64,000 nucleotides of DNA from an uncultured Lutibacter sp. (GTDB lineage: Bacteria; Bacteroidota; Bacteroidia; Flavobacteriales; Flavobacteriaceae), in contig NZ_CANLZZ010000009.1 of the NCBI RefSeq assembly GCF_947495725.1, forward strand, positions 1 through 64,000, written 5' to 3'. The notes below the pieces were generated by a model. That model ran no database searches, was not told where the DNA came from, and was given only the letters and a program-made list of their open reading frames with translations. Shown one piece after another: positions 1 through 64,000 of this stretch (its first letter is position 1; each line of letters opens with the position of its first letter). The translations under genes and the position numbers were made by a program.

Positions 1-710
1 TCGTCGGTTCCTGCCGAATTGGTAACAACTAGTTTTACTTCAAAATCGCCTGCGGTATCAAAAGTAAATTTCGGATTTTCTTCGGTAGAACTAAAACTTG
101 TCCCTGCTGCCGACCATTGGTACGAATCGGCGTGTGTACTTTCGTTTGTAAAAGTAATTTCTAATCCTGTTTCTGGATTTGTTGGTGAAAAACTAAATGC
201 TGCAACTGGTGAAACTTGCGCGGCTGTTACCGTTATTGTTTTTGTTATTTCGTCGGTTCCTGCCGAATTGGTAACAACTAGTTTTACTTCAAAATCGCCT
301 GCGGTATCAAAAGTAAATTTCGGATTTTCTTCGGTAGAACTAAAACTTGTCCCTGCTGCCGACCATTGGTACGAATCTGCGTGTGTACTTTCGTTTGTAA
401 AAGTAACTTCTTGTGCTGTTTCTGGATTTGTTGGTGAAAAACTAAACGCTGCAGTTGGTGAAACTTGCGCGGCTGTTACGGTTATTGTTTTCGTTATTTC
501 GTCGGTTCCTGCCGAATTGGTAACAACTAGTTTTACTTCAAAATCGCCTGCGGTATCAAAAGTAAATTTCGGATTTTCTTCGGTAGAACTAAAACTTGTA
601 CCTGTTGCAGACCATTGGTACGAATCGGCGTGTGTACTTTCGTTTGTAAAAGTAACTTCTTGTCGTGTTTCTGGATTTGTTGGTGATATGCTAAATCCTG
701 CAACTGGCGC
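1..710. repeat. tandem 249-bp repeats encoding PKD domains
   Basis: The string starting tcgtcggttcctgccgaatt occurs at 1, 250 and 499, an exact period of 249 bp (83 codons). The copies are nearly identical at DNA level over most of the unit, with only scattered substitutions. This implies recent amplification or ongoing gene conversion inside the coding sequence. The array continues off the left edge. Confidence 0.9.
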
Positions 711-821
711 AGTAGGTTTTTCTTCTTCGTCGTCTTTTTTGGAACAACCTAAAACGAACATAAATAAGATAAAAGAAAAAAAGGTTCCTTTTAGTATGGT
801 TAAAAAATGATTTGATTTCAT
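1..821 (-). CDS. PKD-repeat surface lipoprotein (C-terminus beyond window)
   Basis: The minus strand reads open from an ATG at 821 to the left edge, giving 273 residues without a stop. The N-terminus is a lipoprotein signal (MKSNHF..., hydrophobic core, then VLGC with Cys26 as the lipidation site), followed by an acidic, lysine-rich linker. Then come three 83-residue PKD-type beta-sandwich domains with motifs such as FSPTNPET, TFTNEST, SYQWSA, NPKFTFDTAGDFEVKL and VVTNSAGT. PKD domains usually serve as spacers or carbohydrate and protein contacts in secreted proteins. The protein is probably anchored in the outer membrane. Its C-terminal part, which would reveal function, is not in the window. 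The plus-strand open frame over the same bases is a shadow with no family resemblance. Confidence 0.85.
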   Translation of the reverse strand, partial: MKSNHFLTILKGTFFSFILFMFVLGCSKKDDEEEKPTAPVAGFSISPTNPETRQEVTFTNESTHADSYQWSATGTSFSSTEENPKFTFDTAGDFEVKLVVTNSAGTDEITKTITVTAAQVSPTAAFSFSPTNPETAQEVTFTNESTHADSYQWSAAGTSFSSTEENPKFTFDTAGDFEVKLVVTNSAGTDEITKTITVTAAQVSPVAAFSFSPTNPETGLEITFTNESTHADSYQWSAAGTSFSSTEENPKFTFDTAGDFEVKLVVTNSAGTD

Positions 822-890
822 AATAAAAATGTTTTTAGTTAGATAATTAGATAGCTTAAGTGATTTATGAGATAAAAGTAATTTGTAAGA

Positions 891-904
891 ATGGTTAAAA
901 CCAT
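891..904. promoter_or_regulatory. 14-bp perfect palindrome between divergent genes
   Basis: atggttaaaaccat is a perfect palindrome lying between the start of the PKD lipoprotein gene (minus) and dps (plus). Its position would suit an operator for a dimeric regulator, but nothing identifies the protein. Confidence 0.3.
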
Positions 905-1039
905 ACGGCATTTGTCCTATTTTTTTAATTAACAGATTGCCATTGTAGTAACTATTGTTTTTAAATAGTAAGTAATTTTAGTATCATAAAAACGCATACT
1001 AGTGTCATAAAAGTTGCTATTCGGTAAGTAGGTAATAAG

Positions 1040-1047
1040 TAATTTTG
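1040..1047 (+). promoter_or_regulatory. dps promoter -7 element
   Basis: taattttg matches the Bacteroidetes sigma-A -7 consensus TAnnTTTG exactly and lies 26 bases before the dps ATG. A ttg at 1014-1016 could serve as the -33 element, at slightly long spacing. Two near-identical strings, gtatcataaaa and gtgtcataaaa, sit about 22 bp apart just upstream and could bind a regulator. Confidence 0.55.
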
Positions 1048-1073
1048 CTTAACAAATTAAAAACAAAATAAAT

Positions 1074-1550
1074 ATGGAAACTTTAGAAATAAAGATAGGA
1101 TTGAATGAAGATTATAAAATGGATGTTACAAATAAATTAAATGTGCTCTTAGCAGATTTTCAAATTCATTATATGAATTTAAGAGGATTGCATTGGAATG
1201 TAAAAGGAAGAAATTTTTTCTTATTACACGAAAAATTTGAAGAACTTTATAACAGTACTAATGATGTTGTTGATGAAATTGCAGAACGCATTTTAACTTT
1301 AGGATTACAACCATTGCATACGTTTGAAGATTATTTGGGAAACAAAACAATTGCAATTGTTAAAAACACATCTAATGGAGACGATGCAGTTAATTCTATA
1401 TTAAATAATTTAAACCTATTATTAGTTCAAGAACGTGAAATTATGGAAATGGCATCTGATAATAACGACGAAGGTACTGCTTCTTTAATGAGTGATTTAA
1501 TTTCTGAACAAGAAAAATTAACATGGATGTTAACTGCTTATTTAAGTTAA
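1074..1550 (+). CDS. dps: Dps family ferritin-like DNA-protection protein
   Basis: This 158-residue protein belongs to the Dps family, which oxidises Fe(II) with peroxide, stores iron as a dodecamer and protects DNA in starvation or oxidative stress. The intersubunit ferroxidase residues are present with the exact family spacing: His40 in LHWNVKG, His52, Asp67 and Glu71 in DEIAERI. Length is normal for Dps, with an N-terminal extension of about nine residues before the four-helix bundle. It is a single gene with its own TAnnTTTG promoter and a strong terminator directly downstream. Cytoplasmic. Confidence 0.93.
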   Translation: METLEIKIGLNEDYKMDVTNKLNVLLADFQIHYMNLRGLHWNVKGRNFFLLHEKFEELYNSTNDVVDEIAERILTLGLQPLHTFEDYLGNKTIAIVKNTSNGDDAVNSILNNLNLLLVQEREIMEMASDNNDEGTASLMSDLISEQEKLTWMLTAYLS

Positions 1551-1570
1551 GCATAAAAGTAACTATAATA

Positions 1571-1615
1571 AAAAAGCAAAAACGGTTTAGTTTTAAACCG
1601 TTTTTGCTTTTTTTT
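1571..1615. terminator. bidirectional terminator hairpin between dps and a minus-strand gene
   Basis: A 19-bp perfect stem (1571-1589 with 1594-1612), loop gttt, is flanked by an A run on the left and a T run on the right. It can stop dps transcription on the plus strand and the 62-residue gene arriving on the minus strand. Confidence 0.85.
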
Positions 1616-1634
1616 ATTAATGAAGTAGTCGCTT

Positions 1635-1823
1635 TTAATTACGCTCTTTAAGTTGCTTTTCTAATTGCGCTGCTTTTTCCTTGTATTTTTGCATTGCTTT
1701 TTTTAGCTGTCCTACTTTTTTTATCAATTCATCATCTTGAATGGCTTGATACGTTTTATTTCCATTTACCTCTTTTATTTTTGATTTACTGCTGCAAGTT
1801 GGGCAAATTGCTACTGAACTCAT
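1635..1823 (-). CDS. small protein with a CPxC knuckle and coiled coil
   Basis: A 62-residue hypothetical protein. It begins MSSVAICPTC, a single zinc-knuckle-like CxxC pair, and continues into a lysine- and glutamate-rich helix (about residues 30-60) with coiled-coil periodicity. Only one CxxC pair is present, so metal binding would need a dimer. It starts two bases after the stop of the MoaF-like gene, suggesting co-transcription and translational coupling. No function can be assigned. Confidence 0.5.
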   Translation of the reverse strand: MSSVAICPTCSSKSKIKEVNGNKTYQAIQDDELIKKVGQLKKAMQKYKEKAAQLEKQLKERN

Positions 1824-1824
1824 A

Positions 1825-2271
1825 TTAATTCTTTTTTAAATGATCTATAACCCCAGTTGAAAATACGGTTCTCAGTTTTCTTTCAGGCTTGTTTTCATAA
1901 CCAACAATAATAGAACTATGAATCATCATTTTTTCAAAATCAAAAACAATGGTTAAATAATCTTTAATCCCTGTTTCGTGCCAATTAACTATATAAAGGT
2001 TATCTCCAATTTTACGAGATCGGTAAGGAATGTCTGTATTTCCTTTTCCTTTTCTAGGTCCATTAATCCATTCATATGTTGCTTTACCATTGTAAAACTC
2101 CATATGTATTGCTTTACCATCTTGATATTGATAGTTTAATGAGTAACCATCTATAAAATGTTCAGGTTCTCCAAATTGAAATTTATTTTCTTCTGTTGTA
2201 TTGCTTTGCGCAAAACTTTGTCCAATACTAAATATTACAAGACAAATAAATGTAATTAATTTTGTTTTCAT
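1825..2271 (-). CDS. exported MoaF-like beta-barrel protein
   Basis: 148 residues with a signal peptide (MKTKLITFICLVIFSIGQSFAQ). The mature part has the GYSLNYQY...GKATYEW...YRSRKIGDNLYIVNW pattern that I associate with the MoaF / lipocalin-like fold also seen in phenolic acid decarboxylases. The ligand or reaction is unknown. It lies in a minus-strand row with the SnoaL-like gene upstream (23-bp gap) and the 62-residue gene downstream. The family call is from recalled patterns and is moderate. Confidence 0.55.
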   Translation of the reverse strand: MKTKLITFICLVIFSIGQSFAQSNTTEENKFQFGEPEHFIDGYSLNYQYQDGKAIHMEFYNGKATYEWINGPRKGKGNTDIPYRSRKIGDNLYIVNWHETGIKDYLTIVFDFEKMMIHSSIIVGYENKPERKLRTVFSTGVIDHLKKN

Positions 2272-2294
2272 TTTTTTGTATTTTAAAGTTATGT

Positions 2295-3170
2295 TTAGAA
2301 ATTAAATTTTCCGTTAGTGTTTTTTCTTTCTGCCTCTGGTAAAATGGTTTCAATAGTATCCCAGTGTTCTGCAATCTTTCCGTTTTCTATTCTAAACAAA
2401 TCATAAAATGATGTTGGTTTTCCTGCGAATGTTCCTTCACTTACCGATAAAACAATATTACCTTCTCCTAAAATAATATGGTTTTTTTCAAATACCATTG
2501 TAATTCCTTGTTTTGCCATTTCTTCTAAGGCTTTTCCTAAACCAGAAACACCATCTGCAATCATAGCGTTATGTTGAATATAGTTGTCGCCATCAAAATA
2601 ATTGTGCATTTTGTCGAACTCGCCTTTTATTAAAACGGTATTTATAAAATCTTTTACTAGTGCTTTGTTTTGTTCTGTTTTATCAATGTCAGTAGTTTTT
2701 GTAACACCATCTGTTTGTGTTCTTCCACTTGGGTTTGTAGCTGCTAATTCAGAAAAATTATCCCAATGTTCTATAATTTGACCATTTTCAAATTTAAAGA
2801 TATCAAAGCCAATTTTTGGACCAAAAAAGTCATATTCAGTATGCGTAACAGTGTAATTTCCATCTTGAAATGAACGAACTACATTCGCTTTAAAACCTCC
2901 TTCGGGTGCGTGGTGCAATACTTCACCAAAACCTTCCAATCCATCGGCTACTGCAAGATTATGTTGCTTGTAATTTGTAGGGTTAATATATGCAATTGTT
3001 GATTTATCGCCAGTTTCTAAACTAGTAATTAAGGCTACTGCTTTTTCTTTGTTTGTTAATGTTGTTTTTGTTTCCATTTTTCCTAATTTTTTAGTGTTAA
3101 TATTTTTGTCTTGTGCGTTGCTTACTGTTATTAAAAGAGTAATTGCAACAGTTGTAATTATTTGTTTCAT
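2295..3170 (-). CDS. exported tandem SnoaL-like (NTF2 fold) protein
   Basis: 291 residues with an N-terminal signal peptide (ends near VSNAQ). Two homologous NTF2/SnoaL-type units follow. Each has a Y-x-QHN motif (NYKQHNLAVADGLEG; NYIQHNAMIADGVSG) and a FENGQI-x-EHWD or IENGKI-x-EHWD motif, so the gene arose by internal duplication. SnoaL-like proteins include polyketide cyclases and many uncharacterised small-molecule binding proteins. Exported forms are common in Bacteroidota, but the substrate is unknown. The gene is downstream of, and codirectional with, an AraC regulator, which may control it. Confidence 0.75.
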   Translation of the reverse strand: MKQIITTVAITLLITVSNAQDKNINTKKLGKMETKTTLTNKEKAVALITSLETGDKSTIAYINPTNYKQHNLAVADGLEGFGEVLHHAPEGGFKANVVRSFQDGNYTVTHTEYDFFGPKIGFDIFKFENGQIIEHWDNFSELAATNPSGRTQTDGVTKTTDIDKTEQNKALVKDFINTVLIKGEFDKMHNYFDGDNYIQHNAMIADGVSGLGKALEEMAKQGITMVFEKNHIILGEGNIVLSVSEGTFAGKPTSFYDLFRIENGKIAEHWDTIETILPEAERKNTNGKFNF

Positions 3171-3194
3171 TTTTTTGTTTTTTAATTAGAGTAC

Positions 3195-3230
3195 AAAGAT
3201 GAAGCAATTGCAACTTGTTGGAAAGATGAA
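3195..3230. promoter_or_regulatory. direct repeat upstream of the SnoaL-like gene
   Basis: aaagatgaa occurs at 3195-3203 and 3222-3230, 27 bp apart, between the AraC gene and the SnoaL-like gene. Direct repeats at such spacing are typical of AraC-family operators, but the match is short. Confidence 0.25.
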
Positions 3231-3261
3231 AAATGGTGTTAAAATGGTTAAAGTTGAACCA

Positions 3262-4143
3262 TTAGTCTTTTGAGAATGAATTTATGAAAGATTTAGGGGT
3301 TAAACCTGTTTTTTTCTTAAAGTATTTGGTGAAGTTTGTTGGATCTTCAAATCCTAAACTATATGCCAATTCAGCGCTACTTATTGTTGAATTTATTAAA
3401 TTTCTTTTTGCTTGAAGAATTACAAAATCATCAATCACGTTTTTGGCAGTTTTATTCATCAATTCCTTACAAATGGTATTTAGATGTTTATAGCTAATCG
3501 CCAATTCTTTGGCATAAAAATTTGCACTTCTACTTTTGGATAGGTTCTTCTCAATAAGTGAAATAAAATTTTGGTAAAGAACAATTTTAGAAGAATCGGA
3601 AATATAGAAGGTTATATTCTGCTTCAAGTTTTCGGCTTTTGATATTAAAATGGTTAGAAGAGAATTGATAATTATTTTGTGGTTAAACGATTGAGTATTT
3701 CCAAATTCTTTAAGTAATAAATTAAAAAAGGTTAAAAAATCGGAATTTTGAGGAATTTGAAGAATTGGTGAAAACAACTCGGGGTTAAAAAGTCTAAATA
3801 CGAAGTCATCACTTAAATTAGAGAAGCTATTCACAAAATATTCTTCGGTAAATAAGATACAATAACCTTTTAGATCTTCTGAGAATTCGAATGCATTTAT
3901 TTGATCTTTGGTTAAATAAACCAAACTATTTTGTTGAACAGGATACCATTTAAAATCTATAAAATGCCTTCCAGAACCTTCAGTAAAAAAAATAAGATTG
4001 TAAAATTTTAGCTGATGCGGTAACTCAGGATTGTGTTTGTGTTCATGTTTTCTTTTAGCGATTTGTTCAATAGGAACAATCTCAAAACCAATATTATTAG
4101 TTGCTGCAGAATTGAATAGTATATGAGGTATTTCTTTTGTCAT
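3262..4143 (-). CDS. AraC family transcriptional regulator
   Basis: 293 residues. The N-terminal half (about 1-160) is a cupin-like sensor region (PELPHQLKFYNLIFFTEGSGRH...DFKWYPVQQNSLVYL). The C-terminal 100 residues form the double helix-turn-helix of AraC proteins, ending in the signature SLGFEDPTNFTKYFKKKTGLTPKSF. Such proteins are cytoplasmic activators that bind small effectors. Neighbours on the same strand are the SnoaL-like gene downstream and a PLP decarboxylase upstream. An 11-bp string in its own promoter recurs in the decarboxylase promoter, which suggests autoregulation and shared control. Confidence 0.9.
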   Translation of the reverse strand: MTKEIPHILFNSAATNNIGFEIVPIEQIAKRKHEHKHNPELPHQLKFYNLIFFTEGSGRHFIDFKWYPVQQNSLVYLTKDQINAFEFSEDLKGYCILFTEEYFVNSFSNLSDDFVFRLFNPELFSPILQIPQNSDFLTFFNLLLKEFGNTQSFNHKIIINSLLTILISKAENLKQNITFYISDSSKIVLYQNFISLIEKNLSKSRSANFYAKELAISYKHLNTICKELMNKTAKNVIDDFVILQAKRNLINSTISSAELAYSLGFEDPTNFTKYFKKKTGLTPKSFINSFSKD

Positions 4144-4153
4144 ATGGCTTGTC

Positions 4154-4161
4154 CAAAATTA
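4154..4161 (-). promoter_or_regulatory. -7 promoter element of the AraC gene
   Basis: On the minus strand this reads TAATTTTG, an exact TAnnTTTG match 10 bases from the ATG. The transcript would have a very short leader. Confidence 0.45.
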
Positions 4162-4164
4162 TAA

Positions 4165-4175
4165 CTATAGGTTAA
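4165..4175. promoter_or_regulatory. candidate AraC operator, copy 1
   Basis: ctataggttaa lies just upstream of the AraC -7 element. The same 11 bases occur at 5762-5772 before the decarboxylase gene, at a similar place relative to the start codon. Confidence 0.35.
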
Positions 4176-4242
4176 GTTTCGAATTTAACAAAAACAAACT
4201 GAATAGAAAATTTATGAATATTTTTGTAAAACGCAGTGTTCT

Positions 4243-5724
4243 CTATTCCTCTTTTGAAAGTTTTGAATGAACTTTTTTTCCTACGCTAGCAATTATTTCA
4301 ATAATGTCTTCAATGTCTTTTTCTGAAGTTCTAAAATTCACAATGCAAGCTCTTAAACAATAAAAATCGTTTACAATGGCATTTGATAAAAAAACTTCAC
4401 CACCAGTTTGTAATTCATTCAATATACTTTGGTTTAATGTATTAAGGTAGTTGTTATTTTTACCGTGCTCTTGTGGTACATATCTAAAAGTAGTAATGCT
4501 CAAATTTTGAGAAATAGCTTCTAATTCTGGGTGCTTTGCAGCTAAATCAAATAACATTTTAGAAAGTTCAATATCTTCAGTAATTAGTTTTTCATAGCCA
4601 CTTCTACCAATTTGCTGTAATGTTAGCCATACTTTTAATGCTCTAAAACCACGTGAGTTTTGTAGTCCATATTCGTAAAAGTTTTGTGCTATATCGTCTT
4701 CATTTTTACTGAAATTATAATATTCAGGATGTGAACTGTACGTATCTATTAAATGTTGTGGATTTTTAACCAAGGTGCATCCAGCTTCAAGCGGACTGTA
4801 TAACCATTTATGAGGATCTATAGCAATAGAATCGGCTTCTTTAATTCCTTCAAATAAATAATTAAATTTAGGGACAACCGCTGCGGGTACACCATAAGCA
4901 CCGTCTATATGAAACCACAAGTCGTATTTTTTACAAATAATAGAAATTTCACTTAAATTATCAACAACTCCTGTACTTACGTCGCCTGCTGTGCCTACAA
5001 CCATCAATGGAATGCAATTATTTTCTAAATCTTTTTTTATGGTGGTTTCTAATACTTTGGTATCCATTTTATTAGAAGAGTCAGTTTCTATCCAACGTAC
5101 AGCATTTGTGCCTAGACCAAATAGAATAACTGCTTTATCAATCCAAGTATGCGTTGTTTTGGAGCAATAAACAGTTAATTTATTTGATGTATTTTGAACC
5201 CCATTTTCTTTAATACTTTTTGGGGATTTTGCTGTTCTTGCGGCTAAGAATGCCGTAAAATTCGCCATATTTCCACCACTTACCAATATACCTCCATAGT
5301 TAGATGAAACACCAATAAATTGGCACAACCATTTTACTGTTTGTTTTTCAATTTCTGTAGCTATAGGACTCAGAATATGTGCTCCAACATTAGGATTTAC
5401 TGAAGCTGCCAATAAATCTGCCAAGGCACCAATTGGAGCAGCAGAAGAAGTAATATAACCTAAAAATTTTGGGTGACCGTTAAGTAAAGAATGATTGAGC
5501 AATAAATCTGTTGCTTTTGAAATTAACTCGGTAGCAGGTTTTCCGTTTTCAGGCAATGATAAATTTCCTAATAAATGTTGCAATTTACTTGGACTCTCAT
5601 TTGGGGTTACTTGTTTTTGGTCTATGGAATGAATAAAATTTGAAATATCATCAATTAATTTATATCCAATTTTTCGAAATTCTTCCTTTTCTATTTCGAT
5701 TGATGATTTTCTAATTTTTGTCAT
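4243..5724 (-). CDS. PLP-dependent group II amino-acid decarboxylase
   Basis: 493 residues, the usual length for the aromatic-amino-acid / glutamate decarboxylase family. The PLP lysine lies in AIDPHKWLYSP. The cofactor-binding DGAYG motif appears as WFHIDGAYGVPAAVV, and GGNMANFTAFLAAR binds the phosphate. The enzyme removes CO2 from an amino acid to give an amine; the substrate (tyrosine, tryptophan, DOPA or other) cannot be read from sequence by eye. No signal peptide, so cytoplasmic. It lies upstream of, and codirectional with, the AraC regulator, and both share an 11-bp upstream motif. Confidence 0.85.
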   Translation of the reverse strand: MTKIRKSSIEIEKEEFRKIGYKLIDDISNFIHSIDQKQVTPNESPSKLQHLLGNLSLPENGKPATELISKATDLLLNHSLLNGHPKFLGYITSSAAPIGALADLLAASVNPNVGAHILSPIATEIEKQTVKWLCQFIGVSSNYGGILVSGGNMANFTAFLAARTAKSPKSIKENGVQNTSNKLTVYCSKTTHTWIDKAVILFGLGTNAVRWIETDSSNKMDTKVLETTIKKDLENNCIPLMVVGTAGDVSTGVVDNLSEISIICKKYDLWFHIDGAYGVPAAVVPKFNYLFEGIKEADSIAIDPHKWLYSPLEAGCTLVKNPQHLIDTYSSHPEYYNFSKNEDDIAQNFYEYGLQNSRGFRALKVWLTLQQIGRSGYEKLITEDIELSKMLFDLAAKHPELEAISQNLSITTFRYVPQEHGKNNNYLNTLNQSILNELQTGGEVFLSNAIVNDFYCLRACIVNFRTSEKDIEDIIEIIASVGKKVHSKLSKEE

Positions 5725-5761
5725 AATAATACTTTTTGGAATTTCTCTTTCTTAATTAAAG

Positions 5762-5772
5762 CTATAGGTTAA
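5762..5772. promoter_or_regulatory. candidate AraC operator, copy 2
   Basis: ctataggttaa, identical to 4165-4175, about 40 bases before the decarboxylase ATG. On the minus strand it is followed by TAGCTTTA, a near match to TAnnTTTG. Confidence 0.35.
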
Positions 5773-6031
5773 AAAATGAATTACAATGCCAATTTATTTC
5801 CCATATTCAAATTTTTAAAGTCTAAAGATAAGAATAACAATTTAGTCATTTTTTAAGATAAGTATGGTTTGTTGTTTTGGTCTTTTCTTTTATCAGCTTT
5901 ACCTTTGTTGCAAGCAAAAGGTTTAGAAAAAATAGCTGAGGATTTGTCTTAATGTATTTTCTAATGGCTATTATTTATGTATTCGAATTTGCTATTATTA
6001 CAACATAGTTGTAAATCAATTACCTTCATTT

Positions 6032-6061
6032 TTTGAGTTTTCTGTTAAAATAGTATCTTTA
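6032..6061 (+). promoter_or_regulatory. promoter of the TPR serine hydrolase
   Basis: tttg at 6032-6035 (the -33 element) and tatcttta at 6054-6061 (the -7 element, one base off TAnnTTTG) are separated by 18 bp, close to the Bacteroidetes optimum. The ATG follows 22 bases later. Confidence 0.5.
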
Positions 6062-6083
6062 AATAATCTAAAACCTATAAAAA

Positions 6084-7568
6084 ATGAAAAATTATATCAA
6101 ATGCTCCTTGGTATGTTTATTTGTTACTTGCTTGTTTTCTTGTAAAAATACTAGTCATATAAATACGAATACTTTTGAGGAATTTGTTTATAATATGAAT
6201 GAAAAAGGATTTACTACGGGGAACATTTTAGTGTATAAAAATGGCGAAATTATTTATCAAAACTCAGACGGTTTAAGAACTATTGATCCTAAAGAACCAC
6301 TTACATTAAATTCTCAATTTAGATTGGCTTCAGTAAGTAAACAATTTACTGCAATGTCTATTATGAAATTAAAAGAGGCCGGTAAATTAGATTATAATCA
6401 AACTGTTAAATCTATTCTTCCGGAGTTTCCTTATGCTAATATTACGGTTCGTCACTTATTACATCATATTTCGGGATTGACTGATTATGAACGATTGATA
6501 GCGGAAAATTGGAAGCCAAAAGATTTAACTAAGACTTATATTTTAGGAAATGATGAAATTATTAAGGAGTTTTATAGAGTAAATCCCAAGCTTGATTTTC
6601 AACCTGGTGAACGCTGGGAATATAGTAATACCGGTTATTTGTTTTTAGCATCCATAGTAGAGAAGGTTTCGGGAAAACATTTTAGAGAATATTTAAAGGA
6701 AACTATATTTGAGCCTTTGGATATGAATAATACTGTATTATATAAATATCAGATAGATTCAGATCCTGCAATGCCAAATCGTGTATTTGGTTATGAAACA
6801 GCTTTAAATGAAGTAGATTTAGTACTAAATGATTATAATATTGTAAATGATGTTAGGGGAGATGGAGGCATTTACTCCACATTAAACGATTTATATAAAT
6901 GGAATCAGGCACTTGTTAATAATACAATTATTCCAAAAAGTTTTTTAGATGAAGCTTGGACTCCGGGTGTTCTAAATAATGGAAAGTCTACAACATATGG
7001 ATTTGGATGGTTTATTAATTCTAAACAGGGAGAACCAAAAGTTGTTAATCATTCCGGTGGTTGGGTTGGCTTTGGAACTTTTTTACATAACGAAGTTGAT
7101 GCTAATAATGGCTTTATTTTATTAACTAACAATTCTGGAGAAAATTTTAGCGCTATTTTAAATAGTATCCAAAATATTTTGGATGGAAAACCGTATATAA
7201 TTCCAAAGTATCAAATTGAAAAACAGATGGCTAAAGAAATAGCAGCTGGAAATAGTGAAAAAGGTATACATATTTACCATAAGTTTAAATCCGATACCCT
7301 TCACTATATTTCCTCTGAAAGAAGTATGAATGTTCTAGGTTATAGATTATTAGGTGCAGACAAAATAGATGCAGCTATAGAAGTTTTTAAATTAAATATA
7401 GAAGAATATCCAAAATCTGCTAATACTTATGACAGCTATGGAGACGCTTTATTATTAAAGGGTGATTCCATTAATGCACTTAAAAATTTTAAAAGATGCT
7501 TTGAAATTGATAGTACGTTAACTTATTCGAATGATAAAGCTTTAAAATTAGAAGCTGTTTTGTATTAA
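6084..7568 (+). CDS. serine hydrolase lipoprotein (beta-lactamase class C fold) with C-terminal TPR
   Basis: 494 residues. A short signal ends at LFSC (Cys20), a lipoprotein signature. Residues about 35-370 form a class C beta-lactamase / D-alanyl-D-alanine carboxypeptidase-like domain with SxxK (S83-VS-K86 in LASVSKQFT), a YSN motif (YSNTGY) and an HSGG motif near the third active-site position (VNHSGGWVG). The last ~100 residues have TPR character (AIEVFKLNIEEYPKSANTYDSYGDALL). Family members act as peptidases, esterases or amidases in the periplasm; a true beta-lactamase is unlikely. It converges with a second serine hydrolase gene. Confidence 0.85.
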   Translation: MKNYIKCSLVCLFVTCLFSCKNTSHINTNTFEEFVYNMNEKGFTTGNILVYKNGEIIYQNSDGLRTIDPKEPLTLNSQFRLASVSKQFTAMSIMKLKEAGKLDYNQTVKSILPEFPYANITVRHLLHHISGLTDYERLIAENWKPKDLTKTYILGNDEIIKEFYRVNPKLDFQPGERWEYSNTGYLFLASIVEKVSGKHFREYLKETIFEPLDMNNTVLYKYQIDSDPAMPNRVFGYETALNEVDLVLNDYNIVNDVRGDGGIYSTLNDLYKWNQALVNNTIIPKSFLDEAWTPGVLNNGKSTTYGFGWFINSKQGEPKVVNHSGGWVGFGTFLHNEVDANNGFILLTNNSGENFSAILNSIQNILDGKPYIIPKYQIEKQMAKEIAAGNSEKGIHIYHKFKSDTLHYISSERSMNVLGYRLLGADKIDAAIEVFKLNIEEYPKSANTYDSYGDALLLKGDSINALKNFKRCFEIDSTLTYSNDKALKLEAVLY

Positions 7569-7575
7569 AATGAAT

Positions 7576-7612
7576 AATAAATTAAACGGGGTTTTATACT
7601 CCGTTATTTATT
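7576..7612. terminator. hairpin between convergent serine hydrolase genes
   Basis: aataaat-ta-aacgg (7576-7589) pairs with ccgttatttatt (7601-7612) with one two-base bulge. It sits between the stop of the plus-strand gene and the 3' end of the minus-strand gene, and overlaps the latter's last codons. It probably terminates both transcripts. Confidence 0.5.
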
Positions 7613-8782
7613 CTTTAGAATTGGCATAATTCTGTCTTGCATAACTTTCCAAGTTTCCTTTTTTGGTTTTTCATTAATAGCCCAACCGTTAAATACGATT
7701 GATAAATTGTATTCTGGCGCAAATAGTAAACATTGTCCACCATAGCCAATACCGGCAAATATTTCGCTTTTTCCATTTGTGTGTTGGATAATCCACCATT
7801 GGTATCCGTAACCTACGTTACTTTTTTTGTTTGGATCAATTTCATCAACTATTGGGCTCGTAGATGAGGTAACCCAACTTTCAGATACAATTTGTTTGTT
7901 GTTCCATTTACCTTTATTCAAAAATAAAGTGCCAATTTTGGCTAAATCTACTGCCTTAAGATATAATCCACCTTCCGTATCTATTTCACCATTAGGAGTT
8001 TTTTTCCAATAATAATCAGTGATTCCAAGTGGCTCAAATAATTTTTCTTCGGCCCATTTGTCAATTCGTTTTCCTGTAATAACACGGGTAATTTTACCTA
8101 ATAACACGCTAGCGCCACTATTATACTCGAAACTTGTACCTGGAATGGTATCTGTTGGTTTATTTAAAACATACTGTATCCATTCATCACTAGCTTCTAA
8201 AAGCACACAATCATTTTTTGGGTCGGTATAATCATCTTCGTTCCATTTTAAACCACTTCTCATTGTTAATAAATCCTCAATAGTTATAGTATTCTTTCTT
8301 ATGTCTTGAAAGTTGATATTGTAGTCTTTGAAAAAGAGCATTGCCTTTGTTTTAATAGTATAATCATTATTTAAATCCAAAGCTATACCTAAGAGAATGG
8401 AAGTAACACTTTTGGTAATGGATTGTAAAGTATGTAATTCCGATTGCTGGTAAAATGGGTACCAACTTGGGTGATTGTAATTATATTGATGATTAGTAGT
8501 GTCATATTTTTTAGCAATGGTTTCATAATCTTGCTCATATTTATAATTAGCCAATATTTCGTCATTTTGTATCACCATAAAACGGTCTATTAATCCATAA
8601 TCTCCATTATTTATTTCTAAATTAATTGAGTCGAGCACCGCAGAAAGATCATTGTTAGAAGCTGTCTTTTGTTGTTCTTTAATTGCCGTTTTATTCTTGT
8701 TTTTTGTATTGCATCCAATAACCGTAAGTATAATTAAAATTGAAAATGTTAGCGTTTTAAATTTATTTAAAGTTGTTTTCAT
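7604..8782 (-). CDS. serine hydrolase lipoprotein (beta-lactamase family)
   Basis: 392 residues. Signal peptide with lipobox VIGC (Cys24). The beta-lactamase-fold active site shows SxxK in LQSITKSVTS, YNSG as the second motif (FEYNSGASVL) and GIGYGGQ near the third motif. Families with these motifs include class C beta-lactamase relatives, esterases such as EstB and 6-aminohexanoate-dimer hydrolases. The substrate is unknown. It faces the other serine hydrolase gene but the two sequences differ too much for a recent duplication. Just upstream lies the repeat element at 8880-8980. Confidence 0.82.
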   Translation of the reverse strand: MKTTLNKFKTLTFSILIILTVIGCNTKNKNKTAIKEQQKTASNNDLSAVLDSINLEINNGDYGLIDRFMVIQNDEILANYKYEQDYETIAKKYDTTNHQYNYNHPSWYPFYQQSELHTLQSITKSVTSILLGIALDLNNDYTIKTKAMLFFKDYNINFQDIRKNTITIEDLLTMRSGLKWNEDDYTDPKNDCVLLEASDEWIQYVLNKPTDTIPGTSFEYNSGASVLLGKITRVITGKRIDKWAEEKLFEPLGITDYYWKKTPNGEIDTEGGLYLKAVDLAKIGTLFLNKGKWNNKQIVSESWVTSSTSPIVDEIDPNKKSNVGYGYQWWIIQHTNGKSEIFAGIGYGGQCLLFAPEYNLSIVFNGWAINEKPKKETWKVMQDRIMPILKNK

Positions 8783-8879
8783 AGTTTTTTAATTAGGAAT
8801 AATGGTTTTGGAAATTATTTACGGTTTATTTCAGTTTCTAATGTAGTAAATAAAAATTGAACAGAAATTATAAGAAAAA

Positions 8880-8980
8880 GGCATAACGAGCAGTGTAGTA
8901 TTTTTAGTAGAAAGACTGCCACCAATACTTAAATCTACAGATTACGGTTGAGTGGCATCTAATTATTGTCTTGTTATGAT
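8880..8980 (-). repeat. attC-like palindromic element after the DUF2200 gene
   Basis: In gene orientation the element starts CATAAC (8973-8978) and ends GTTATG (8882-8887). An inner stem pairs tgccaccaa (8917-8925) with ttg-a-gtggca (8948-8957), leaving one unpaired A. This layout (outer AAC...GTT boxes, inner stem with an extrahelical base, central spacer) resembles integron attC sites. It lies 42 bases after the DUF2200 stop. The resemblance is structural; the boxes are not canonical. Confidence 0.4.
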
Positions 8981-9021
8981 GATTTTTAGATATGTTACCG
9001 TTTGTTTATCAGTAGTTTAAT

Positions 9022-9393
9022 TTATTTTATTTCTTCTCGTAAAATTTTATCTAATTTTCTACCTTTTGCCAATTCATCTACTATTTTATCTAAAAATCTT
9101 ACTTGTTGTGTTAATGGATTATCTATTTCTTCGATACGATAACCACATATAACACCAGTAATTAAATGGGCATTTGGGTTTAAATTGGCTTTTTTAAAAA
9201 AGGTTTCGAATGTTGCTTTTTCATCAATAAATTGCTGAACTTTAGTCTCATTATAACCGATTAGCCATTCTATTACTTGGTGTAACTCTTTTTTTGTTCT
9301 TCCTTTTTTTTCTACTTTATGTACATAATGAGGATAAACCGAAGCAAAAGTCATTTTAGCTATACGTTCATTGTGTTTTGGTGTCACTTTCAT
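9022..9393 (-). CDS. DUF2200 family protein
   Basis: 123 residues, nearly all of it a DUF2200 domain (KHNERIAKMTFASVYPHYV...KKGRTKKELHQVIEWL...GVICGYRIEEIDNPLTQQVRFLDKIVDELAKG). The family is small, cytoplasmic, widespread and of unknown function, and is often found on mobile or accessory DNA. It is the last gene of the one-directional accessory row and is followed by an attC-like element. Confidence 0.85.
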   Translation of the reverse strand: MKVTPKHNERIAKMTFASVYPHYVHKVEKKGRTKKELHQVIEWLIGYNETKVQQFIDEKATFETFFKKANLNPNAHLITGVICGYRIEEIDNPLTQQVRFLDKIVDELAKGRKLDKILREEIK

Positions 9394-9451
9394 TTTTACT
9401 AAATTTTTATGTTTAATATATCTTTTTCTTCAAAGTAGTTGAATGTTCCTT

Positions 9452-10180
9452 TTATTCTTTTGAGCTTTCGTTTAAGGCAGTTAATTTTTGTTGTAAATCA
9501 TTTATTAATTGCTTGACGATTGGTTCATTACTATGTTTCAACTCTTCAATAGTTCGTTTAATTGTTTCTGGAGATTCATTTTCTTGAGGAAATGGTTGAA
9601 AACTTTCGCTAGACGCTAATGAGAAAAACAAACTATCAGACCATTCGTTTCTTTTACCATCAATTACCAAATGAACACGATCAGACTCGCCTAAATTTTT
9701 AACAGAATGCACGTAGTTTACATTTGTATACCAGCATTCACCTGGTAACATTGTTAACTCATTACCATCTAAAATAAATTGGACATGTGCATTAGTTACA
9801 ATTGGAATGTGTAAACGAAAACTTCCATCTTCATAGCCTAATTCGTAATCTCTATGTGGTTTAATTCCGGCTCCAACTCCTAATCGCAAAATACGAGCTG
9901 AAAGTATGGGGCATTTAAAAGAGTTGATAACTTCTTTGAAATATTGACATTTTTTAAGTGCTGGTGTTTCCGATATTATTGATGTAGGTGATGACAGTGA
10001 GAATATATTAGATTGCTCTCCGTTTGGAGCGTATAATGAAATTACTTTCCAATCTCCATTATAATCGGCAGTGTTAAAATGTGGAATCCAATTTATATCA
10101 AGAATTAATGAGAGGTCATGAATCAATTTTTCTTCATTAAATTGAAAAGGAAGCTTTAAATAAGTTGTAATTTCTTGCAT
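9452..10180 (-). CDS. aspartyl/asparaginyl beta-hydroxylase-like Fe(II)/2-oxoglutarate oxygenase
   Basis: 242 residues. The central part fits the AspH/LpxO-type double-stranded beta-helix: KPHRDYELGYEDGSFRLHIPIV carries the HxD iron ligands and the second conserved region, and YVHSVKNLGESDRVHLVID holds the distal His and the arginine for 2-oxoglutarate. Bacterial members hydroxylate free or peptidyl Asp, Asn or Pro, or lipid A chains; the substrate here is unknown. No signal peptide or membrane segment. It lies in the accessory row between unrelated genes. Confidence 0.8.
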   Translation of the reverse strand: MQEITTYLKLPFQFNEEKLIHDLSLILDINWIPHFNTADYNGDWKVISLYAPNGEQSNIFSLSSPTSIISETPALKKCQYFKEVINSFKCPILSARILRLGVGAGIKPHRDYELGYEDGSFRLHIPIVTNAHVQFILDGNELTMLPGECWYTNVNYVHSVKNLGESDRVHLVIDGKRNEWSDSLFFSLASSESFQPFPQENESPETIKRTIEELKHSNEPIVKQLINDLQQKLTALNESSKE

Positions 10181-10374
10181 TTTTTGTCTTAAAATCTCTC
10201 CCCAAAAAAGTAACTTAGGTTAAAATTGATTTTTGTTGTTAGTTTATAGGGTGTGTTAAGGTACTAAATTTAACAAATAAATCCAGATCAAGAAATTCGG
10301 TGGCGCTTTTTAGAAGTAGATGCGCACAAGTAATATATTTTATTATTTGTTGTATAAATGTTATTTAGCCCGTT

Positions 10375-10632
10375 CTATTTTATTTTTTCAACAGATAGTT
10401 CTTTATCGTCTACAAAAACAATGCAATTAATTTTGAAAGATCCACCTAAATTTACTTTTATATTTTTTCTTTCGCCATTCTTATTAATTAAATGTCCGGT
10501 TAAATTTGAACCGGCAAATCCATATCTTTTATCTTGTAATTCACCATTTACAAATAACATTTCTCCGTTAAACCAAGTATTGTTAATTCTAATTTCAGAA
10601 TTTTCAAATGTTCCAATCCATTCACTTTTCAT
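10375..10632 (-). CDS. small beta-rich hypothetical protein
   Basis: 85 residues, without signal peptide. The pattern of alternating polar and hydrophobic residues (NTWFNGEMLFVNGELQDKRYGFAGSNLTGHL...KVNLGGSFKINCIVFVDDKEL) suggests an all-beta fold. I recall similar sequences as part of Bacteroidota membrane-associated proteins but cannot name a family. The overlapping plus-strand frame is leucine/phenylalanine-rich noise. A 194-bp gap without a recognisable gene follows before the hydroxylase gene. Confidence 0.6.
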   Translation of the reverse strand: MKSEWIGTFENSEIRINNTWFNGEMLFVNGELQDKRYGFAGSNLTGHLINKNGERKNIKVNLGGSFKINCIVFVDDKELSVEKIK

Positions 10633-10871
10633 AATATTGTTTTTTAGTTTCCTAATAAGTATGAATTTCTTATTTTTTGTTACATTTTTAATGAGGTTAA
10701 TTTATAAATTATTCAATTAAATTGTAACCATTTTGTATGTTGAAATTTGTGGTTTTTATGTTTTTATAATGAATTTCAACGAGTTTAGAGCTTGGTTTCT
10801 TAAAAACCTAACAAATTGTTTGTGGAATGTATAGGTTTACCTAAATTGTATAAAAGATAACAAGTATTTAA

Positions 10872-11420
10872 CTAATAGGTATTCTCAATTTTATTAGAAT
10901 TATTTCCAATTCTATGATTGATTCTTTCTCCAGTAACAGGGTAGGAATGAATGGATTCTGTTTTGATTTCACCGTTAAGTTTGTATTGAAGAATAATAGG
11001 GGTTTCAGATTTTATTTCAACCCATTCGGTTTGTTTATCTCCAGTTTTAAGCTCATTTATTAATTTAGTTTCTCCTCCAATTATTTTTAAATCTGTTAAA
11101 TTGGATCCAGTTTCATTAATTAATGAAATTCTCATGGTGTTTAATAAAAACATTACAATATAAAAATACAAAATGGCGATAGGAATGTTTAAAATTATAA
11201 TTCCTGAAGTTAGCATATGTTTTTTTCTATGTTCTTTTTCCTTTATTAAATTAATTAAAACTTTTATTAAAACACTTAAATTTACAATACCAGCAATGGC
11301 TATAAAAAATATTCCAAATATTGTTATTGAAATAGAATTTGAGAAATAAAAAGCAACTAGCAATAGTGTTCCAATTATAAATGAAATCAATGCAGTAGAA
11401 AGTCCATATTTATTTGTCAT
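10872..11420 (-). CDS. membrane protein with three transmembrane segments
   Basis: 182 residues. Hydrophobic segments at about 8-30, 33-58 and 70-95, then a soluble C-terminal half (ISLINETGSNLTDLKIIGGE...) with beta character that probably faces the periplasm. No family recognised. It belongs to the minus-strand accessory row. The 239-bp gap after it contains a ttgaaatt/aatttcaa inverted repeat near 10740-10780. Confidence 0.55.
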   Translation of the reverse strand: MTNKYGLSTALISFIIGTLLLVAFYFSNSISITIFGIFFIAIAGIVNLSVLIKVLINLIKEKEHRKKHMLTSGIIILNIPIAILYFYIVMFLLNTMRISLINETGSNLTDLKIIGGETKLINELKTGDKQTEWVEIKSETPIILQYKLNGEIKTESIHSYPVTGERINHRIGNNSNKIENTY

Positions 11421-11526
11421 TTTTTTGTAAGCTGGTTATGGTAGGTTAATTTTCAGAGAATGCAATTTTCCAATATTTAAAATTAATGTTTTTTTGTTTT
11501 ATAAACTTGTTATTTTTTAAATGAAA

Positions 11527-12651
11527 CTATTTATGATATACATTTTTGGCTATGGGCATTTCTGTTACGTTGTATTTAATGTCTGTTATTTTTAATTTTA
11601 ACCAAGTCCATTTTTCATTTTTTAATCCCCAACTTGCTTCACATTCAACGGGTATTTTTATTCCATTCATTTCTTTGGTTTTGGTGGCAGTTACAATCCA
11701 TTTTGTAGGTTCTGTATCCTTTGAATCTTGATAACGCATTGCTACGAATTTCTCAAAATATCCATCTTTATTAAAATGAAATTCTCCCGAACCTTTAGTT
11801 CCTTTAAATTCCATAGTTGCTCTTGCGCAATAGTTATTTATAGGCTCCCACTTAATGTATTGGCTTAAGGATGCCGATGGAAACCAAATAATTTCAGCCA
11901 AATATCGTTGTAAAGTTGCTTGATTTATCTTTTTGTCATTTTTTACATTTACAACTGGAATGAGAGAAAGAAGTTTAATAGTCATTTCACCCTTACCATT
12001 TTCAAATTTGTCTCTACCTACTGCGCTCAATATTGAATTCAGGTTGGTATTAATATTCCAATTGAAGGCTGGCGGTTGAATGGTAAAATATTGTTCAGCC
12101 TTACCATTATTCCAACTTGTTTGTTCTGGTTTCATTTTAAGCTGAAGTTCTTGAGTTAAATACGTGTTAGAAATAAACGGCTTACCTAATAATCCGCTGT
12201 TTGTTAGCCACTTTTGAACAATAGGAGGTAAGTGAAGTATTTTTTTTTCGGTAACTACTTCTTGGTTTTTGAATTGTGAATTTTCAAATAGAGCTATTCT
12301 TTCTTTATTGATTTTACTATTAAAATGAACAGTTGAATATCCAATAATTGTTGAAAATAGAATAATCACATTTGCTATTGTACCAAATTTTGTATCGGTC
12401 CAAAAGTTAAAAATTAATATTTGTGAAACAATCACAGCCAAAAAACCACTTAACAACCAATAATTGGATTGAACAAGCATTAATACCACTGTAGTGATAA
12501 AAAGTAGCAATGTTAATAACCAAAAAATACCGTTTACTCTTGAAATGTGTTGTGAGATCTCATTAAATTCAGATAAGCCAAAAGCTTTTAAAAACCCAAA
12601 TAAATGGATAATTCCGTGTATTCCAATCAATATGATTAAAGCTATTCGCAT
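11527..12651 (-). CDS. membrane protein of the DUF6544/DUF6920 type
   Basis: 374 residues. Four hydrophobic segments in the first 110 residues (IALIILIGIHGIIHLFGFLKAF..., ...FWLLTLLLFITTVVLML..., ...WLLSGFLAVIVSQILIFNF..., ...TIANVIILFSTIIGYS), then a soluble domain starting LPPIVQKWLTNSGLLGKP that contains the EIIWFPSA motif and GSGEFHFN. I recall this as the DUF6544 (or DUF6920) family of unknown function; the number may be off. Probably anchored in the inner membrane. Confidence 0.65.
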   Translation of the reverse strand: MRIALIILIGIHGIIHLFGFLKAFGLSEFNEISQHISRVNGIFWLLTLLLFITTVVLMLVQSNYWLLSGFLAVIVSQILIFNFWTDTKFGTIANVIILFSTIIGYSTVHFNSKINKERIALFENSQFKNQEVVTEKKILHLPPIVQKWLTNSGLLGKPFISNTYLTQELQLKMKPEQTSWNNGKAEQYFTIQPPAFNWNINTNLNSILSAVGRDKFENGKGEMTIKLLSLIPVVNVKNDKKINQATLQRYLAEIIWFPSASLSQYIKWEPINNYCARATMEFKGTKGSGEFHFNKDGYFEKFVAMRYQDSKDTEPTKWIVTATKTKEMNGIKIPVECEASWGLKNEKWTWLKLKITDIKYNVTEMPIAKNVYHK

Positions 12652-12793
12652 TGTTTCTTCAGCTTGTTATTGACGATGGTTTAAATTATGAATAATTCTT
12701 TATTAAAACTTGTTTTTCAGATATTTAAATTTACGTTTTTTATATTTTAGAAACATTCTATTTTATTAAAGGCGAAAATTTTGGTTATACAGC
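12652..12793. other. gap between TIMP-like remnant and DUF6544 gene
   Basis: No further coding remnant of the TIMP-like gene was found in the other two minus frames. The stretch is plain AT-rich sequence. Confidence 0.4.
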
Positions 12794-12991
12794 TTAAGTT
12801 AGCAATTCATTAATTTTAATATCTGATCTATATCCTTGTTCTCCTTTTTGATTAGGATATATTTTTAGAATTGTCACATTAGCGACAAAATCAGACTGAA
12901 TATATTTTTCAGAAATCGAAGGTTCATCACAATCACAAGCAAATATTCCTATTAAAAATAGAAAAATCACTATTTATAGAATCTTTTTCAT
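12794..12991 (-). pseudogene. broken TIMP-like lipoprotein gene
   Basis: From an ATG at 12991 the minus strand reads MKKIL, then a TAA stop, then continues in frame as IVIFLFLIGIFACDCDEPS...SDFVANVTILKIY...SDIKINELLT and stops at 12794. The signal with CDC at the mature N-terminus followed by a SDFVAxVTI pattern resembles the N-terminal domain of TIMP/netrin-like proteins found in Bacteroidota. The gene carries an early nonsense codon and lacks the C-terminal two thirds. A GTG two codons after the stop could restore a short product, but without basic residues in the signal. It belongs to the accessory row. Confidence 0.55.
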
Positions 12992-12997
12992 AATTGC

Positions 12998-13128
12998 TTG
13001 CAACATATTTTTATAAGATTTGTACCACTGGAAAATAGGATATTTTTCGGGCGAAGCAAATCGTAAGTTGAATGTTGGTTGTTAATATTTAGTTTAATTT
13101 TAAGCATAAATTTTATGAGATGTTAACC
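12998..13128 (-). repeat. structured intergenic repeat, copy A (after the phosphotransferase gene)
   Basis: In gene orientation it runs from a GGTTAAC box to a GTTGC box and shares two long blocks with the copies at 16473-16602 and 14124-14210: CATTCAACT-x-ACGATTT-x-CT and CGAAAAAT-x-T/C-x...ATTTTCCA, then CAAATCTTATAAAA. A central hairpin pairs ggaaaata with tatttttcg (13030-13049). The element begins four bases after the stop of the preceding gene. Confidence 0.7.
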
Positions 13129-13132
13129 ACTG

Positions 13133-14104
13133 TTATTTTTTTAATTCATAATAATCAATCCAAGATTTAATTCTTCCAACAAACATTTTTAAATAATTTT
13201 CAGATAAAAATATGTTAGACCAATCAAATCTTTGCGCTTGAACTCCTAGATAAAATATAAAAATAGCAGCTCCTGCTTTTGGAATTAATTTGAGTTCTTT
13301 TTCAGATATTTCTTTGATTTTTTGATAACCATTAAGAAAACTTTGGACTTTAGATTCGTATTGATTTTTATCGGATTCTATAAAAAATAATTGTTTACAG
13401 AAATATCCAATGTCCAAAATAAGTGATCCATTTCCACAAAAATCAAAGTCAAAAATTGTAATTTCTTTTTCGCCCTCAATAGCCATATTATCATACCAAA
13501 TGTCCATATGTACAATTCCGTTTTGAGTGTGTTCAAAATCTGAGTTTTGAAAAGTTTTTTCAAATTCTTTAATAAATTTCATTTCGTGTAATTTCTCAGA
13601 AAAGAATTGTTTTAAATATTCGTAGGGTAATTCTATAAGTGTTTTTTTGTTATAAGAAGTTCGATTTATAGTTTTATTTAAAGTAAGACTATGAATTTTC
13701 GCCATTAAAAAGCCAATTTCAAAACACATTTCTTCATTTAAAAATCTAGTTTTTTTACCTTTTGCAAATGAAAAAAGCACTATATATCTTAAACCTTCAG
13801 GAGCATTTATTTCTTGAATAAAATTTCCCTTTTTATCTTTAATAGGAAAAGAAACATTCAAGTTATTTTTACTTAGCAGCCTTAAAAGCTCAATTTCGTC
13901 TATGATTTCTGATTTTGACCTCCAATTATAACTATAAACTCTCAAAACATATTTTTCTTCATTGTATGAAAGAAAGTAAGTATGATTCATTCCTGTCCTA
14001 AATAATTTACATTCAAAATTATTATTCAGTTCATATTTTTCTTTTACAAATTCACCTAATTCATTTTCGGAAAGAGTAGAAGTTGTTACAGGAAAAGTTG
14101 TCAT
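13133..14104 (-). CDS. phosphotransferase of the APH / choline kinase fold
   Basis: 323 residues. N-lobe: glycine-poor nucleotide loop and the lysine-bearing strand EEKYVLRVYSYNWR. C-lobe: Brenner-type catalytic loop GIVHMDIWYDNM (HxDxxxxN) and the metal-binding IFDFDFCGNG. This is the aminoglycoside phosphotransferase / homoserine kinase II-like superfamily; the acceptor (sugar, amino alcohol or antibiotic) is unknown. No signal peptide. It is flanked on both sides by the structured intergenic repeats and therefore looks like one unit of a cassette-like row. Confidence 0.8.
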   Translation of the reverse strand: MTTFPVTTSTLSENELGEFVKEKYELNNNFECKLFRTGMNHTYFLSYNEEKYVLRVYSYNWRSKSEIIDEIELLRLLSKNNLNVSFPIKDKKGNFIQEINAPEGLRYIVLFSFAKGKKTRFLNEEMCFEIGFLMAKIHSLTLNKTINRTSYNKKTLIELPYEYLKQFFSEKLHEMKFIKEFEKTFQNSDFEHTQNGIVHMDIWYDNMAIEGEKEITIFDFDFCGNGSLILDIGYFCKQLFFIESDKNQYESKVQSFLNGYQKIKEISEKELKLIPKAGAAIFIFYLGVQAQRFDWSNIFLSENYLKMFVGRIKSWIDYYELKK

Positions 14105-14123
14105 AAGGAGTGCGTGTTTTAAT

Positions 14124-14210
14124 AGTGGCTAATGTGATTTTATATGATTTGTGCGATTGGAAAATCGAAGATTTTTCGGTTGTAGAAAATCGTTAGTTAA
14201 ATGTTTGTAG
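14124..14210 (-). repeat. structured intergenic repeat, copy B (5' part missing)
   Basis: It directly abuts the stop codon of the gene at 14211-14726. It lacks the left third of the other two copies but retains ACATTTAACTAACGATTT, the hairpin (ggaaaatc with gatttttcg, 14159-14178) and the CAAATCATATAAAA block, ending ATTAGCCAC. Confidence 0.7.
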
Positions 14211-14726
14211 TTATTTTTTTATTTCATTTTTTAAGTCCAACAATTTCAATTCATTGTGGTAGTTCACAATTCTTGATTGTGCATTTCCGTCAATTAATAA
14301 AATGATAATTAGCATTGAAATGGTTGTAACACTAATTGCTCTCCAAGTTGGTGTATTAATAAATAGAATTAATAATGCAGCTACGATAATTAATATTGGA
14401 ACTAATTTAAATACAAATGTAAATTGCTTTAAAGTGGTTTCAGAGCGTTCAATTTGGGACTTATAAAAGGCAGTTTCATCGGTATTAAAATCCTTTTCAA
14501 ATTGTTTAATTCTTTGAATATTGGTGTAGTTAGTGCCGCTGCCAATTATTAATAGTAATATACCTGCTACTAACGTTGGAATGATATAAGCCTTTGCTAA
14601 ATCTGTTTTTCCTAATTGCCAAAATCCAACACTTGCCATTAAAAATCCAATCGCGAAGAAAATAAAGAAACGTGTTGAGAATACTTCGGCTTTTGCCCAT
14701 TCGATTGCTAGTTTTAATACGTCCAT
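14211..14726 (-). CDS. membrane protein with four transmembrane segments
   Basis: 171 residues when started at the ATG at 14726 (MDVLKLAIEW). The longer frame from 14792 would put the inverted-repeat element at 14745-14777 into the protein, so the shorter start is preferred. Hydrophobic segments at about 18-35, 47-65, 105-125 and 130-148. A charged, helical loop (YTNIQRIKQFEKDFNTDETAFYKSQIERSE) separates the two hairpins. No family recognised. It has a repeat element on each side. Confidence 0.6.
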   Translation of the reverse strand: MDVLKLAIEWAKAEVFSTRFFIFFAIGFLMASVGFWQLGKTDLAKAYIIPTLVAGILLLIIGSGTNYTNIQRIKQFEKDFNTDETAFYKSQIERSETTLKQFTFVFKLVPILIIVAALLILFINTPTWRAISVTTISMLIIILLIDGNAQSRIVNYHNELKLLDLKNEIKK

Positions 14727-14744
14727 AGTTTCATTTATTAATTG

Positions 14745-14777
14745 CACATAACGAGTTTTTATATTATTTGTTGCGTG
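14745..14777 (-). repeat. compact inverted-repeat element (33 bp)
   Basis: In gene orientation CACGCAAC and GTTATGTG flank a 17-base AT-rich centre. It lies between the lipoprotein gene at 14813-15343 and the membrane protein gene. The inner sequence AATAATATAAAAACTC resembles the fused ends of the larger repeats. Confidence 0.5.
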
Positions 14778-14812
14778 TAGTATTTTTGTCAAAAGATCAA
14801 ATAATTTGCTCC

Positions 14813-15343
14813 TTAATCCATAACTTGCTCTATTTTAATATCTTTTAAATAAAAAATACCTTTTCTAGAGAAGATTACAATCATAAATGAATCTTCGTCT
14901 TTTTGGGCCTGGAAACTTTCTTCAAATGTTATCCAATCTGAATGTGTTTTTTGAGTTTCAGATGTTGGAGGATTTTCATTTTTACCTGCTAACGTAAAAC
15001 TTCGTTTTGATGTTTTAAGCCCTTTCCAAAATGAATACAATACAACCGGATTTGCATTGTTATTCTTTAAAGTAACGGATAGTTTATATTTCTGGTTTGT
15101 TTTAATTTTTGCTTTACCTCTTAAATAAAATTCATCTGCTACAATAATTTTAAGATAATTGTTATTCTCTTCATTTTTCGAGATTCTTTGAATTTCATAA
15201 TCATTTTGAGTATCAATTTTCAACTCTATGTCAAGATCATTTTCAGTAATTACATCAGCAATTTCATCGGTTTTAACCATTTTTTCACAACTGAAAATTA
15301 TTAAAACAGTAATTAGAAGGCCCAAATTTTTAATTAGTTTCAT
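14813..15343 (-). CDS. hypothetical lipoprotein
   Basis: 176 residues, lipoprotein signal with LIIFSC (Cys19). The mature part is predicted mostly beta (YEIQRISK...YLKIIVADEFYLRGKAKIK...YKLSVTLKN...), ending in a strand FYLKDIKIEQV, as in jelly-roll carbohydrate-binding-like modules, but no family is recognised. It lies in the accessory row, with a compact inverted repeat on each side. Confidence 0.55.
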   Translation of the reverse strand: MKLIKNLGLLITVLIIFSCEKMVKTDEIADVITENDLDIELKIDTQNDYEIQRISKNEENNNYLKIIVADEFYLRGKAKIKTNQKYKLSVTLKNNNANPVVLYSFWKGLKTSKRSFTLAGKNENPPTSETQKTHSDWITFEESFQAQKDEDSFMIVIFSRKGIFYLKDIKIEQVMD

Positions 15344-15368
15344 TTATTACTTTCCTTTTTTTCGTATT

Positions 15369-15404
15369 ACACACAACGGTCTTGTTCAAGATTTAGTTGT
15401 GTGT
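15369..15404 (-). repeat. compact perfect inverted repeat (36 bp)
   Basis: acacacaac (15369-15377) and gttgtgtgt (15396-15404) are perfectly complementary, and an inner tcttg-tt-caaga hairpin sits between them. The nested two-stem layout is like a very short attC site. There is no T run after it, so it is a poor Rho-independent terminator. Confidence 0.6.
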
Positions 15405-15500
15405 TTTAGCTATAAATTTAGTAAATAATTACCAACCAAGAAAGTCCATGAGGGCTATCGTAAGTAGGGAAGAACCAAACAATAAATATACCAGTTGTTA

Positions 15501-16454
15501 CTACATGTTGTATTCATAAATATCTAAATATCTCAATTTCTCATCAATAAATGTATTTATTGCAATCAATAATCCTTTCTCGTTGTAATGATATTCATAT
15601 CTCCAAGTATCTGTACTTTTATTTATTGCTGTACGAATGCTAGAATCTTGATTATATATATAATATTCTTTTGTAATAGAAGCATTTCTTACATAGTTTT
15701 TATACTTTTTAAAATATTGTGTTCTTACAGATTTTATCTTTCTATTTTTTATATCAAACTCATTTATTACTCTATAAGCAAGTGTATCTTTTTCAAAGTT
15801 ATCTTTATGAGTTTCTAAACTATCTTTATTGAAGTAAGTGATTGTTTTTTTCTCAATTTCATTAAGCTTATTAATTTCAAGTTCTATTTCTAAACTATCT
15901 TTTCTTTCAAAAATTTTTCTTTTTATCAAATTTCCTTCAACATCCTTAAAAAATGTAAAAACTCTATCGGAGAAGTATTTTTTATGCTCTATTCTACAAT
16001 TACTTAAGCTATCGCAAGATTTTACTTCTTTCAATCTTCCTAGGTCATCATATTTATAGTAAAAGTTAATAGGATTAAAATCACTTCTAGTTAATATTCG
16101 CATTTGAGGTCTAGAATAAGTGTATTTATTATTATTTTTTGAGAAAGATTTTCTTTTAAGTATATTCTTTTTGTCGTAATAGTATTTTTTTATGAAATCC
16201 CCGTAATATGAAGTGAATTTTTTTTCAGAGATATTCCCTGTAGAATCAATTTTATAAATATAATCATGCAAGTGGTTTCCTGATGTTTCAGGGTTTTCAT
16301 AATGCTTGACAATTACTGATTTTGCTTTTTTTTCTTTTAGAATTTTACTTTGAGGATTCTCAATTAAATCATTATATCTCCCATAATATATACTTTGGGA
16401 ATTAGTCGAATAAGTTGAAATAAAAACTATTATTATTGTTATAATCTTTTTCAC
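15501..16454 (-). CDS. exported YD-repeat-like hypothetical protein
   Basis: 317 residues with a signal peptide (MKKIITIIIVFISTYSTNSQ). The mature protein is rich in Tyr, Lys and Asp and has several loose YxYDxxGxLxxV / YxYNxxGLLIAIN units (FYYKYDDLGRLKEVKS; RYEYHYNEKGLLIAINT), the pattern of YD/RHS-type repeats. It has no toxin or core-associated domain and is far too short for an RHS protein. Function unknown. Part of the accessory row. Confidence 0.6.
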   Translation of the reverse strand: MKKIITIIIVFISTYSTNSQSIYYGRYNDLIENPQSKILKEKKAKSVIVKHYENPETSGNHLHDYIYKIDSTGNISEKKFTSYYGDFIKKYYYDKKNILKRKSFSKNNNKYTYSRPQMRILTRSDFNPINFYYKYDDLGRLKEVKSCDSLSNCRIEHKKYFSDRVFTFFKDVEGNLIKRKIFERKDSLEIELEINKLNEIEKKTITYFNKDSLETHKDNFEKDTLAYRVINEFDIKNRKIKSVRTQYFKKYKNYVRNASITKEYYIYNQDSSIRTAINKSTDTWRYEYHYNEKGLLIAINTFIDEKLRYLDIYEYNM

Positions 16455-16472
16455 AATTTAAGTGTTAATATG

Positions 16473-16602
16473 TGGTAACGGGCTTTTATAAGATTTGTGC
16501 GTTTGGAAAATCGGAGATTTTTCGTACGTAGCAAATCGTTAGTTGAATGTTTGCAGTTTGTACTAGTTCAAATTTAAGCATAAATTATATGAGTTGTTGG
16601 CT
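16473..16602 (-). repeat. structured intergenic repeat, copy C (most complete)
   Basis: In gene orientation it runs from AGCCAAC to GTTACCA. The terminal segments AACTCATATAA and TTATAAAAGCCCGTT are roughly complementary. The central hairpin pairs ggaaaatc with gatttttcg (16505-16524). It shares long blocks with copies A and B. It starts eight bases after the stop of the lipoprotein gene at 16611-17117. Confidence 0.7.
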
Positions 16603-16610
16603 ACTGTATT

Positions 16611-17117
16611 TTAATCTTTTTTTACAAATCTCATATATTCAAATTTCCCATCATTAACTGGAATTAAATTAGATAAAATCAATCCTTTATCAGATTTCAA
16701 CACTTTATATGCTATAAATGATTTATAATATGAGTTTTTTTCTCTTTTTTCAATTGTTAGATTTAGAGTGTTATCTGAATTCTGTTTGTTATAAATCAAA
16801 TTCCACTCTCCATTCATTTCCAATACAAGAGAATCTGATTTTTCAAAATAATATTTTCCATTAACTAACTTAACTGGAGCATTCTTAATTGAAAATGTCA
16901 AGTCAGTTTTAATTGAAAGAATAAATTCATCAATTTTTTCAATCTTATCAAACTTATCAATCGAACTTGAGTGAATTATATAATCACCAATTACTTTTTC
17001 TTGCGTTATTTTATCAGGAATTTTGTTAAACTCTTTATCTTCAATTTTTTCATTGATTACACATGCGAAATTTATCGTAAAAATCAGACTGAATAGTAAA
17101 TACTTTAAATTTTTCAT
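16611..17117 (-). CDS. hypothetical lipoprotein
   Basis: 168 residues, signal peptide ending FAC (Cys19). The mature part (KITQEKVIGDYIIHSSSIDKF...FSIKNAPVKLVNGKYYFEKSDSLVLEMNGEWNLIYN) has the look of a lipocalin-like small beta-barrel, without a recognised family. It is the first gene of the accessory row after the mdh terminator. Confidence 0.55.
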   Translation of the reverse strand: MKNLKYLLFSLIFTINFACVINEKIEDKEFNKIPDKITQEKVIGDYIIHSSSIDKFDKIEKIDEFILSIKTDLTFSIKNAPVKLVNGKYYFEKSDSLVLEMNGEWNLIYNKQNSDNTLNLTIEKREKNSYYKSFIAYKVLKSDKGLILSNLIPVNDGKFEYMRFVKKD

Positions 17118-17137
17118 AATCTATCTTTTTATATTGT

Positions 17138-17219
17138 TGCCAACTTTTCATATACAAACAAATATAACTGTTTTACCTTTAAAAATTTACGGATAAACGT
17201 ATGTTTAACTTAGTTGTGT
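17138..17219 (-). repeat. weak inverted-box element at the head of the accessory row
   Basis: In gene orientation ACACAAC (17213-17219) and GTTGGCA (17138-17144) lie 68 bp apart between the mdh terminator and the first accessory gene. It would be the boundary element of the row; little internal pairing is visible. Confidence 0.3.
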
Positions 17220-17234
17220 ATTATTTTTATGGAT

Positions 17235-17270
17235 AAAAAAAACTCCTCAAACAAAGTTTGAGGAGTTTTA
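17235..17270 (-). terminator. mdh Rho-independent terminator
   Basis: A 14-bp perfect stem (17239-17252 with 17256-17269), loop aaa, followed on the minus strand by a T run. It lies 22 bp after the mdh stop. Confidence 0.88.
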
Positions 17271-17291
17271 AATAAATTGTGTTGTTTACAA

Positions 17292-18215
17292 TTAGTCTAA
17301 TAAAGCATTTGTAGCTTTTACACCAACTGCACTTTCTTGAATTTTAGCTTTTTCAGCATCAGTTAATTCAATTTCAACAATTTGTTCAATACCGTTTTTG
17401 CCAATAATACAAGGAACTCCAATTGAAATATCAGATAAACCATATTCACCATCTAACAAAGCAGAACATGGGAACATTTTTTTAGAATCTAAAGCAATAG
17501 CTTGTACCATTGCAGATACAGCTGCACCTGGAGCATACCAAGCACTAGTTCCTAATAATTTTGTTAATGTAGCTCCACCAACTTTAGTAGCTTCAACAAC
17601 TTCTTGCATTCTTTCTTCTGATAAAAATTCAGAAACTTTTACACTGTTACGAGCAGCTTTACCAATTAATGGAACCATACCAGTATCACTGTGTCCACCA
17701 ATTACCATTCCATCAACATCAGATGCAGGACATCCTAACGCTTCAGCTAAACGGAATTTAAAACGAGCGCTATCTAAAGCACCACCCATACCAATAATTC
17801 TGTTTTTAGGTAATCCAGTTGATTTATGAGCTAAATAAGCCATAGTATCCATTGGGTTACTTACTACAATAATAATTACGTTTGGAGAATATTTAATTAA
17901 GTTTTCTGAAACAGATTTTACAATACCTGCGTTAATTCCAATTAATTCTTCACGAGTCATTCCTGGTTTTCTAGGAATACCACTTGTAATTACAGCTACA
18001 TCACTATCTGCAGTTGCAGCATAGTCATTTGTTACACCTGTAATTTGAGTGTCAAACCCATTTAAAGATGCACATTGCATTAAATCCATTGCTTTACCTT
18101 CAGCAAACCCTTCTTTAATGTCGATTAATGTTACTTCGTCTGCGAAATTTTTAATGGCTATGTACTCAGCACAACTTGCACCTACCGCACCAGCACCTAC
18201 TACTGTTACTTTCAT
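17292..18215 (-). CDS. mdh: malate dehydrogenase
   Basis: 307 residues, the LDH-like (type 3) malate dehydrogenase of the TCA cycle, interconverting malate and oxaloacetate with NAD. NAD-binding GAGAVGAS at 7-14, followed by an acidic residue at the end of strand 2 (LIDIKEG) that favours NAD over NADP. Substrate-binding arginines in SGIPRKPGMTREEL, VSNPMD, and catalytic His in IGGHSDTGMVP. Cytoplasmic. Monocistronic, with a promoter element at 18252-18259 and a strong terminator. Confidence 0.96.
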   Translation of the reverse strand: MKVTVVGAGAVGASCAEYIAIKNFADEVTLIDIKEGFAEGKAMDLMQCASLNGFDTQITGVTNDYAATADSDVAVITSGIPRKPGMTREELIGINAGIVKSVSENLIKYSPNVIIIVVSNPMDTMAYLAHKSTGLPKNRIIGMGGALDSARFKFRLAEALGCPASDVDGMVIGGHSDTGMVPLIGKAARNSVKVSEFLSEERMQEVVEATKVGGATLTKLLGTSAWYAPGAAVSAMVQAIALDSKKMFPCSALLDGEYGLSDISIGVPCIIGKNGIEQIVEIELTDAEKAKIQESAVGVKATNALLD

Positions 18216-18251
18216 ATTTTAAATCTTATTTTATTTGTTCAATTAAAGTAC

Positions 18252-18259
18252 CAAAAATA
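18252..18259 (-). promoter_or_regulatory. mdh -7 promoter element
   Basis: TATTTTTG on the minus strand, an exact TAnnTTTG match, 37 bases before the ATG. The -33 element is not clear. Confidence 0.5.
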
Positions 18260-18357
18260 CTAATTTTTATGGTAACTAAAAATGACATATATCTTAATTT
18301 ACGAAATCGTTTTTGCCATGAGAATTCACTCAAAACAGCTATTTTTCAACGAGTTAT

Positions 18358-18371
18358 ATGACATATGTCAT
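18358..18371. other. 14-bp palindrome with a distant partner
   Basis: atgacatatgtcat is a perfect palindrome just after the stop of the DUF6588 gene. Its half atgacatat recurs at 18282-18290 upstream of mdh. It could be an operator or part of a terminator; neither is certain. Confidence 0.3.
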
Positions 18372-18375
18372 TTTT

Positions 18376-19410
18376 TTATCGAATACTAATTGCTATACCA
18401 GCAGTAATAGTATTGTATTCTTGTAAAGTGTAATCTCCGTATATTTTTATAGGGCCTAAACTTAGTCTAGCACCTAAAGTTGTTCTCATACCATTTGCAT
18501 CAAATTTTAATGATAATGGATCGGTTATTACTTCTGTTTTAGTGTCATTTGGAGCAGGATTTCCTGTATCGTATTCTAGTTCGTAAGTTCCTTTCATTTT
18601 TAATTCTGAAGAACCACCGTTATATCCAATTCCTCCATAAATATTTAATACCGGAAAATTTAAAGATGCAATTGCCTGAATTGTATAAGAATTCAATTTA
18701 AATGTAGCTTCTTGGTTTGAACCTGCAATTGAACTGTCGTTTTGAATATCATAATTTACATTCATATTGGTAAATGCTCCTAGAATAGAAACATGTAACG
18801 GCAGTTTTTCAATAGCGCCAAATATACTTGTAATATCTTTTTTTAATCCTAAGCCTAATAGCTTACCTTTTACATCATCCGAGCCTACTTCTGGCACAAA
18901 ACGCACCATAACATCCATTTTATTCGACACTCCTAATGTTAATTGCACATTAGGTGATGGAATAGCGTTAATTGGTAGATCATCTTTTACACCACCCGGC
19001 ATATTAAAATTGGCGGTTACTTCTTCGCCATCAATAACTGTACTTACTTTTACCGGTGCTGTTAACGAGTTTTCTCCAGCAACAGTAGCTCCTGTTAATG
19101 AGGTTGATGTAGTTGATGAAGACAATCCTAAATCGGCAAAATGAAATATTTCATCTTCTGTTGGTATAAGTGCAGCATTTAAGCCAATTGAAATATCAAA
19201 GCCTAATTTTTTATGTGTTTTTGCGGTATGATACCAACCATTATTCATTCCAAAAATGAGTCCTTTCATTGCTGGGTTAATATAGGCATTTGTTAGTTTA
19301 GATGCGTCTTCAACACCTGTTAATAGGATGGCTTCCATACCATCATCTTCTTGAGATTTTACAGATAAAGTAAATAGTAAAGCAAGAAAAAATAGTGATA
19401 AATTTTTCAT
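18376..19410 (-). CDS. DUF6588 family outer-membrane beta-barrel protein
   Basis: 344 residues with a signal peptide (MKNLSLFFLALLFTLSVKSQ). The mature N-terminus (ILLTGVEDASKLTNAYINPAMKGLIFGMNNGWYHTAKTHKKLGFDISIGLNA) is typical of the flavobacterial family I know as DUF6588, and the rest is a series of amphipathic strands ending in an aromatic-poor final strand ITAGIAISIR. Probably an outer-membrane channel or structural barrel; substrate unknown. It stands alone between mdh and gyrB. Confidence 0.75.
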   Translation of the reverse strand: MKNLSLFFLALLFTLSVKSQEDDGMEAILLTGVEDASKLTNAYINPAMKGLIFGMNNGWYHTAKTHKKLGFDISIGLNAALIPTEDEIFHFADLGLSSSTTSTSLTGATVAGENSLTAPVKVSTVIDGEEVTANFNMPGGVKDDLPINAIPSPNVQLTLGVSNKMDVMVRFVPEVGSDDVKGKLLGLGLKKDITSIFGAIEKLPLHVSILGAFTNMNVNYDIQNDSSIAGSNQEATFKLNSYTIQAIASLNFPVLNIYGGIGYNGGSSELKMKGTYELEYDTGNPAPNDTKTEVITDPLSLKFDANGMRTTLGARLSLGPIKIYGDYTLQEYNTITAGIAISIR

Positions 19411-19444
19411 AGTTAGGGGTTTTTAGTTAGTTTTCAAATATAAC

Positions 19445-19479
19445 AAAAAAAAAATACCACTAAAATAAGTGGTATTTTT
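19445..19479 (-). terminator. gyrB Rho-independent terminator
   Basis: aaataccact pairs with agtggtattt (19450-19461 with 19468-19479), and on the minus strand a run of eight or more T follows. It lies 27 bp after the gyrB stop. Confidence 0.85.
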
Positions 19480-19505
19480 AAATTATTAATTAATTCTAAA
19501 GCTTG

Positions 19506-21470
<1,965 letters not shown>

Positions 21471-21486
21471 TTAATTTTGTAACACA

Positions 21487-21494
21487 CAAATATA
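21487..21494 (-). promoter_or_regulatory. gyrB -7 promoter element
   Basis: TATATTTG on the minus strand, an exact TAnnTTTG match 38 bases before the gyrB ATG. No convincing -33 TTTG at the right distance. Confidence 0.5.
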
Positions 21495-21813
21495 AGTAAT
21501 TGAGACAGTATATTTTTTATATAAGAATTGGGCAAAGTATGAAGTTATTAACAATTGCTAATAAATTTAAAGTCGCTTAAATCGTTTAAAATCGCTTTTA
21601 TTAAGGTTTTTTAAGATTTTAGGTTTAAATGGCGAGTGTAATTTTTTAAAATGGCCTTAAAACGCATTATTTTAATTAATTTCAAAGTGTTTTTTTATCC
21701 TTTTTTATGTAAATAATGAAGTGAAAAGCCTAATTAAGAATTAAATTAGATGTAATTGTAGAATATTGTTGAGAAAAAAATAAATAAAATATTCATACTG
21801 TTTAGAATAATAT

Positions 21814-21821
21814 TATTTTTG
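21814..21821 (+). promoter_or_regulatory. TAnnTTTG motif abutting the guaA start
   Basis: tatttttg ends four bases before the guaA ATG at 21825. If it is a real -7 element, transcription would begin at or within the start codon, so the mRNA would be leaderless or the motif is a chance match. Confidence 0.3.
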
Positions 21822-21824
21822 TGG

Positions 21825-23357
21825 ATGCAACATCAGGTACTTATATTAGATTTCGGTTCGCAATACACGCAGTTGATTGCTCGAAGAGTTAGGGAGTTAA
21901 ACATTTTTTGTGAAATTTTCCCGTATAATAGCAAAAGTTTTAAAGTGGAAGATTACAAGGCTGTAATTCTTTCTGGAAGTCCATTTTCAGTGAGAGCAGA
22001 AGATGCTCCACATCCAAATTTATCCGAAATTAAAGGAAAACTTCCTTTATTAGGAGTTTGTTATGGGGCACAATATATGGCTCATAATTTTGGTGGAGAA
22101 GTTGGAGCCTCAAATACACGTGAATATGGAAGAGCAAATCTTTCCTTTATTAAAGAAAACGAACCATTTTTTGAAGGTGTTTCTGAAGGAAGTCAGGTTT
22201 GGATGAGTCACAGTGATACCATTTTAGATTTACCAGACAGTTTTGAATTAATTGCCAGCACACACGATGTGGCTAAAGCGGCATTTAAAATAAAGGATGA
22301 GCAAACTTATGGTATTCAATTTCACCCAGAAGTATATCATTCAAAAGACGGATTAACAATATTAAAAAACTTTTTAGTAAATATTGCAGGTTTAGAGCAA
22401 ACTTGGACACCCGAGTGTTTTGTTGAAACAACAGTTGCCGAATTAAAAGAAAAATTAGGGAACGACAAAGTTGTTTTAGGTTTATCTGGTGGAGTTGATT
22501 CAACAGTTGCTGCAACATTAATTTCAAAAGCAATTGGGAAAAACTTATATTGTATTTTTGTAAATAATGGATTGCTACGTAAAAATGAGTTCGAAAATGT
22601 ATTGGATCAATACAAACACATGGGCTTAAACGTGAAAGGAGTTGATGCTTCGGCACGTTTTTTGAAAGAACTGGAAGGAGAATCGGATCCTGAAGGAAAA
22701 CGTAAAATAATTGGACGTGTGTTTATTGAAGTTTTTGATGATGAAGCACACGAAATACAAGATGTAAAATGGTTAGCACAAGGAACTATTTACCCAGATG
22801 TTATTGAATCGGTTTCGGCAACTGGAGGACCTTCAGCAACTATTAAATCGCATCATAATGTTGGTGGATTACCAGATTTTATGAAGCTAAAAATAGTAGA
22901 ACCTTTAAATACCTTATTTAAAGATGAAGTTCGTAGAGTTGGAGCTTCTATGGGAATTGATGCTGAGTTATTAGGTCGTCATCCGTTTCCTGGTCCAGGT
23001 TTTGGAATTCGTATTTTAGGAGATATAACAGCAGAAAAGGTGAGAATGTTACAAGAAGTTGATCATATTTTTATACAAGGATTAAAAGATGAAGGATTGT
23101 ATAATAAAGTGTGGCAAGCAGGAGCAATGTTATTACCTGTAAATTCTGTAGGTGTTATGGGAGATGAACGAACTTATGAAAAAGCGGTAGTTTTAAGAGC
23201 TGTAGAATCTACTGATGGTATGACCGCAGATTGGGTTAATTTACCGTATGAATTTTTACAAAAAACCTCAAATAAAATAATAAATGGTGTAAAAGGCGTT
23301 AATAGAGTAGTATATGACATTAGTTCCAAACCACCAGCAACTATTGAGTGGGAATAA
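21825..23357 (+). CDS. guaA: GMP synthase (glutamine-hydrolysing)
   Basis: 510 residues starting [16 protein letters not shown]; an upstream TTG would add only two residues and is not needed. Class I glutamine amidotransferase with nucleophile Cys79 in [11 protein letters not shown] and the His-Glu pair in [14 protein letters not shown] pyrophosphatase P-loop in [16 protein letters not shown]-terminal dimerisation domain with [15 protein letters not shown]. It converts XMP to GMP in purine synthesis. A short gap separates it from the LysM gene, so the two may be co-transcribed. Confidence 0.97.
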
Positions 23358-23381
23358 AAACCACTTAAATTAATGATATCT

Positions 23382-25097
23382 ATGAAAAGCATAAAGTTTC
23401 TGTTTACATTATTGTTGTTTTGTACTATTAGTTTAGTAGCGCAACAAAAAAAGTACGTTTCCTACACAGTTCAAAAAGGGGAAACAATGAAGAGTATTGC
23501 AAAGGTTTATAAAATTTCAACAAGAGATTTATTGCGGTTAAATCCCGATATTGGAAGAAAACCTAAAGCAAACACCGTAATTATTGTTCCTAATTTAAAT
23601 TATGGTAAACATGTAGTTGAAGTTGTTGAAGATGAAGGTGAATATCATACAATACTACCTAAAGAAACTTTATATGGTATTTCTAAAAAGTATAATACCA
23701 CAATAGAGCAGCTAAAAAAACTAAATCCTCATATAGCAGAAGGTTTAAAAATTGGAATGAAAATAAAAATTCCTTTGAATGTTAATAAAGAGGAAGAAGT
23801 TTCTGAAGCAACTTATATATTACATACTGTTGTTAAAGATGAAACTGTATATAATTTAACAAGACGGTATGAAATTTCGGAGGAAGAATTATTACAACTA
23901 AATCCAATTTTAAATGATGGACTAAAATTAGGAATGGTTTTAAAAATTAGAATAAAAGAAAATACTGTTATTGATGAGGAAGATGAAGTTTTAGAAGGAG
24001 TAAGTTTATTTGTTGAATCTTTAAATGTAGAAAAGAATATTAATGTAGCTATTATGCTACCATATCAAATCAATAAATACACCGATTCTACAAGGGCAAG
24101 AAGTTTTTCAAAAAGTAATTCTTTATTAACAATAGCAACTGATTTTCATATGGGAGCTGCAATAGCAATTGATTCTTTAAAAAGAAAAGGATTATCCATA
24201 AATGTAAATTATTTTGATACTGAAAATTCGAATTACAAATTAAAAACAATTGTTGATAGAAATGATTTTAGCAATACAGATATAGTAATTGGCCCATTAT
24301 TTTATGAAAAAGCACATTGGCTTTCTAAGCAAATAGATGTACCTGTTTTTGCTCCAATGTATTCTAAAAAACAGGACGGACTTTCAAATAATAATTTAAT
24401 AAAATCGGATTCTGATGATTTGGAGGAAAGATTATTGGACTATATGAAAGCAAGTTATAAAGGGCAAAATATTATTGTTGTAAATGATGGATTGGAAGCT
24501 TCCAAAAGTAAATTGTGGAAAGCAGTAAATGCTTTAAAAGCATTTGATTCTATCCAAAACGTTGAGGTTATAAAATCGAATAAAGGCTATATAGATAATA
24601 CTAAATTTAAAGAAAAGCTTAGTTTAGATACTAACAATTGGGTATTATTAATTAGTGATGAAATTGTTACTACAGCTGCAACTATAAACAATCTTAAAGG
24701 GTTTGCAGAAGAGTATAATATTACCTTATTATCAATAGATAAAGGAAAGAATTTTGATAATGTAGATAATAGTTTTTTAGGTCAGCTAAACTTTGTATTT
24801 GCCTCTAAAGACTTTGTTAATATGCAAAATCCAATGGTAAAACAATTTTTTAACAAATTTAAAAATACGTATAATTCGTTTCCTTCAAAATATGCCATAA
24901 GAGGGTTTGATGTAACTTATGATGCCCTAATTAGGCTTGCAAGTAAAGATTCTTTAGAAGATGGATTAAAGGCTGGAACATCATCAAGAATTTCAGCTAT
25001 GTTTGATTATAATAAAAAACTATTTGGTAGTTTTGAAAACAAAGGTATTTTTATAATTCAATACAATCCGGAGCTTAATCCAATAATTATTGAATAA
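23382..25097 (+). CDS. exported protein with three LysM domains and a binding-protein-like domain
   Basis: 571 residues from MKSIKFLF (an in-frame ATG nine bases earlier is possible). Signal peptide ending SLVAQQ. LysM repeats at about 26-72, 88-133 and 146-193 (YTVQKGETMKSIAKVYKIS; TILPKETLYGISKKYN; HTVVKDETVYNLTRRYEIS) bind peptidoglycan. The remaining ~350 residues resemble a type I periplasmic binding protein fold (INVAIMLPYQINKYTDS, DIVIGPLFYEKAHWLSK). Flavobacterial homologues usually follow guaA, and the protein probably acts at the cell wall. No catalytic residues are evident. Confidence 0.8.
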   Translation: MKSIKFLFTLLLFCTISLVAQQKKYVSYTVQKGETMKSIAKVYKISTRDLLRLNPDIGRKPKANTVIIVPNLNYGKHVVEVVEDEGEYHTILPKETLYGISKKYNTTIEQLKKLNPHIAEGLKIGMKIKIPLNVNKEEEVSEATYILHTVVKDETVYNLTRRYEISEEELLQLNPILNDGLKLGMVLKIRIKENTVIDEEDEVLEGVSLFVESLNVEKNINVAIMLPYQINKYTDSTRARSFSKSNSLLTIATDFHMGAAIAIDSLKRKGLSINVNYFDTENSNYKLKTIVDRNDFSNTDIVIGPLFYEKAHWLSKQIDVPVFAPMYSKKQDGLSNNNLIKSDSDDLEERLLDYMKASYKGQNIIVVNDGLEASKSKLWKAVNALKAFDSIQNVEVIKSNKGYIDNTKFKEKLSLDTNNWVLLISDEIVTTAATINNLKGFAEEYNITLLSIDKGKNFDNVDNSFLGQLNFVFASKDFVNMQNPMVKQFFNKFKNTYNSFPSKYAIRGFDVTYDALIRLASKDSLEDGLKAGTSSRISAMFDYNKKLFGSFENKGIFIIQYNPELNPIIIE

Positions 25098-25116
25098 AAA
25101 CAAATTGGTATAAAAT

Positions 25117-25150
25117 AAAAAAAGAGCACAATACATTGTGCTCTTTTTTT
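25117..25150. terminator. bidirectional terminator after the LysM gene
   Basis: aaaaaagagcacaat pairs with attgtgctctttttt around a two-base centre, flanked by A and T runs. It separates the plus-strand guaA-LysM unit from the minus-strand gene at 25171. Confidence 0.88.
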
Positions 25151-25170
25151 ATATGATTTTTTGAAATAAA

Positions 25171-25686
25171 TTATATTTTTTTCAATTGATCTTTCATCAT
25201 TTTAATTTGATCGGTTAAAACACCTTGAGAATCTAATTTTTTAGCTTCATTAATTAACATAGTAGCTTCTCTTTTTCTTCTTTTAGACATTGCAATACCA
25301 CCCAATTGTAATTTTGCCATAGCTTCATCGTGTTTCATATTTAAACCCAAACTTAATGCTTTTTTAAAGAATTTTTCGGCCTGAGTTAGGTTTGTTTGAG
25401 AAACCATAATACCTTGTAAAAAGTTATAATATCCTTCTTGCTTTTTAATTAAAGCACTACTAGGGTTTTTAATATAAGATAACCATTTACTGGCTCCTGC
25501 AAAATTTTGTTTTCTTAATTGTAAAAAAGCTAACAAAATAAATTCGTTTTTAAAATAAAACAACACAAAAATACCAGCTAATAATACTATAGAAATTCCA
25601 TTCATAATATTACCATCAGCAAATTGAAATATTGCCCAAACTAAAATACCTGCAGCTATAACTAATTTTATATACTTATTAAACAT
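25171..25686 (-). CDS. small membrane protein with TPR-like tail
   Basis: 171 residues. Two transmembrane segments (about 6-22 and 30-46), then a helical region with TPR-like pairs (LLAFLQLRKQNFAGASKWLSYIKN; YYNFLQGIMVSQTNLTQAEKFFKKALSLGL) and a basic C-terminus. Flavobacterial homologues are sometimes labelled DUF2892, which covers only the membrane hairpin. The tail probably lies in the cytoplasm and binds partners. It starts 49 bp after the stop of ccsBA and may share its transcript. Confidence 0.6.
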   Translation of the reverse strand: MFNKYIKLVIAAGILVWAIFQFADGNIMNGISIVLLAGIFVLFYFKNEFILLAFLQLRKQNFAGASKWLSYIKNPSSALIKKQEGYYNFLQGIMVSQTNLTQAEKFFKKALSLGLNMKHDEAMAKLQLGGIAMSKRRKREATMLINEAKKLDSQGVLTDQIKMMKDQLKKI

Positions 25687-25735
25687 TGAAAATTATTTTT
25701 TAAGGTGCAAAGTTACATTTTTGCTCCGATTTTAG

Positions 25736-28700
25736 TTATTTTTTATAATGTTTTTTATACTGAATAAATGCGAAAATTGAAATAACAGTAACAACTGAAA
25801 CGGCATAATATACAAACGTAGGTGTAATTGCTTTATCACCACTAGCATAAGAATGTAATCCAGATAAGTAAAAGTTAACTCCAAAATAAGTCATTAATAT
25901 AGAGGCAAAAGCCGCCACAGAACACACATTAAAAATAAATCGACCCCTTAAACCAGGCACTAATCTTAAGTGTAAAACAAATGCATAAATCATAATACTA
26001 ATTAAAGCCCAAGTTTCTTTAGGGTCCCAACCCCAATAACGACCCCAACTTTCATTGGCCCATTGTCCGCCTAAAAAGTTACCAATTACAAGCATTATTA
26101 ACCCAACAGTAAGTGACATTTCATTAATAATGGTAATTTCTTTAATAATTGCACCAACTTTTAATTTGTTTTTAGAATTGGTTAAAATCATAAGGATTAA
26201 TGCAATTAAACCAAGTATCATACCTAAAGCAAAAGGACCATAACTAGCAACAATAATTGCCACATGAATCATTAACCAATACGAATTTAATACAGGCTGA
26301 AGGTTAGCAATTTCTGGATCCATCCAATTCCAATGTGCTACCATTAATATAAATGCAGTTAAAAATGCTGTTGCAGCAATAGTCATAGAAGATCTTCTAC
26401 CGAAAATTAAACCAAATAACATTGTTGCCCATCCTACATAAATCATAGATTCGTAAGCATTACTCCAAGGAGCGTGTCCACTTACAATCCAACGTGCAAT
26501 TAACCCGCCAGTATGCATTAAAAATAGTCCAATAATAATAGCAATACTTCCTTTAATTAAAAAGTTGATGATTTTGTTATTGTTAAAAATTTGAAATATT
26601 ACAAAAAGAAACATTAATGTTCCAATATACATATAGTAACTAAACAGTTTTTTAAAAACATCGTACTTATTATATGCAATTTCTAAATCTATTTTTTTAT
26701 CAGAAGGATAAACGGCACTTCCGTATTTCTTTTGAAAATCGGATAATCCTTTTAATAATTGATTTGCGGTTGTATAATCATTAGTTTTTGTAGTTTCAGA
26801 TAGGGTTTGAACATAGATTGGTAAAAGCTGTCGCACAAATAATGAATCTTGTCCAGTAAAATGTGCGTTGTTTAAATTATTATGCGATACCCAAGTATTA
26901 TTTGCATCATTAGGGATAGGAAATATTCTTAAAATATCACCGGTAATTGCAGAATAAAATAAATTAACTCTCCGGTCTACATTAACAACATCTTTTTCAA
27001 ACTTACTTTTAATGTTACTTTTTTGGGCTTTTTGCTGGTCTTCAGCAATTTTATACATCCCTTTGCTGTCAAAAAAGTTTGCAAGTGTTGCATATTTTTG
27101 ATCGTGTGGAATACCAATAATATCTCTTAATTTCGTATTTCCTTTTTCAACATAAATAATAGGAATTTGAAACCATAAGCGTGGATTTTGTTGAATTGAT
27201 AAAAATACCTGAGAAGCATTCATTTCCTTATATGTGTCCTGTTTGCTAACTTTTCTTAACAATTGAGAGGCATATGTATGAATAGGTTTCATTCTACCTC
27301 CAGCATCCTGAATTATAATTTTACTGAAAGCTTCTGCGTGGTTTTTGTCAATTTTATTGGCAATTAATGCAGAATCAATTTGTTTTTCGGATAAATCGTG
27401 TTTGTGTTGTTGAGAAAAACTTGCTCCCGAAACAAATAGTAAAACGAGTAATGAAAGTGAAGCTTTGTTTTTCCTCATTTTTTGAAGACTTTTTCTTAAA
27501 GCATCAAATCTGGTATGTTTCATAAATAAAATTAAAATCAACCCGGCGTACAACAAAAAGTATCCAATATAAGTGATTGTAGAACCCCAAAAATCGTGAT
27601 TAACAGATAAATGAGTTTCTTCATATTCTGGAGTTATATTATAACTACTTTGAAAAAATTTATAACCTTTATAATTTAGAATATTATTCATGAAAATTCT
27701 AAAATCAAAGGTTTCACTAGGATCTATTACGGTTACTTCACTGGCGTAAGACATTGCACTTTCAGAACCGGGATATTTGTCTAACTGAAAATCGTTTAGT
27801 TTTATGCTAAAAGGTAATTGTTTTTGAAGGGCACCATAACTCATTCTAAAATTTAAATTTCCAATCGAAAACTGGGTTGGGGGTTGAATTGCTAATTTTC
27901 CTCCATTTAATTTAATGTGTTTGGTTTCTCCATTGCTGGTAACATCAAATTCTAATTGAGCTAACGAATTTTGATCCTTGTCACCAGGTACAGTTTTATA
28001 GGCTCCTTTAATTGGGTTTTTAGGGATTACAAATTGCAATCCGGCTAAATTGTGAACAGCTAGAATAGAAAAATCTTGAAGAGAATCTTTTTTAATGTTT
28101 CCCTCAAAACTATCGGCCATTCTAAAAAATTGACCATCAACAGCAGAAGTAATTTTTAATTTATTGTCTATAAAATTAAAGTCTATCGTGTTTTTGTTTG
28201 GAGCATCAAACCCAATCAAAACACCGTGAACTAACTCCGAAGTTCCTTTTTTGATGTAATGATTGTGACGACCGCCACCTCCTGATTCGACAAAAAGAAT
28301 ATAATCATCACCAGTTTCACTTTCTTCAAACACATTCGAAGCATTAGGAATATAGTCGGTAAGTTTAACAGAAACATCTGTTCCTTTAAAATCTGTTTTA
28401 TAATGATAGGAATTACTTCCTAGTGAGGATAATAAAATTGGATGATGAACCGGAGTTTTTTGTTCCTTTCCATCGTTTATTACAATACTTATATAATTTT
28501 TTTCAGAAAGAAATTTATTGGTAACATTACCTTCTTTAATTGGCATAATTCCTTCAAAACTAACATATCGTGTAATTCCTGCACCAATAATTATCAATAA
28601 AAAGGATAAGTGAAATGCTAATACTACCAGTTTTTCCTTTCTTAACAATTTATATTTAAAGATATTTCCAAAGAAATTAATTGCAAAGAAAACCATAATT

Positions 28701-28855
28701 GCTTCAAACCACCAAGCATTATAAACTAAGGCTTTGGCTGTTTCGGTTCCATAGTCGTTTTCAATAAATGTTGCCACCCCCATTGCCATTGCGAAAACGA
28801 GGAACAAAACGGCCATTAAACGGGTTGAATATATAAGTGATAAGAATTTATTCAT
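25736..28855 (-). CDS. ccsBA: fused ResB/CcsB-CcsA cytochrome c biogenesis protein
   Basis: 1039 residues. The N-terminal ~460 residues are ResB/CcsB-like: membrane segments at about 11-30, 45-65 and 76-98, a large periplasmic domain, and another segment before residue 450. The middle part is periplasmic. The C-terminal ~330 residues are CcsA with many membrane spans and the tryptophan-rich heme motif WGRYWGWDPKETWALI. System II enzymes export heme and attach it to CxxCH apocytochromes. The fusion form is known in epsilon-proteobacteria and Bacteroidota. It would supply cytochromes such as NorC in this same window. Confidence 0.9.
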   Translation of the reverse strand: MNKFLSLIYSTRLMAVLFLVFAMAMGVATFIENDYGTETAKALVYNAWWFEAIMVFFAINFFGNIFKYKLLRKEKLVVLAFHLSFLLIIIGAGITRYVSFEGIMPIKEGNVTNKFLSEKNYISIVINDGKEQKTPVHHPILLSSLGSNSYHYKTDFKGTDVSVKLTDYIPNASNVFEESETGDDYILFVESGGGGRHNHYIKKGTSELVHGVLIGFDAPNKNTIDFNFIDNKLKITSAVDGQFFRMADSFEGNIKKDSLQDFSILAVHNLAGLQFVIPKNPIKGAYKTVPGDKDQNSLAQLEFDVTSNGETKHIKLNGGKLAIQPPTQFSIGNLNFRMSYGALQKQLPFSIKLNDFQLDKYPGSESAMSYASEVTVIDPSETFDFRIFMNNILNYKGYKFFQSSYNITPEYEETHLSVNHDFWGSTITYIGYFLLYAGLILILFMKHTRFDALRKSLQKMRKNKASLSLLVLLFVSGASFSQQHKHDLSEKQIDSALIANKIDKNHAEAFSKIIIQDAGGRMKPIHTYASQLLRKVSKQDTYKEMNASQVFLSIQQNPRLWFQIPIIYVEKGNTKLRDIIGIPHDQKYATLANFFDSKGMYKIAEDQQKAQKSNIKSKFEKDVVNVDRRVNLFYSAITGDILRIFPIPNDANNTWVSHNNLNNAHFTGQDSLFVRQLLPIYVQTLSETTKTNDYTTANQLLKGLSDFQKKYGSAVYPSDKKIDLEIAYNKYDVFKKLFSYYMYIGTLMFLFVIFQIFNNNKIINFLIKGSIAIIIGLFLMHTGGLIARWIVSGHAPWSNAYESMIYVGWATMLFGLIFGRRSSMTIAATAFLTAFILMVAHWNWMDPEIANLQPVLNSYWLMIHVAIIVASYGPFALGMILGLIALILMILTNSKNKLKVGAIIKEITIINEMSLTVGLIMLVIGNFLGGQWANESWGRYWGWDPKETWALISIMIYAFVLHLRLVPGLRGRFIFNVCSVAAFASILMTYFGVNFYLSGLHSYASGDKAITPTFVYYAVSVVTVISIFAFIQYKKHYKK

Positions 28856-28888
28856 AGGGATGCTTTTATTAGAATTCTATATGTTTGG

Positions 28889-28896
28889 CAAAAATA
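28889..28896 (-). promoter_or_regulatory. ccsBA -7 promoter element
   Basis: TATTTTTG on the minus strand, an exact TAnnTTTG match, 34 bases before the ATG. Confidence 0.55.
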
Positions 28897-28910
28897 ATGA
28901 TAATTGTCAT
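28897..28910. promoter_or_regulatory. FNR/CRP-type box inside the ccsBA promoter
   Basis: atgataattgtcat is a near-perfect palindrome of the form TGA-N6-TCA, like the site before norC (tgacaattgtca). It abuts the -7 element on its upstream side, so a bound protein would block RNA polymerase; repression is more likely than activation. Confidence 0.45.
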
Positions 28911-28993
28911 ATAAATGGTATGTTATTAAGTTTTAAAAAGTTAAAATTCTTAAAAAGATACAAGGTCAAAGTTAACCGTAACTTTTGTTACAA

Positions 28994-29013
28994 TAACTGA
29001 CGTTTATCAGTTA
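28994..29013. promoter_or_regulatory. FNR/CRP-type box upstream of tnaA
   Basis: taactga-cgttta-tcagtta has 7-bp perfect arms. Its centre is about 62 bp upstream of the tnaA -7 element, roughly -75 from the likely start, a place where CRP/FNR proteins can activate. Confidence 0.45.
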
Positions 29014-29065
29014 ATTAATTATTCAATTTATTGTAACTAAAATTGTCCATTTTAATAAATGTTTA

Positions 29066-29073
29066 TAAATTTG
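29066..29073 (+). promoter_or_regulatory. tnaA -7 promoter element
   Basis: taaatttg, an exact TAnnTTTG match, leaving a leader of about 130 bases before the tnaA ATG at 29212. Confidence 0.45.
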
Positions 29074-29211
29074 CTATACTTTTTTAAACAATGAGAACAT
29101 TTACTAGTAATAATTTATATTTAAATATTAAGCGTCCTGAGTGCTTTATTAAATAGTGCCTTCTAATTACCAGTCTCAAACTTTTAAACTTTTAAACTAA
29201 AAATATTACTT

Positions 29212-30588
29212 ATGGAATTGCCATATGCAGAACCTTATAAAATAAAAATGGTTGAATCAATAAAGCGTTCAACAAAAGAGCAACGATTAAAATGGATTAA
29301 AAAAGCTAAATACAACTTATTTAATTTAGATTCGGAACATGTATTTATTGATTTGTTAACCGATTCTGGTACCGGGGCAATGAGTGATAAGCAATGGGCA
29401 GAAATGATGATTGGTGATGAAAGTTATGCAGGATCGTCTTCATATAAAAAATTAAAAAAAGTAGTAAAAAATATAACTGGATTTAAATACTTTTTACCAA
29501 CGCATCAAGGAAGAGCTGCCGAAAATGTGTTGTTTTCAGCAATGATAAAAGAAGGAGATATTGTTCCTGGTAATTCGCATTTCGATACTACCAAAGGTCA
29601 TATTGAATTTAGGAAAGCAACAGCTGTAGATTGCACCATAGATGAAGCTTTTGATACATCAATACTGCACCCGTTTAAAGGTAATATAGATTTAAAGAAA
29701 TTAGAAGATGTATTTCAAAAATATCCAAAAGAGCAAATTCCTTTTGTTATTCTTACAATAACTTGTAATAGTGCTGGTGGGCAACCAGTTTCTGTTAAAA
29801 ATGTAAAAGAGGTTTCAAATTTGTGCAAACAATATGGTGTTCCTTTGTATTTTGATGCTGCTAGATTTGCTGAGAATGCCTATTTCATTAAAAAAAGAGA
29901 AAAAGGCTATGAAAATAAAACCATAAAAGAAATTGTAAAAGAAGTTTTTTCTTATGGAGATGGAATGACTATTAGTGCTAAAAAAGATGGACTTGTAAAT
30001 ATGGGAGGGTTTATAGCCTTAAATAATAAGGGAATATTTAAAAAAGCAACCGTGTTTAATATTATGTTTGAAGGTTTTATAACCTATGGAGGAATGAATG
30101 GAAGAGACATGGGAGCATTGGCAGTTGGTTTAAACGAATCTACAGAATTTAATTATTTAGAAAGTAGAGTAGAACAAATAGCTTATTTGGGTAAAAAGCT
30201 TGTGGAATATGGAGTTCCAGTTCAACAACCTTTTGGAGGTCATGCTATATTTTTAGATGCCAATAAATTTGTGCCAACAATTCCTAGAGAGGAATATAGA
30301 GCTCAGGCTTTAGCAATAGAATTGTATATTGTAGGTGGAATTAGGGGCGTAGAAATAGGAACAGTTTTGGCGGATAGAGATCCAATTACAAGAGAAAACA
30401 GATATCCAGAATTAGAATTGGTACGTTTGGCAGTTCCTAGAAGAACTTATACTAATAATCACATGGATTTTATTGCCGTTGCTTTAAAAAATATTTATGA
30501 TACAAGAAATGAAGCAAAATCAGGATATAAAATTATTGATGAAGCGCCAATTATGAGACATTTTACTGTTCAATTTGAAAAAATATAA
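29212..30588 (+). CDS. tnaA: tryptophanase (tryptophan indole-lyase)
   Basis: 458 residues of the PLP-dependent beta-eliminating lyase family (DLLTDSGTGAMSDKQWAEMM; PTHQGRAAE; SAKKDGLVNMGG with the PLP lysine). Tryptophanase and tyrosine phenol-lyase are close; here the C-terminal motif is RHFTVQF, with His as in tryptophanase (His463 in E. coli) rather than the Phe of tyrosine phenol-lyase, and ARFAENAYFIKKRE, GIRGVEIG and ITCNSAGGQPVS also follow tryptophanase. It splits Trp into indole, pyruvate and ammonia. Cytoplasmic. It lies next to the NO module and behind an FNR/CRP-type box. Confidence 0.88.
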   Translation: MELPYAEPYKIKMVESIKRSTKEQRLKWIKKAKYNLFNLDSEHVFIDLLTDSGTGAMSDKQWAEMMIGDESYAGSSSYKKLKKVVKNITGFKYFLPTHQGRAAENVLFSAMIKEGDIVPGNSHFDTTKGHIEFRKATAVDCTIDEAFDTSILHPFKGNIDLKKLEDVFQKYPKEQIPFVILTITCNSAGGQPVSVKNVKEVSNLCKQYGVPLYFDAARFAENAYFIKKREKGYENKTIKEIVKEVFSYGDGMTISAKKDGLVNMGGFIALNNKGIFKKATVFNIMFEGFITYGGMNGRDMGALAVGLNESTEFNYLESRVEQIAYLGKKLVEYGVPVQQPFGGHAIFLDANKFVPTIPREEYRAQALAIELYIVGGIRGVEIGTVLADRDPITRENRYPELELVRLAVPRRTYTNNHMDFIAVALKNIYDTRNEAKSGYKIIDEAPIMRHFTVQFEKI

Positions 30589-30645
30589 TACATGTTTGTC
30601 TTTTTTTGTTAATTTTACCGTATTGAAATTGAAAAGTTAAGGATT

Positions 30646-31110
30646 ATGATGTTATCTCGTGCCAGTAAGTATGCAATTTTGTCAACTTTATTTTTGGCAG
30701 AACATGTTAAAGACAAGAAAAAAATAAGCGTTAAAGTAATTGCAGAAAGTATAGATGTTCCAAGTCCTTTTTTGGCTAAATTGTTTCAACAATTGGTTAA
30801 AGGGAAAATAATTTCATCTACAAAAGGACCAAATGGAGGGTTTTATTTAACAAAGAGTAACCAAAAGAAATCGGTTTTAGATATAATTGAGAATATAGAT
30901 GGTTTAAATAGATTAAACGAATGTTTTTTAGGGTTATCAGAATGTGATGGAAGTAACCCTTGTCCCGTTCATTTTATAGTTGAACCGTTTAAAAACAGTA
31001 TTTTAGGGAAGTTTAGAGATAAAAATATTATGGAATTTTCCGAAGAAATTGTATCTCATGGTAGAAAACTTTCGTTAAAAGATCTTTCCCCTGAATTCGA
31101 TAAAAAGTAA
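30646..31110 (+). CDS. Rrf2 family regulator, NsrR-like
   Basis: 154 residues (or one fewer if the second of two ATGs is used; the family starts MLSRASKYAI). Winged helix-turn-helix in residues 1-75 with VPSPFLAKLFQQLVKGKIISSTKGPNGGF. Cysteines follow at ECFLGLSECDGSNPCPVH (C-x7-C-x6-C), the position where NsrR, IscR and RsrR hold an Fe-S cluster. With norCB starting 118 bp downstream, an NO-sensing role is likely. It could repress the nor genes or activate them; the DNA site is unknown. Confidence 0.82.
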   Translation: MMLSRASKYAILSTLFLAEHVKDKKKISVKVIAESIDVPSPFLAKLFQQLVKGKIISSTKGPNGGFYLTKSNQKKSVLDIIENIDGLNRLNECFLGLSECDGSNPCPVHFIVEPFKNSILGKFRDKNIMEFSEEIVSHGRKLSLKDLSPEFDKK

Positions 31111-31116
31111 AATAAC

Positions 31117-31128
31117 TGACAATTGTCA
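31117..31128. promoter_or_regulatory. FNR/CRP-type box of the norC promoter
   Basis: tgacaattgtca is a perfect 12-bp palindrome (TGA-N6-TCA). Its centre is 28.5 bp before the first base of the -7 element tatttttg, so about -41.5 from the expected start, the standard class II activator position. Confidence 0.6.
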
Positions 31129-31150
31129 CTGATAAATAAAAATTATAATC

Positions 31151-31158
31151 TATTTTTG
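31151..31158 (+). promoter_or_regulatory. norC -7 promoter element
   Basis: tatttttg, an exact TAnnTTTG match. The leader before the norC ATG would be about 65 bases and starts with a small hairpin at 31168-31183. Confidence 0.6.
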
Positions 31159-31167
31159 CTTTTATAA

Positions 31168-31183
31168 AAGATAAAAAGGTCTT
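31168..31183 (+). promoter_or_regulatory. 5'-terminal leader hairpin of the nor transcript
   Basis: AAGAT and GTCTT pair around AAAAAG (with a U-G pair). The porin gene leader at 38670-38687 has the same structure with AAAGAC/GTCTTT, so the pairing is kept while one base differs. The surrounding aaaaggtctt is also shared. Confidence 0.45.
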
Positions 31184-31228
31184 AATATATTTAAAACTGA
31201 AAAATTAATTAATTAAACAACTAAACAC

Positions 31229-31708
31229 ATGTTATCTAAAAAACAGGCAAGAGCTTTCTTTTTGGGGGGAACATTAGTAACGTTTCTAATTTTTATAGGA
31301 CTTACAGTATTTTCTTTATCAAAAGAAGTTGACCAAACAAATCACGGCAATATTACAGCAGAAGTTGTAAGAGGAAAAGAAATTTGGGAATCAAACAATT
31401 GTATGGGATGTCATACAATACTTGGTGAAGGCGCATATTATGCACCAGAATTAACTAAAGTTGTAGACCGTTTAAACCAAAAATATGATGGCAACGGGGA
31501 GCAAGTAATTAAGAGCATTTTAATGTCTCAAGGACCTTGGCAACCAAATGGTAGAAAAATGGTAGCTTATGGTATGACCGAGCAAGAAGCTTCAGATGTT
31601 GTAGCTTTTTTTAAATGGATAGGTGAAATTGACTTAAACGGGTTTGGAGAAGTAGTAGGAGTCGATAGAAAAATATCACCGTTAGCAAAAGAAAAAATTA
31701 ACAACTAA
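31229..31708 (+). CDS. norC: nitric oxide reductase cytochrome c subunit
   Basis: 159 residues. N-terminal membrane anchor at about 9-30, then a periplasmic mono-heme cytochrome c domain with C58-M-G-C61-H62 in NNCMGCHTILGEGAYYAPEL and the distal Met ligand region KMVAYGMTEQEA. This is NorC, which passes electrons to NorB for reduction of 2 NO to N2O. It is directly followed by norB (12-bp gap) and preceded by an FNR/CRP-type promoter. Confidence 0.93.
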   Translation: MLSKKQARAFFLGGTLVTFLIFIGLTVFSLSKEVDQTNHGNITAEVVRGKEIWESNNCMGCHTILGEGAYYAPELTKVVDRLNQKYDGNGEQVIKSILMSQGPWQPNGRKMVAYGMTEQEASDVVAFFKWIGEIDLNGFGEVVGVDRKISPLAKEKINN

Positions 31709-31720
31709 GAAATTATAAAG

Positions 31721-33058
31721 ATGAAATATAAATCACAAAAAGTAGCGTATTGGTTTTTTGCCCTTTCAATGTTGCTATTAGTTTTACAAATTACCTATGG
31801 TTTTATCATGGGATTCGCACGAATAGGGTTCGATAATTTACATGATTTTATTCCTTTTAATACCGCAAGAGCAGTTCATACTAATTTATTAGTAGTTTGG
31901 TTGTTATCAGGGTTTATGGGAGCCGCTTATTATATTATTCCAGAAGAAGCTCAAAAAGAACTTGTAAGTGTTAAACTAGCTTACGTTCAGTTAATTAGTT
32001 TGGCAATTGTTGGTGTAATAGCAGTTGTTGGTTATCATTTTAATTATTGGGAAGGAAGAAAATTTTTAGAAATTCCTAGACCTTTAGATTATTTAGTAGT
32101 AGTAAACGTTTTACTATTTTTAGGATTAATTCTAACAACATTATTTACTTCAAAAAGAAAAACAACTACAGCTTTAGTATTGTCAATGGGTCTTTTATTT
32201 GCAGCTTTATTGTATTTACCGGGTATGTTACCATTCGATAGTCAAGTTACAGATTCTTTTTTCCGTTGGTGGGTTGTTCACTTATGGGTAGAAGGTGTTT
32301 GGGAATTAATTATGGGAGGTATTTTATCCTTCTTATTAATTAAATTAACTGGTGTAGATAGAGAAGTTATTGAAAAATGGCTGTACGTAATTGTTGGATT
32401 AACATTCTTATCAGGTGTTTTAGGAACAGGTCACCATTACTATTATATTGGTGTAAATAAAATTTGGTTAGTAGTTGGTGGTATATTTTCAGCATTAGAA
32501 CCTTTAGCGTTTTTAGCAATGGCATTATTTGCTGTAAATATGTACAGAAAAGGAGAGAAGAAACATCCAAATAAATTAGCATTATATTGGACATTAGGTT
32601 CAGCAATTGTTTCGTTTGTTGGTGCAGGTTTGTTAGGTTTTGCACACACATTACCTCAAACAAATTTATACACTCACGGAACTTTAGTAACTGCAATGCA
32701 CGGACATTTAGCCTTCTGGGGAGCGTATGCAATGATTGTTTTAGCAATAATTAGTTATAGTTTGCCAAATATGACAGGTAGAAAATTATACGAATCTGCG
32801 AGTGGTAGAGCGGCCTTTTGGTTATCTAATATTGGTATGATTGGTATGACCGTTGCTTTTGGTGTTGCAGGTGTTGCTCAGGTTTATTTAGAACGTAAGT
32901 TTGGAATGGAATTTATGGCTGTTCAAAAAGAAATAAGCATACATTTTGTAGTGTTGATACTTTGCGCAACTATGTTTACAACAGGAATTGTATTATATAT
33001 TATAGATTTTTACAAGCACGGTAAACCAACCGATGAAGCTTTGGAATTAAATAATTAA
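31721..33058 (+). CDS. norB: nitric oxide reductase catalytic subunit
   Basis: 445 residues with about 12 membrane spans, the size of cytochrome-c-dependent NorB without the quinol-oxidising N-terminal extension of qNor. Heme and FeB ligands are visible: ARAVHTNLLV (low-spin heme His), WWVVHLWVEGVWELI (FeB His plus the conserved Glu pair), GTGHHYYYIG (two FeB His) and TAMHGHLAFWGAY (both heme His). It reduces NO to N2O at a heme b3-FeB site in the inner membrane, using electrons from NorC. Confidence 0.94.
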   Translation: MKYKSQKVAYWFFALSMLLLVLQITYGFIMGFARIGFDNLHDFIPFNTARAVHTNLLVVWLLSGFMGAAYYIIPEEAQKELVSVKLAYVQLISLAIVGVIAVVGYHFNYWEGRKFLEIPRPLDYLVVVNVLLFLGLILTTLFTSKRKTTTALVLSMGLLFAALLYLPGMLPFDSQVTDSFFRWWVVHLWVEGVWELIMGGILSFLLIKLTGVDREVIEKWLYVIVGLTFLSGVLGTGHHYYYIGVNKIWLVVGGIFSALEPLAFLAMALFAVNMYRKGEKKHPNKLALYWTLGSAIVSFVGAGLLGFAHTLPQTNLYTHGTLVTAMHGHLAFWGAYAMIVLAIISYSLPNMTGRKLYESASGRAAFWLSNIGMIGMTVAFGVAGVAQVYLERKFGMEFMAVQKEISIHFVVLILCATMFTTGIVLYIIDFYKHGKPTDEALELNN

Positions 33059-33078
33059 AATATTGATTTTAGATTTGG

Positions 33079-33140
33079 CCAGAGCTATGGTAAACTATAA
33101 TTATTCCATACTTAATAGTTTATTTTAGTTCTGGTTTTTT
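33079..33140 (+). terminator. long hairpin with T run between norB and norQ
   Basis: ccagagctatggtaaactat (33079-33098) pairs imperfectly (16 of 20) with atagtttattttagttctgg (33115-33134), followed by six T. It may be a leaky terminator or an mRNA-stabilising 3' end that lowers norQD expression relative to norCB. Confidence 0.55.
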
Positions 33141-33152
33141 AAATTTTTTAAT

Positions 33153-33932
33153 ATGAAAAATCAATTACCATATTACCACCAAGTAGGAAAAGAAGTTGAA
33201 GTGTTTGAACACGCTTATAAAAACAAAATTCCATTTTTATTAAAAGGTCCTACAGGAACGGGTAAATCTAGATTTATTGAGTATATGGCTCATAAATTAG
33301 ATAAAAAATTAATTACAATTTCTTGTCATGAAGAAACTTCTTCAACAGATTTAGTAGGAAGATATATTATAAAAGGAGCAGAAACTATTTGGTCTGATGG
33401 TCCTTTGACAACTGCTTTAAAACAAGGAGCAATTATTTATTTAGATGAAATTGCTGAAGCAAGACCAGATGTAATTGTAGCCATTCATTCTTTAACAGAT
33501 CACAGACGTGAAATGTTTATTGATAAGTTAGGTGAAACTGTAAAAGCGCACGAAGATTTTATGTTGGTTGCATCCTTTAATCCTGGTTATCAAAAAGGAT
33601 TTAAAGAATTAAAACCATCTACTCGTCAGCGATTTATAGCAACATCATTTGCTTATCCTGAAGCTAAAATTGAAGCTGAAATATTAGTAAATGAAACTAA
33701 GGTAGATAAGGAAATTGCTAAAAAACTAGTAAATATTGCTACTAAGATTAGAAATTTAACAGAGCTTGGTTTGGCAGAAACTGTTTCTACGCGTTTGTTG
33801 GTTGATGCTGCAAAACTAATTTATAGCGGATTACCAAAACGTTTATCTGTTGAAGTTGCGATTGTAGAACCTTTAACCGATGATTTAGATGTGGTTGAAG
33901 CTTTAAAAGATTTATGTAATCTAATGATTTAA
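33153..33932 (+). CDS. norQ: MoxR-type AAA+ ATPase NorQ
   Basis: 259 residues. Walker A G32-PTGTGK-S39, Walker B IIYLDEIAEA, sensor and arginine-finger region LKPSTRQRFIATSF. This is the CbbQ/NirQ/NorQ group of AAA+ ATPases, which act with a VWA partner (NorD) to insert or activate the FeB site of NorB. Cytoplasmic. Its partner norD lies 250 bp further on, separated by repeat DNA. Confidence 0.9.
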   Translation: MKNQLPYYHQVGKEVEVFEHAYKNKIPFLLKGPTGTGKSRFIEYMAHKLDKKLITISCHEETSSTDLVGRYIIKGAETIWSDGPLTTALKQGAIIYLDEIAEARPDVIVAIHSLTDHRREMFIDKLGETVKAHEDFMLVASFNPGYQKGFKELKPSTRQRFIATSFAYPEAKIEAEILVNETKVDKEIAKKLVNIATKIRNLTELGLAETVSTRLLVDAAKLIYSGLPKRLSVEVAIVEPLTDDLDVVEALKDLCNLMI

Positions 33933-33940
33933 AGGGAGTC

Positions 33941-33979
33941 GGAAGTGAGAAGTTAGAAGTCAGAAGTTGGAAGTTGGGA
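33941..33979. repeat. 7-bp tandem repeat (GAAGTTR-type)
   Basis: Five degenerate units in a row: ggaagtg, agaagtt, agaagtc, agaagtt, ggaagtt. Such heptamer runs are common in Bacteroidota intergenic DNA. It starts 8 bp after the norQ stop. Confidence 0.75.
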
Positions 33980-34034
33980 GATTGAAATTGAAAGTGGACG
34001 AGAGGAGTTGAAAACAAGCTGAAAATAAAAAGTT

Positions 34035-34120
34035 GTCATAATGAGCCTGTCTAAGTCAAAAATGGTTAATAAGTCATGTCATACTGTGTCTGTCGAAGTA
34101 TGTTTCAGAATCTCATCAAC
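34035..34120. repeat. two degenerate dispersed (REP-like) repeat copies
   Basis: gtcataatgagcctgtctaag (34035-34055) and gtcatactgtgtctgtcgaag (34078-34098, continuing as tatgtttcagaatctcatc) are related. I recall the core (GTCAT..CTG....CTGTCGAAG..TCTCATC) as a dispersed repeat in many Flavobacteriia genomes. No coding potential. Confidence 0.55.
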
Positions 34121-34182
34121 ATAAAAATACACACAATAACAAATAGCAATTAACCAAAAACTAAACTCAATAACTAAAAGTA

Positions 34183-35952
34183 ATGTTTGAACCGGATGAA
34201 TATCTTTTTACAAAACTTGCCTATTACTTTAAACGAAAAAGTAAAAAAAGGCAGGCAGATATTTTACATGCTGTAAATTTAAACGATTTAAAACCTCGTT
34301 TAACTATTTTGGCACGTGCTATTACTGGTGAATCTATTGATATTTATGAAGCTGAACGAGAAGGAGGTTATAAAAATAATAACTTTTTTCTACCAAGTCG
34401 GTTTGTTGAATTTACTTCTGTTGATGAAAATATTTCATTTTATTTATTCAGAATTTTATACTTATCAGTTCAAAAGAATTTAGAGTTAAATTGGAATGAT
34501 AATCAAGAACACGAGTTATTAGAGAGTCAGCAGAAAGCTGAAGAAAACGCTAATAAAGTTTTGACTTCATTGTTTGAACAATTTCCGATAACGGAAAAAT
34601 ATTATAACAAATTTGTTCAATTTTATTCTGAAAAACAAAAAAGTTACACTGCTAAAGACTTTTCATTTATCTACGGAAAATGGATGCGAAATAATCCTGA
34701 AGAAGCTTCAGAAGAAAAATTACAGAATTTTACAGAAAAGGTTAAAAAAGCAGATGAAGAGAAGCCAAAAACTATTTTAAAATCTAATGCTGTTGAAGAA
34801 ATTATTTCTGTTCAGGTAGATATTAAACAACAAGAAGATGCTGTTTTGCAACATCAGTTTGAAAAAGTGGAAACGGCTGAAGAATTTGGAGGAAATTTTA
34901 GAGATTTTGATGGTGAAGATGAATTAGATGATCATTCCAATGCGTTAGAAGATATTAATATGAAATATACAGTGCGCGTTGATGATACGGTACATTCTGT
35001 ATATCAAGCCGATTTTATTGAAAACACAACGGTTTCAGAAAGTTCAGAAATTGATTCAAAAGGTTACCATATTAAATACGATGAATGGGATTATACAAAA
35101 CGAAGTTATAAACCTGATTTTTGTAAAGTATACCCAAAATCATTATTAAAAACAGACGTTCCGTATTACAAAAAAACATTAAACGATAACCGTTCAACAT
35201 TAAATGGTTTGCGTAAAATGTTAACTACGGTAAATAATAAATACCAACAACAGCGCAGGCAAACGCAAGGTGAGGAGTTTGATATTGATGCCATAACAGA
35301 TTTATTTGTTGATGTACACTCTGGACATACACCTTCAGAAAAAATATACATTTCTAAACGAAAAAAAGAGAAGGATTTATCTATTTTATTGTTGCTAGAT
35401 ATTAGTTTATCAAGCGATGGGTACGCCGCAGGAAATAAAGTAATTGATGTTGAAAAACAGGTTTCAATTCTGTTTGGAGAAATTTTAGAAGAGTTTAATA
35501 TCGATTTTTCAATAGACTGTTTTTACTCAAAAACGCGCAATCATTCGTCATATATTACGATAAAAGATTTTGATGAAGATTGGAACAAAGCAAAGTTTAA
35601 AGTTGGTGCAGTTGAGCCAAGTGGTTATACACGTATTGGTGCTGCTTTGCGTCATTCAGGTGCAATGTTAGATAAGCGAGATACTAAAAATAAGTGGGTT
35701 ATTTTAATTTCTGATGGTAAACCAAATGATTACGATAAGTATGAAGGTAAATATGGTGTTAATGATGTAAAACAAGCACTTCGGGAATTAAATGAACGTA
35801 ATATTAATTCATATGCTTTAGCCATTGAAGCACAAGCAAAATATTATCTGCCTCAAATGTTTGGACAAAATCATTATCAAATTTTAACAACACCTTCAGA
35901 ATTATTAAAATATTTAGTTCAATTATACGAGAAAATTAAACATCAATCTTAG
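34183..35952 (+). CDS. norD: NorD, VWA-domain nitric oxide reductase activation protein
   Basis: 589 residues. The C-terminal ~210 residues are a von Willebrand A domain with a complete MIDAS (LLLDISLSSDG, TRIGAALRHSG, WVILISDGKPND). The N-terminal two thirds are the helical NorD/CbbO-type region; the middle (about 180-280) is acidic and low in complexity. It pairs with the NorQ ATPase to mature NorB. Cytoplasmic. An own promoter is not obvious. Confidence 0.9.
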   Translation: MFEPDEYLFTKLAYYFKRKSKKRQADILHAVNLNDLKPRLTILARAITGESIDIYEAEREGGYKNNNFFLPSRFVEFTSVDENISFYLFRILYLSVQKNLELNWNDNQEHELLESQQKAEENANKVLTSLFEQFPITEKYYNKFVQFYSEKQKSYTAKDFSFIYGKWMRNNPEEASEEKLQNFTEKVKKADEEKPKTILKSNAVEEIISVQVDIKQQEDAVLQHQFEKVETAEEFGGNFRDFDGEDELDDHSNALEDINMKYTVRVDDTVHSVYQADFIENTTVSESSEIDSKGYHIKYDEWDYTKRSYKPDFCKVYPKSLLKTDVPYYKKTLNDNRSTLNGLRKMLTTVNNKYQQQRRQTQGEEFDIDAITDLFVDVHSGHTPSEKIYISKRKKEKDLSILLLLDISLSSDGYAAGNKVIDVEKQVSILFGEILEEFNIDFSIDCFYSKTRNHSSYITIKDFDEDWNKAKFKVGAVEPSGYTRIGAALRHSGAMLDKRDTKNKWVILISDGKPNDYDKYEGKYGVNDVKQALRELNERNINSYALAIEAQAKYYLPQMFGQNHYQILTTPSELLKYLVQLYEKIKHQS

Positions 35953-36064
35953 CTTAATTGTTGAAAATAAGCAGATTTTAATTAAGAAATATTCCATCTA
36001 AAACGTTGTAGTATAGTTTGTTGTATTTTTTTTATAAAAAAGGATAAAATTGTCTTTTATTTAA

Positions 36065-36072
36065 TATCTTTG
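36065..36072 (+). promoter_or_regulatory. -7 promoter element of ric
   Basis: tatctttg, an exact TAnnTTTG match 19 bases before the ATG. Unlike the norC and porin promoters it has no TGA-N6-TCA box at -41. Confidence 0.5.
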
Positions 36073-36090
36073 TAATCTAAAATTATAACA

Positions 36091-36801
36091 ATGCAAATAA
36101 CAAAAGAAAATACGGTAGCAGAGGTTGTTTCAAAAAATCTTGGGTCTGATTACGTTTTTAGTAAGTACAAAATTGATTTTTGTTGTGGAGGTGGAGATAC
36201 GTTAGAAAAAGCGTGTAAGGAAAGTGGAGTCGATTTTGATATTTTAAAACAAGAAATTGAAACAATAAATAATAAAATCTCTGGAGAAACAAACATTGAA
36301 GAATTAGATATTCCTACGTTAATTAGTGAGGTAAAAGGTGGTTTCCATACAACAATTAGCGATGGTTTGTATGAGATTTTGCCATATGCTGCTAAAGTAG
36401 CGCAAGTTCATGGTAGCGAACATAAAGAAGTTATTGAAATAAATGAATTGATTATTGCTGTTGAGATGGTAATAACCGAAACATTTAAAAATTCAATAAT
36501 GAGTTTGTATCCAAGTATTAATGAAATTGTTGATGCAAATGAAAAATCTGAAGAAGTTACGTTAGAAAGTTTACAAGCCTTACAAAAAGCTATTAAACGA
36601 AATGAAATTGCACAAGGTTTAATGGGAGATTCTTTTAAAGAAATTTCCAAATTATCATCTAACTACACAACTCCAGAGAGTGCTTGTAATTCATATAAAT
36701 TCTTATATAAAAACTTACAACAATTAGAACACCAAGTACATAAATACATGCATTTCGAAAAAAATGTATTAATACCAAAAGCTTTAAATCTTATTGAATA
36801 A
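36091..36801 (+). CDS. ric: iron-sulfur cluster repair di-iron protein Ric/ScdA
   Basis: 236 residues. The N-terminal ScdA_N domain carries the paired cysteines in KYKIDFCCGGGDTLEKAC; the C-terminal part is a hemerythrin-like four-helix bundle with ligand histidines in GGFHTTISDGL, VHGSEHKEV and HQVHKYMHFEKNVL. Ric (YtfE, ScdA, DnrN) repairs Fe-S clusters after NO or peroxide damage, probably by iron donation or by handling NO. Its last base overlaps the next ATG (TAATG), so the hemerythrin-PAS gene is translationally coupled. Confidence 0.93.
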   Translation: MQITKENTVAEVVSKNLGSDYVFSKYKIDFCCGGGDTLEKACKESGVDFDILKQEIETINNKISGETNIEELDIPTLISEVKGGFHTTISDGLYEILPYAAKVAQVHGSEHKEVIEINELIIAVEMVITETFKNSIMSLYPSINEIVDANEKSEEVTLESLQALQKAIKRNEIAQGLMGDSFKEISKLSSNYTTPESACNSYKFLYKNLQQLEHQVHKYMHFEKNVLIPKALNLIE

Positions 36802-37778
36802 TGGATTCATTTTTACCTACCATAGAAAAATTACCTGAAGGACATCCTGTAAAAGTTTATTATCAGGAAGGTGCCTTAATACAAGATATTTTATTAGAAT
36901 TATATGATGCTGATCCAGTAAAGGATTTTCAGAAGTATTTTAACATATTTAATCAATTAACAACTATTGAAAAACGTTTTGCTCGTAAAGAAAATCAGTT
37001 ATTTCCATATTTAGAAAAACATGGTTGGGAAGGTCCAAGCCAAGGAATGTGGTCTTTTCATGATAATTTACGAGATCAAATTCGTTTGTTAAATGGTTAT
37101 AATAAAGAGAAAAATACAGCCAAAATTATTGATAATATTCCTTATTTAATTGAAGGTGTAAAACGGTTAATGACTATTGAAGATACGCGTTTATTTCCAA
37201 ATTCAATGGATTTGTTGAGCGAAGATGACTGGAAAGAATTTTATCAAGGTGATGAAGAAATTGGTTGGATGTTGTTAGAAAAACCAACTCCTTATCCAGC
37301 ACTTGAAAAGGAAGAATATGTACATCCAAGTAAAGATTTTAAAAAGCGTGATTTATCGTTTTCTTTAGATAATACATTTCATTATGATGAGGGATATATG
37401 ACACCTGAACAAGTAAATTTATTACTTCGTTTTTTACCAGTAGATATTACGTATGTTGATGAAAATGATAAAGTAATTTTTTACAATAGAGGAGACGATC
37501 GAGTTTTTCCTAGAAGTAAAGGAATTATTGGACGTGAGGTACGTTTTTGTCATCCGCCAAAAAGTGTAGATATGGTGTTGCGTATTGTTGAAGAATTTAA
37601 AGCAGGAACAAAAGATGTTGCTGAGTTTTGGTTCAATTTTAAAGGACGAATTATTCATATTAGATATTTCGCTATTAGAAACGATAATAAAGAATACAAA
37701 GGAGTTATTGAAATGTCGCAAGATATTACAGATATTCAAAAATTAGAAGGTCAAAAACGTTTGTTAGACTGGGATTAA
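36801..37778 (+). CDS. hemerythrin-PAS protein (DUF438 type)
   Basis: 325 residues. Residues about 15-165 form a hemerythrin-like HHE bundle (EKRFARKENQLFPYLEKHGWEGP, MWSFHDNLRDQIR, TIEDTRLFPNSMDLL). Residues about 205-320 form a PAS domain (ITYVDENDKVIFYNRGDDRVFPRSKGIIGREVRFCHPPKSVDMV). I know this architecture as part of DUF438-type proteins. No output domain follows, so it is likely a stand-alone sensor or enzyme for NO, O2 or iron. It is coupled to ric and precedes norE by 3 bp. Confidence 0.82.
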   Translation: MDSFLPTIEKLPEGHPVKVYYQEGALIQDILLELYDADPVKDFQKYFNIFNQLTTIEKRFARKENQLFPYLEKHGWEGPSQGMWSFHDNLRDQIRLLNGYNKEKNTAKIIDNIPYLIEGVKRLMTIEDTRLFPNSMDLLSEDDWKEFYQGDEEIGWMLLEKPTPYPALEKEEYVHPSKDFKKRDLSFSLDNTFHYDEGYMTPEQVNLLLRFLPVDITYVDENDKVIFYNRGDDRVFPRSKGIIGREVRFCHPPKSVDMVLRIVEEFKAGTKDVAEFWFNFKGRIIHIRYFAIRNDNKEYKGVIEMSQDITDIQKLEGQKRLLDWD

Positions 37779-37781
37779 TTT

Positions 37782-38363
37782 ATGGAAACACAATCATTAA
37801 ATCATAAAAACTTATACTATCCACCTGGTGGAATCCTAATGTGGATAGTTATATTTTTAGAATTATTTACCTTTGGAATTGCCTTAGTTGCTATGATACT
37901 TTATAGTAAGGATGAGCCTGAGGTATTTCATACTTCAAGACTATTATTAAACTCAACTTTTGGTGCTATAAATACGCTATTTTTAATTACTAGCGGTTTT
38001 CTTATGGCAAAATCAGTAGCATTTTTTAAAGAAAAAAACACGGCTAAAACTTCATTATATTTAAAATTAACAATGTTAGGTGGTGTTTTATTTCTACTAC
38101 TTAAAAGTGTTGAATACTATGGTAAAATAGATGCAGGTTTAACAATGGGCTACAATACCTTTTTCTCATTTTATTGGATGCTTACATTGTTTCATGTAAT
38201 TCATGTAGTAGTTGGTTTAGTTATTTTAATCTCAATTTACTTTGGAATAAAAAAAGAAAATAATTCAACAAAATTAGAAGATGTAGAAGCAAGTGCTGCT
38301 TTTTGGCATATGTGCGATTTAATTTGGTTGTTGTTATTTCCGGTAATTTATTTAATATTTTAG
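37782..38363 (+). CDS. norE: heme-copper oxidase subunit III family protein, NorE-like
   Basis: 193 residues with five membrane segments, the size of NorE and of short CoxC proteins (YYPPGGILMWIVIFLELFTFGIALVAMILY at the start; FYWMLTLFHVIHVVVGLVILISIYFGI near the end; final AAFWHMCDLIWLLLFPVIYLIF). NorE supports NO reductase activity but is not needed for catalysis. It overlaps the row ric - PAS - norE - norF with gaps of 1-3 bp, so one operon. Confidence 0.82.
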   Translation: METQSLNHKNLYYPPGGILMWIVIFLELFTFGIALVAMILYSKDEPEVFHTSRLLLNSTFGAINTLFLITSGFLMAKSVAFFKEKNTAKTSLYLKLTMLGGVLFLLLKSVEYYGKIDAGLTMGYNTFFSFYWMLTLFHVIHVVVGLVILISIYFGIKKENNSTKLEDVEASAAFWHMCDLIWLLLFPVIYLIF

Positions 38364-38364
38364 T

Positions 38365-38607
38365 ATGAAGAATGCTGTATTTTTAAAAGTGTTAATTGTT
38401 TTAATAGTATTAACTATTGTTTCTGCTATTTTCTCAAATAGTAATTTAGAGTTTACTTCAACAATCATATTAATACTTTCTATTTTTAAATTTGTTGGGG
38501 TTTCGTTTTATTTTATGGAATTAAGAAAAGCGCATGTATTTTGGAAAGCATCGGTACTAATATTTCTTTTTTTATTTTCAGTTGTAAGTTTAAATATTTT
38601 ATGGTAA
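38365..38607 (+). CDS. norF: small membrane protein, cytochrome oxidase subunit IV / NorF-like
   Basis: 80 residues with three membrane segments and the FVGVSFYFMELRKAHVFWKAS core typical of the prokaryotic cytochrome c oxidase subunit IV family, to which NorF belongs. It starts one base after the norE stop. Gene name is by family and context. Confidence 0.75.
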   Translation: MKNAVFLKVLIVLIVLTIVSAIFSNSNLEFTSTIILILSIFKFVGVSFYFMELRKAHVFWKASVLIFLFLFSVVSLNILW

Positions 38608-38619
38608 TTACAAAAAAGT

Positions 38620-38631
38620 TGATAAAAATCA
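38620..38631. promoter_or_regulatory. FNR/CRP-type box of the porin promoter
   Basis: tgataaaaatca (TGA-N6-TCA; with flanking t it reads TTGAT-N4-ATCA, the FNR consensus half-sites). Its centre is 29.5 bp before the -7 element tattttcg (38655-38662), the same geometry as at norC. Confidence 0.6.
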
Positions 38632-38654
38632 GTGATTAAAAGTTTGAATTGATT

Positions 38655-38687
38655 TATTTTCGCATTTTAAAAGACAAAAAGGTCTTT
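38655..38687 (+). promoter_or_regulatory. porin promoter -7 element and leader hairpin
   Basis: tattttcg (one base off TAnnTTTG) is followed eight bases later by AAAGAC-AAAAAG-GTCTTT, a small hairpin shared with the norC leader. It rules out the in-frame ATG at 38649 as the start of the downstream gene. Confidence 0.5.
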
Positions 38688-38723
38688 AAATATAATATCA
38701 AAACTAAACAAAAACTAATAACA

Positions 38724-39968
38724 ATGAGAAAAATTTTAATTTTAGTATTTCTAGTATTAATTTCAATTACCAGTAAAGCGCAGTTTTCTTTAGAAGGAGA
38801 GTTAAGACCTAGAACTGAATATAGAAATGGATTTGGAAACTTAATAGCCGACGCAGCTGAACCTGGCTTTGGTATATCTACAAGAGCTCGTTTAAAATTT
38901 GGCTACAAAGCAGAAGGATACAATTTATATATTAGCTTACAAGATGTAATGGTTTGGGGTGAAAACAGACAAATTTTACCTGATGACGAAAACAATTCTT
39001 TTGCTGTTTTTCAAGCTTGGGCTGAAATTAATTTAGGTGAAGGATTAACTACAAAACTTGGTCGTCAGGCAATTATTTATGACGATCATAGAATATTTGG
39101 AAGTCTAGATTGGGCACAACAAGGTAGAAACCACGATGCTGCACTTTTAAGATATAATAAAGATAAATTTATGTTTGATCTAGGTTTAGCTTTTAATCAA
39201 GATTATGATAATCCAACAGGATTCATTTCTTCAGGAAATTATTACGGCACAACTGGATTTTTCTCCTACAAAACTATGCAATACGCATATTTAAAAAATT
39301 CTTGGGATTCATTTTCAGGAAGCCTATTAATTTTAAATAACGGATTTCAAGAAACTGAAGATATTAGTAATTTGCAAACAATAGGAACTCATTTAGATTA
39401 TAAAAAGGGAACTTTTGGAGCAGCTGCAAATTTATTTTTACAAACAGGAAAAAGACAAGGCGAAGTTGATGTTAAAGGTGCGTATTTAGCGAGTGTAGAT
39501 TTTTCTTTAAAGGCCACAGATAAAGTAACTTTTGGATTAGGAACTGAAATTATTAGTGGAAATGACGGAGATGCTGGAGAGACAGGAGCTTTTTTCCCAC
39601 TTTACGGAACAAACCATAAGTTTAATGGTTTTATGGACTATTTTTACGTTGGAAATCACGCAAACTCAATTGGATTATTTGATATCCATGCAAGTGCCAC
39701 TTTTAATTTAGGTAACGAGTCTAGTTTACTTGTAAAAGCTCTAAATTTTTCGGGAGAACAAGAATTGCCTAGCGGTGAAAAAAGTTTAGGTACTGAAGTA
39801 GATTTAGTTTTTTCTAAAAAATTCAAAGGATATTCTTTAGTAGCAGGGTATTCTCAAATGTTTGCAAGCGACGGAATGTATGAACTTAAAGGTTTAGATG
39901 AATCTTTAGCAGCGGGAAGCCAAAATTGGGCTTGGGTTATGTTGGTTATTAAACCTAAGTTTTTATAA
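38724..39968 (+). CDS. alginate-export-type outer-membrane porin
   Basis: 414 residues from the ATG at 38724, which directly precedes a signal peptide (MRKILILVFLVLISITSKAQ). The mature part is a 16-18-strand barrel of the alginate export / OprD-like porin type (SLEGELRPRTEYRNGF, TRARLKFGYKAEGYNLYISLQDVMVWG, TKLGRQAIIYDDHRIFGSLDWAQQGRNHDAALLRY). Flavobacterial members often sit with respiratory genes. The substrate is unknown; nitrite or another nitrogen oxide is possible given the context and the shared FNR-type promoter. Confidence 0.8.
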   Translation: MRKILILVFLVLISITSKAQFSLEGELRPRTEYRNGFGNLIADAAEPGFGISTRARLKFGYKAEGYNLYISLQDVMVWGENRQILPDDENNSFAVFQAWAEINLGEGLTTKLGRQAIIYDDHRIFGSLDWAQQGRNHDAALLRYNKDKFMFDLGLAFNQDYDNPTGFISSGNYYGTTGFFSYKTMQYAYLKNSWDSFSGSLLILNNGFQETEDISNLQTIGTHLDYKKGTFGAAANLFLQTGKRQGEVDVKGAYLASVDFSLKATDKVTFGLGTEIISGNDGDAGETGAFFPLYGTNHKFNGFMDYFYVGNHANSIGLFDIHASATFNLGNESSLLVKALNFSGEQELPSGEKSLGTEVDLVFSKKFKGYSLVAGYSQMFASDGMYELKGLDESLAAGSQNWAWVMLVIKPKFL

Positions 39969-39990
39969 AAATTTGTAATTTGATGTAATG

Positions 39991-40038
39991 TAAACCCAGC
40001 ACTTTTTAAGAAAGTTGTTGGGTTTATTTTTATATAAA
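39991..40038 (+). terminator. terminator after the porin gene
   Basis: taaaccca pairs with tgggttta, with an inner acttt/aaagt stem, then tttatttttat. It closes the NO module and faces the TonB receptor gene coming from the other strand. Confidence 0.8.
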
Positions 40039-42321
40039 AGTATATTTTAAATTGATATTTCCTATAAAATTTGTGGGCTCTCCAGGATAATAATATCGTG
40101 GTTTTGAATTACCAAAACTTGTGGCATTTATCAATAACATAGAAGCATATTTTTCGTTAAAAACATTATTAAATTTAATAAATATGTTTGACGATAACCG
40201 TTTGCTAATATTAATGTTGTAGCCAATTAATGCATTTACTAATTGATATTTTTTGGAATAAAGTATGTTATCATCACGCAATGGCATTTTCCCAAAATAA
40301 TTGAAATCTAAATTTGTGTACAAACCAAAGATTGTTTCTAAATTAATTGATGTATTGTAAGTAAATTTAGGAATTCCCGGTAAATAATTTCCAGAATAGT
40401 CATTTTCAAAATCAATAAAATCGTTAAATTTAAAGTTGTTAATGCTTACATTATGTTGGTTATAAATTTTTAAAGTATTGTTTTTAAAAATGTTATAATT
40501 TAGGGAAAACTCAAAACCTTTATAACTAGTTTTACCGGCGTTTACACCAACATATTGATCATCTCCAATACGTTTTGCAACTAATAAGTTTTTAACATTC
40601 ATATAAAATATAGAAACAGAATAATTAAGTGTGCTGTTAATTAATTTTCCACGACTGCCAATTTCAAAATTCCAACCTTCCTCGGGTTTAATAGTTGAGT
40701 TTATTTCATTGTTTGGTAATAGTATTTCTTCTAAAGTAGGAGCTGAAAATCCGTGATTAATAGATCCATACAACATAGAATTTTCATTTATTTGTTGGGT
40801 GATACCAAAGGATGGCGAGAGTTTAGTTTTAAAATTATACGATCCCGATGAATTTTCAAAACCAGAATTAAATTTGTCGAAAAGTTTGTAATAAGTGTTG
40901 TTTAAGTTTACTCCAATATTTAATTGAGTACTATTTGATAAATTATATTTAGAATCAAAAAATAAATTAAAATAAGTTCTGTTTTCTTTCCATTTACTTA
41001 AACGTTCACCTTCAATAGATCCTGAATTTTCCGATGCGTTTTTATATAAATTTTCAAAAGTTCCATAAGATTTGGAGTCTTTAAAAAATTCACCTCCAAT
41101 TACCCAATTAAAACTAGAATTAAAAATTTTACTTAAAGAATTTAAGCGAGTTCTAATTCCAAAACCAGCAGTTTGTTCTTTTAAAATATTAAAAGGTCTG
41201 GCTTCATAAGTGTCAAAATTTGAATAAAAAATATTTGTAGATTGGTTAGTAGAATCATTAAAAGTATGTTTCCACGAAGCACCAATCATTCCTTTTTTTG
41301 AAGCTTCATAACCTTTAGCGTTATTCCAAGTAAAAGCAGCAGAAGTGGGATTATTTAAATAATTTTCTTCATCAATTGAACTAGGGATGAATCCTTTTAA
41401 ATCAATATAATTTCCAAAAAAAGAAAAACTGTTTTTACTATTAAAAAAATGTTTAGATGCAATAGTTATAGATTCTTTATCTGTAATATTATTGTCTCTA
41501 TATCCATCACTATGAAAATTCGAATAAATAAGGTTTGCGGAGTTTGTATTATTTCCAAGTTCGGTTTGGAGTACATATTTGTTTAAACCAAAAGATCCGA
41601 TTGTTAAAGCAGTATTTAGGGTTTGTTCGCTAAAAAAACCTTTCTCCGGAACAAACTGAATTGCACCACCCAAACCTGAGCCAAATAGTGTAGCAGAAGA
41701 TCCTTTTAAAATTTGAACACTTCCTAATGCTGTTAATTCGATATCCTCTATAGATGATTCTCCCGATCCATTTGTTAATGGAATGTCGTCGTAATAAACT
41801 TTAATTTTACTTGTTCCATATAAATTTCTAGAGCCAATTCCTCTTATAGTAATTCTGTTTGTTGTATACGTTCCAGAATGCATATATATACCAGGAATTT
41901 TATTAATTACCTGCGCAACATTTGTTGAGTTTACCGCAATTTCTTTTTTTTGAATAAGAGCAATAGAAGCTGGAATTTCATTTAATTTATGTTTAAAATT
42001 AAGTGCTTTAATTTCAATTTCTGAAAGTGTTTCAAATGTTGGTTTAAGACTTACAACAAAATAATTTGTGCTAATTAGAGAAATTTCTTGAGTAATATAT
42101 CCAATTTTATTAATAGAATATATTCCAGTTTTTGGCAACTTTATTTCACCATTTTTGGTTGATATATATTTAGTGCTATATTCTTTTGAAGTAAATACAA
42201 CATCACTTAACTCTAAACTATTTGCGGCATCAACAACTTTACCCACAAGTTGTTGAGCATTTATTTTAACCGTTAATAAAAAGAGAATTAATAGAAAATA
42301 AAATCTAGATTTTTGGAGCAT
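40030..42321 (-). CDS. TonB-dependent receptor
   Basis: 763 residues. Signal peptide (LLILFLLTVKINA), an N-terminal carboxypeptidase-like beta-sandwich (about 23-95), a plug domain (IQKKEIAVNSTNVAQVINKIPGIYMHSGTYTTNRITIRGIGSRNLYG...ILKGSSATLFGSGLGGAIQF) and a 22-strand barrel whose last strand ends GNINLKYTFI. It imports a large or scarce ligand across the outer membrane using TonB energy. The ligand (iron chelate, copper or sugar) is not readable. It follows the sugar dehydrogenase gene by 15 bp, so the two form an operon. Confidence 0.9.
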   Translation of the reverse strand: MLQKSRFYFLLILFLLTVKINAQQLVGKVVDAANSLELSDVVFTSKEYSTKYISTKNGEIKLPKTGIYSINKIGYITQEISLISTNYFVVSLKPTFETLSEIEIKALNFKHKLNEIPASIALIQKKEIAVNSTNVAQVINKIPGIYMHSGTYTTNRITIRGIGSRNLYGTSKIKVYYDDIPLTNGSGESSIEDIELTALGSVQILKGSSATLFGSGLGGAIQFVPEKGFFSEQTLNTALTIGSFGLNKYVLQTELGNNTNSANLIYSNFHSDGYRDNNITDKESITIASKHFFNSKNSFSFFGNYIDLKGFIPSSIDEENYLNNPTSAAFTWNNAKGYEASKKGMIGASWKHTFNDSTNQSTNIFYSNFDTYEARPFNILKEQTAGFGIRTRLNSLSKIFNSSFNWVIGGEFFKDSKSYGTFENLYKNASENSGSIEGERLSKWKENRTYFNLFFDSKYNLSNSTQLNIGVNLNNTYYKLFDKFNSGFENSSGSYNFKTKLSPSFGITQQINENSMLYGSINHGFSAPTLEEILLPNNEINSTIKPEEGWNFEIGSRGKLINSTLNYSVSIFYMNVKNLLVAKRIGDDQYVGVNAGKTSYKGFEFSLNYNIFKNNTLKIYNQHNVSINNFKFNDFIDFENDYSGNYLPGIPKFTYNTSINLETIFGLYTNLDFNYFGKMPLRDDNILYSKKYQLVNALIGYNINISKRLSSNIFIKFNNVFNEKYASMLLINATSFGNSKPRYYYPGEPTNFIGNINLKYTFI

Positions 42322-42336
42322 TAATCAGTATAACTT

Positions 42337-43470
42337 TTAATTAATGGGTGTTAATCTGTAAATTCCTTTAAATTCAACAGAAACATAAATATATCCATCG
42401 GGTGCCTGAACAACAGTTCTAATTCGTCCAATATCTTCCATTAATTTTTCTTCTTCAACTACTTTATTATCAGAAATAACACATCTATCTAAATATTGAA
42501 ATTTTAACGAACCTACCAAAATATTCCCTTTCCAATTTGGGTATTTGTTGCTTGTTACATATGCCATTCCACTAGGTGCAATTGAAGGAACCCAATAATG
42601 AATTGGGTTTTCCATTCCAGGTAATGTTTTGTTTTCAGTAAAAGTTGTACCGTTATAGTTGATTCCATAAGAAGCTTTTGGCCAACCATAATTTTTCCCA
42701 GGTTTAACAATATTAATTTCATCACCACCTTGTGGACCGTGCTCGTGCAACCAAATTTCACCAGTTTCAGGATGTAAAATCATTCCTTGCGGATTTCTAT
42801 GACCGTATGAATAGGTAGCTTTTTTTGCATTTGGCGTATTGTAAAATGGGTTAGACGTTGGAATACTCCCATCTTTATGTATTCGGTAAATTTTTCCTCC
42901 ATCTTTTTGAAGACTTTGTGGATTTTCATCTCTTTTTCCTCTATCACCAACAGAGAAATATAAAAATCCTTCTTTGTCAAAAACAATTCTAGAACCAAAA
43001 TGTTGACCTTTTTTGGTGTTTGGTGTTGCTTTATACAAAACTTCTAAATTGGTTAAAGAATTACCTGTTAGTTTAGCTCTAGCAATAGTTGTATTTGCAC
43101 CTTTATTATCTTTTTCAATATTTGAAGCGTAAGAAAAATAAATCCACCCCGTATTTTTATAATCGGGGTCTAGTTGAATATCCATAAAACCACCTTGCCC
43201 TTGAACAATAATTTCAGGAACATTTGAAATAAGAGTTTTAACTCCATTTTTAAAATGAATTAAATCTCCTTTTTTTTCTGAAATTAGCATCGATCCATCA
43301 GGTAAAAACGCCATTCCCCAAGCCTGATCTAATTTGTCAACAACAAGTTCAGCTTTAAATTGAAATGGCTTGTCTCCAGTATTTGAAGTAACATTTACTA
43401 ATTTTGGTGCTTCTTGATTACAATTTAGGAATAAAAAAAATGCTAAACAAAGTGTTTGAAAATAGTTCAT
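42337..43470 (-). CDS. PQQ-dependent sugar dehydrogenase-like lipoprotein (GSDH fold)
   Basis: 377 residues with a lipoprotein-type signal (FFLFLNC, Cys17). Six-bladed propeller of the soluble aldose / glucose-sorbosone dehydrogenase family: LDQAWGMAFLPDGSMLISEK, GQGGFMDIQLDPDY, GSRIVFDKEGFLYFSVGDRG, SYGHRNPQGMILHPETGEIWLHEHGPQGGDEIN. The HGPQGGDE motif includes PQQ/Ca ligands in the family. It oxidises aldoses or a similar alcohol in the periplasm if PQQ is present. Co-transcribed with a TonB receptor. Confidence 0.85.
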   Translation of the reverse strand: MNYFQTLCLAFFLFLNCNQEAPKLVNVTSNTGDKPFQFKAELVVDKLDQAWGMAFLPDGSMLISEKKGDLIHFKNGVKTLISNVPEIIVQGQGGFMDIQLDPDYKNTGWIYFSYASNIEKDNKGANTTIARAKLTGNSLTNLEVLYKATPNTKKGQHFGSRIVFDKEGFLYFSVGDRGKRDENPQSLQKDGGKIYRIHKDGSIPTSNPFYNTPNAKKATYSYGHRNPQGMILHPETGEIWLHEHGPQGGDEINIVKPGKNYGWPKASYGINYNGTTFTENKTLPGMENPIHYWVPSIAPSGMAYVTSNKYPNWKGNILVGSLKFQYLDRCVISDNKVVEEEKLMEDIGRIRTVVQAPDGYIYVSVEFKGIYRLTPIN

Positions 43471-43527
43471 TTTAAAGAGTTTAAATACGAGTATGAATCA
43501 AATATAATTAAAATTTGATTCAGTTTG

Positions 43528-43911
43528 CTAAAATCCGGTTTTTATAGAAACTATTAATAAACCCCAACCAATAATTAAAAATAAACCGCCAAGAGGTGTT
43601 ATTGGACCTAAAAATTTCAATTTTCTGTTTTTTGCAGAAGAAATAACCAACCCATATATACTAAAAGAAAATAATAAGATTCCAATTATAAAACTGTAAA
43701 CCATATATGTTTCTGAAGTAGTTTCAAAATTAAAATTGAATCCAATTATTAAAAGTACAATAGCGTGGTACATTTGATATTTTACACCAGTTTCAAAACT
43801 TTTTAGTTGCTCTTCTGATAGTATTTTTTTTAAAGCGTGAGCTCCAAAAGCTCCAAAAATTACCGATAATCCTCCTAAAATACTTGCCGTAATTAATGTA
43901 AATTGTTCCAT
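43528..43911 (-). CDS. DUF423 family membrane protein
   Basis: 127 residues, four transmembrane segments. The N-terminus LGGLSVIFGAFGAHALKKILSEEQLKSFETGVKYQMYHAIVLL is the DUF423 (YgdD/YwdK) signature; the C-terminus has FLGPITPLGGLFLIIGW. Inner membrane, function unknown. It is separated from the gatB/aspS gene by a terminator, so it has its own promoter. Confidence 0.9.
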   Translation of the reverse strand: MEQFTLITASILGGLSVIFGAFGAHALKKILSEEQLKSFETGVKYQMYHAIVLLIIGFNFNFETTSETYMVYSFIIGILLFSFSIYGLVISSAKNRKLKFLGPITPLGGLFLIIGWGLLIVSIKTGF

Positions 43912-43946
43912 AAGTTGTTTTATTAAACTATAATATTACTAAAAAT

Positions 43947-43979
43947 AAAAGTCCTATTTAGTATATAAATAGGACTTTT
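43947..43979 (-). terminator. terminator of the gat operon
   Basis: A 14-bp perfect stem (43947-43960 with 43966-43979), loop gtata, lying 22 bp after the gatB/aspS stop. The flanking A run becomes a T run on the minus strand. Confidence 0.85.
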
Positions 43980-44000
43980 TATTTGAAATGAAAAAGTTAA

Positions 44001-47000
44001 TTATCTAATAACTTTCACATTTTGTTCTTCAATCTTTTTATCTGATAATAGGGAAGGGGCTCCAAAAAGTAAATCTTCACTTGTTCCTGTTTTAGGAAAT
44101 GCCATTACATCTCTAATAGAGTTCTTTTTCTCTAGTATCATCATTAACCGATCAACTCCCCAAGCAATTCCACCGTGTGGAGGCGCACCATATTGGAAAG
44201 CTTTGTACATAGTTCCAACACTTTTTATCATTTCTTCTTTATTGTAACCCATATTTCTATAAGTTGCTTCTAAAATTTCGGACTTATGTGCACGAACTGA
44301 TCCTCCACCAATTTCAAATCCATTTAAAATTAAGTCGTATTGTTGAGCTATAATTGTTCCAATTTCATCTTCATTTCCGTTCATATGCTTTTCTAAATCG
44401 TAAATTGCTGGCATAGAAAACGGATTGTGTGTAAATGTCCATCTTCCTTCATCTGTTTTTTCAAACATTGGAAAATCTACAACCCAAGCAGGTCTTAATT
44501 CTTTAGGATTTATTAAGCGTAATAGTTTACCCATTTCTTGACGCACTGCATCTAAAGCTTTATTAGCTGTTGCATAATCGGCAGCAGAAAAGAATACAAT
44601 ATCACCAACTTGAGCATTGGTTGCAGCAATAATTTTTGCAGCAATTTCTTCGCCTAAAAACTTAATAATAGGCGATTGTAAATCGTTTTCATTTACAATA
44701 ATATAAGCCAATCCACCAAGTCCATTAAATTGTGCAATAGCAGTTAAATTCTCGATCTGACCTTTAGTCATTCGCTTTCCACCTTGTTCTTTTGCAGAAA
44801 CTCTAATACATTTAACAATTCCGCCATCTTCAATTGGTTTACTAAAAACTTGGAATGTTGTATCTTTTACAATATCAGTAATATCTTGCATTTGTAAACC
44901 GTAGCGTAAATCTGGTCTGTCACAACCATATTTATCCATTGCGTCTTTATAGGTAATTACCTCAAATGGACGTAAAATCCATTTTTTACCATATATTTTT
45001 TTAACTATTTCATTAAACATTTTAGTGTTTAAATCTATAATTTGCTGCATACTTGCATAGGCCATTTCAATATCTAATTGTGTAAATTCGGGCTGACGAT
45101 CACCACGAGAATCTTCATCTCTAAAACAACGTGCAACTTGGAAATATTTTTCATAGCCACTAACCATTAACATTTGTTTAAATTGTTGAGGTGCTTGTGG
45201 TAAAGTGTAAAAACTTCCAGCTTGTTTACGAGTTGGAACTATAAATTCACGTGCCCCTTCATCTGTTCCGGCACTTAAAATAGGTGTTTCAATTTCTAAA
45301 AACTCTTCTTCATCTAAAATATCACGTAACAATTTTATAACCTTATGTCGGTTTACAATTGCTCTTTTTACATCATCGTTTCTATGATCTAAAAACTTGT
45401 ATTGAAAACGAACATTTTCGTTTGTTTTTGTTGCCCTCTTAATTTCAAAAGGTAATGTTTTAGAAAGGTTTAAAATATCTAATTCAGAAGTTTCTAATTC
45501 AATTTTCCCTGTACGTAAACTCGGGTTAAAATCATCTTCATTTCTAACAACCACAATTCCTGTTACACTTATTACAGATTCTGGTTTAAGTTTTACTAAT
45601 TCGTCTAAATTTGGAAATGATTCTCTGCTTAAACGAACTTGGAAAACCTCTTGACTTGAATCACGTAAATCAATAAAAATAAGTTCTCCGTGGTCACGCA
45701 CACTAGCAACCCAACCAGCCAAAGTTACTTTTTCTGAAACCGTTGCATTTGATAAATCAGTGATTTTATGAGTTCTATAATTATCTTTAATAACAATAGG
45801 AATTTCTGGTAGCGCATCTTCCAATTCAACCTTTTCGGCCGAAACTTTTGCTTTTGGAAGTTCACCAAAAGTTTTTTTCTTTTCAGAAATTGCAGCAGCA
45901 CCCAAAGTATCAATAATATTCTGACGAATAACTTTTCCTGAAGCACCTTTACCAATAATAGCTATTACTTTACCAACTAAAATACCTGCTTTTCCTTGGT
46001 TTCCAGCTTTAATTTCATCTGCTACAACTTTATTTTCTGAAATTACTTTAGAAATTACTTCATTAATCTTCTCTTCTGAAATAGTGTTTTCTTCAAAGTA
46101 TTTATTGTAGTCAAACGTTCGGTCAACTAAATAAGCTGTTATTGCATTTTGAACAAGAACCGCAGTAATTTTCTCTGCTTTAAATAATTGGAAAATTTCT
46201 ATTAAATGGTTTATGTTATTAATTTTGGCATAATCTTCAGCTTTGATATTATTTGCTAAAGTTTTAGCAACAAACGAAGGATCTTTTAACTCATTATTAA
46301 TTGCAACAAAAGTTTGCGAACGCAATGAATCGGCTGTGAAAAACTTAGCATCTTGTGGTAGTACTCCACCACCAATTAAAATTGATTCCACAGCATAAGG
46401 AAGTACACTAGTATCAACTTTAATTTCTTCAATTTCTTTTTTTATGCTAACAAACGGTAAATCTGGTTCAGAAATAAAGCGGTAATCTGCTTCAAATTCT
46501 TTTTTACGCATTGTTTTAGTTTGCTTTAAATCTGCATCCCATAAAACGGTTGTTTGATCGGGTCTAAATTCTTTATGTTCAATGTAATAATTAAATTGTT
46601 TTTCAACTTCTTCTTTTAATGCATCAACCATAAACTTAAACGAGTTTAAGTTTTTAATTTCTGTTCGTGGATTTAAATCGTAGCTACGTTTTTTACGAAT
46701 AGAAACAGAAACGTCCGATTTAAATTCTCCTTTTTCTAAGTTAGCCTCAGAAATTCCTAAGTTTTGTACAATTCGTTGAATGTACTGTGCATAGGTAGAA
46801 GCATCTTCAATATTGCGAATACAAGGATCTGTCACAATTTCAATAAGAGGAACACCAGCTTTATTAAAATCTACTAACGAAATATTTTTTTCGTGCACTA
46901 GTTTTGCAGCATCTTCCTCAATATGAACTTGTGTTAAATTTACAGTAAATTGTGAACCATCATTTCTAAAACACGAAACTTCACCATCTGGAATTACCGG

Positions 47001-47330
47001 ATTGTGATACTGTGTAATTTGAATGTTTTTCGGGTTGTCTGGGTATTCGTAATGTTTTCTATCCCAAGATATTACTTCGTTTTTAAAGGTGGATTTTACA
47101 GCTTTTCCAAAATAAATAGCTTTAGAAATTGCTTCTTTATTTATAGATGGTAAAACTCCCATTTGCCCAGTACATACTGAACATATATTTTCGTTTGGTG
47201 TTTCAATTTCTTGATTTGGACAAGAACAAAACAACTTCGTTTTGGTATTTAATCGAACGTGTGTTTCAAGTCCGATTACCAATTCTAAATCGTGCGCTTT
47301 TATAGCGGCGGTTAATTGTTCCAATTCCAT
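44001..47330 (-). CDS. gatB/aspS: GatB-AspRS fusion: amidotransferase subunit B joined to aspartyl-tRNA synthetase
   Basis: 1109 residues in one uninterrupted frame. Residues 1 to about 490 are GatB: ELVIGLETHVRLNTK, zinc cysteines in FCSCPN...CSVCTGQMGVLP, and a YqeY-like tail ending SGKVIRQNIIDTLG. After a linker, about 515-1109 is a bacterial-type AspRS: OB-fold anticodon domain (VTLAGWVASVRDHGELIFIDLRD), class II motif 2 FRDEDSRGDRQPEFTQLD, GAD insertion, motif 3 GGIAWGVDRLMMIL. His547 in RDHGE matches the His31 position linked to relaxed tRNA-Asn recognition in Pseudomonas AspRS (from memory); E. coli AspRS has Leu there. So the fusion probably charges tRNA-Asn with Asp and amidates it in one complex. 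It overlaps gatA by one base. Confidence 0.93.
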   Translation of the reverse strand: MELEQLTAAIKAHDLELVIGLETHVRLNTKTKLFCSCPNQEIETPNENICSVCTGQMGVLPSINKEAISKAIYFGKAVKSTFKNEVISWDRKHYEYPDNPKNIQITQYHNPVIPDGEVSCFRNDGSQFTVNLTQVHIEEDAAKLVHEKNISLVDFNKAGVPLIEIVTDPCIRNIEDASTYAQYIQRIVQNLGISEANLEKGEFKSDVSVSIRKKRSYDLNPRTEIKNLNSFKFMVDALKEEVEKQFNYYIEHKEFRPDQTTVLWDADLKQTKTMRKKEFEADYRFISEPDLPFVSIKKEIEEIKVDTSVLPYAVESILIGGGVLPQDAKFFTADSLRSQTFVAINNELKDPSFVAKTLANNIKAEDYAKINNINHLIEIFQLFKAEKITAVLVQNAITAYLVDRTFDYNKYFEENTISEEKINEVISKVISENKVVADEIKAGNQGKAGILVGKVIAIIGKGASGKVIRQNIIDTLGAAAISEKKKTFGELPKAKVSAEKVELEDALPEIPIVIKDNYRTHKITDLSNATVSEKVTLAGWVASVRDHGELIFIDLRDSSQEVFQVRLSRESFPNLDELVKLKPESVISVTGIVVVRNEDDFNPSLRTGKIELETSELDILNLSKTLPFEIKRATKTNENVRFQYKFLDHRNDDVKRAIVNRHKVIKLLRDILDEEEFLEIETPILSAGTDEGAREFIVPTRKQAGSFYTLPQAPQQFKQMLMVSGYEKYFQVARCFRDEDSRGDRQPEFTQLDIEMAYASMQQIIDLNTKMFNEIVKKIYGKKWILRPFEVITYKDAMDKYGCDRPDLRYGLQMQDITDIVKDTTFQVFSKPIEDGGIVKCIRVSAKEQGGKRMTKGQIENLTAIAQFNGLGGLAYIIVNENDLQSPIIKFLGEEIAAKIIAATNAQVGDIVFFSAADYATANKALDAVRQEMGKLLRLINPKELRPAWVVDFPMFEKTDEGRWTFTHNPFSMPAIYDLEKHMNGNEDEIGTIIAQQYDLILNGFEIGGGSVRAHKSEILEATYRNMGYNKEEMIKSVGTMYKAFQYGAPPHGGIAWGVDRLMMILEKKNSIRDVMAFPKTGTSEDLLFGAPSLLSDKKIEEQNVKVIR

Positions 47331-48727
47331 TATATTGTTTCTTTTAAGAAGTTAGCAAACTTCAATATTGTTTGTTCTTGATTTTTTGCAGCTGTAATTT
47401 GTAAACCAGTTTCCGTTCCTTGCGGTACAGTAAGTGTAGGTAATTGACCTAAACTAAAACCAACTGTATAAGCATCTGATAAATACATTGCTAAAGGATC
47501 TTTTAAACTATCACCAATTTTTGGAGGTGAATTTGGTGTAACGGGAGAAATGATTAAATCAACTTCTTCAAAATCCTTTTCAAAATTTTGTGAAATTTGA
47601 TCTCTTAAAGCCAAACCTTTTAAATAAATTTCATCTGAAAATCCCTGAGATAAAACTTGATTTCCCCCAACTATTCGTCGTTTAGATTCTTCTGAAAAAT
47701 TTTCGGAGCGAGTTATTGAATAAGTGTCTTTCAAATTTTCACCTTCAATTCTGTTTCCGTAATTGGTTCCATCTAATCGTGATAAGTTAGAAGCAGTTTC
47801 GGCCATTGCCAAAGTATAATACGTTGAAACTAAAGTATCAGATTTAAAGAAATCTAATTCTCTTACTTCTATTCCCGTTGCTTTTATTTTTTCAATAGCA
47901 GCTAAAAAGTCAGCTTTTATTTTTGGATCAATTGCGTCGTTATCAATAAAGTTTTTAAAGTAACCAACAGTTTTTACATTGTTAGTTTTAATAGCTTCTT
48001 CATTAATTTGAGAAGATGTGTGTGTGGTTTGATCTTTGCCATCTTTTCCACTCATTACATTAAGTACAATACGAATATCTTCAATAGTTTTTGCTAAAGG
48101 TCCCACACAGTCTGTAGAGGACGCATAAGCCATAATTCCATATCTAGAAATACGACCATAAGTTGGTTTTAAGCCATAAATTTTATTGTAACCAGCCGGC
48201 TGGCGAATAGAACCTCCAGTATCTCCACCAATTGAAAAAACAGTGTAATCTTTTGCTACATTTACTGCCGATCCACCACTTGATCCTCCAGCAACCAATT
48301 CCGGATTAATAGCATTTTTTACGGCGCCAAAAATAGTATTTTCACTTGAAGAACCGTGACCAAAACTATCACAGTTTTCTTTTACTAATGGAATTGCTCC
48401 TGCATCTAATAGTTTTTGAATGGCAGTTGCCGTGTAAGCCGATTTGTAATTTTTTAACAAGTCAGAACTAGCTGTAGTGTAAGTTCCTTGAACCATATAT
48501 ACATCTTTAATTCCAAAAGGAATTCCTTCCAACAAACCAATTTCTTCACCGTTTGCAATTTTAGCATCAACCTTTGTAGCTAAAGCCAAAGCAGTATCTT
48601 CTAATAATGAATTAACCGAGTTGTAGGTGTTCTTTTTTAGTAAATCTAATCTCTCTTGAACTAAGGTTGTACAAGATATTTCCTTGTTCACCAATTGCTG
48701 GTGAAGCTGTTTTATTTGCGAATCCAT
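47330..48727 (-). CDS. gatA: Asp-tRNA(Asn)/Glu-tRNA(Gln) amidotransferase subunit A
   Basis: 465 residues. Amidase-signature family with the Ser-cisSer-Lys triad: Lys in GIPFGIKDVYMVQG, cis-Ser in LVAGGSSGGSAVNVA, nucleophilic Ser in IGGDTGGSIRQPAGYNKIYGLKPTYGR. GatA hydrolyses glutamine and channels ammonia to GatB. The start lies one base after the gatC stop region, and its stop overlaps the ATG of the fusion gene (TAATG), so all three genes are translated together. Slightly shorter than typical GatA (about 480). Confidence 0.95.
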   Translation of the reverse strand: MDSQIKQLHQQLVNKEISCTTLVQERLDLLKKNTYNSVNSLLEDTALALATKVDAKIANGEEIGLLEGIPFGIKDVYMVQGTYTTASSDLLKNYKSAYTATAIQKLLDAGAIPLVKENCDSFGHGSSSENTIFGAVKNAINPELVAGGSSGGSAVNVAKDYTVFSIGGDTGGSIRQPAGYNKIYGLKPTYGRISRYGIMAYASSTDCVGPLAKTIEDIRIVLNVMSGKDGKDQTTHTSSQINEEAIKTNNVKTVGYFKNFIDNDAIDPKIKADFLAAIEKIKATGIEVRELDFFKSDTLVSTYYTLAMAETASNLSRLDGTNYGNRIEGENLKDTYSITRSENFSEESKRRIVGGNQVLSQGFSDEIYLKGLALRDQISQNFEKDFEEVDLIISPVTPNSPPKIGDSLKDPLAMYLSDAYTVGFSLGQLPTLTVPQGTETGLQITAAKNQEQTILKFANFLKETI

Positions 48728-48728
48728 A

Positions 48729-48998
48729 TTAGTCTTCTATCACTTTTGAAACTACTAAATACCCGTTTTTTTCTTTTGGAAAGTTTTCTTTAATAATTTG
48801 TTTTTCCAAAATTGGGCTCTCTATAACAACATCTTCTCTTAAATCATTTACTGAAACACAATTATAATTGACATTATTAGAAGAGTTATTATTATTTGGT
48901 TGTGCATTTTTAATTACCTCAAATAATTTGTTCACGGTCTCTGAGGGCTGTGCTCCTTTAATACTCGACAATATGTCGACTGTCATTATTTTACTCAT
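48729..48998 (-). CDS. gatC: amidotransferase subunit C, divergent
   Basis: 89 residues. The C-terminal half matches GatC (VNDLREDVVIES...IIKENFPKEKNGYLVVSKVIED). The N-terminal half is unusual: the normal helical hairpin is shortened and an asparagine-rich stretch (NAQPNNNNSSNNVNYN) stands where the second helix would be. GatC normally braces the GatA-GatB interface. The call rests on the C-terminal motif and on the operon with gatA and gatB/aspS. Confidence 0.82.
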   Translation of the reverse strand: MSKIMTVDILSSIKGAQPSETVNKLFEVIKNAQPNNNNSSNNVNYNCVSVNDLREDVVIESPILEKQIIKENFPKEKNGYLVVSKVIED

Positions 48999-49037
48999 GT
49001 TTTTTATTTTAGTTTTTTGTTCAAACTTTTAAGTTGG

Positions 49038-49045
49038 CAAAATTA
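49038..49045 (-). promoter_or_regulatory. gat operon -7 promoter element
   Basis: TAATTTTG on the minus strand, an exact TAnnTTTG match 40 bases before the gatC ATG. Confidence 0.5.
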
Positions 49046-49228
49046 CGAAAGTTTTGTGAGGGGAACATCATTTTTTTGAAAGAACACAAGGGTAAAATAG
49101 CAGAAATCCATACTATTAGGTTAATATTTTAAGATATCTTAAATGTATATCCATATCATTAACGTATGTATAAATTAAGAAGCAATAATTGCTTTGAAAT
49201 TCAATTTTTTCTAATTTGTTAATTAACG

Positions 49229-49236
49229 TACTTTTG
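49229..49236 (+). promoter_or_regulatory. recQ -7 promoter element
   Basis: tacttttg, an exact TAnnTTTG match 16 bases before the recQ ATG. The nearest upstream tttg (49215-49218) is too close to be the -33 element. Confidence 0.45.
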
Positions 49237-49251
49237 TCGAAAATTAGTTAA

Positions 49252-51375
49252 ATGCTATCAAAAGACCTACAAGAGAAATTACAACCTACATTAAAAACCT
49301 ATTTTGGTTACGATACTTTTAGAGATGAGCAACAAAAAATTGTAGAATCGGTACTTCAAAAAAGGGATAATTTAGTTATTATGCCAACTGGTGGAGGTAA
49401 GTCCATTTGTTTTCAATTACCAGCATTGTTATTTGAAGGCTTAACACTTGTAATATCGCCATTAATAGCCCTAATGAAAGACCAAGTTGATGGTTTAAAT
49501 GCGAATGGAATTTCAGCAGATTTTTACAATAGCAGTCAAGAAAGTTTTGAGCAAGAGGAAGTGTTTGAAAAAATATTTAGTAAAGAATTGAAGTTGTTAT
49601 ATGTTGCACCAGAGAGTTTGTCATTTCTTCAAAATATTTTAACAGAAGAGCATATTAGTTGTGTGGCTATAGATGAAGCGCACTGTATTTCTTCTTGGGG
49701 ACACGATTTTCGTCCATCCTATCAGCAACTTGGTTTTTTAAAACAAACACTTCCAAATACGCCAATTATTGCATTAACTGCAACTGCAGATAAAGCTACA
49801 AGAGCAGATATTGTTGAGCAATTAAATATTCCTAAAGCAACACAGTTTATTTCTTCTTTTGATAGAAAAAATATAGAATTAGAAGTTCGTATTGCAAATG
49901 ATCGAATTTCTCAAATAATTAAATTTATTAGAAAGCAACCAAATGAGTCGGGTATTATTTATTGCTTAAGTAGAAAAGGAACGGAACAAACTGCGGCAAA
50001 ATTAAAACAAAATGGAATTAATGCGGCGCCTTACCACGCAGGATTAAATTTTGCAGAACGTTCTAAAACACAAGAAGATTTTATTTATGATAAAACAAAA
50101 GTAGTTTGCGCTACTATTGCTTTTGGAATGGGGATTGACAAATCCAATGTACGATGGGTTATTCATTTTAATATGCCTAAAAACATTGAAGGTTATTACC
50201 AGGAAATTGGGCGTTGTGGAAGAGATGGATTAAAAGCAAATGCCTTATTATTTCATAGTTATTCCGATGTAATTCAGTTGAAAAAATTTATGAGTGGAGC
50301 TTCAAATGAAGAGGTTCAGGCTGCAAAATTGGAAAGAATGAAGCAGTTTTCTGAAGCAACTACTTGTAGAAGAAAAATTTTATTGAGTTATTTTGGTGAA
50401 TTATTAGCTAAAAATTGTGGTAATTGTGATGTATGTAAAAACCCTCCACAATTTTTTAATGGTACTATTATAGCTCAAAAAGCACTTTCGGTAATTACAC
50501 GGTTAAAGGAAAGCGAAGCTATTGGTATGGTAATTGATGTATTAAGAGGTGCACATAATGCATCAGTTTTAGAAAAAGGATACGACAAGTTGAAATCCCA
50601 CGGAGTTGGAAGTGATATTTCTTGGAGAGATTGGCAGCAATATTTAATTCAACTAACAAATCAAGGTTATTGTGAAATTGCGTTTCATAAAAATAACGCA
50701 CTGCAATTAACTAGTTTTTCTAAAAAAGTATTATTTGAAAATGAGCAAGTTAATTTAACAAAACCAGTTGAGTATAAAGAACCAAGTGTTTCTGAAAAAT
50801 CAATAAAAGTTGCAAAAACACCAAAAGCTAAGAAAGATTCATTATTTGAACGATTGAGGAAATTACGACAAGAAATTGCTTTAGCAGAGAATATTCCGGC
50901 ATATTTGGTTTTTAGTGATGCTTCGCTTAAGGAAATGGAAAGAGCAAGGCCAATGAGTGAATCGGATTTTTTAGAAATAAGTGGAGTAGGGCGCCGAAAA
51001 TTAGAGGTTTATGGAGAAGATTTTATAGCGGAAATTATAGCTTTTTCAAACGAGAAAAGAAAAACAAAAAAAAAGAAAGATACACACAAAATTACATACG
51101 ATTTATATAAAGAAGGTTTAACAATTGATGAAATTGCTGATAAGCGTAGTTTAAAATCGACAACTATCTTTTCACATTTGGCTTTGCTGTATACCGAGGG
51201 AAAGGATATTGAAATTTATGATTTTGTAACAAAGGAAGAAGTTGAGAAAATAAGACAAACAAAAGATGAGCTAGAAAGTCCTCAAGCTTTAAAGCCATAT
51301 TACGAGCATTTGAACGCAGAAATTGAATATTTTAAAATTAGACTTGCATTAACTATTATTGATAGGGAAACGTAA
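49252..51375 (+). CDS. recQ: ATP-dependent DNA helicase RecQ
   Basis: 707 residues. Superfamily 2 helicase core: motif 0 FRDEQQKIV, Walker A in MPTGGGKS (44-51), DEAH box with the aromatic loop (IDEAHCISSWGHDFRPSY), motif VI QEIGRCGRDG. Zinc-binding CRRKILL...NCGNCDVC and a winged-helix RQC domain follow, then HRDC (about 535-605: RLRKLRQEIALAENIPAYLVFSDASL) and a C-terminal helix-turn-helix (KRSLKSTTIFSHLALLYTEG). It unwinds recombination and replication intermediates 3' to 5'. Longer than E. coli RecQ (about 610) because of the C-terminal domain, as is normal for Bacteroidota. Confidence 0.96.
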   Translation: MLSKDLQEKLQPTLKTYFGYDTFRDEQQKIVESVLQKRDNLVIMPTGGGKSICFQLPALLFEGLTLVISPLIALMKDQVDGLNANGISADFYNSSQESFEQEEVFEKIFSKELKLLYVAPESLSFLQNILTEEHISCVAIDEAHCISSWGHDFRPSYQQLGFLKQTLPNTPIIALTATADKATRADIVEQLNIPKATQFISSFDRKNIELEVRIANDRISQIIKFIRKQPNESGIIYCLSRKGTEQTAAKLKQNGINAAPYHAGLNFAERSKTQEDFIYDKTKVVCATIAFGMGIDKSNVRWVIHFNMPKNIEGYYQEIGRCGRDGLKANALLFHSYSDVIQLKKFMSGASNEEVQAAKLERMKQFSEATTCRRKILLSYFGELLAKNCGNCDVCKNPPQFFNGTIIAQKALSVITRLKESEAIGMVIDVLRGAHNASVLEKGYDKLKSHGVGSDISWRDWQQYLIQLTNQGYCEIAFHKNNALQLTSFSKKVLFENEQVNLTKPVEYKEPSVSEKSIKVAKTPKAKKDSLFERLRKLRQEIALAENIPAYLVFSDASLKEMERARPMSESDFLEISGVGRRKLEVYGEDFIAEIIAFSNEKRKTKKKKDTHKITYDLYKEGLTIDEIADKRSLKSTTIFSHLALLYTEGKDIEIYDFVTKEEVEKIRQTKDELESPQALKPYYEHLNAEIEYFKIRLALTIIDRET

Positions 51376-51452
51376 TTCAATTTAAATTGTTAAAAATTGC
51401 TTTCAGATTTGATAATTAACATTTTATTTTCACTTTTTTAAGTAAAACTAAC

Positions 51453-51460
51453 TATTTTTG
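51453..51460 (+). promoter_or_regulatory. -7 promoter element before the leader ORF
   Basis: tatttttg, an exact TAnnTTTG match. The transcript would start about 8-10 bases before the small ORF at 51474. Confidence 0.5.
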
Positions 51461-51473
51461 TACGCTTAAAAAA

Positions 51474-51521
51474 ATGAGAAGAAATTTTATTAAGCTATTG
51501 AAACAGAGAGGAGATTATTAA
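51474..51521 (+). CDS. 15-codon leader ORF overlapping the DedA-like gene
   Basis: ATG at 51474 reads MRRNFIKLLKQRGDY and stops with TAA at 51519-51521, whose last A is the first base of the next gene's ATG (TAATG). The peptide is basic and amphipathic. The exact overlap suggests translational coupling, possibly a regulatory leader. It may also be chance in an AT-rich leader. Confidence 0.4.
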   Translation: MRRNFIKLLKQRGDY

Positions 51522-52141
51522 TGAAAAATAAAACTAAAACACAAAAAAAATCAAAAATTGAGTTGCTTCATCAGTATTATTCCTATACTGGTTTTTACGC
51601 GTTTATTGGTAAAAGTTTAAAAAAGGCATTATGGCCTGTGGTAATTGTTATAATTGCGCTATTATTATTTAATAATTATGTTTATAATGTTAATGAAGGA
51701 CTAAAACATTTTACCGATACATTTACTGATATTCAAGTGTTTACAGTTTTCTTTTTGTCTGAATCTTTTTTAGGGTTAATTCCTCCTGAAATTTTTATTG
51801 CTTGGTCTAAAAAAACATCTGAACCTATTTTTAATTTGGTGCTTTTAGCCTTTATTTCTTATGTTGGTGGTGTCATTTCTTTCTTTATAGGAAAAGCAAT
51901 TTTAACAATAGAAAAAGTTAAAAATTACTTTGAAACTAAAATGTCAAAACATTTAAAAAACACCAAAAAATGGGGTGGTTTTTTAATTGTTGTAGGGGCC
52001 TTATTACCTGTTCCTTTTTCCATAACTTGTTTAGCGGCAGGTATGATTAAGTACCCAATTAAAGGAGTGTTGCTTTTTGGTTTATTGCGTTTTGCTAGAT
52101 TTGCTATCTATGCCGCTGCCATTTTTCAGGTAGTTAGTTAA
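51521..52141 (+). CDS. DedA/VTT-like membrane protein
   Basis: 206 residues, about five membrane segments (40-58, 78-95, 105-125, 150-170, 180-200). The part FFLSESFLGLIPPEIFIAWSKK...LLAFISYVGGVISFFIGKAIL and the GGFLIVVGALLPVPFSITCLAAGMIKYP stretch follow the VTT/DedA pattern, including the G-x-x-x-P motif before the amphipathic re-entrant helix. DedA proteins are involved in lipid flipping and envelope homeostasis. Homologues are sometimes mislabelled as dehydrogenases. Translation is probably coupled to a 15-codon ORF. Confidence 0.65.
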   Translation: MKNKTKTQKKSKIELLHQYYSYTGFYAFIGKSLKKALWPVVIVIIALLLFNNYVYNVNEGLKHFTDTFTDIQVFTVFFLSESFLGLIPPEIFIAWSKKTSEPIFNLVLLAFISYVGGVISFFIGKAILTIEKVKNYFETKMSKHLKNTKKWGGFLIVVGALLPVPFSITCLAAGMIKYPIKGVLLFGLLRFARFAIYAAAIFQVVS

Positions 52142-52442
52142 AAATTTAAGAATTAGAAGTTAAGCGGTAGCTTTTTACAATAGGATTGTTTTTTTATTTT
52201 TATAATACGCTCATCAATAGTGAATTAAGTGGTTTTTACGTGTTTTGCAATTTGGGTGTTGGATTGTAGGGTGTTTTTTTAACGCGTATTCAAAATTTTC
52301 CAATCAATATTGTCTATTTTCATATTTAAAAGCATATACGTGTATAATTATTAAAATTTAAAGTTTATTAAGTTTGTAAGTTTAAAATTTAAATCTAATT
52401 TTAACAAGGTCGAAGTAAATTTGTTTTAACTATTGTAAAGAA
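52142..52442. other. 301-bp intergenic region
   Basis: No gene, terminator or RNA feature was recognised. The only motif is the promoter element at 52416-52423 for the downstream gene. Confidence 0.5.
52416..52423 (+). promoter_or_regulatory. -7 promoter element of the four-helix protein gene
   Basis: taaatttg, an exact TAnnTTTG match 20 bases before the ATG at 52443. Confidence 0.5.
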
Positions 52443-52841
52443 ATGTTGAATAATTCAAATAACAGTTTAAGTGGTTCAAAAATTTATCAAAAGTCAATTG
52501 ATATTTTTCGTCTTACACGAAATGTAGCGGCTTATGTAACTAATGATAAAGATTTGTATTCTATGTATACATCAAGTAAAGAGTGTGATAAGTATGCAAA
52601 TAACTTGGTAATGGATTCATTGGGGTTAGTACCTAAAATTGCAGAAACTGAAATTCAAATGAACCCAATAGTTAAGCTAAAGTATGCAAAGTCACTTCAA
52701 TTTTTAATTGATAGGTTGTATTTTAATTGTATTAAGCTGGAACGTACAAAAATTCAGGGTAAAGATTTTGTGAAAATGTTAAGAAAAGAGTTAATACAAT
52801 TACGCAGAATACATAAAAGCTATGTGAATTCTATTTTATAA
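52443..52841 (+). CDS. four-helix-bundle-like hypothetical protein
   Basis: 132 residues, all-helical by eye. It opens with GSKIYQKSIDIFRLTRNVAAYV, like the four-helix bundle proteins of the 23S rRNA intervening-sequence / Avd-like group (which often begin with a YxKA-x-x-L pattern), but the rest does not confirm the family. Basic overall (pI high), no signal peptide. No reverse transcriptase or variable repeat is nearby, so a diversity-generating element is not supported. Confidence 0.45.
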   Translation: MLNNSNNSLSGSKIYQKSIDIFRLTRNVAAYVTNDKDLYSMYTSSKECDKYANNLVMDSLGLVPKIAETEIQMNPIVKLKYAKSLQFLIDRLYFNCIKLERTKIQGKDFVKMLRKELIQLRRIHKSYVNSIL

Positions 52842-52882
52842 AACTCTAAGTAAAATTAGTTTATTTATCTTTTATACTATTG

Positions 52883-55800
52883 TTACATATTCCTTCTATA
52901 TTCACCACCAACCTCAAACAACGCATCCGTAATTTGACCAATTGAACATACTTTACAAACCTCCATTAATTGTTCGAATATATTTTCATTTTTAATAGCT
53001 TTTTGCTTAAGTAGTTTTAATTGCTCTTTTGTTTTTACAGTGTTTTTAGAGTGAATATTTTTAACTGCATTAATTTGTAGTTGTTTTTCTTCTTCCGTTG
53101 CTCTAATAACTTCTTGCGGTAAAATAGTTGGAGAACCTTTACTGCTTAAAAATGTATTAACACCAATAATTGGAAATTTTCCATTATGTTTTAAGGTTTC
53201 GTAATACAGGCTTTCTTCTTGAATTTTACTACGTTGATACATAGTTTCCATTGCGCCTAAAACTCCACCGCGTTCTGTTATTCTGTCAAATTCAATATAA
53301 ATAGCTTCTTCAACTAAATCGGTAAGTTCTTCAATAATAAACGCACCTTGAATTGGATTTTCATTTTTAGTTAGTCCTAATTCTTTATTTATAATTAGTT
53401 GAATAGCCATTGCACGTCTCACACTTTCTTCGGTTGGAGTTGTAATTGCTTCATCGTACGCATTTGTGTGCAAACTATTGCAATTATCGTAAATTGCATA
53501 CAACGCTTGAAGTGTTGTCCTAATATCATTAAAGTCAATTTCCTGTGCATGTAAACTGCGTCCAGAAGTTTGAATATGATATTTTAACATTTGAGCACGT
53601 TCATTTGCTCCATATTTTTCCTTCATTGCTTTTGCCCAAATTTTTCTTGCAACTCTTCCAATAACAGCATATTCTGGATCAATTCCGTTTGAGAAAAAGA
53701 ACGATAAGTTTGGGCCGAATTTATTAATGTCCATTCCTCTTGAAATATAATACTCTACATAAGTAAATCCATTAGCTAAAGTAAAAGCTAATTGTGAAAT
53801 TGGATTAGCACCAGCTTCTGCAATATGATATCCAGAAATGGAAACCGAATAAAAATTTCTAATATTATTTTGAATGAAATATTCCTGAACATCACCCATT
53901 AAGCGAAGTGCGAATTCAGTAGAAAAAATACAAGTATTTTGAGCCTGATCTTCTTTTAAAATATCTGCTTGTACAGTTCCTCTAACTTTAGAAATAGTTT
54001 CAGCTTTAATTTTTTGATAGATTTCTGAAGGTAAAACTTCATCTCCAGTAACTCCTAATAAAAACAAGCCTAAACCATTATTTCCTTCAGGTAATTCACC
54101 ATGATATTTTGGGCGCTCAACATCTTTTGCTTTATAAATTGATGTGATTTTTTCTTCAATTTTATTATTTAACCCATTTTCTGAAATGTGTTTTTCACAT
54201 TCTTGGTCAATAGCAGCATTCATAAAATATCCTAATAACATTGGAGCTGGACCATTAATAGTCATTGAAACGGATGTTGTAGGGTTGGTTAATTCAAAAC
54301 CAGAATACAATTTTTTAGCATCGTCTAAACAACAAATAGAAACTCCTGCATTACCAATTTTACCATAAATATCTGGACGTATATTTGGATCTTGACCGTA
54401 TAAAGTAACCGAATCAAAAGCAGTAGATAAACGTTTGGCGGGCATACCTAAACTGACATAATGGAATCTTCGGTTTGTACGTTCTGGTCCTCCTTCGCCG
54501 GCAAACATACGTGTTGGATCTTCACCTTGGCGTTTAAAAGGGTAAATACCTGATGTAAATGGAAATTCTCCAGGGACATTTTCTTGTAAAATCCATTTTA
54601 AAACATCTCCCCAGCCTTCGTATTTTGGTAAAGAAACTTTTGGTATTTGTGTATGAGATAGCGATTTGCTATGAGTTTTTATATTAATCTCTTTATCACG
54701 TACTTTAAACGTATAGATTTCATTTTTATAGCGTTGTTTTTTCTCTTCCCAGTTTAAAATTAACTGCCAGTTGTAAGGATTTAAATCCATTTTTAGTTTA
54801 GCAAACTCTTTAAACAATAATGAAACTAATTGTTTTGAATCATTTTCAGAAATTTTATTTAAAATAGAATCTTCATCTAAACCATTTTCAATTAATTCAA
54901 CCTTATTTTTAACTACAGTTTCTATAGTTTTAAAGATTCCGTATAACTTTTGAGCTATTTCTTTTTGCTTTTCTGCAATTTGATTATAAAGTCTATTGTT
55001 TTCTGTTATTTCAGATAAATAGCGTGTGCGATTTGGAGGAATTACAAACTGTTTTTTAGGTGTTTCATCTAGATAGTTAAACGAAGAATTAAATTGTATT
55101 CCTGTTTTATTCGAAATATTTTCAATTATAACTTTGTACAATTCATTTGTTCCGGGATCATTAAATTGCGAGGCAATGGTTCCGTAAACAGGCATATCTT
55201 CAATAGATGAATCCCATAAATTATGATTACGTTGGTATTGCTTTTTTACATCACGCAACGCATCTAATGCTCCTCGTTTATCAAATTTATTCAATGCAAT
55301 AACATCGGCAAAATCTAGCATGTCAATTTTTTCCAATTGGGTAGCTGCACCATATTCAGGAGTCATTACATACATTGAAACATCAGAATGATCTAGAATT
55401 TCGGTATCACTTTGCCCAATTCCAGAAGTTTCCAAAATAATTAAATCAAATTCAGCAACTTTTAAAATATCAAGAGCATTACTAACATGTTTTGAGAGTG
55501 CTAAATTAGATTGACGTGTTGCTAAAGAACGCATATAAACTCTATTATTTTTTATAGAATTCATTCTAATTCTATCACCTAATAATGCGCCGCCAGTTTT
55601 TCTTTTTGAAGGATCTACAGAAATAATCCCAAGAGTTTTGTTGGGGAAATCAAGTAAAAAACGCCTTACAATTTCATCAATTGTAGAAGATTTTCCCGAA
55701 CCTCCAGTTCCTGTAATACCTAAAACAGGAATTGTTGATGTTGAAGCTAGTTTGGTAACTTTTGAAATAAAATCGGCATGTTTTACTGAATAGTTTTCAG

Positions 55801-56317
55801 CACCGGAAATGGCTTGGGCAATTAGTGTGGCGTTTTTGTTTTTTAAGTTGGTAGCATCGAAATTTATATGTTCACCAGTTGGGAAATCGCAGCCTTTAAC
55901 CATGTCATTAATCATTCCTTGAAGGCCTAGTTTTCTTCCATCGTCTGGCGAATATATTCGTGTAATTCCATAGGTCATTAATTCCTCAGTCTCTTCAGGA
56001 AGAATTACACCACCTCCGCCACCAAATATTTTAATTTGTGAAGCGCCTTTTTCCTTCAATAAATCGTACATATATTTAAAATACTCCATATGGCCGCCTT
56101 GATAGGAAGTTATAGCAATTGCATTAGCGTCTTCTTCAATTGCACAGTTTACTACTTCTTCAACGCTTCTATCATGACCCAAATGAATTACTTCAACTCC
56201 GGTTGCCTGAATTATTCGTCGCATAATGTTTATGGCAGCATCGTGGCCGTCAAATAAAGCTGCAGCAGTAACAATTCTTATTTTATTTTTGGCTTTGTAT
56301 GGTGTTATTTTATTCAT
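52883..56317 (-). CDS. icmF: fused isobutyryl-CoA mutase IcmF
   Basis: 1144 residues. B12-binding domain at about 12-145 with the cobalt-ligating motif D23-G-H25-D in [11 protein letters not shown] MeaB-like G-protein chaperone follows, with P-loop G203-TGGSGK-S210 and NKFDKRGA as the base-specificity motif. From about 560 the large mutase TIM barrel runs to the end ([63 protein letters not shown]). IcmF isomerises isobutyryl-CoA and butyryl-CoA, or isovaleryl/pivalyl-CoA in some species, and carries its own GTPase chaperone. Cytoplasmic, with no neighbour in the same pathway here. Confidence 0.93.
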
Positions 56318-56431
56318 TCTATAATATTAGTCAGTTTTTGAGTTGTAAATTATAAATATATTAAAAATACATGATATTTATTAGTAATTAGATAACAATT
56401 GTAAAAGTGTTAAATCTCATTCAAAATTTAG

Positions 56432-56439
56432 TATTTTTG
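56432..56439 (+). promoter_or_regulatory. purU -7 promoter element
   Basis: tatttttg, an exact TAnnTTTG match 20 bases before the ATG, in the divergent icmF/purU gap. Confidence 0.5.
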
Positions 56440-56458
56440 AAACTTAATTCAATCGAAA

Positions 56459-57313
56459 ATGAAACGAATAACAATTCTGATTAATTGTAAAGATAGTAAA
56501 GGAATTATTGCCTCTGTTACAAATTTTATTCATCAACAAAGTGGTAATATTGTATATATAGATCAACATGTGGACAGGGTAGATAATATGTTTTTTATGC
56601 GCCTAGAATGTGAATTTTCAAAAGGCGTTTTTTCATTGCCAGTTTTTAAAAATGTTTTTAATGAAGTTATTGGAAAGAAATTTGATATGACTTGGAGGTT
56701 ACATGATTCAGATTCAAAACCAAAAATGGCAATTTTTGTTTCAAAATATGAGCATTGTTTATACGATATTTTAAGTAGGTATATTTCAAATGAGTTAGAG
56801 GTTGAAATTCCTTTAATTATAAGTAATCATCCAGATTTAGAGCATATTGCAAAGTCGTTTAACATACCTTATTTTTGTGTAAAAGTGACTAAAGAAACAA
56901 AACAGCAGGCTGAAGAAGAGCAGTTAAGGTTGTTAAAAGAGTATAAAGTTGATTTTATTGTTTTGGCACGTTATATGCAAATTATATCTTCAAAGTTAAT
57001 TGCTGAATATACAGATCATATAATCAATATCCACCATTCGTTTTTACCAGCATTCCCTGGAGCTAAACCTTATCATTCAGCGTATAAACGAGGAGTTAAA
57101 ATTATTGGAGCAACCAGTCATTATGTTACAGAAGATTTAGATGAAGGACCAATTATAGAGCAAGATATTACCCGAGTTTCGCATACTCACACCATTAAAG
57201 ATTTTATTTTAAAAGGTAGAGATTTAGAGAAAATTGTATTGTCTAGGGCTTTAAAATTACATACAAAAAGAAAGGTTATGGTTTACAATAATAAAACGGT
57301 TGTTTTTACTTAA
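56459..57313 (+). CDS. purU: formyltetrahydrofolate deformylase
   Basis: 284 residues. N-terminal ACT domain (residues 1-80: ITILINCKDSKGIIASVTNFIHQQSGNIVYIDQHVD) and a C-terminal formyltransferase-like catalytic domain with Asn-His-Asp elements in NIHHSFLPAFPGAKPYHSAYKRGVKIIGATSHYVTEDLDEGPIIEQD. It hydrolyses 10-formyl-THF to formate and THF, balancing one-carbon pools, and in E. coli supplies formate to PurT. Cytoplasmic. Its 3' end overlaps the convergent hypothetical gene by 8 bp. Confidence 0.95.
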   Translation: MKRITILINCKDSKGIIASVTNFIHQQSGNIVYIDQHVDRVDNMFFMRLECEFSKGVFSLPVFKNVFNEVIGKKFDMTWRLHDSDSKPKMAIFVSKYEHCLYDILSRYISNELEVEIPLIISNHPDLEHIAKSFNIPYFCVKVTKETKQQAEEEQLRLLKEYKVDFIVLARYMQIISSKLIAEYTDHIINIHHSFLPAFPGAKPYHSAYKRGVKIIGATSHYVTEDLDEGPIIEQDITRVSHTHTIKDFILKGRDLEKIVLSRALKLHTKRKVMVYNNKTVVFT

Positions 57314-57662
57314 AATAATTTAAAAAGCTAAATTTTTTTCTATATAGTAGGTAGTTTAAATTACTTTCGTTTTTGTAGGCTTCTTTTTCAAAACTTATGT
57401 TTTTGTAAGCTTTGTTATGGTTTTTATATCTAAAAACACCAATAGCATATTCTGTAAAATAGAGAATAAAAAAGAAAATCCAAAATAGCTCTTTTTGTTG
57501 TTGTAAATGAATGTTTTCATGATTTAACAAATAGGCATCTTCTATTTGGGCTTTATTTTTAATGAAAATAAAAGGGTAAATTGTCAATCCAACATAGTTT
57601 TTAGGAACCAAATATTTAGAAATTATAACCATGGTATTCTTATATTTCAATAATTGAGCCAA
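57306..57662 (-). CDS. small membrane protein with an HExxH motif
   Basis: 118 residues, or 108 if started at the second Met (57632). LLNHENIHLQQQKELFWIFFFILYF contains HENIH, an HExxH zinc-protease motif, immediately before a transmembrane segment. A second region near the C-terminus (SFEKEAYKNESNLNYLLYRK) supplies a possible third ligand Glu (F-x-x-E-A-Y, gluzincin-like). I recall close homologues only as flavobacterial hypothetical proteins. Metalloprotease activity is an inference. Overlaps the purU 3' end. Confidence 0.55.
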   Translation of the reverse strand: MAQLLKYKNTMVIISKYLVPKNYVGLTIYPFIFIKNKAQIEDAYLLNHENIHLQQQKELFWIFFFILYFTEYAIGVFRYKNHNKAYKNISFEKEAYKNESNLNYLLYRKKFSFLNYFK

Positions 57663-57829
57663 TTAATTTTGCTTACAATTTTGTATAAAGATAAAAACAA
57701 TTGGGGAATTATTATAGAGTTAATTTGGTATGATTATTGATGTTTTATTATTGTAGAAATTATTGAAAAACATAATTATATTTGTTAATCTTTAATAAAA
57801 GGTTGATTTAATTTTTAAAATATTTCGAA

Positions 57830-58360
57830 ATGAAAGCAATTAAATTACTATCGTTAGTTTTACTTTTCTTAGTAGCATCTTGTAGTTCTGTTAGGGTTAC
57901 ATCTGATTATGATACAAGTACCGATTTTTCAAAATATAAAACTTTCGCTTTTTATAAAAAAGGAATAGATAAAGCAGAAATTTCTGATTTAGATAAGCGT
58001 AGAATTTTAAGAGCCGTTGAAAATGAATTGCTGTCTAAAGGATTTACAAAATCTGAAACACCAGATTTATTAGTAAATATATTTACTAAATCTAGACAAA
58101 AAGTTGATATTTATAACAACAATCAGTTTTATATGGGATGGCATCCTTGGTATTATGGTCCAAACTTTGGTATGCAAATATCCAAATATACAGAAGGAAC
58201 TTTGTTTGTTGATTTAATTGATGCTAATAAAAAAGAATTAGCTTGGCAAGGAATAGGTAGTGGAGGATTAACAACATCGGGGAATGTTGAGAAAAAAGAG
58301 GAAAGAATAAAAGAATTTGTTGGAGAAATAATGTCTAAATATCCTCCTGAAATAAAATAA
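57830..58360 (+). CDS. DUF4136 family lipoprotein
   Basis: 176 residues. Signal peptide with lipobox VASC (Cys18). The mature part is the DUF4136 domain (VTSDYDTSTDFSKYKTFAFY, DLDKRRILRAVENELLSKGFTKSETPDLLVNIF, GTLFVDLIDANKKELAWQGIGSGGL). Function unknown; the family is common in Bacteroidota and Proteobacteria envelopes. It stands alone with a terminator after it. Confidence 0.9.
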   Translation: MKAIKLLSLVLLFLVASCSSVRVTSDYDTSTDFSKYKTFAFYKKGIDKAEISDLDKRRILRAVENELLSKGFTKSETPDLLVNIFTKSRQKVDIYNNNQFYMGWHPWYYGPNFGMQISKYTEGTLFVDLIDANKKELAWQGIGSGGLTTSGNVEKKEERIKEFVGEIMSKYPPEIK

Positions 58361-58371
58361 AAGTATTGTAA

Positions 58372-58405
58372 AAAAAAACGTTCTGACATTTCAGAACGTT
58401 TTTTT
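58372..58405. terminator. bidirectional terminator between DUF4136 gene and katA
   Basis: aaaaaaacgttctga pairs perfectly with tcagaacgttttttt around catt. It serves the plus-strand lipoprotein gene and the minus-strand catalase gene that ends at 58428. Confidence 0.9.
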
Positions 58406-58427
58406 ATTTTAAATTAATTTAAAATTT

Positions 58428-59906
58428 TTATTTAAGAAAAGAAGGGTCAATTTCTACTCCTAATCCTTTAGCAATTCCCATTCCTAACTGAGAGTCAGCT
58501 CTAAACCAATGACAAAGTTGTCGGTTAATAATTTCATCTTTTTTAATACCGGAAATTCCACTCATAGCGCCTACAATATTGTTAATAGTATTTGCTTTGG
58601 CTTCAGGAGTCATAATTTTAAATAAATTTCCTGGTTGTGTAAAATGATCATCATCGTTTTCATTTCTGTCGAAATAGCCAGCAACATTGCTTTCTAGTTC
58701 GTAAGGTATCCCTTTGTATTTATCATCTTCTACAAGAGTATCAAAACTATTAGGACGGTAATTAGGTGTATTTCCTCCATTTCCATCAAAACGCATAGTT
58801 CCATCTCTATGATAGTTATTTACGGCATATGGGCATTTATTTACAGGTAAAGAATCATAATTAACACCAATTCTATATCTATGTGCATCTGGGTAGGCTA
58901 AAATTCTTCCTTGTAACATTTTATCAGGTGAAAAGCCAATTCCATCGACTAAATTTGCCGGTGCAAAAGCAGATTGCTCAACATGTGCAAAGTAATTATC
59001 TGGATTTTCATTTAATTCAATTACTCCAACATCGATTAAAGGAAAATCTGCATGAGGCCAAACTTTTGTTAAATCAAACGGATTCCATTTGAAAGTTTTT
59101 GCCTGATCATTAGTCATTACTTGAATTTTTAATGCGTATTTTGGAAAATGACCATTGTCAATTGCATTTACCAAGTCTCTTTGAGAAAAATCAGGATCTT
59201 TTGATTTTAGTTCAGCAGCCTCCGCATCTGTAAAAGTTTTAATTCCTTGCATTGTTTTATAATGAAACTTCACATAAACACGTTCGTTTTTGTCATTAAC
59301 AAGAGAGAATGTATGGCTACCATAACCATTCATAAATCGATAACCAACGGGAGTTCCTCTATCGGACATTAAAATTAAAACCTGATGTAAACTTTCTGGA
59401 TTTAAAGACCAGTAATCCCACATCATTGTAGGCGATTTACAATTAGTATAAGGATCTCTTTTTTGAGTGTGAATAAAATCTGGGAATTTTTTTGGGTCCT
59501 TAATAAAGAAAACTGGAGTGTTGTTTCCAACTAAATCCCAGTTTCCATCTTCAGTATAAAACTTTACGGCAAAACCTCTTGGGTCACGTTCAGTATCTGC
59601 GGATCCTTTTTCACCTCCAACAGTTGAAAATCGAACAAATACTTTAGTTTCTTTACCAATTTTTGAAAATAGTTTTGCGCGTGTATATTTTGAAATATCA
59701 TGTGTTACAGTAAAAGTACCATATGCTCCCGATCCTTTTGCATGCACAATTCGTTCTGGAATACGTTCTCTATTAAAATGAGCAAGTTTTTCGTGTAAAA
59801 AGTAATCTTGCAATAAAAGAGGACCTCTAGCTCCAACACTTTGAGAATCTTCATAATGTTTAACCGGAGCTCCTGCGGCAGTGGTAACGTTTTTTTTCTT
59901 GTTCAT
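58428..59906 (-). CDS. katA: catalase, clade 3 monofunctional type
   Basis: 492 residues, typical of small-subunit heme catalases. Distal His in [17 protein letters not shown], distal Asn in [26 protein letters not shown], and the proximal heme-ligand Tyr in [20 protein letters not shown]-binding region residues of small catalases are present. It splits hydrogen peroxide into water and oxygen in the cytoplasm. With dps elsewhere in the window it shows an aerobic peroxide defence. A TATATTTT near match to the -7 element lies about 30 bases before the ATG. Confidence 0.95.
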
Positions 59907-60105
59907 AATGAGTTGGTTTTAAGATAATTTCTTATTTAAAAATATAAGAAAATTAAAAGTGATTACATTTTTTTTTGAAATAATACAGTTTTACTATAAA
60001 TAGTATTGATTCAACATTAAATTTAAATTATTTTGATTTAATCTTTGTAACTTTTAATTCATTATTATTGTAAAATCTAAGAATAATAAAAATTATTTAT
60101 AAAAA

Positions 60106-60252
60106 TTGGAATTAGAAGATTACTACCTATCGGACGAGGGTTACAAAGTTTTTACTGAAAAATATCATTTAAAACGCGGATATTGTTGTAAAAATGGATG
60201 TCGACACTGTCCGTATAATTATGATAAAAAAAGAGATACATTTAATAAATAA
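60106..60252 (+). CDS. DUF5522 small cysteine-rich protein, TTG start
   Basis: 48 residues, starting at TTG 60106 because an in-frame TAA lies at 60100-60102 and no ATG precedes the conserved part. The sequence reads (M)ELEDYYLSDEGYKVFTEKYH, then LKRGYCCKNGCRHCPYNYD, with Cys at 27, 28, 32 and 35. This matches the DUF5522 family, which is short, widespread in Bacteroidota and probably metal-binding. It ends 7 bp before the DUF4197 lipoprotein gene, a pairing I recall as common in Flavobacteriia. Too short for standard ORF cut-offs. Confidence 0.8.
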   Translation: MELEDYYLSDEGYKVFTEKYHLKRGYCCKNGCRHCPYNYDKKRDTFNK

Positions 60253-60259
60253 GATAATT

Positions 60260-60973
60260 ATGATAAAAAAAATATTATTAGTTTTTACAATAGTTCAATT
60301 AACAGCTTGTTCGGAATTACAGCAGGTAATTAATCAATTACCAACAAATGGAGGGGTAATTACAAATGATCAAATTGGAAATGGTTTAAAAGAAGCCTTA
60401 AATAATGGTATAACAAAACAAGTTACAAAATTGGCGGTTGAAGATGGATTTTATAAAAATGAATTAACCCGTATTTTACTTCCAGAAGAATTACAAAAGG
60501 TTGATAATACCCTTAGAAATATTGGGTTAACCAAGTTGGCCGATGAAGGTTTAAAAGTACTTAATAGAGCAGCAGAAGATGCAGTTAGTGAGGCAATACC
60601 AATTTTTGTGGATGCTATTAAGGGAATGTCTTTTAATGATGCAAAAAATATTTTATTAGGAGATAAAAATGCTGCTACTAATTATTTAAAAACTACAACA
60701 ACTGAGGCGTTAACTCAAAAATTTAATCCAATTATTCAAAGTTCTTTTCAAAAAGTAGGAGCTGATAAAATTTGGAGTGAATTAATTACAAAATATAACA
60801 GTGTTCCTTTAGTTAAAAAAGTAAACCCCGATTTAACAGATTATGTTACCGGAGAAGCCTTAAAAGGTGTATTTACAATGGTTGAGATTGAAGAAAAAGA
60901 AATTAGAGAAAAAGTAGCAAGTAGAACTTCAGATCTATTAAAAAAGGTTTTTGCTTTACAGGATAATAAATAG
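60260..60973 (+). CDS. DUF4197 family lipoprotein
   Basis: 237 residues from the ATG at 60260, which gives a clean lipoprotein signal (MIKKILLVFTIVQLTAC, Cys17); the upstream in-frame ATG at 60194 lies inside the DUF5522 gene in another frame and is not used. The mature protein is helical (GLKEALNNGITKQVTKLAVEDGFYKN...ILLPEELQKVDNTLRNIGL) and matches DUF4197. Function unknown, periplasmic or outer-membrane anchored. Co-transcribed with DUF5522 and ended by a strong terminator. Confidence 0.88.
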   Translation: MIKKILLVFTIVQLTACSELQQVINQLPTNGGVITNDQIGNGLKEALNNGITKQVTKLAVEDGFYKNELTRILLPEELQKVDNTLRNIGLTKLADEGLKVLNRAAEDAVSEAIPIFVDAIKGMSFNDAKNILLGDKNAATNYLKTTTTEALTQKFNPIIQSSFQKVGADKIWSELITKYNSVPLVKKVNPDLTDYVTGEALKGVFTMVEIEEKEIREKVASRTSDLLKKVFALQDNK

Positions 60974-60979
60974 CTCATA

Positions 60980-61018
60980 AAAAAAGCCTTTCAAATAATT
61001 ATTTGAAAGGCTTTTTTT
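60980..61018. terminator. bidirectional terminator after the DUF4197 gene
   Basis: A perfect palindrome of about 19 bp per arm (aaaaagcctttcaaat... and its complement) with A and T runs, between the plus-strand DUF4197 gene and the minus-strand gene ending at 61032. Confidence 0.92.
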
Positions 61019-61031
61019 AGTTATAAAACAA

Positions 61032-61838
61032 TTAAAAGTGACTTTCTAATTTTTCATGTAATTTTTTAAAATAATCAAAAGCTAAAAGAAGTCTAGATCC
61101 AGGCCAGCTAAACATTTCTCCATCGCCAAAAACAGTAATGGCTCTGTTGGTAAAACTACCCAGTTCCATAGCGTGTTTATCTTCAAATTTATATGGTTCA
61201 GAAGAAAGAATAATAACTTCTGGGTCTCCTTCCCATCTCAGTTTTTGAATATTTATTTTAGGATAACGACTCATATGGTCATATATGTTTTCAAACTTAT
61301 TTAGTTGTAACATTTCATTTATAAATGTGTCATTTCCCGCTACCATCCAAGGATTTGCCCAAATAAAATAAGCTACTTTTCTAGCTGGTTTGTCTTTTAT
61401 AAAATTTTTAAAATCGTTTAATTTATATTCAATCTTATGAGCTAAATTATCACTTTCGGTTCTTCTGTTTAGAATTGAACCTAAATGTAAAATTAAATCG
61501 ATTGCATTGTTTATGGTATTGATATCAGAAAAATAAGTAGGAGCTATTTTTTCTAACTCAGGTAACATATCATATGCATTTTCTTCTTTATTGCATAGAA
61601 TAAAATCGGGATTTAGCTCTTTTATTTTTTCGTAGTCAACTTTTTTTGTTCCTCCAACTATTGTTTTAGTCGATTTTAAATGGAAAGGATGAACACAAAA
61701 TTGTGTAATTCCAACCAATTCATTTTCTAAGGCTAAATCGTATAATAATTCTGTTTGTGATGGTACTAAAGAAACTATTCTTTTAGGTGTAGATTTTAAC
61801 GTAATTTCCCTTCCTATTTGATCTTTAATTATTTTCAT
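61032..61838 (-). CDS. helical-backbone metal receptor (BtuF/FhuD-like), cytoplasmic form
   Basis: 268 residues. Class III periplasmic-binding-protein fold: [26 protein letters not shown] at the N-terminal lobe, a long backbone helix in the middle, [22 protein letters not shown] at the end. These bind B12, heme or siderophore complexes for ABC import, but here there is no signal peptide or lipobox: the chain starts [15 protein letters not shown] cytoplasmic role is implied. It overlaps the pyrF gene by 14 bp, so translation is coupled. Confidence 0.82.
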
Positions 61839-62646
61839 TTAAAATAGCTTCCATTTCTTGTTGTAACTTTAGTGCTTCTTTTTTTGCGGTTTTTGCGAAA
61901 TTCTCATCGTTACCAGCATATATAATTCCTCTTGAAGAATTAATTAGTAAACCACAATCTTTGTTTAACCCGTATTTGCAAACATCTTGTAAATTTCCTC
62001 CTTGTGCGCCAACACCAGGAACTAATAAAAAGTGATGAGGTACAATTTGTCTAATCTCTTCAAAATATTCAGCTTTTGTTGCTCCAACTACAAACATTAA
62101 GTTTTCTGAATTTTTCCAAGTAATGGCAGTTTCTAAAACTTCCTTGTAAATTTCTTGTTTATCAGTTTTTAAACCTTGAAAATCTAAACCTCCTTTGTTA
62201 GAAGTTAATGCCAATAAAATAGTTGTTTTATTTTCAAAAGCTAAAAATGGCTCTACGGAGTCGCTTCCCATATAAGGTGCAACGGTAACAGAATCGAAAT
62301 TTAAATCTTCAAAAAAAGCTTTTGCATACATTGTTGAGGTATTTCCAATGTCGCCACGCTTAGCATCGGCAATTGTAAAAACTTCAGGATAATTTGCATT
62401 TATATAATTAATTGTTTTTTCTAAAGCTTGCCAACCTTTAATACCGTAAGCTTCGTAAAAAGCAGTGTTAGGTTTATAAGCTACAGCCAAATGATGTGTT
62501 GCATCAATAATTTGCTTGTTAAATTCGAAAATAGGATCTTCTTTGGTTAATAAATGTGTAGGAATTTTGGTTAAATCTACATCTAAGCCAATACATAAAA
62601 ATGATTTTTTTTTCTGAATTTGTAATATAAGTTCTTGTTTATTCAT
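61825..62646 (-). CDS. pyrF: orotidine 5'-phosphate decarboxylase
   Basis: 273 residues from the ATG at 62646; the longer frame from 62670 would start inside the promoter. Group 2 (long) OMP decarboxylase: [14 protein letters not shown] at the first strand, catalytic [19 protein letters not shown] with the Lys-Asp pair, [15 protein letters not shown] near the phosphate-binding end. It makes UMP, the last step of pyrimidine synthesis. Cytoplasmic. A metal-receptor gene overlaps its 3' end. Confidence 0.95.
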
Positions 62647-62667
62647 AGTGTTAAATAAAGAATTACG

Positions 62668-62675
62668 CAAAAGTA
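62668..62675 (-). promoter_or_regulatory. pyrF -7 promoter element
   Basis: TACTTTTG on the minus strand, an exact TAnnTTTG match 21 bases before the pyrF ATG, supporting the start at 62646. Confidence 0.5.
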
Positions 62676-62695
62676 GTAATTTTAATAGTTTAAGT

Positions 62696-62703
62696 TATAT
62701 TTG
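62696..62703 (+). promoter_or_regulatory. -7 promoter element of the ABC permease gene
   Basis: tatatttg, an exact TAnnTTTG match 18 bases before the TTG start at 62722. Confidence 0.5.
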
Positions 62704-62721
62704 TTCAACAAATAATCTACA

Positions 62722-63798
62722 TTGTTTAGCTATATTATAAATAAAATATTTTACGGAATTTTAACACTATTTGGAGTGGTAACTGTTATTTTCTTTTTGT
62801 TTAACATTTTACCTGGAGATCCAGCAAGAATGATGTTAGATCAGAGAGAAGATAGCGAACAACTTGAAAATATTAGAAAAAAGTATGGATTTGACCAGCC
62901 AGTTTCCATACAATACTTATACTATCTAAATGATTTATCTCCAATTTCAATTCATAGTAATAAAGTTGAAAACTACACTTTTTTAGATAGTGATAAGTAT
63001 ACTTTTACAAAGTTAGTTTCAACAAGGGATAAGACAGTTGTTGTTAAATTGCCTTATTTACGAAAATCGTTTCAAAAAAATGATAAAAATGTTTCAGAGG
63101 TAATAAATGAAACATTGCCAAATACGGCAATTTTAGCGGTTTCTGCAATAACAATAGCAATAATAATTGGTATCTTTTTTGGAATACTCTCAGCGCTTTA
63201 TAAAGATTCATTTTTTGATAGAATTATATCAGTAATTAGCACATTAGGAATGAGTGTTCCTTCGTTTTTCTCTGCTATTTTATTTGCCTGGCTTTTTGGT
63301 TTTGTATTGCATAAATACACTAATTTAAATATGACAGGTAGTTTGTATGAAGTCGATGATTTTGGAGATCACATTTATATTCAATGGAAAAATTTATTAT
63401 TGCCATCAATAGTATTAGGTATTCGGCCATTGGCGGTTGTAATTCAATTAATGAGAAATTCATTATTAGAAGTATTAAACCAAGATTATATTAGAACTGC
63501 AAAAGCAAAAGGACTTTCAACATTTAAAATTATAAAAACACATGCTTTAAAAAACTCTTTAAATCCGGTAGTAACTGCAATTTCAGGATGGTTTGCATCT
63601 TTGCTAGCGGGAGCCGTTTTTGTGGAATACATTTTTAATTGGAATGGATTAGGTAAAGAAATAGTAAACGCTTTAAATACACTTGATTTACCAATTATAA
63701 TGGGAAGTGTTTTGGTAATAGCAACAATGTTTATTTTAATAAATATTTTTGTGGATATAATTTATGGGTTATTAGATCCAAAAATTAGAATAAAGTAG
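62722..63798 (+). CDS. ABC transporter permease, dipeptide/oligopeptide type (DppB-like)
   Basis: 358 residues starting at TTG (62722); no ATG precedes the conserved (M)FSYIINKIFYGILTLFGVVTVIFFLFNILPGDPAR start. Six membrane segments and the EAA-like loop DYIRTAKAKGLSTFKIIKTHALKNSLNPVV that docks the ATPase. An insertion of about 60 residues between TM1 and TM2 (YLNDLSPISIHSNKVENY...) is longer than in E. coli DppB. The second permease, ATPases and binding protein are not in the window; the next gene is tpiA. Confidence 0.88.
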   Translation: MFSYIINKIFYGILTLFGVVTVIFFLFNILPGDPARMMLDQREDSEQLENIRKKYGFDQPVSIQYLYYLNDLSPISIHSNKVENYTFLDSDKYTFTKLVSTRDKTVVVKLPYLRKSFQKNDKNVSEVINETLPNTAILAVSAITIAIIIGIFFGILSALYKDSFFDRIISVISTLGMSVPSFFSAILFAWLFGFVLHKYTNLNMTGSLYEVDDFGDHIYIQWKNLLLPSIVLGIRPLAVVIQLMRNSLLEVLNQDYIRTAKAKGLSTFKIIKTHALKNSLNPVVTAISGWFASLLAGAVFVEYIFNWNGLGKEIVNALNTLDLPIIMGSVLVIATMFILINIFVDIIYGLLDPKIRIK

Positions 63799-63876
63799 CT
63801 ATTTAATGTTTACTTTTAATCGAAAACGATTGCGCAATCCACACTTGCTTAACACTAGTTTTTAGGCTTTTAATTG

Positions 63877-63884
63877 TAAATTTG
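63877..63884 (+). promoter_or_regulatory. tpiA -7 promoter element
   Basis: taaatttg, an exact TAnnTTTG match 39 bases before the tpiA ATG. Confidence 0.45.
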
Positions 63885-63923
63885 TGGGATTAATAAGAAT
63901 AATAATATCAAATATATAATATC

Positions 63924-64000
63924 ATGAGAAAACAGATAGTAGCAGGGAACTGGAAAATGAACAAAAACGTTCAAGAATCTGTACAGTTAGCTGACGAAAT
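63924..64000 (+). CDS. tpiA: triosephosphate isomerase (first 25 residues)
   Basis: The frame begins MRKQIVAGNWKMNKNVQESV and runs off the right edge. AGNWKMN is the N-terminal signature of triosephosphate isomerase, with the substrate-binding Asn and Lys. The rest of this glycolytic enzyme is outside the window. Confidence 0.93.
   Translation, partial: MRKQIVAGNWKMNKNVQESVQLADE

Follow-up and report, generated by a model that had tools for sequence, protein, structure and literature searches.

Why should a flavobacterium join an amidotransferase subunit to an aminoacyl-tRNA synthetase in one polypeptide, and what would such a protein do in a cell that also holds a separate synthetase of the same kind? 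The question is raised by an operon of an uncultured Lutibacter sp., found in a stretch of 64,000 nucleotides (the window). Its features are as follows.

44001..47330, minus strand: gatB::aspS fusion gene, 1109 aa, a single open reading frame with an ATG start and without an internal stop
45900..47330, minus strand: GatB part, aa 1-477, from profile matches, with the GatB/GatE catalytic domain at 17-300 and the GatB_YqeY tail domain at 342-473
45783..45899, minus strand: linker, aa 478-516, predicted to be disordered at 479-506 (AlphaFold pLDDT <50)
44004..45782, minus strand: bacterial-type AspRS part, aa 517-1109, with an OB fold (anticodon-binding) at 535-607, a class II core and a GAD domain at 829-926
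45690..45692, minus strand: codon of His547, aligned to the column of P. aeruginosa His31
45534..45536, minus strand: codon of Asp599, aligned to the column of P. aeruginosa Gly82
47330..48727, minus strand: gatA, 465 aa, glutaminase subunit, from TIGR00132 (439.7 bits, below the cut-off of 481.1) and alignments to 4wj3_A, 3h0l_A and 2df4_A
48729..48998, minus strand: gatC-like gene, 89 aa, with the C-terminal half of GatC (LREDVV...NGYLVVSKVIE) and an unusual but conserved N-terminus

The earlier note had read the locus as a full GatB and a full bacterial AspRS in one frame, in an operon with gatC and gatA, and both domain sets do score over cut-off. Residues 14-477 exceed the thresholds of the GatB models NF004012 (395.5 bits, cut-off 338) and TIGR00133 (339.9, cut-off 314.8) and lie below those of four further GatB models; the best solved relative is Aquifex GatB (3h0l), and the GatB part has a cysteine cluster resembling the one in that protein. 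Residues 517-1108, GAD insertion included, reach 711.2 bits with NF001750 (cut-off 443), as expected of a bacterial-type AspRS, and their best PDB sequence match is 4wj3_M (452 bits), the non-discriminating AspRS (ND-AspRS) of the P. aeruginosa Asn-transamidosome. AlphaFold predicts two folded modules on either side of the disordered segment, with some parts of the AspRS core also at pLDDT <50 and so of low confidence. A frameshift or assembly artefact that makes one gene out of two was rejected and the fusion taken as genuine, as the frame runs open across the junction in every one of 80 loci from a genome scan; similarity decided which loci were retained, the best 80 out of 530 related stretches, and three of the 80 (L132, L197 and L200) end at contig ends. 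Linker length varies: the GKGxxGK and YRTH landmarks could both be located in 88 of 92 fusion sequences, where they are separated by 45-60 residues (the 92 represent 90 genomes, G041 being L206 and G117 being L205). An Rfam search of the window returned nothing at gathering score.

The operon also stands as described, with a short and divergent gatC and with GatA and GatC scores below cut-off. The last base of gatA (47330) doubles as the A of the ATG that opens the fusion, and the gatC-like gene stops one base ahead of gatA. GatA (best PDB match 4wj3, 318 bits) retains the amidase triad Lys74, Ser149 and Ser173 and the Tyr, Arg and Asp positions of the glutamine pocket. The GatC assignment is weak: TIGR00135 gives 22 bits where 47.1 are required and covers only model positions 36-93, PF02686 gives 19.9 bits, below cut-off, and AlphaFold on the GatC-like protein, run from 8 sequences, is uninformative (mean pLDDT 43.8). 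A similar gene recurs in 74 of the 80 fusion loci by motif and in three Aquimarina loci by eye.

What the operon is for depends on the rest of the cell. AsnRS, GlnRS and a separate AspRS are all present in its own genome (the remaining AsnRS-like match is LysRS), so the operon is needed for neither Gln-tRNA nor Asp-tRNA. AsnA and AsnB were searched in the same genome and neither was over cut-off. Its tRNA-Asn and tRNA-Gln carry U1-A72 and its tRNA-Asp carries G1-C72; a section of PMC9976931 states that U1-A72 permits amidation and that G1-C72 blocks it. The U1-A72 pair merely permits the pathway, because it is common in bacteria without GatCAB too, as in the tRNA-Asn of 77 of the 89 genera counted in a section of PMC4206432 as having AsnRS and GlnRS only. 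The components of tRNA-dependent asparagine biosynthesis are thus found together in this genome, the AspRS by signature only and GatC weakly. The earlier note had set against its transamidosome idea a genome with AsnRS and a separate discriminating AspRS, taken together with a fusion inactive on tRNA-Asn. Half of that is what we find, AsnRS occurring beside a separate AspRS of discriminating type; the idea survives because no AsnA or AsnB is over cut-off, as in Deinococcus, Thermus and Bdellovibrio, which make asparagine on tRNA despite AsnRS according to the same section of PMC4206432. The role of the fusion likely shifts, on this analysis, from a route for charging tRNA-Asn to a route for making asparagine. 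Judged from the sequences, the operon quite probably encodes a covalent Asn-transamidosome that would serve tRNA-dependent asparagine synthesis in flavobacteria without AsnA and AsnB.

We looked at how widely the fusion occurs. The same fusion is present in 14 of 22 chosen genomes, the copy in G146 ending at a contig end. A survey of the class gave a GatB match in 309 of 396 genomes, with frames seen for the best matches only, so that fusions to a canonical-type GatB may have escaped. Ten of the 11 survey genomes whose best E-value fell between 1e-109 and 1e-102 carry the fusion; the eleventh (G227) does not, nor do G182 and G360, whose values lie just beyond that range. Plasmid records with a GatB match number 51, all below 60% identity and at 30-35% among the 8 matches listed.

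An E. coli-like AsnB occurs in none of the six fusion genomes of the family versus 27 of the 29 genomes without the fusion. All 27 proteins are 63-68% identical to E. coli AsnB, though in one of them (G154) the open frame starts at E. coli residue 28, behind a stop, and the gene may be broken; an apparent joining of two AsnBs in one frame in two genomes was rejected, the open reading frames being separate. The lack in fusion genomes falls within two genera, Lutibacter and Flavobacterium. Four of the six have no AsnB-family match whatever over cut-off, and the other two (G009 and G400) have an AsnB-like paralogue over cut-off that we rejected as E. coli-like AsnB, being 28% and 30% identical to the E. 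coli protein and on separate branches. The AsnB-like gene of G009 stands amid genes resembling a surface-sugar cluster. AsnB-like matches over cut-off are also carried by the f24 genomes, eight in all; the sequences compared with E. coli AsnB, five from three of these genomes, are 27-33% identical to it. These paralogues of G009, G400 and the f24 genomes might make asparagine; AsnA was searched in genomes other than G400 and those of f24.

The association between the fusion and AsnB rests on few independent events, with four pairs on the best tree and two when only well-supported branches count (p 0.5 by sign test), the tree covering 34 of the 35 family genomes (all but G008, whose GlmS begins VCGI, outside the start motif). 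This small number gives some room to the reading that tRNA-Asn is charged and amidated as a back-up for Asn-tRNA or for some stress function, and that AsnB is missing through an accident of descent. Twelve of the 14 fusion genomes have an AsnRS over cut-off, which would suit such a function, as would the paralogues of G009 and G400, but E. coli-like AsnB is missing from six of six fusion genomes against two of 29 others, mostly with no family member over cut-off in its place, and is missing in two genera; we regard a back-up role as rather unlikely. In the two genomes where no AsnRS was over cut-off (G219 and G241) the fusion would be the sole route to Asn-tRNA-Asn, with the reservation that genes absent there may be gaps, estimated completeness being 91% and 95% (and 87% for G013).

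An asparagine-making transamidosome requires an AspRS that accepts tRNA-Asn. The earlier note had placed His547 at the position of Pseudomonas His31, where E. coli has Leu, and the alignment bears this out: the residue sits in an RDHG motif and aligns to His31 of the P. aeruginosa ND-AspRS (chain residue 39 minus an offset of 8). Every one of the 92 fusions has His in this column, where 18 stand-alone AspRSs have Lys (15), Leu (2) or Met (1); in the stand-alone enzymes of all 14 fusion genomes the residue is Lys. At the second column the fusions have Asp (86), Ser (5) or Glu (1) and never Lys, which is found in 18 of 18 stand-alone AspRSs and in E. coli; the Gly of P. aeruginosa occurs in none of the 92. 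We take His31 and Gly82 to be the specificity positions of the non-discriminating P. aeruginosa enzyme, a signature from one enzyme and not a definition.

The active site was compared in 88 fusions (locus L200, at <1040 aa, excluded), by the positions of E. coli AspRS. All 88 retain Gln195, Lys198, Arg217, Asp233, Glu482, Arg489 and Arg537, and because these and the GatA triad are conserved, both catalytic modules look complete from their sequences. Two fixed changes in the neighbourhood of the aspartate site separate 88 of 88 fusions from 20 of 20 references (Ser193 to Ala and His449 to Asn, E. coli numbers), and Pro170 to Asp/Glu and Ile490 to Ala/Ser do so nearby. Such changes could mean that the AspRS part is no longer a synthetase and only holds tRNA-Asn in place for GatB, the mischarging being left to another AspRS. 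We consider this very unlikely, as every other catalytic position checked is kept in all 88 and no second candidate for mischarging is apparent, the stand-alone AspRSs having discriminating-type residues. Fainter still is the chance that Gln-tRNA-Gln is the main product, or a second one, of the fused amidotransferase, with the AspRS part a passenger or mere second AspRS: GatCAB does use Glu-tRNA-Gln in many bacteria and the organism's own tRNA-Gln shares U1-A72, but all 14 fusion genomes have a GlnRS that passes the cut-off, GatB is tied to AspRS and not to GluRS, and the AspRS part has the non-discriminating His throughout.

The covalent Asn-transamidosome would then be a GatCAB whose GatB bears a second AspRS of relaxed specificity on a flexible tether, with no assembly needed. 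The note's logic of a built-in Asn-transamidosome holds, as do the fusion, the operon and the His position, with activity on tRNA-Asn as a prediction. The AspRS part would put Asp on tRNA-Asn (U1-A72), the 3' end would swing across to GatB, either on the same chain or on the dimer partner, and the GatB part would activate the Asp side chain and amidate it to Asn-tRNA-Asn with ammonia from glutamine via GatA. AspRSs are dimers, so a dimeric particle bearing two GatCAB arms is expected. The ordinary AspRS would be retained for tRNA-Asp and AsnRS for free asparagine, and the physiological role would be asparagine supply where AsnA and AsnB are lacking. A further-reaching proposal, which we put forward only tentatively and hold to be doubtful, is that the fused AspRS mischarges tRNA-Asn only (the Asn counterpart of GluRS2), with an Asp site retuned by the changes at Ser193 and His449, no service to tRNA-Asp and delivery of Asp-tRNA to its own GatB, and that the unit spread horizontally among flavobacteria, so that they could dispense with AsnB and, in certain lineages, with AsnRS too.

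The closest known system is the P. aeruginosa Asn-transamidosome (PDB 4wj3), which likewise has a bacterial-type AspRS with His31 plus GatCAB and ranks first among the PDB matches of the AspRS part and of GatA alike. It contains four GatB chains, and there are five AspRS chains over 4wj3 and 4wj4 (presumably 4+1), which fits a 1:1 tether. Its AspRS is a separate protein, reportedly the only one of the cell, whereas here it is a second AspRS covalently joined to GatB. Deinococcus shares tRNA-dependent asparagine synthesis as the fusion's likely job, but the second AspRS of Deinococcus radiodurans and Thermus thermophilus is archaeal-type, without GAD and unfused, where ours is bacterial-type, with GAD and fused. 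Bdellovibrio bacteriovorus is listed in a section of PMC4206432 with AsnRS, GlnRS and GatCAB and without AsnA and AsnB, the same enzyme set, but has a single, unfused AspRS.

The earlier note's belief that annotation pipelines record the GatB-AspRS fusion was not confirmed, as the only fusion model among 24 NCBIfam matches is an AspRS-GatC family, NF009460 (PRK12820). This resembles our protein by name, an AspRS covalently joined to an amidotransferase subunit, but its partner is GatC, presumably behind AspRS; our AspRS part alone matches it, over model positions 26-612 of 723 and at 465.9 bits against a cut-off of 1379. No description of the GatB-AspRS fusion was found in the literature searched (joined names, titles and starts of abstracts); subscription journals were mostly outside that search, so an earlier description is possible. 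New here are the joining of AspRS to GatB, the distribution of that fusion, the exchange between it and AsnB, and the fixed active-site changes of the fused AspRS.

A transamidosome is put together as a ribonucleoprotein from separate components, and that of M. tuberculosis, for one, in the portion of PMC8406222 that deals with it, formed only when tRNA was present. A natural one-chain link between a mischarging synthetase and its amidotransferase would allow a direct test of whether a dangerous intermediate is channelled. It would also explain asparagine supply in flavobacteria without asparagine synthetase, and would correct metabolic reconstructions that call such flavobacteria asparagine auxotrophs.

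The GatB and AspRS parts that the earlier note had placed in a single frame were indeed found in one uninterrupted open reading frame of 1109 amino acids in the window, with both sets of domains matched by domain models. The proposed operon was also borne out for gatA and a gatC-like gene, both lying upstream of the fusion, the latter matching GatC in its C-terminal part only.

44001–47330, minus strand: gatB::aspS fusion gene
residues 14–477 of the fusion: GatB part
residues 517–1108 of the fusion: bacterial AspRS part (OB fold, class II core and GAD domain)
47330–48727, upstream of the fusion: gatA
48729–48998, upstream of the fusion: gatC-like gene, 89 amino acids

gatA overlaps the fusion by one base and lies one base from the gatC-like gene, and the operon is flanked by a DUF423 gene (43528–43911) and recQ (49252–51375). 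An AlphaFold model of the fusion, built on 35 aligned sequences, has two folded parts (mean pLDDT 76.8, pTM 0.52), with pLDDT below 50 for residues 479–506 and several segments of the AspRS core. Foldseek ranked the P. aeruginosa non-discriminating AspRS (4wj4) first and 4wj3 fourth; this AspRS match spans the whole AspRS part with an rmsd of about 24 Å, so the AspRS core is poorly placed in the model. GatB structures came next, three of them from transamidosomes (3al0, 3kfu and 4wj3).

Among PDB sequences the AspRS part is matched best by chain M of 4wj3, which is the P. aeruginosa Asn-transamidosome. In this alignment His547 falls at His31, as the earlier note had claimed, and Asp599 occupies the Gly82 column; we take both positions to be tied to tRNA-Asn mischarging by work on P. 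aeruginosa. Across 92 fusions from 90 genomes the His31 column is always His, while the Gly82 column holds Asp (86), Ser (5) or Glu (1). We compared these with 18 stand-alone AspRSs of the same class (fusion genomes supplied 10 and other genomes 8), in which the Gly82 column is invariably Lys, like E. coli, and the His31 column is Lys (15), Leu (2) or Met (1). RDKG or RNKG also occurs in the stand-alone AspRSs of the remaining four fusion genomes. The active site was examined in 88 fusions against 20 reference AspRSs (the 18 stand-alone enzymes, E. coli and P. aeruginosa). Two changes from the references occur in all 88 fusions, E. coli Ser193 to Ala (QSPQ to QAPQ) and His449 to Asn (HHPFT to HNPFS), both close to the aspartate site. 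Glu171, Gln195, Lys198, Arg217, Arg222, Gln231, Asp233, His448, Glu482, Arg489 and Arg537 are unchanged throughout. This pattern suggests that the AspRS part would be an active aspartate enzyme with a tuning unlike that of an ordinary AspRS.

A check for asnS, asnA or asnB and a second aspS had been proposed. Profile searches of the window's genome identified AsnRS (612.9 bits), GlnRS (739 bits) and a second, unfused AspRS of 582 amino acids with RDKG where the fusion has RDHG, but no match to AsnA and no AsnB above the cut-off. Two weak AsnB matches cover model positions 1–170, which is GlmS, and 115–209, in a 643-amino-acid frame; the one other match resembling AsnRS proved to be LysRS. Among 39 tRNA matches are one tRNA-Asn gene, with first pair U1-A72, and two tRNA-Asp genes, with G1-C72.

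To place this in context we scored 35 genomes of the family, 19 of the genus and 16 others. Six contain the fusion (G000, G009, G012, G013, G018 and G400, Flavobacterium sp. 7A), and none of these has an E. coli-like AsnB, compared with 27 of the 29 fusion-free genomes. The exceptions are G015, which is 62% complete, and G180, with a 36%-identical form. All 27 AsnBs were compared as sequences and are 63–68% identical to E. coli AsnB; that of G004 starts at a contig edge, while that of the complete genome G154 (locus L281, G154:C1:285000-287700) has a stop before the position of E. coli residue 28, where its open frame begins, and may be broken or have another start. G009 and G400 have AsnB-family paralogues, 28% and 30% identical to the E. 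coli enzyme, that might still make asparagine. The fusion state changes four times on a tree built from GlmS of 34 of the 35 genomes plus an outgroup, giving four independent fusion/fusion-free pairs on the best tree and two on supported branches. AsnB lay in the predicted direction in nearly all of 200 random pairings, but with so few independent pairs the association falls short of significance (p 0.5).

Other AsnB-type genes were also seen. In loci L280 (G124:C29:81500-86000) and L286 (G415:C1:2397800-2402200) the E. coli-like AsnB is adjoined, in phase, by another AsnB-type gene of 45% identity; fused frames of 1204 and 1221 amino acids were rejected, since the two genes of each pair are separate ORFs. 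A second form, of 44–47% identity, occurs in G091, G225 and G385 too. In L036 (4329–6029) and L037 (3706–5403) a paralogue adjoins sugar enzyme genes resembling NeuC/NeuA types, and is perhaps an amidotransferase of surface-sugar chemistry.

GatC usually packs around GatA and GatB. The small upstream gene resembles GatC only over residues 22–88 by profile match, and its strongly conserved N-terminus, unlike that of canonical GatC, starts outside this part (consensus MsKiMTVDiLSSIKGAqpSEaVnkLFdvIKNA, taken from the 74 of 80 loci, L127–L206, in which a motif search found it). The fused architecture may be what lies behind this altered N-terminus; the predicted structure of the GatC-like protein was too poor for use. 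In L095 (G082) the gatA upstream of the fusion is a 270-amino-acid open stretch only and may be broken or misassembled.

When single genomes were scanned for each species, at least 530 related stretches came up, of which the best 80 were examined. All of these 80 are fusions, a number that is a lower bound, from genera including Flavobacterium, Polaribacter, Lutibacter, Tamlana, Algibacter, Confluentibacter, Aestuariibaculum, Flavivirga, Wenyingzhuangia and Aquimarina. More distant fusions, 58–70% identical, occur in another family of the class (f24), in all eight genomes with a GatB match. Stand-alone AspRS and GlnRS are kept in all 14 fusion genomes tested, and AsnRS exceeds the cut-off in 12; it does not in G219 (91% complete) and G241 (95% complete), which have the fusion and GlnRS. 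Their close relative G082 has AsnRS. GlnRS frames of 710 (G400:C2:62824-64401) and 705 amino acids (G091:C2:118614-120191), rather than about 550–580, suggest that GlnRS of this genus may have an additional domain. The best GatB match reaches only about E 1e-21 to 1e-24 in G085, G148, G160, G175, G186, G231, G311 and G328, possibly GatB-tail/YqeY domains or remnants.

In the fusion tree the window's fusion pairs with that of L. flavus, and the pair groups with the Flavobacterium fusions (support 99/96), apart from those of G012 and G018, while the GlmS tree groups the window's genome with these two (100/99). Forcing six Lutibacter fusions into one group, chosen after the tree was seen, was rejected (p 0.016). 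Identity between the window's genome and Flavobacterium sp. 7A is 85.6% for the fusion, 73.9% for GlmS and 81.4% for stand-alone AspRS, and motif searches placed recQ beside the operon in just 3 of 69 loci longer than 11 kb, all three Lutibacter. Together the trees, identities and recQ neighbourhood suggest, with moderate support, that the fusion spread by horizontal transfer.

As far as the literature searched shows, what is new is that GatB and AspRS are linked, how widely this link occurs, and the re-tuning of the AspRS. The principle itself, a non-discriminating AspRS and GatCAB supplying asparagine beside AsnRS, is established in Deinococcus, Thermus and Bdellovibrio (PMC4206432). The best reading of the sequences is that the operon would encode a covalent Asn-transamidosome, through which flavobacteria lacking AsnB may make asparagine on tRNA.
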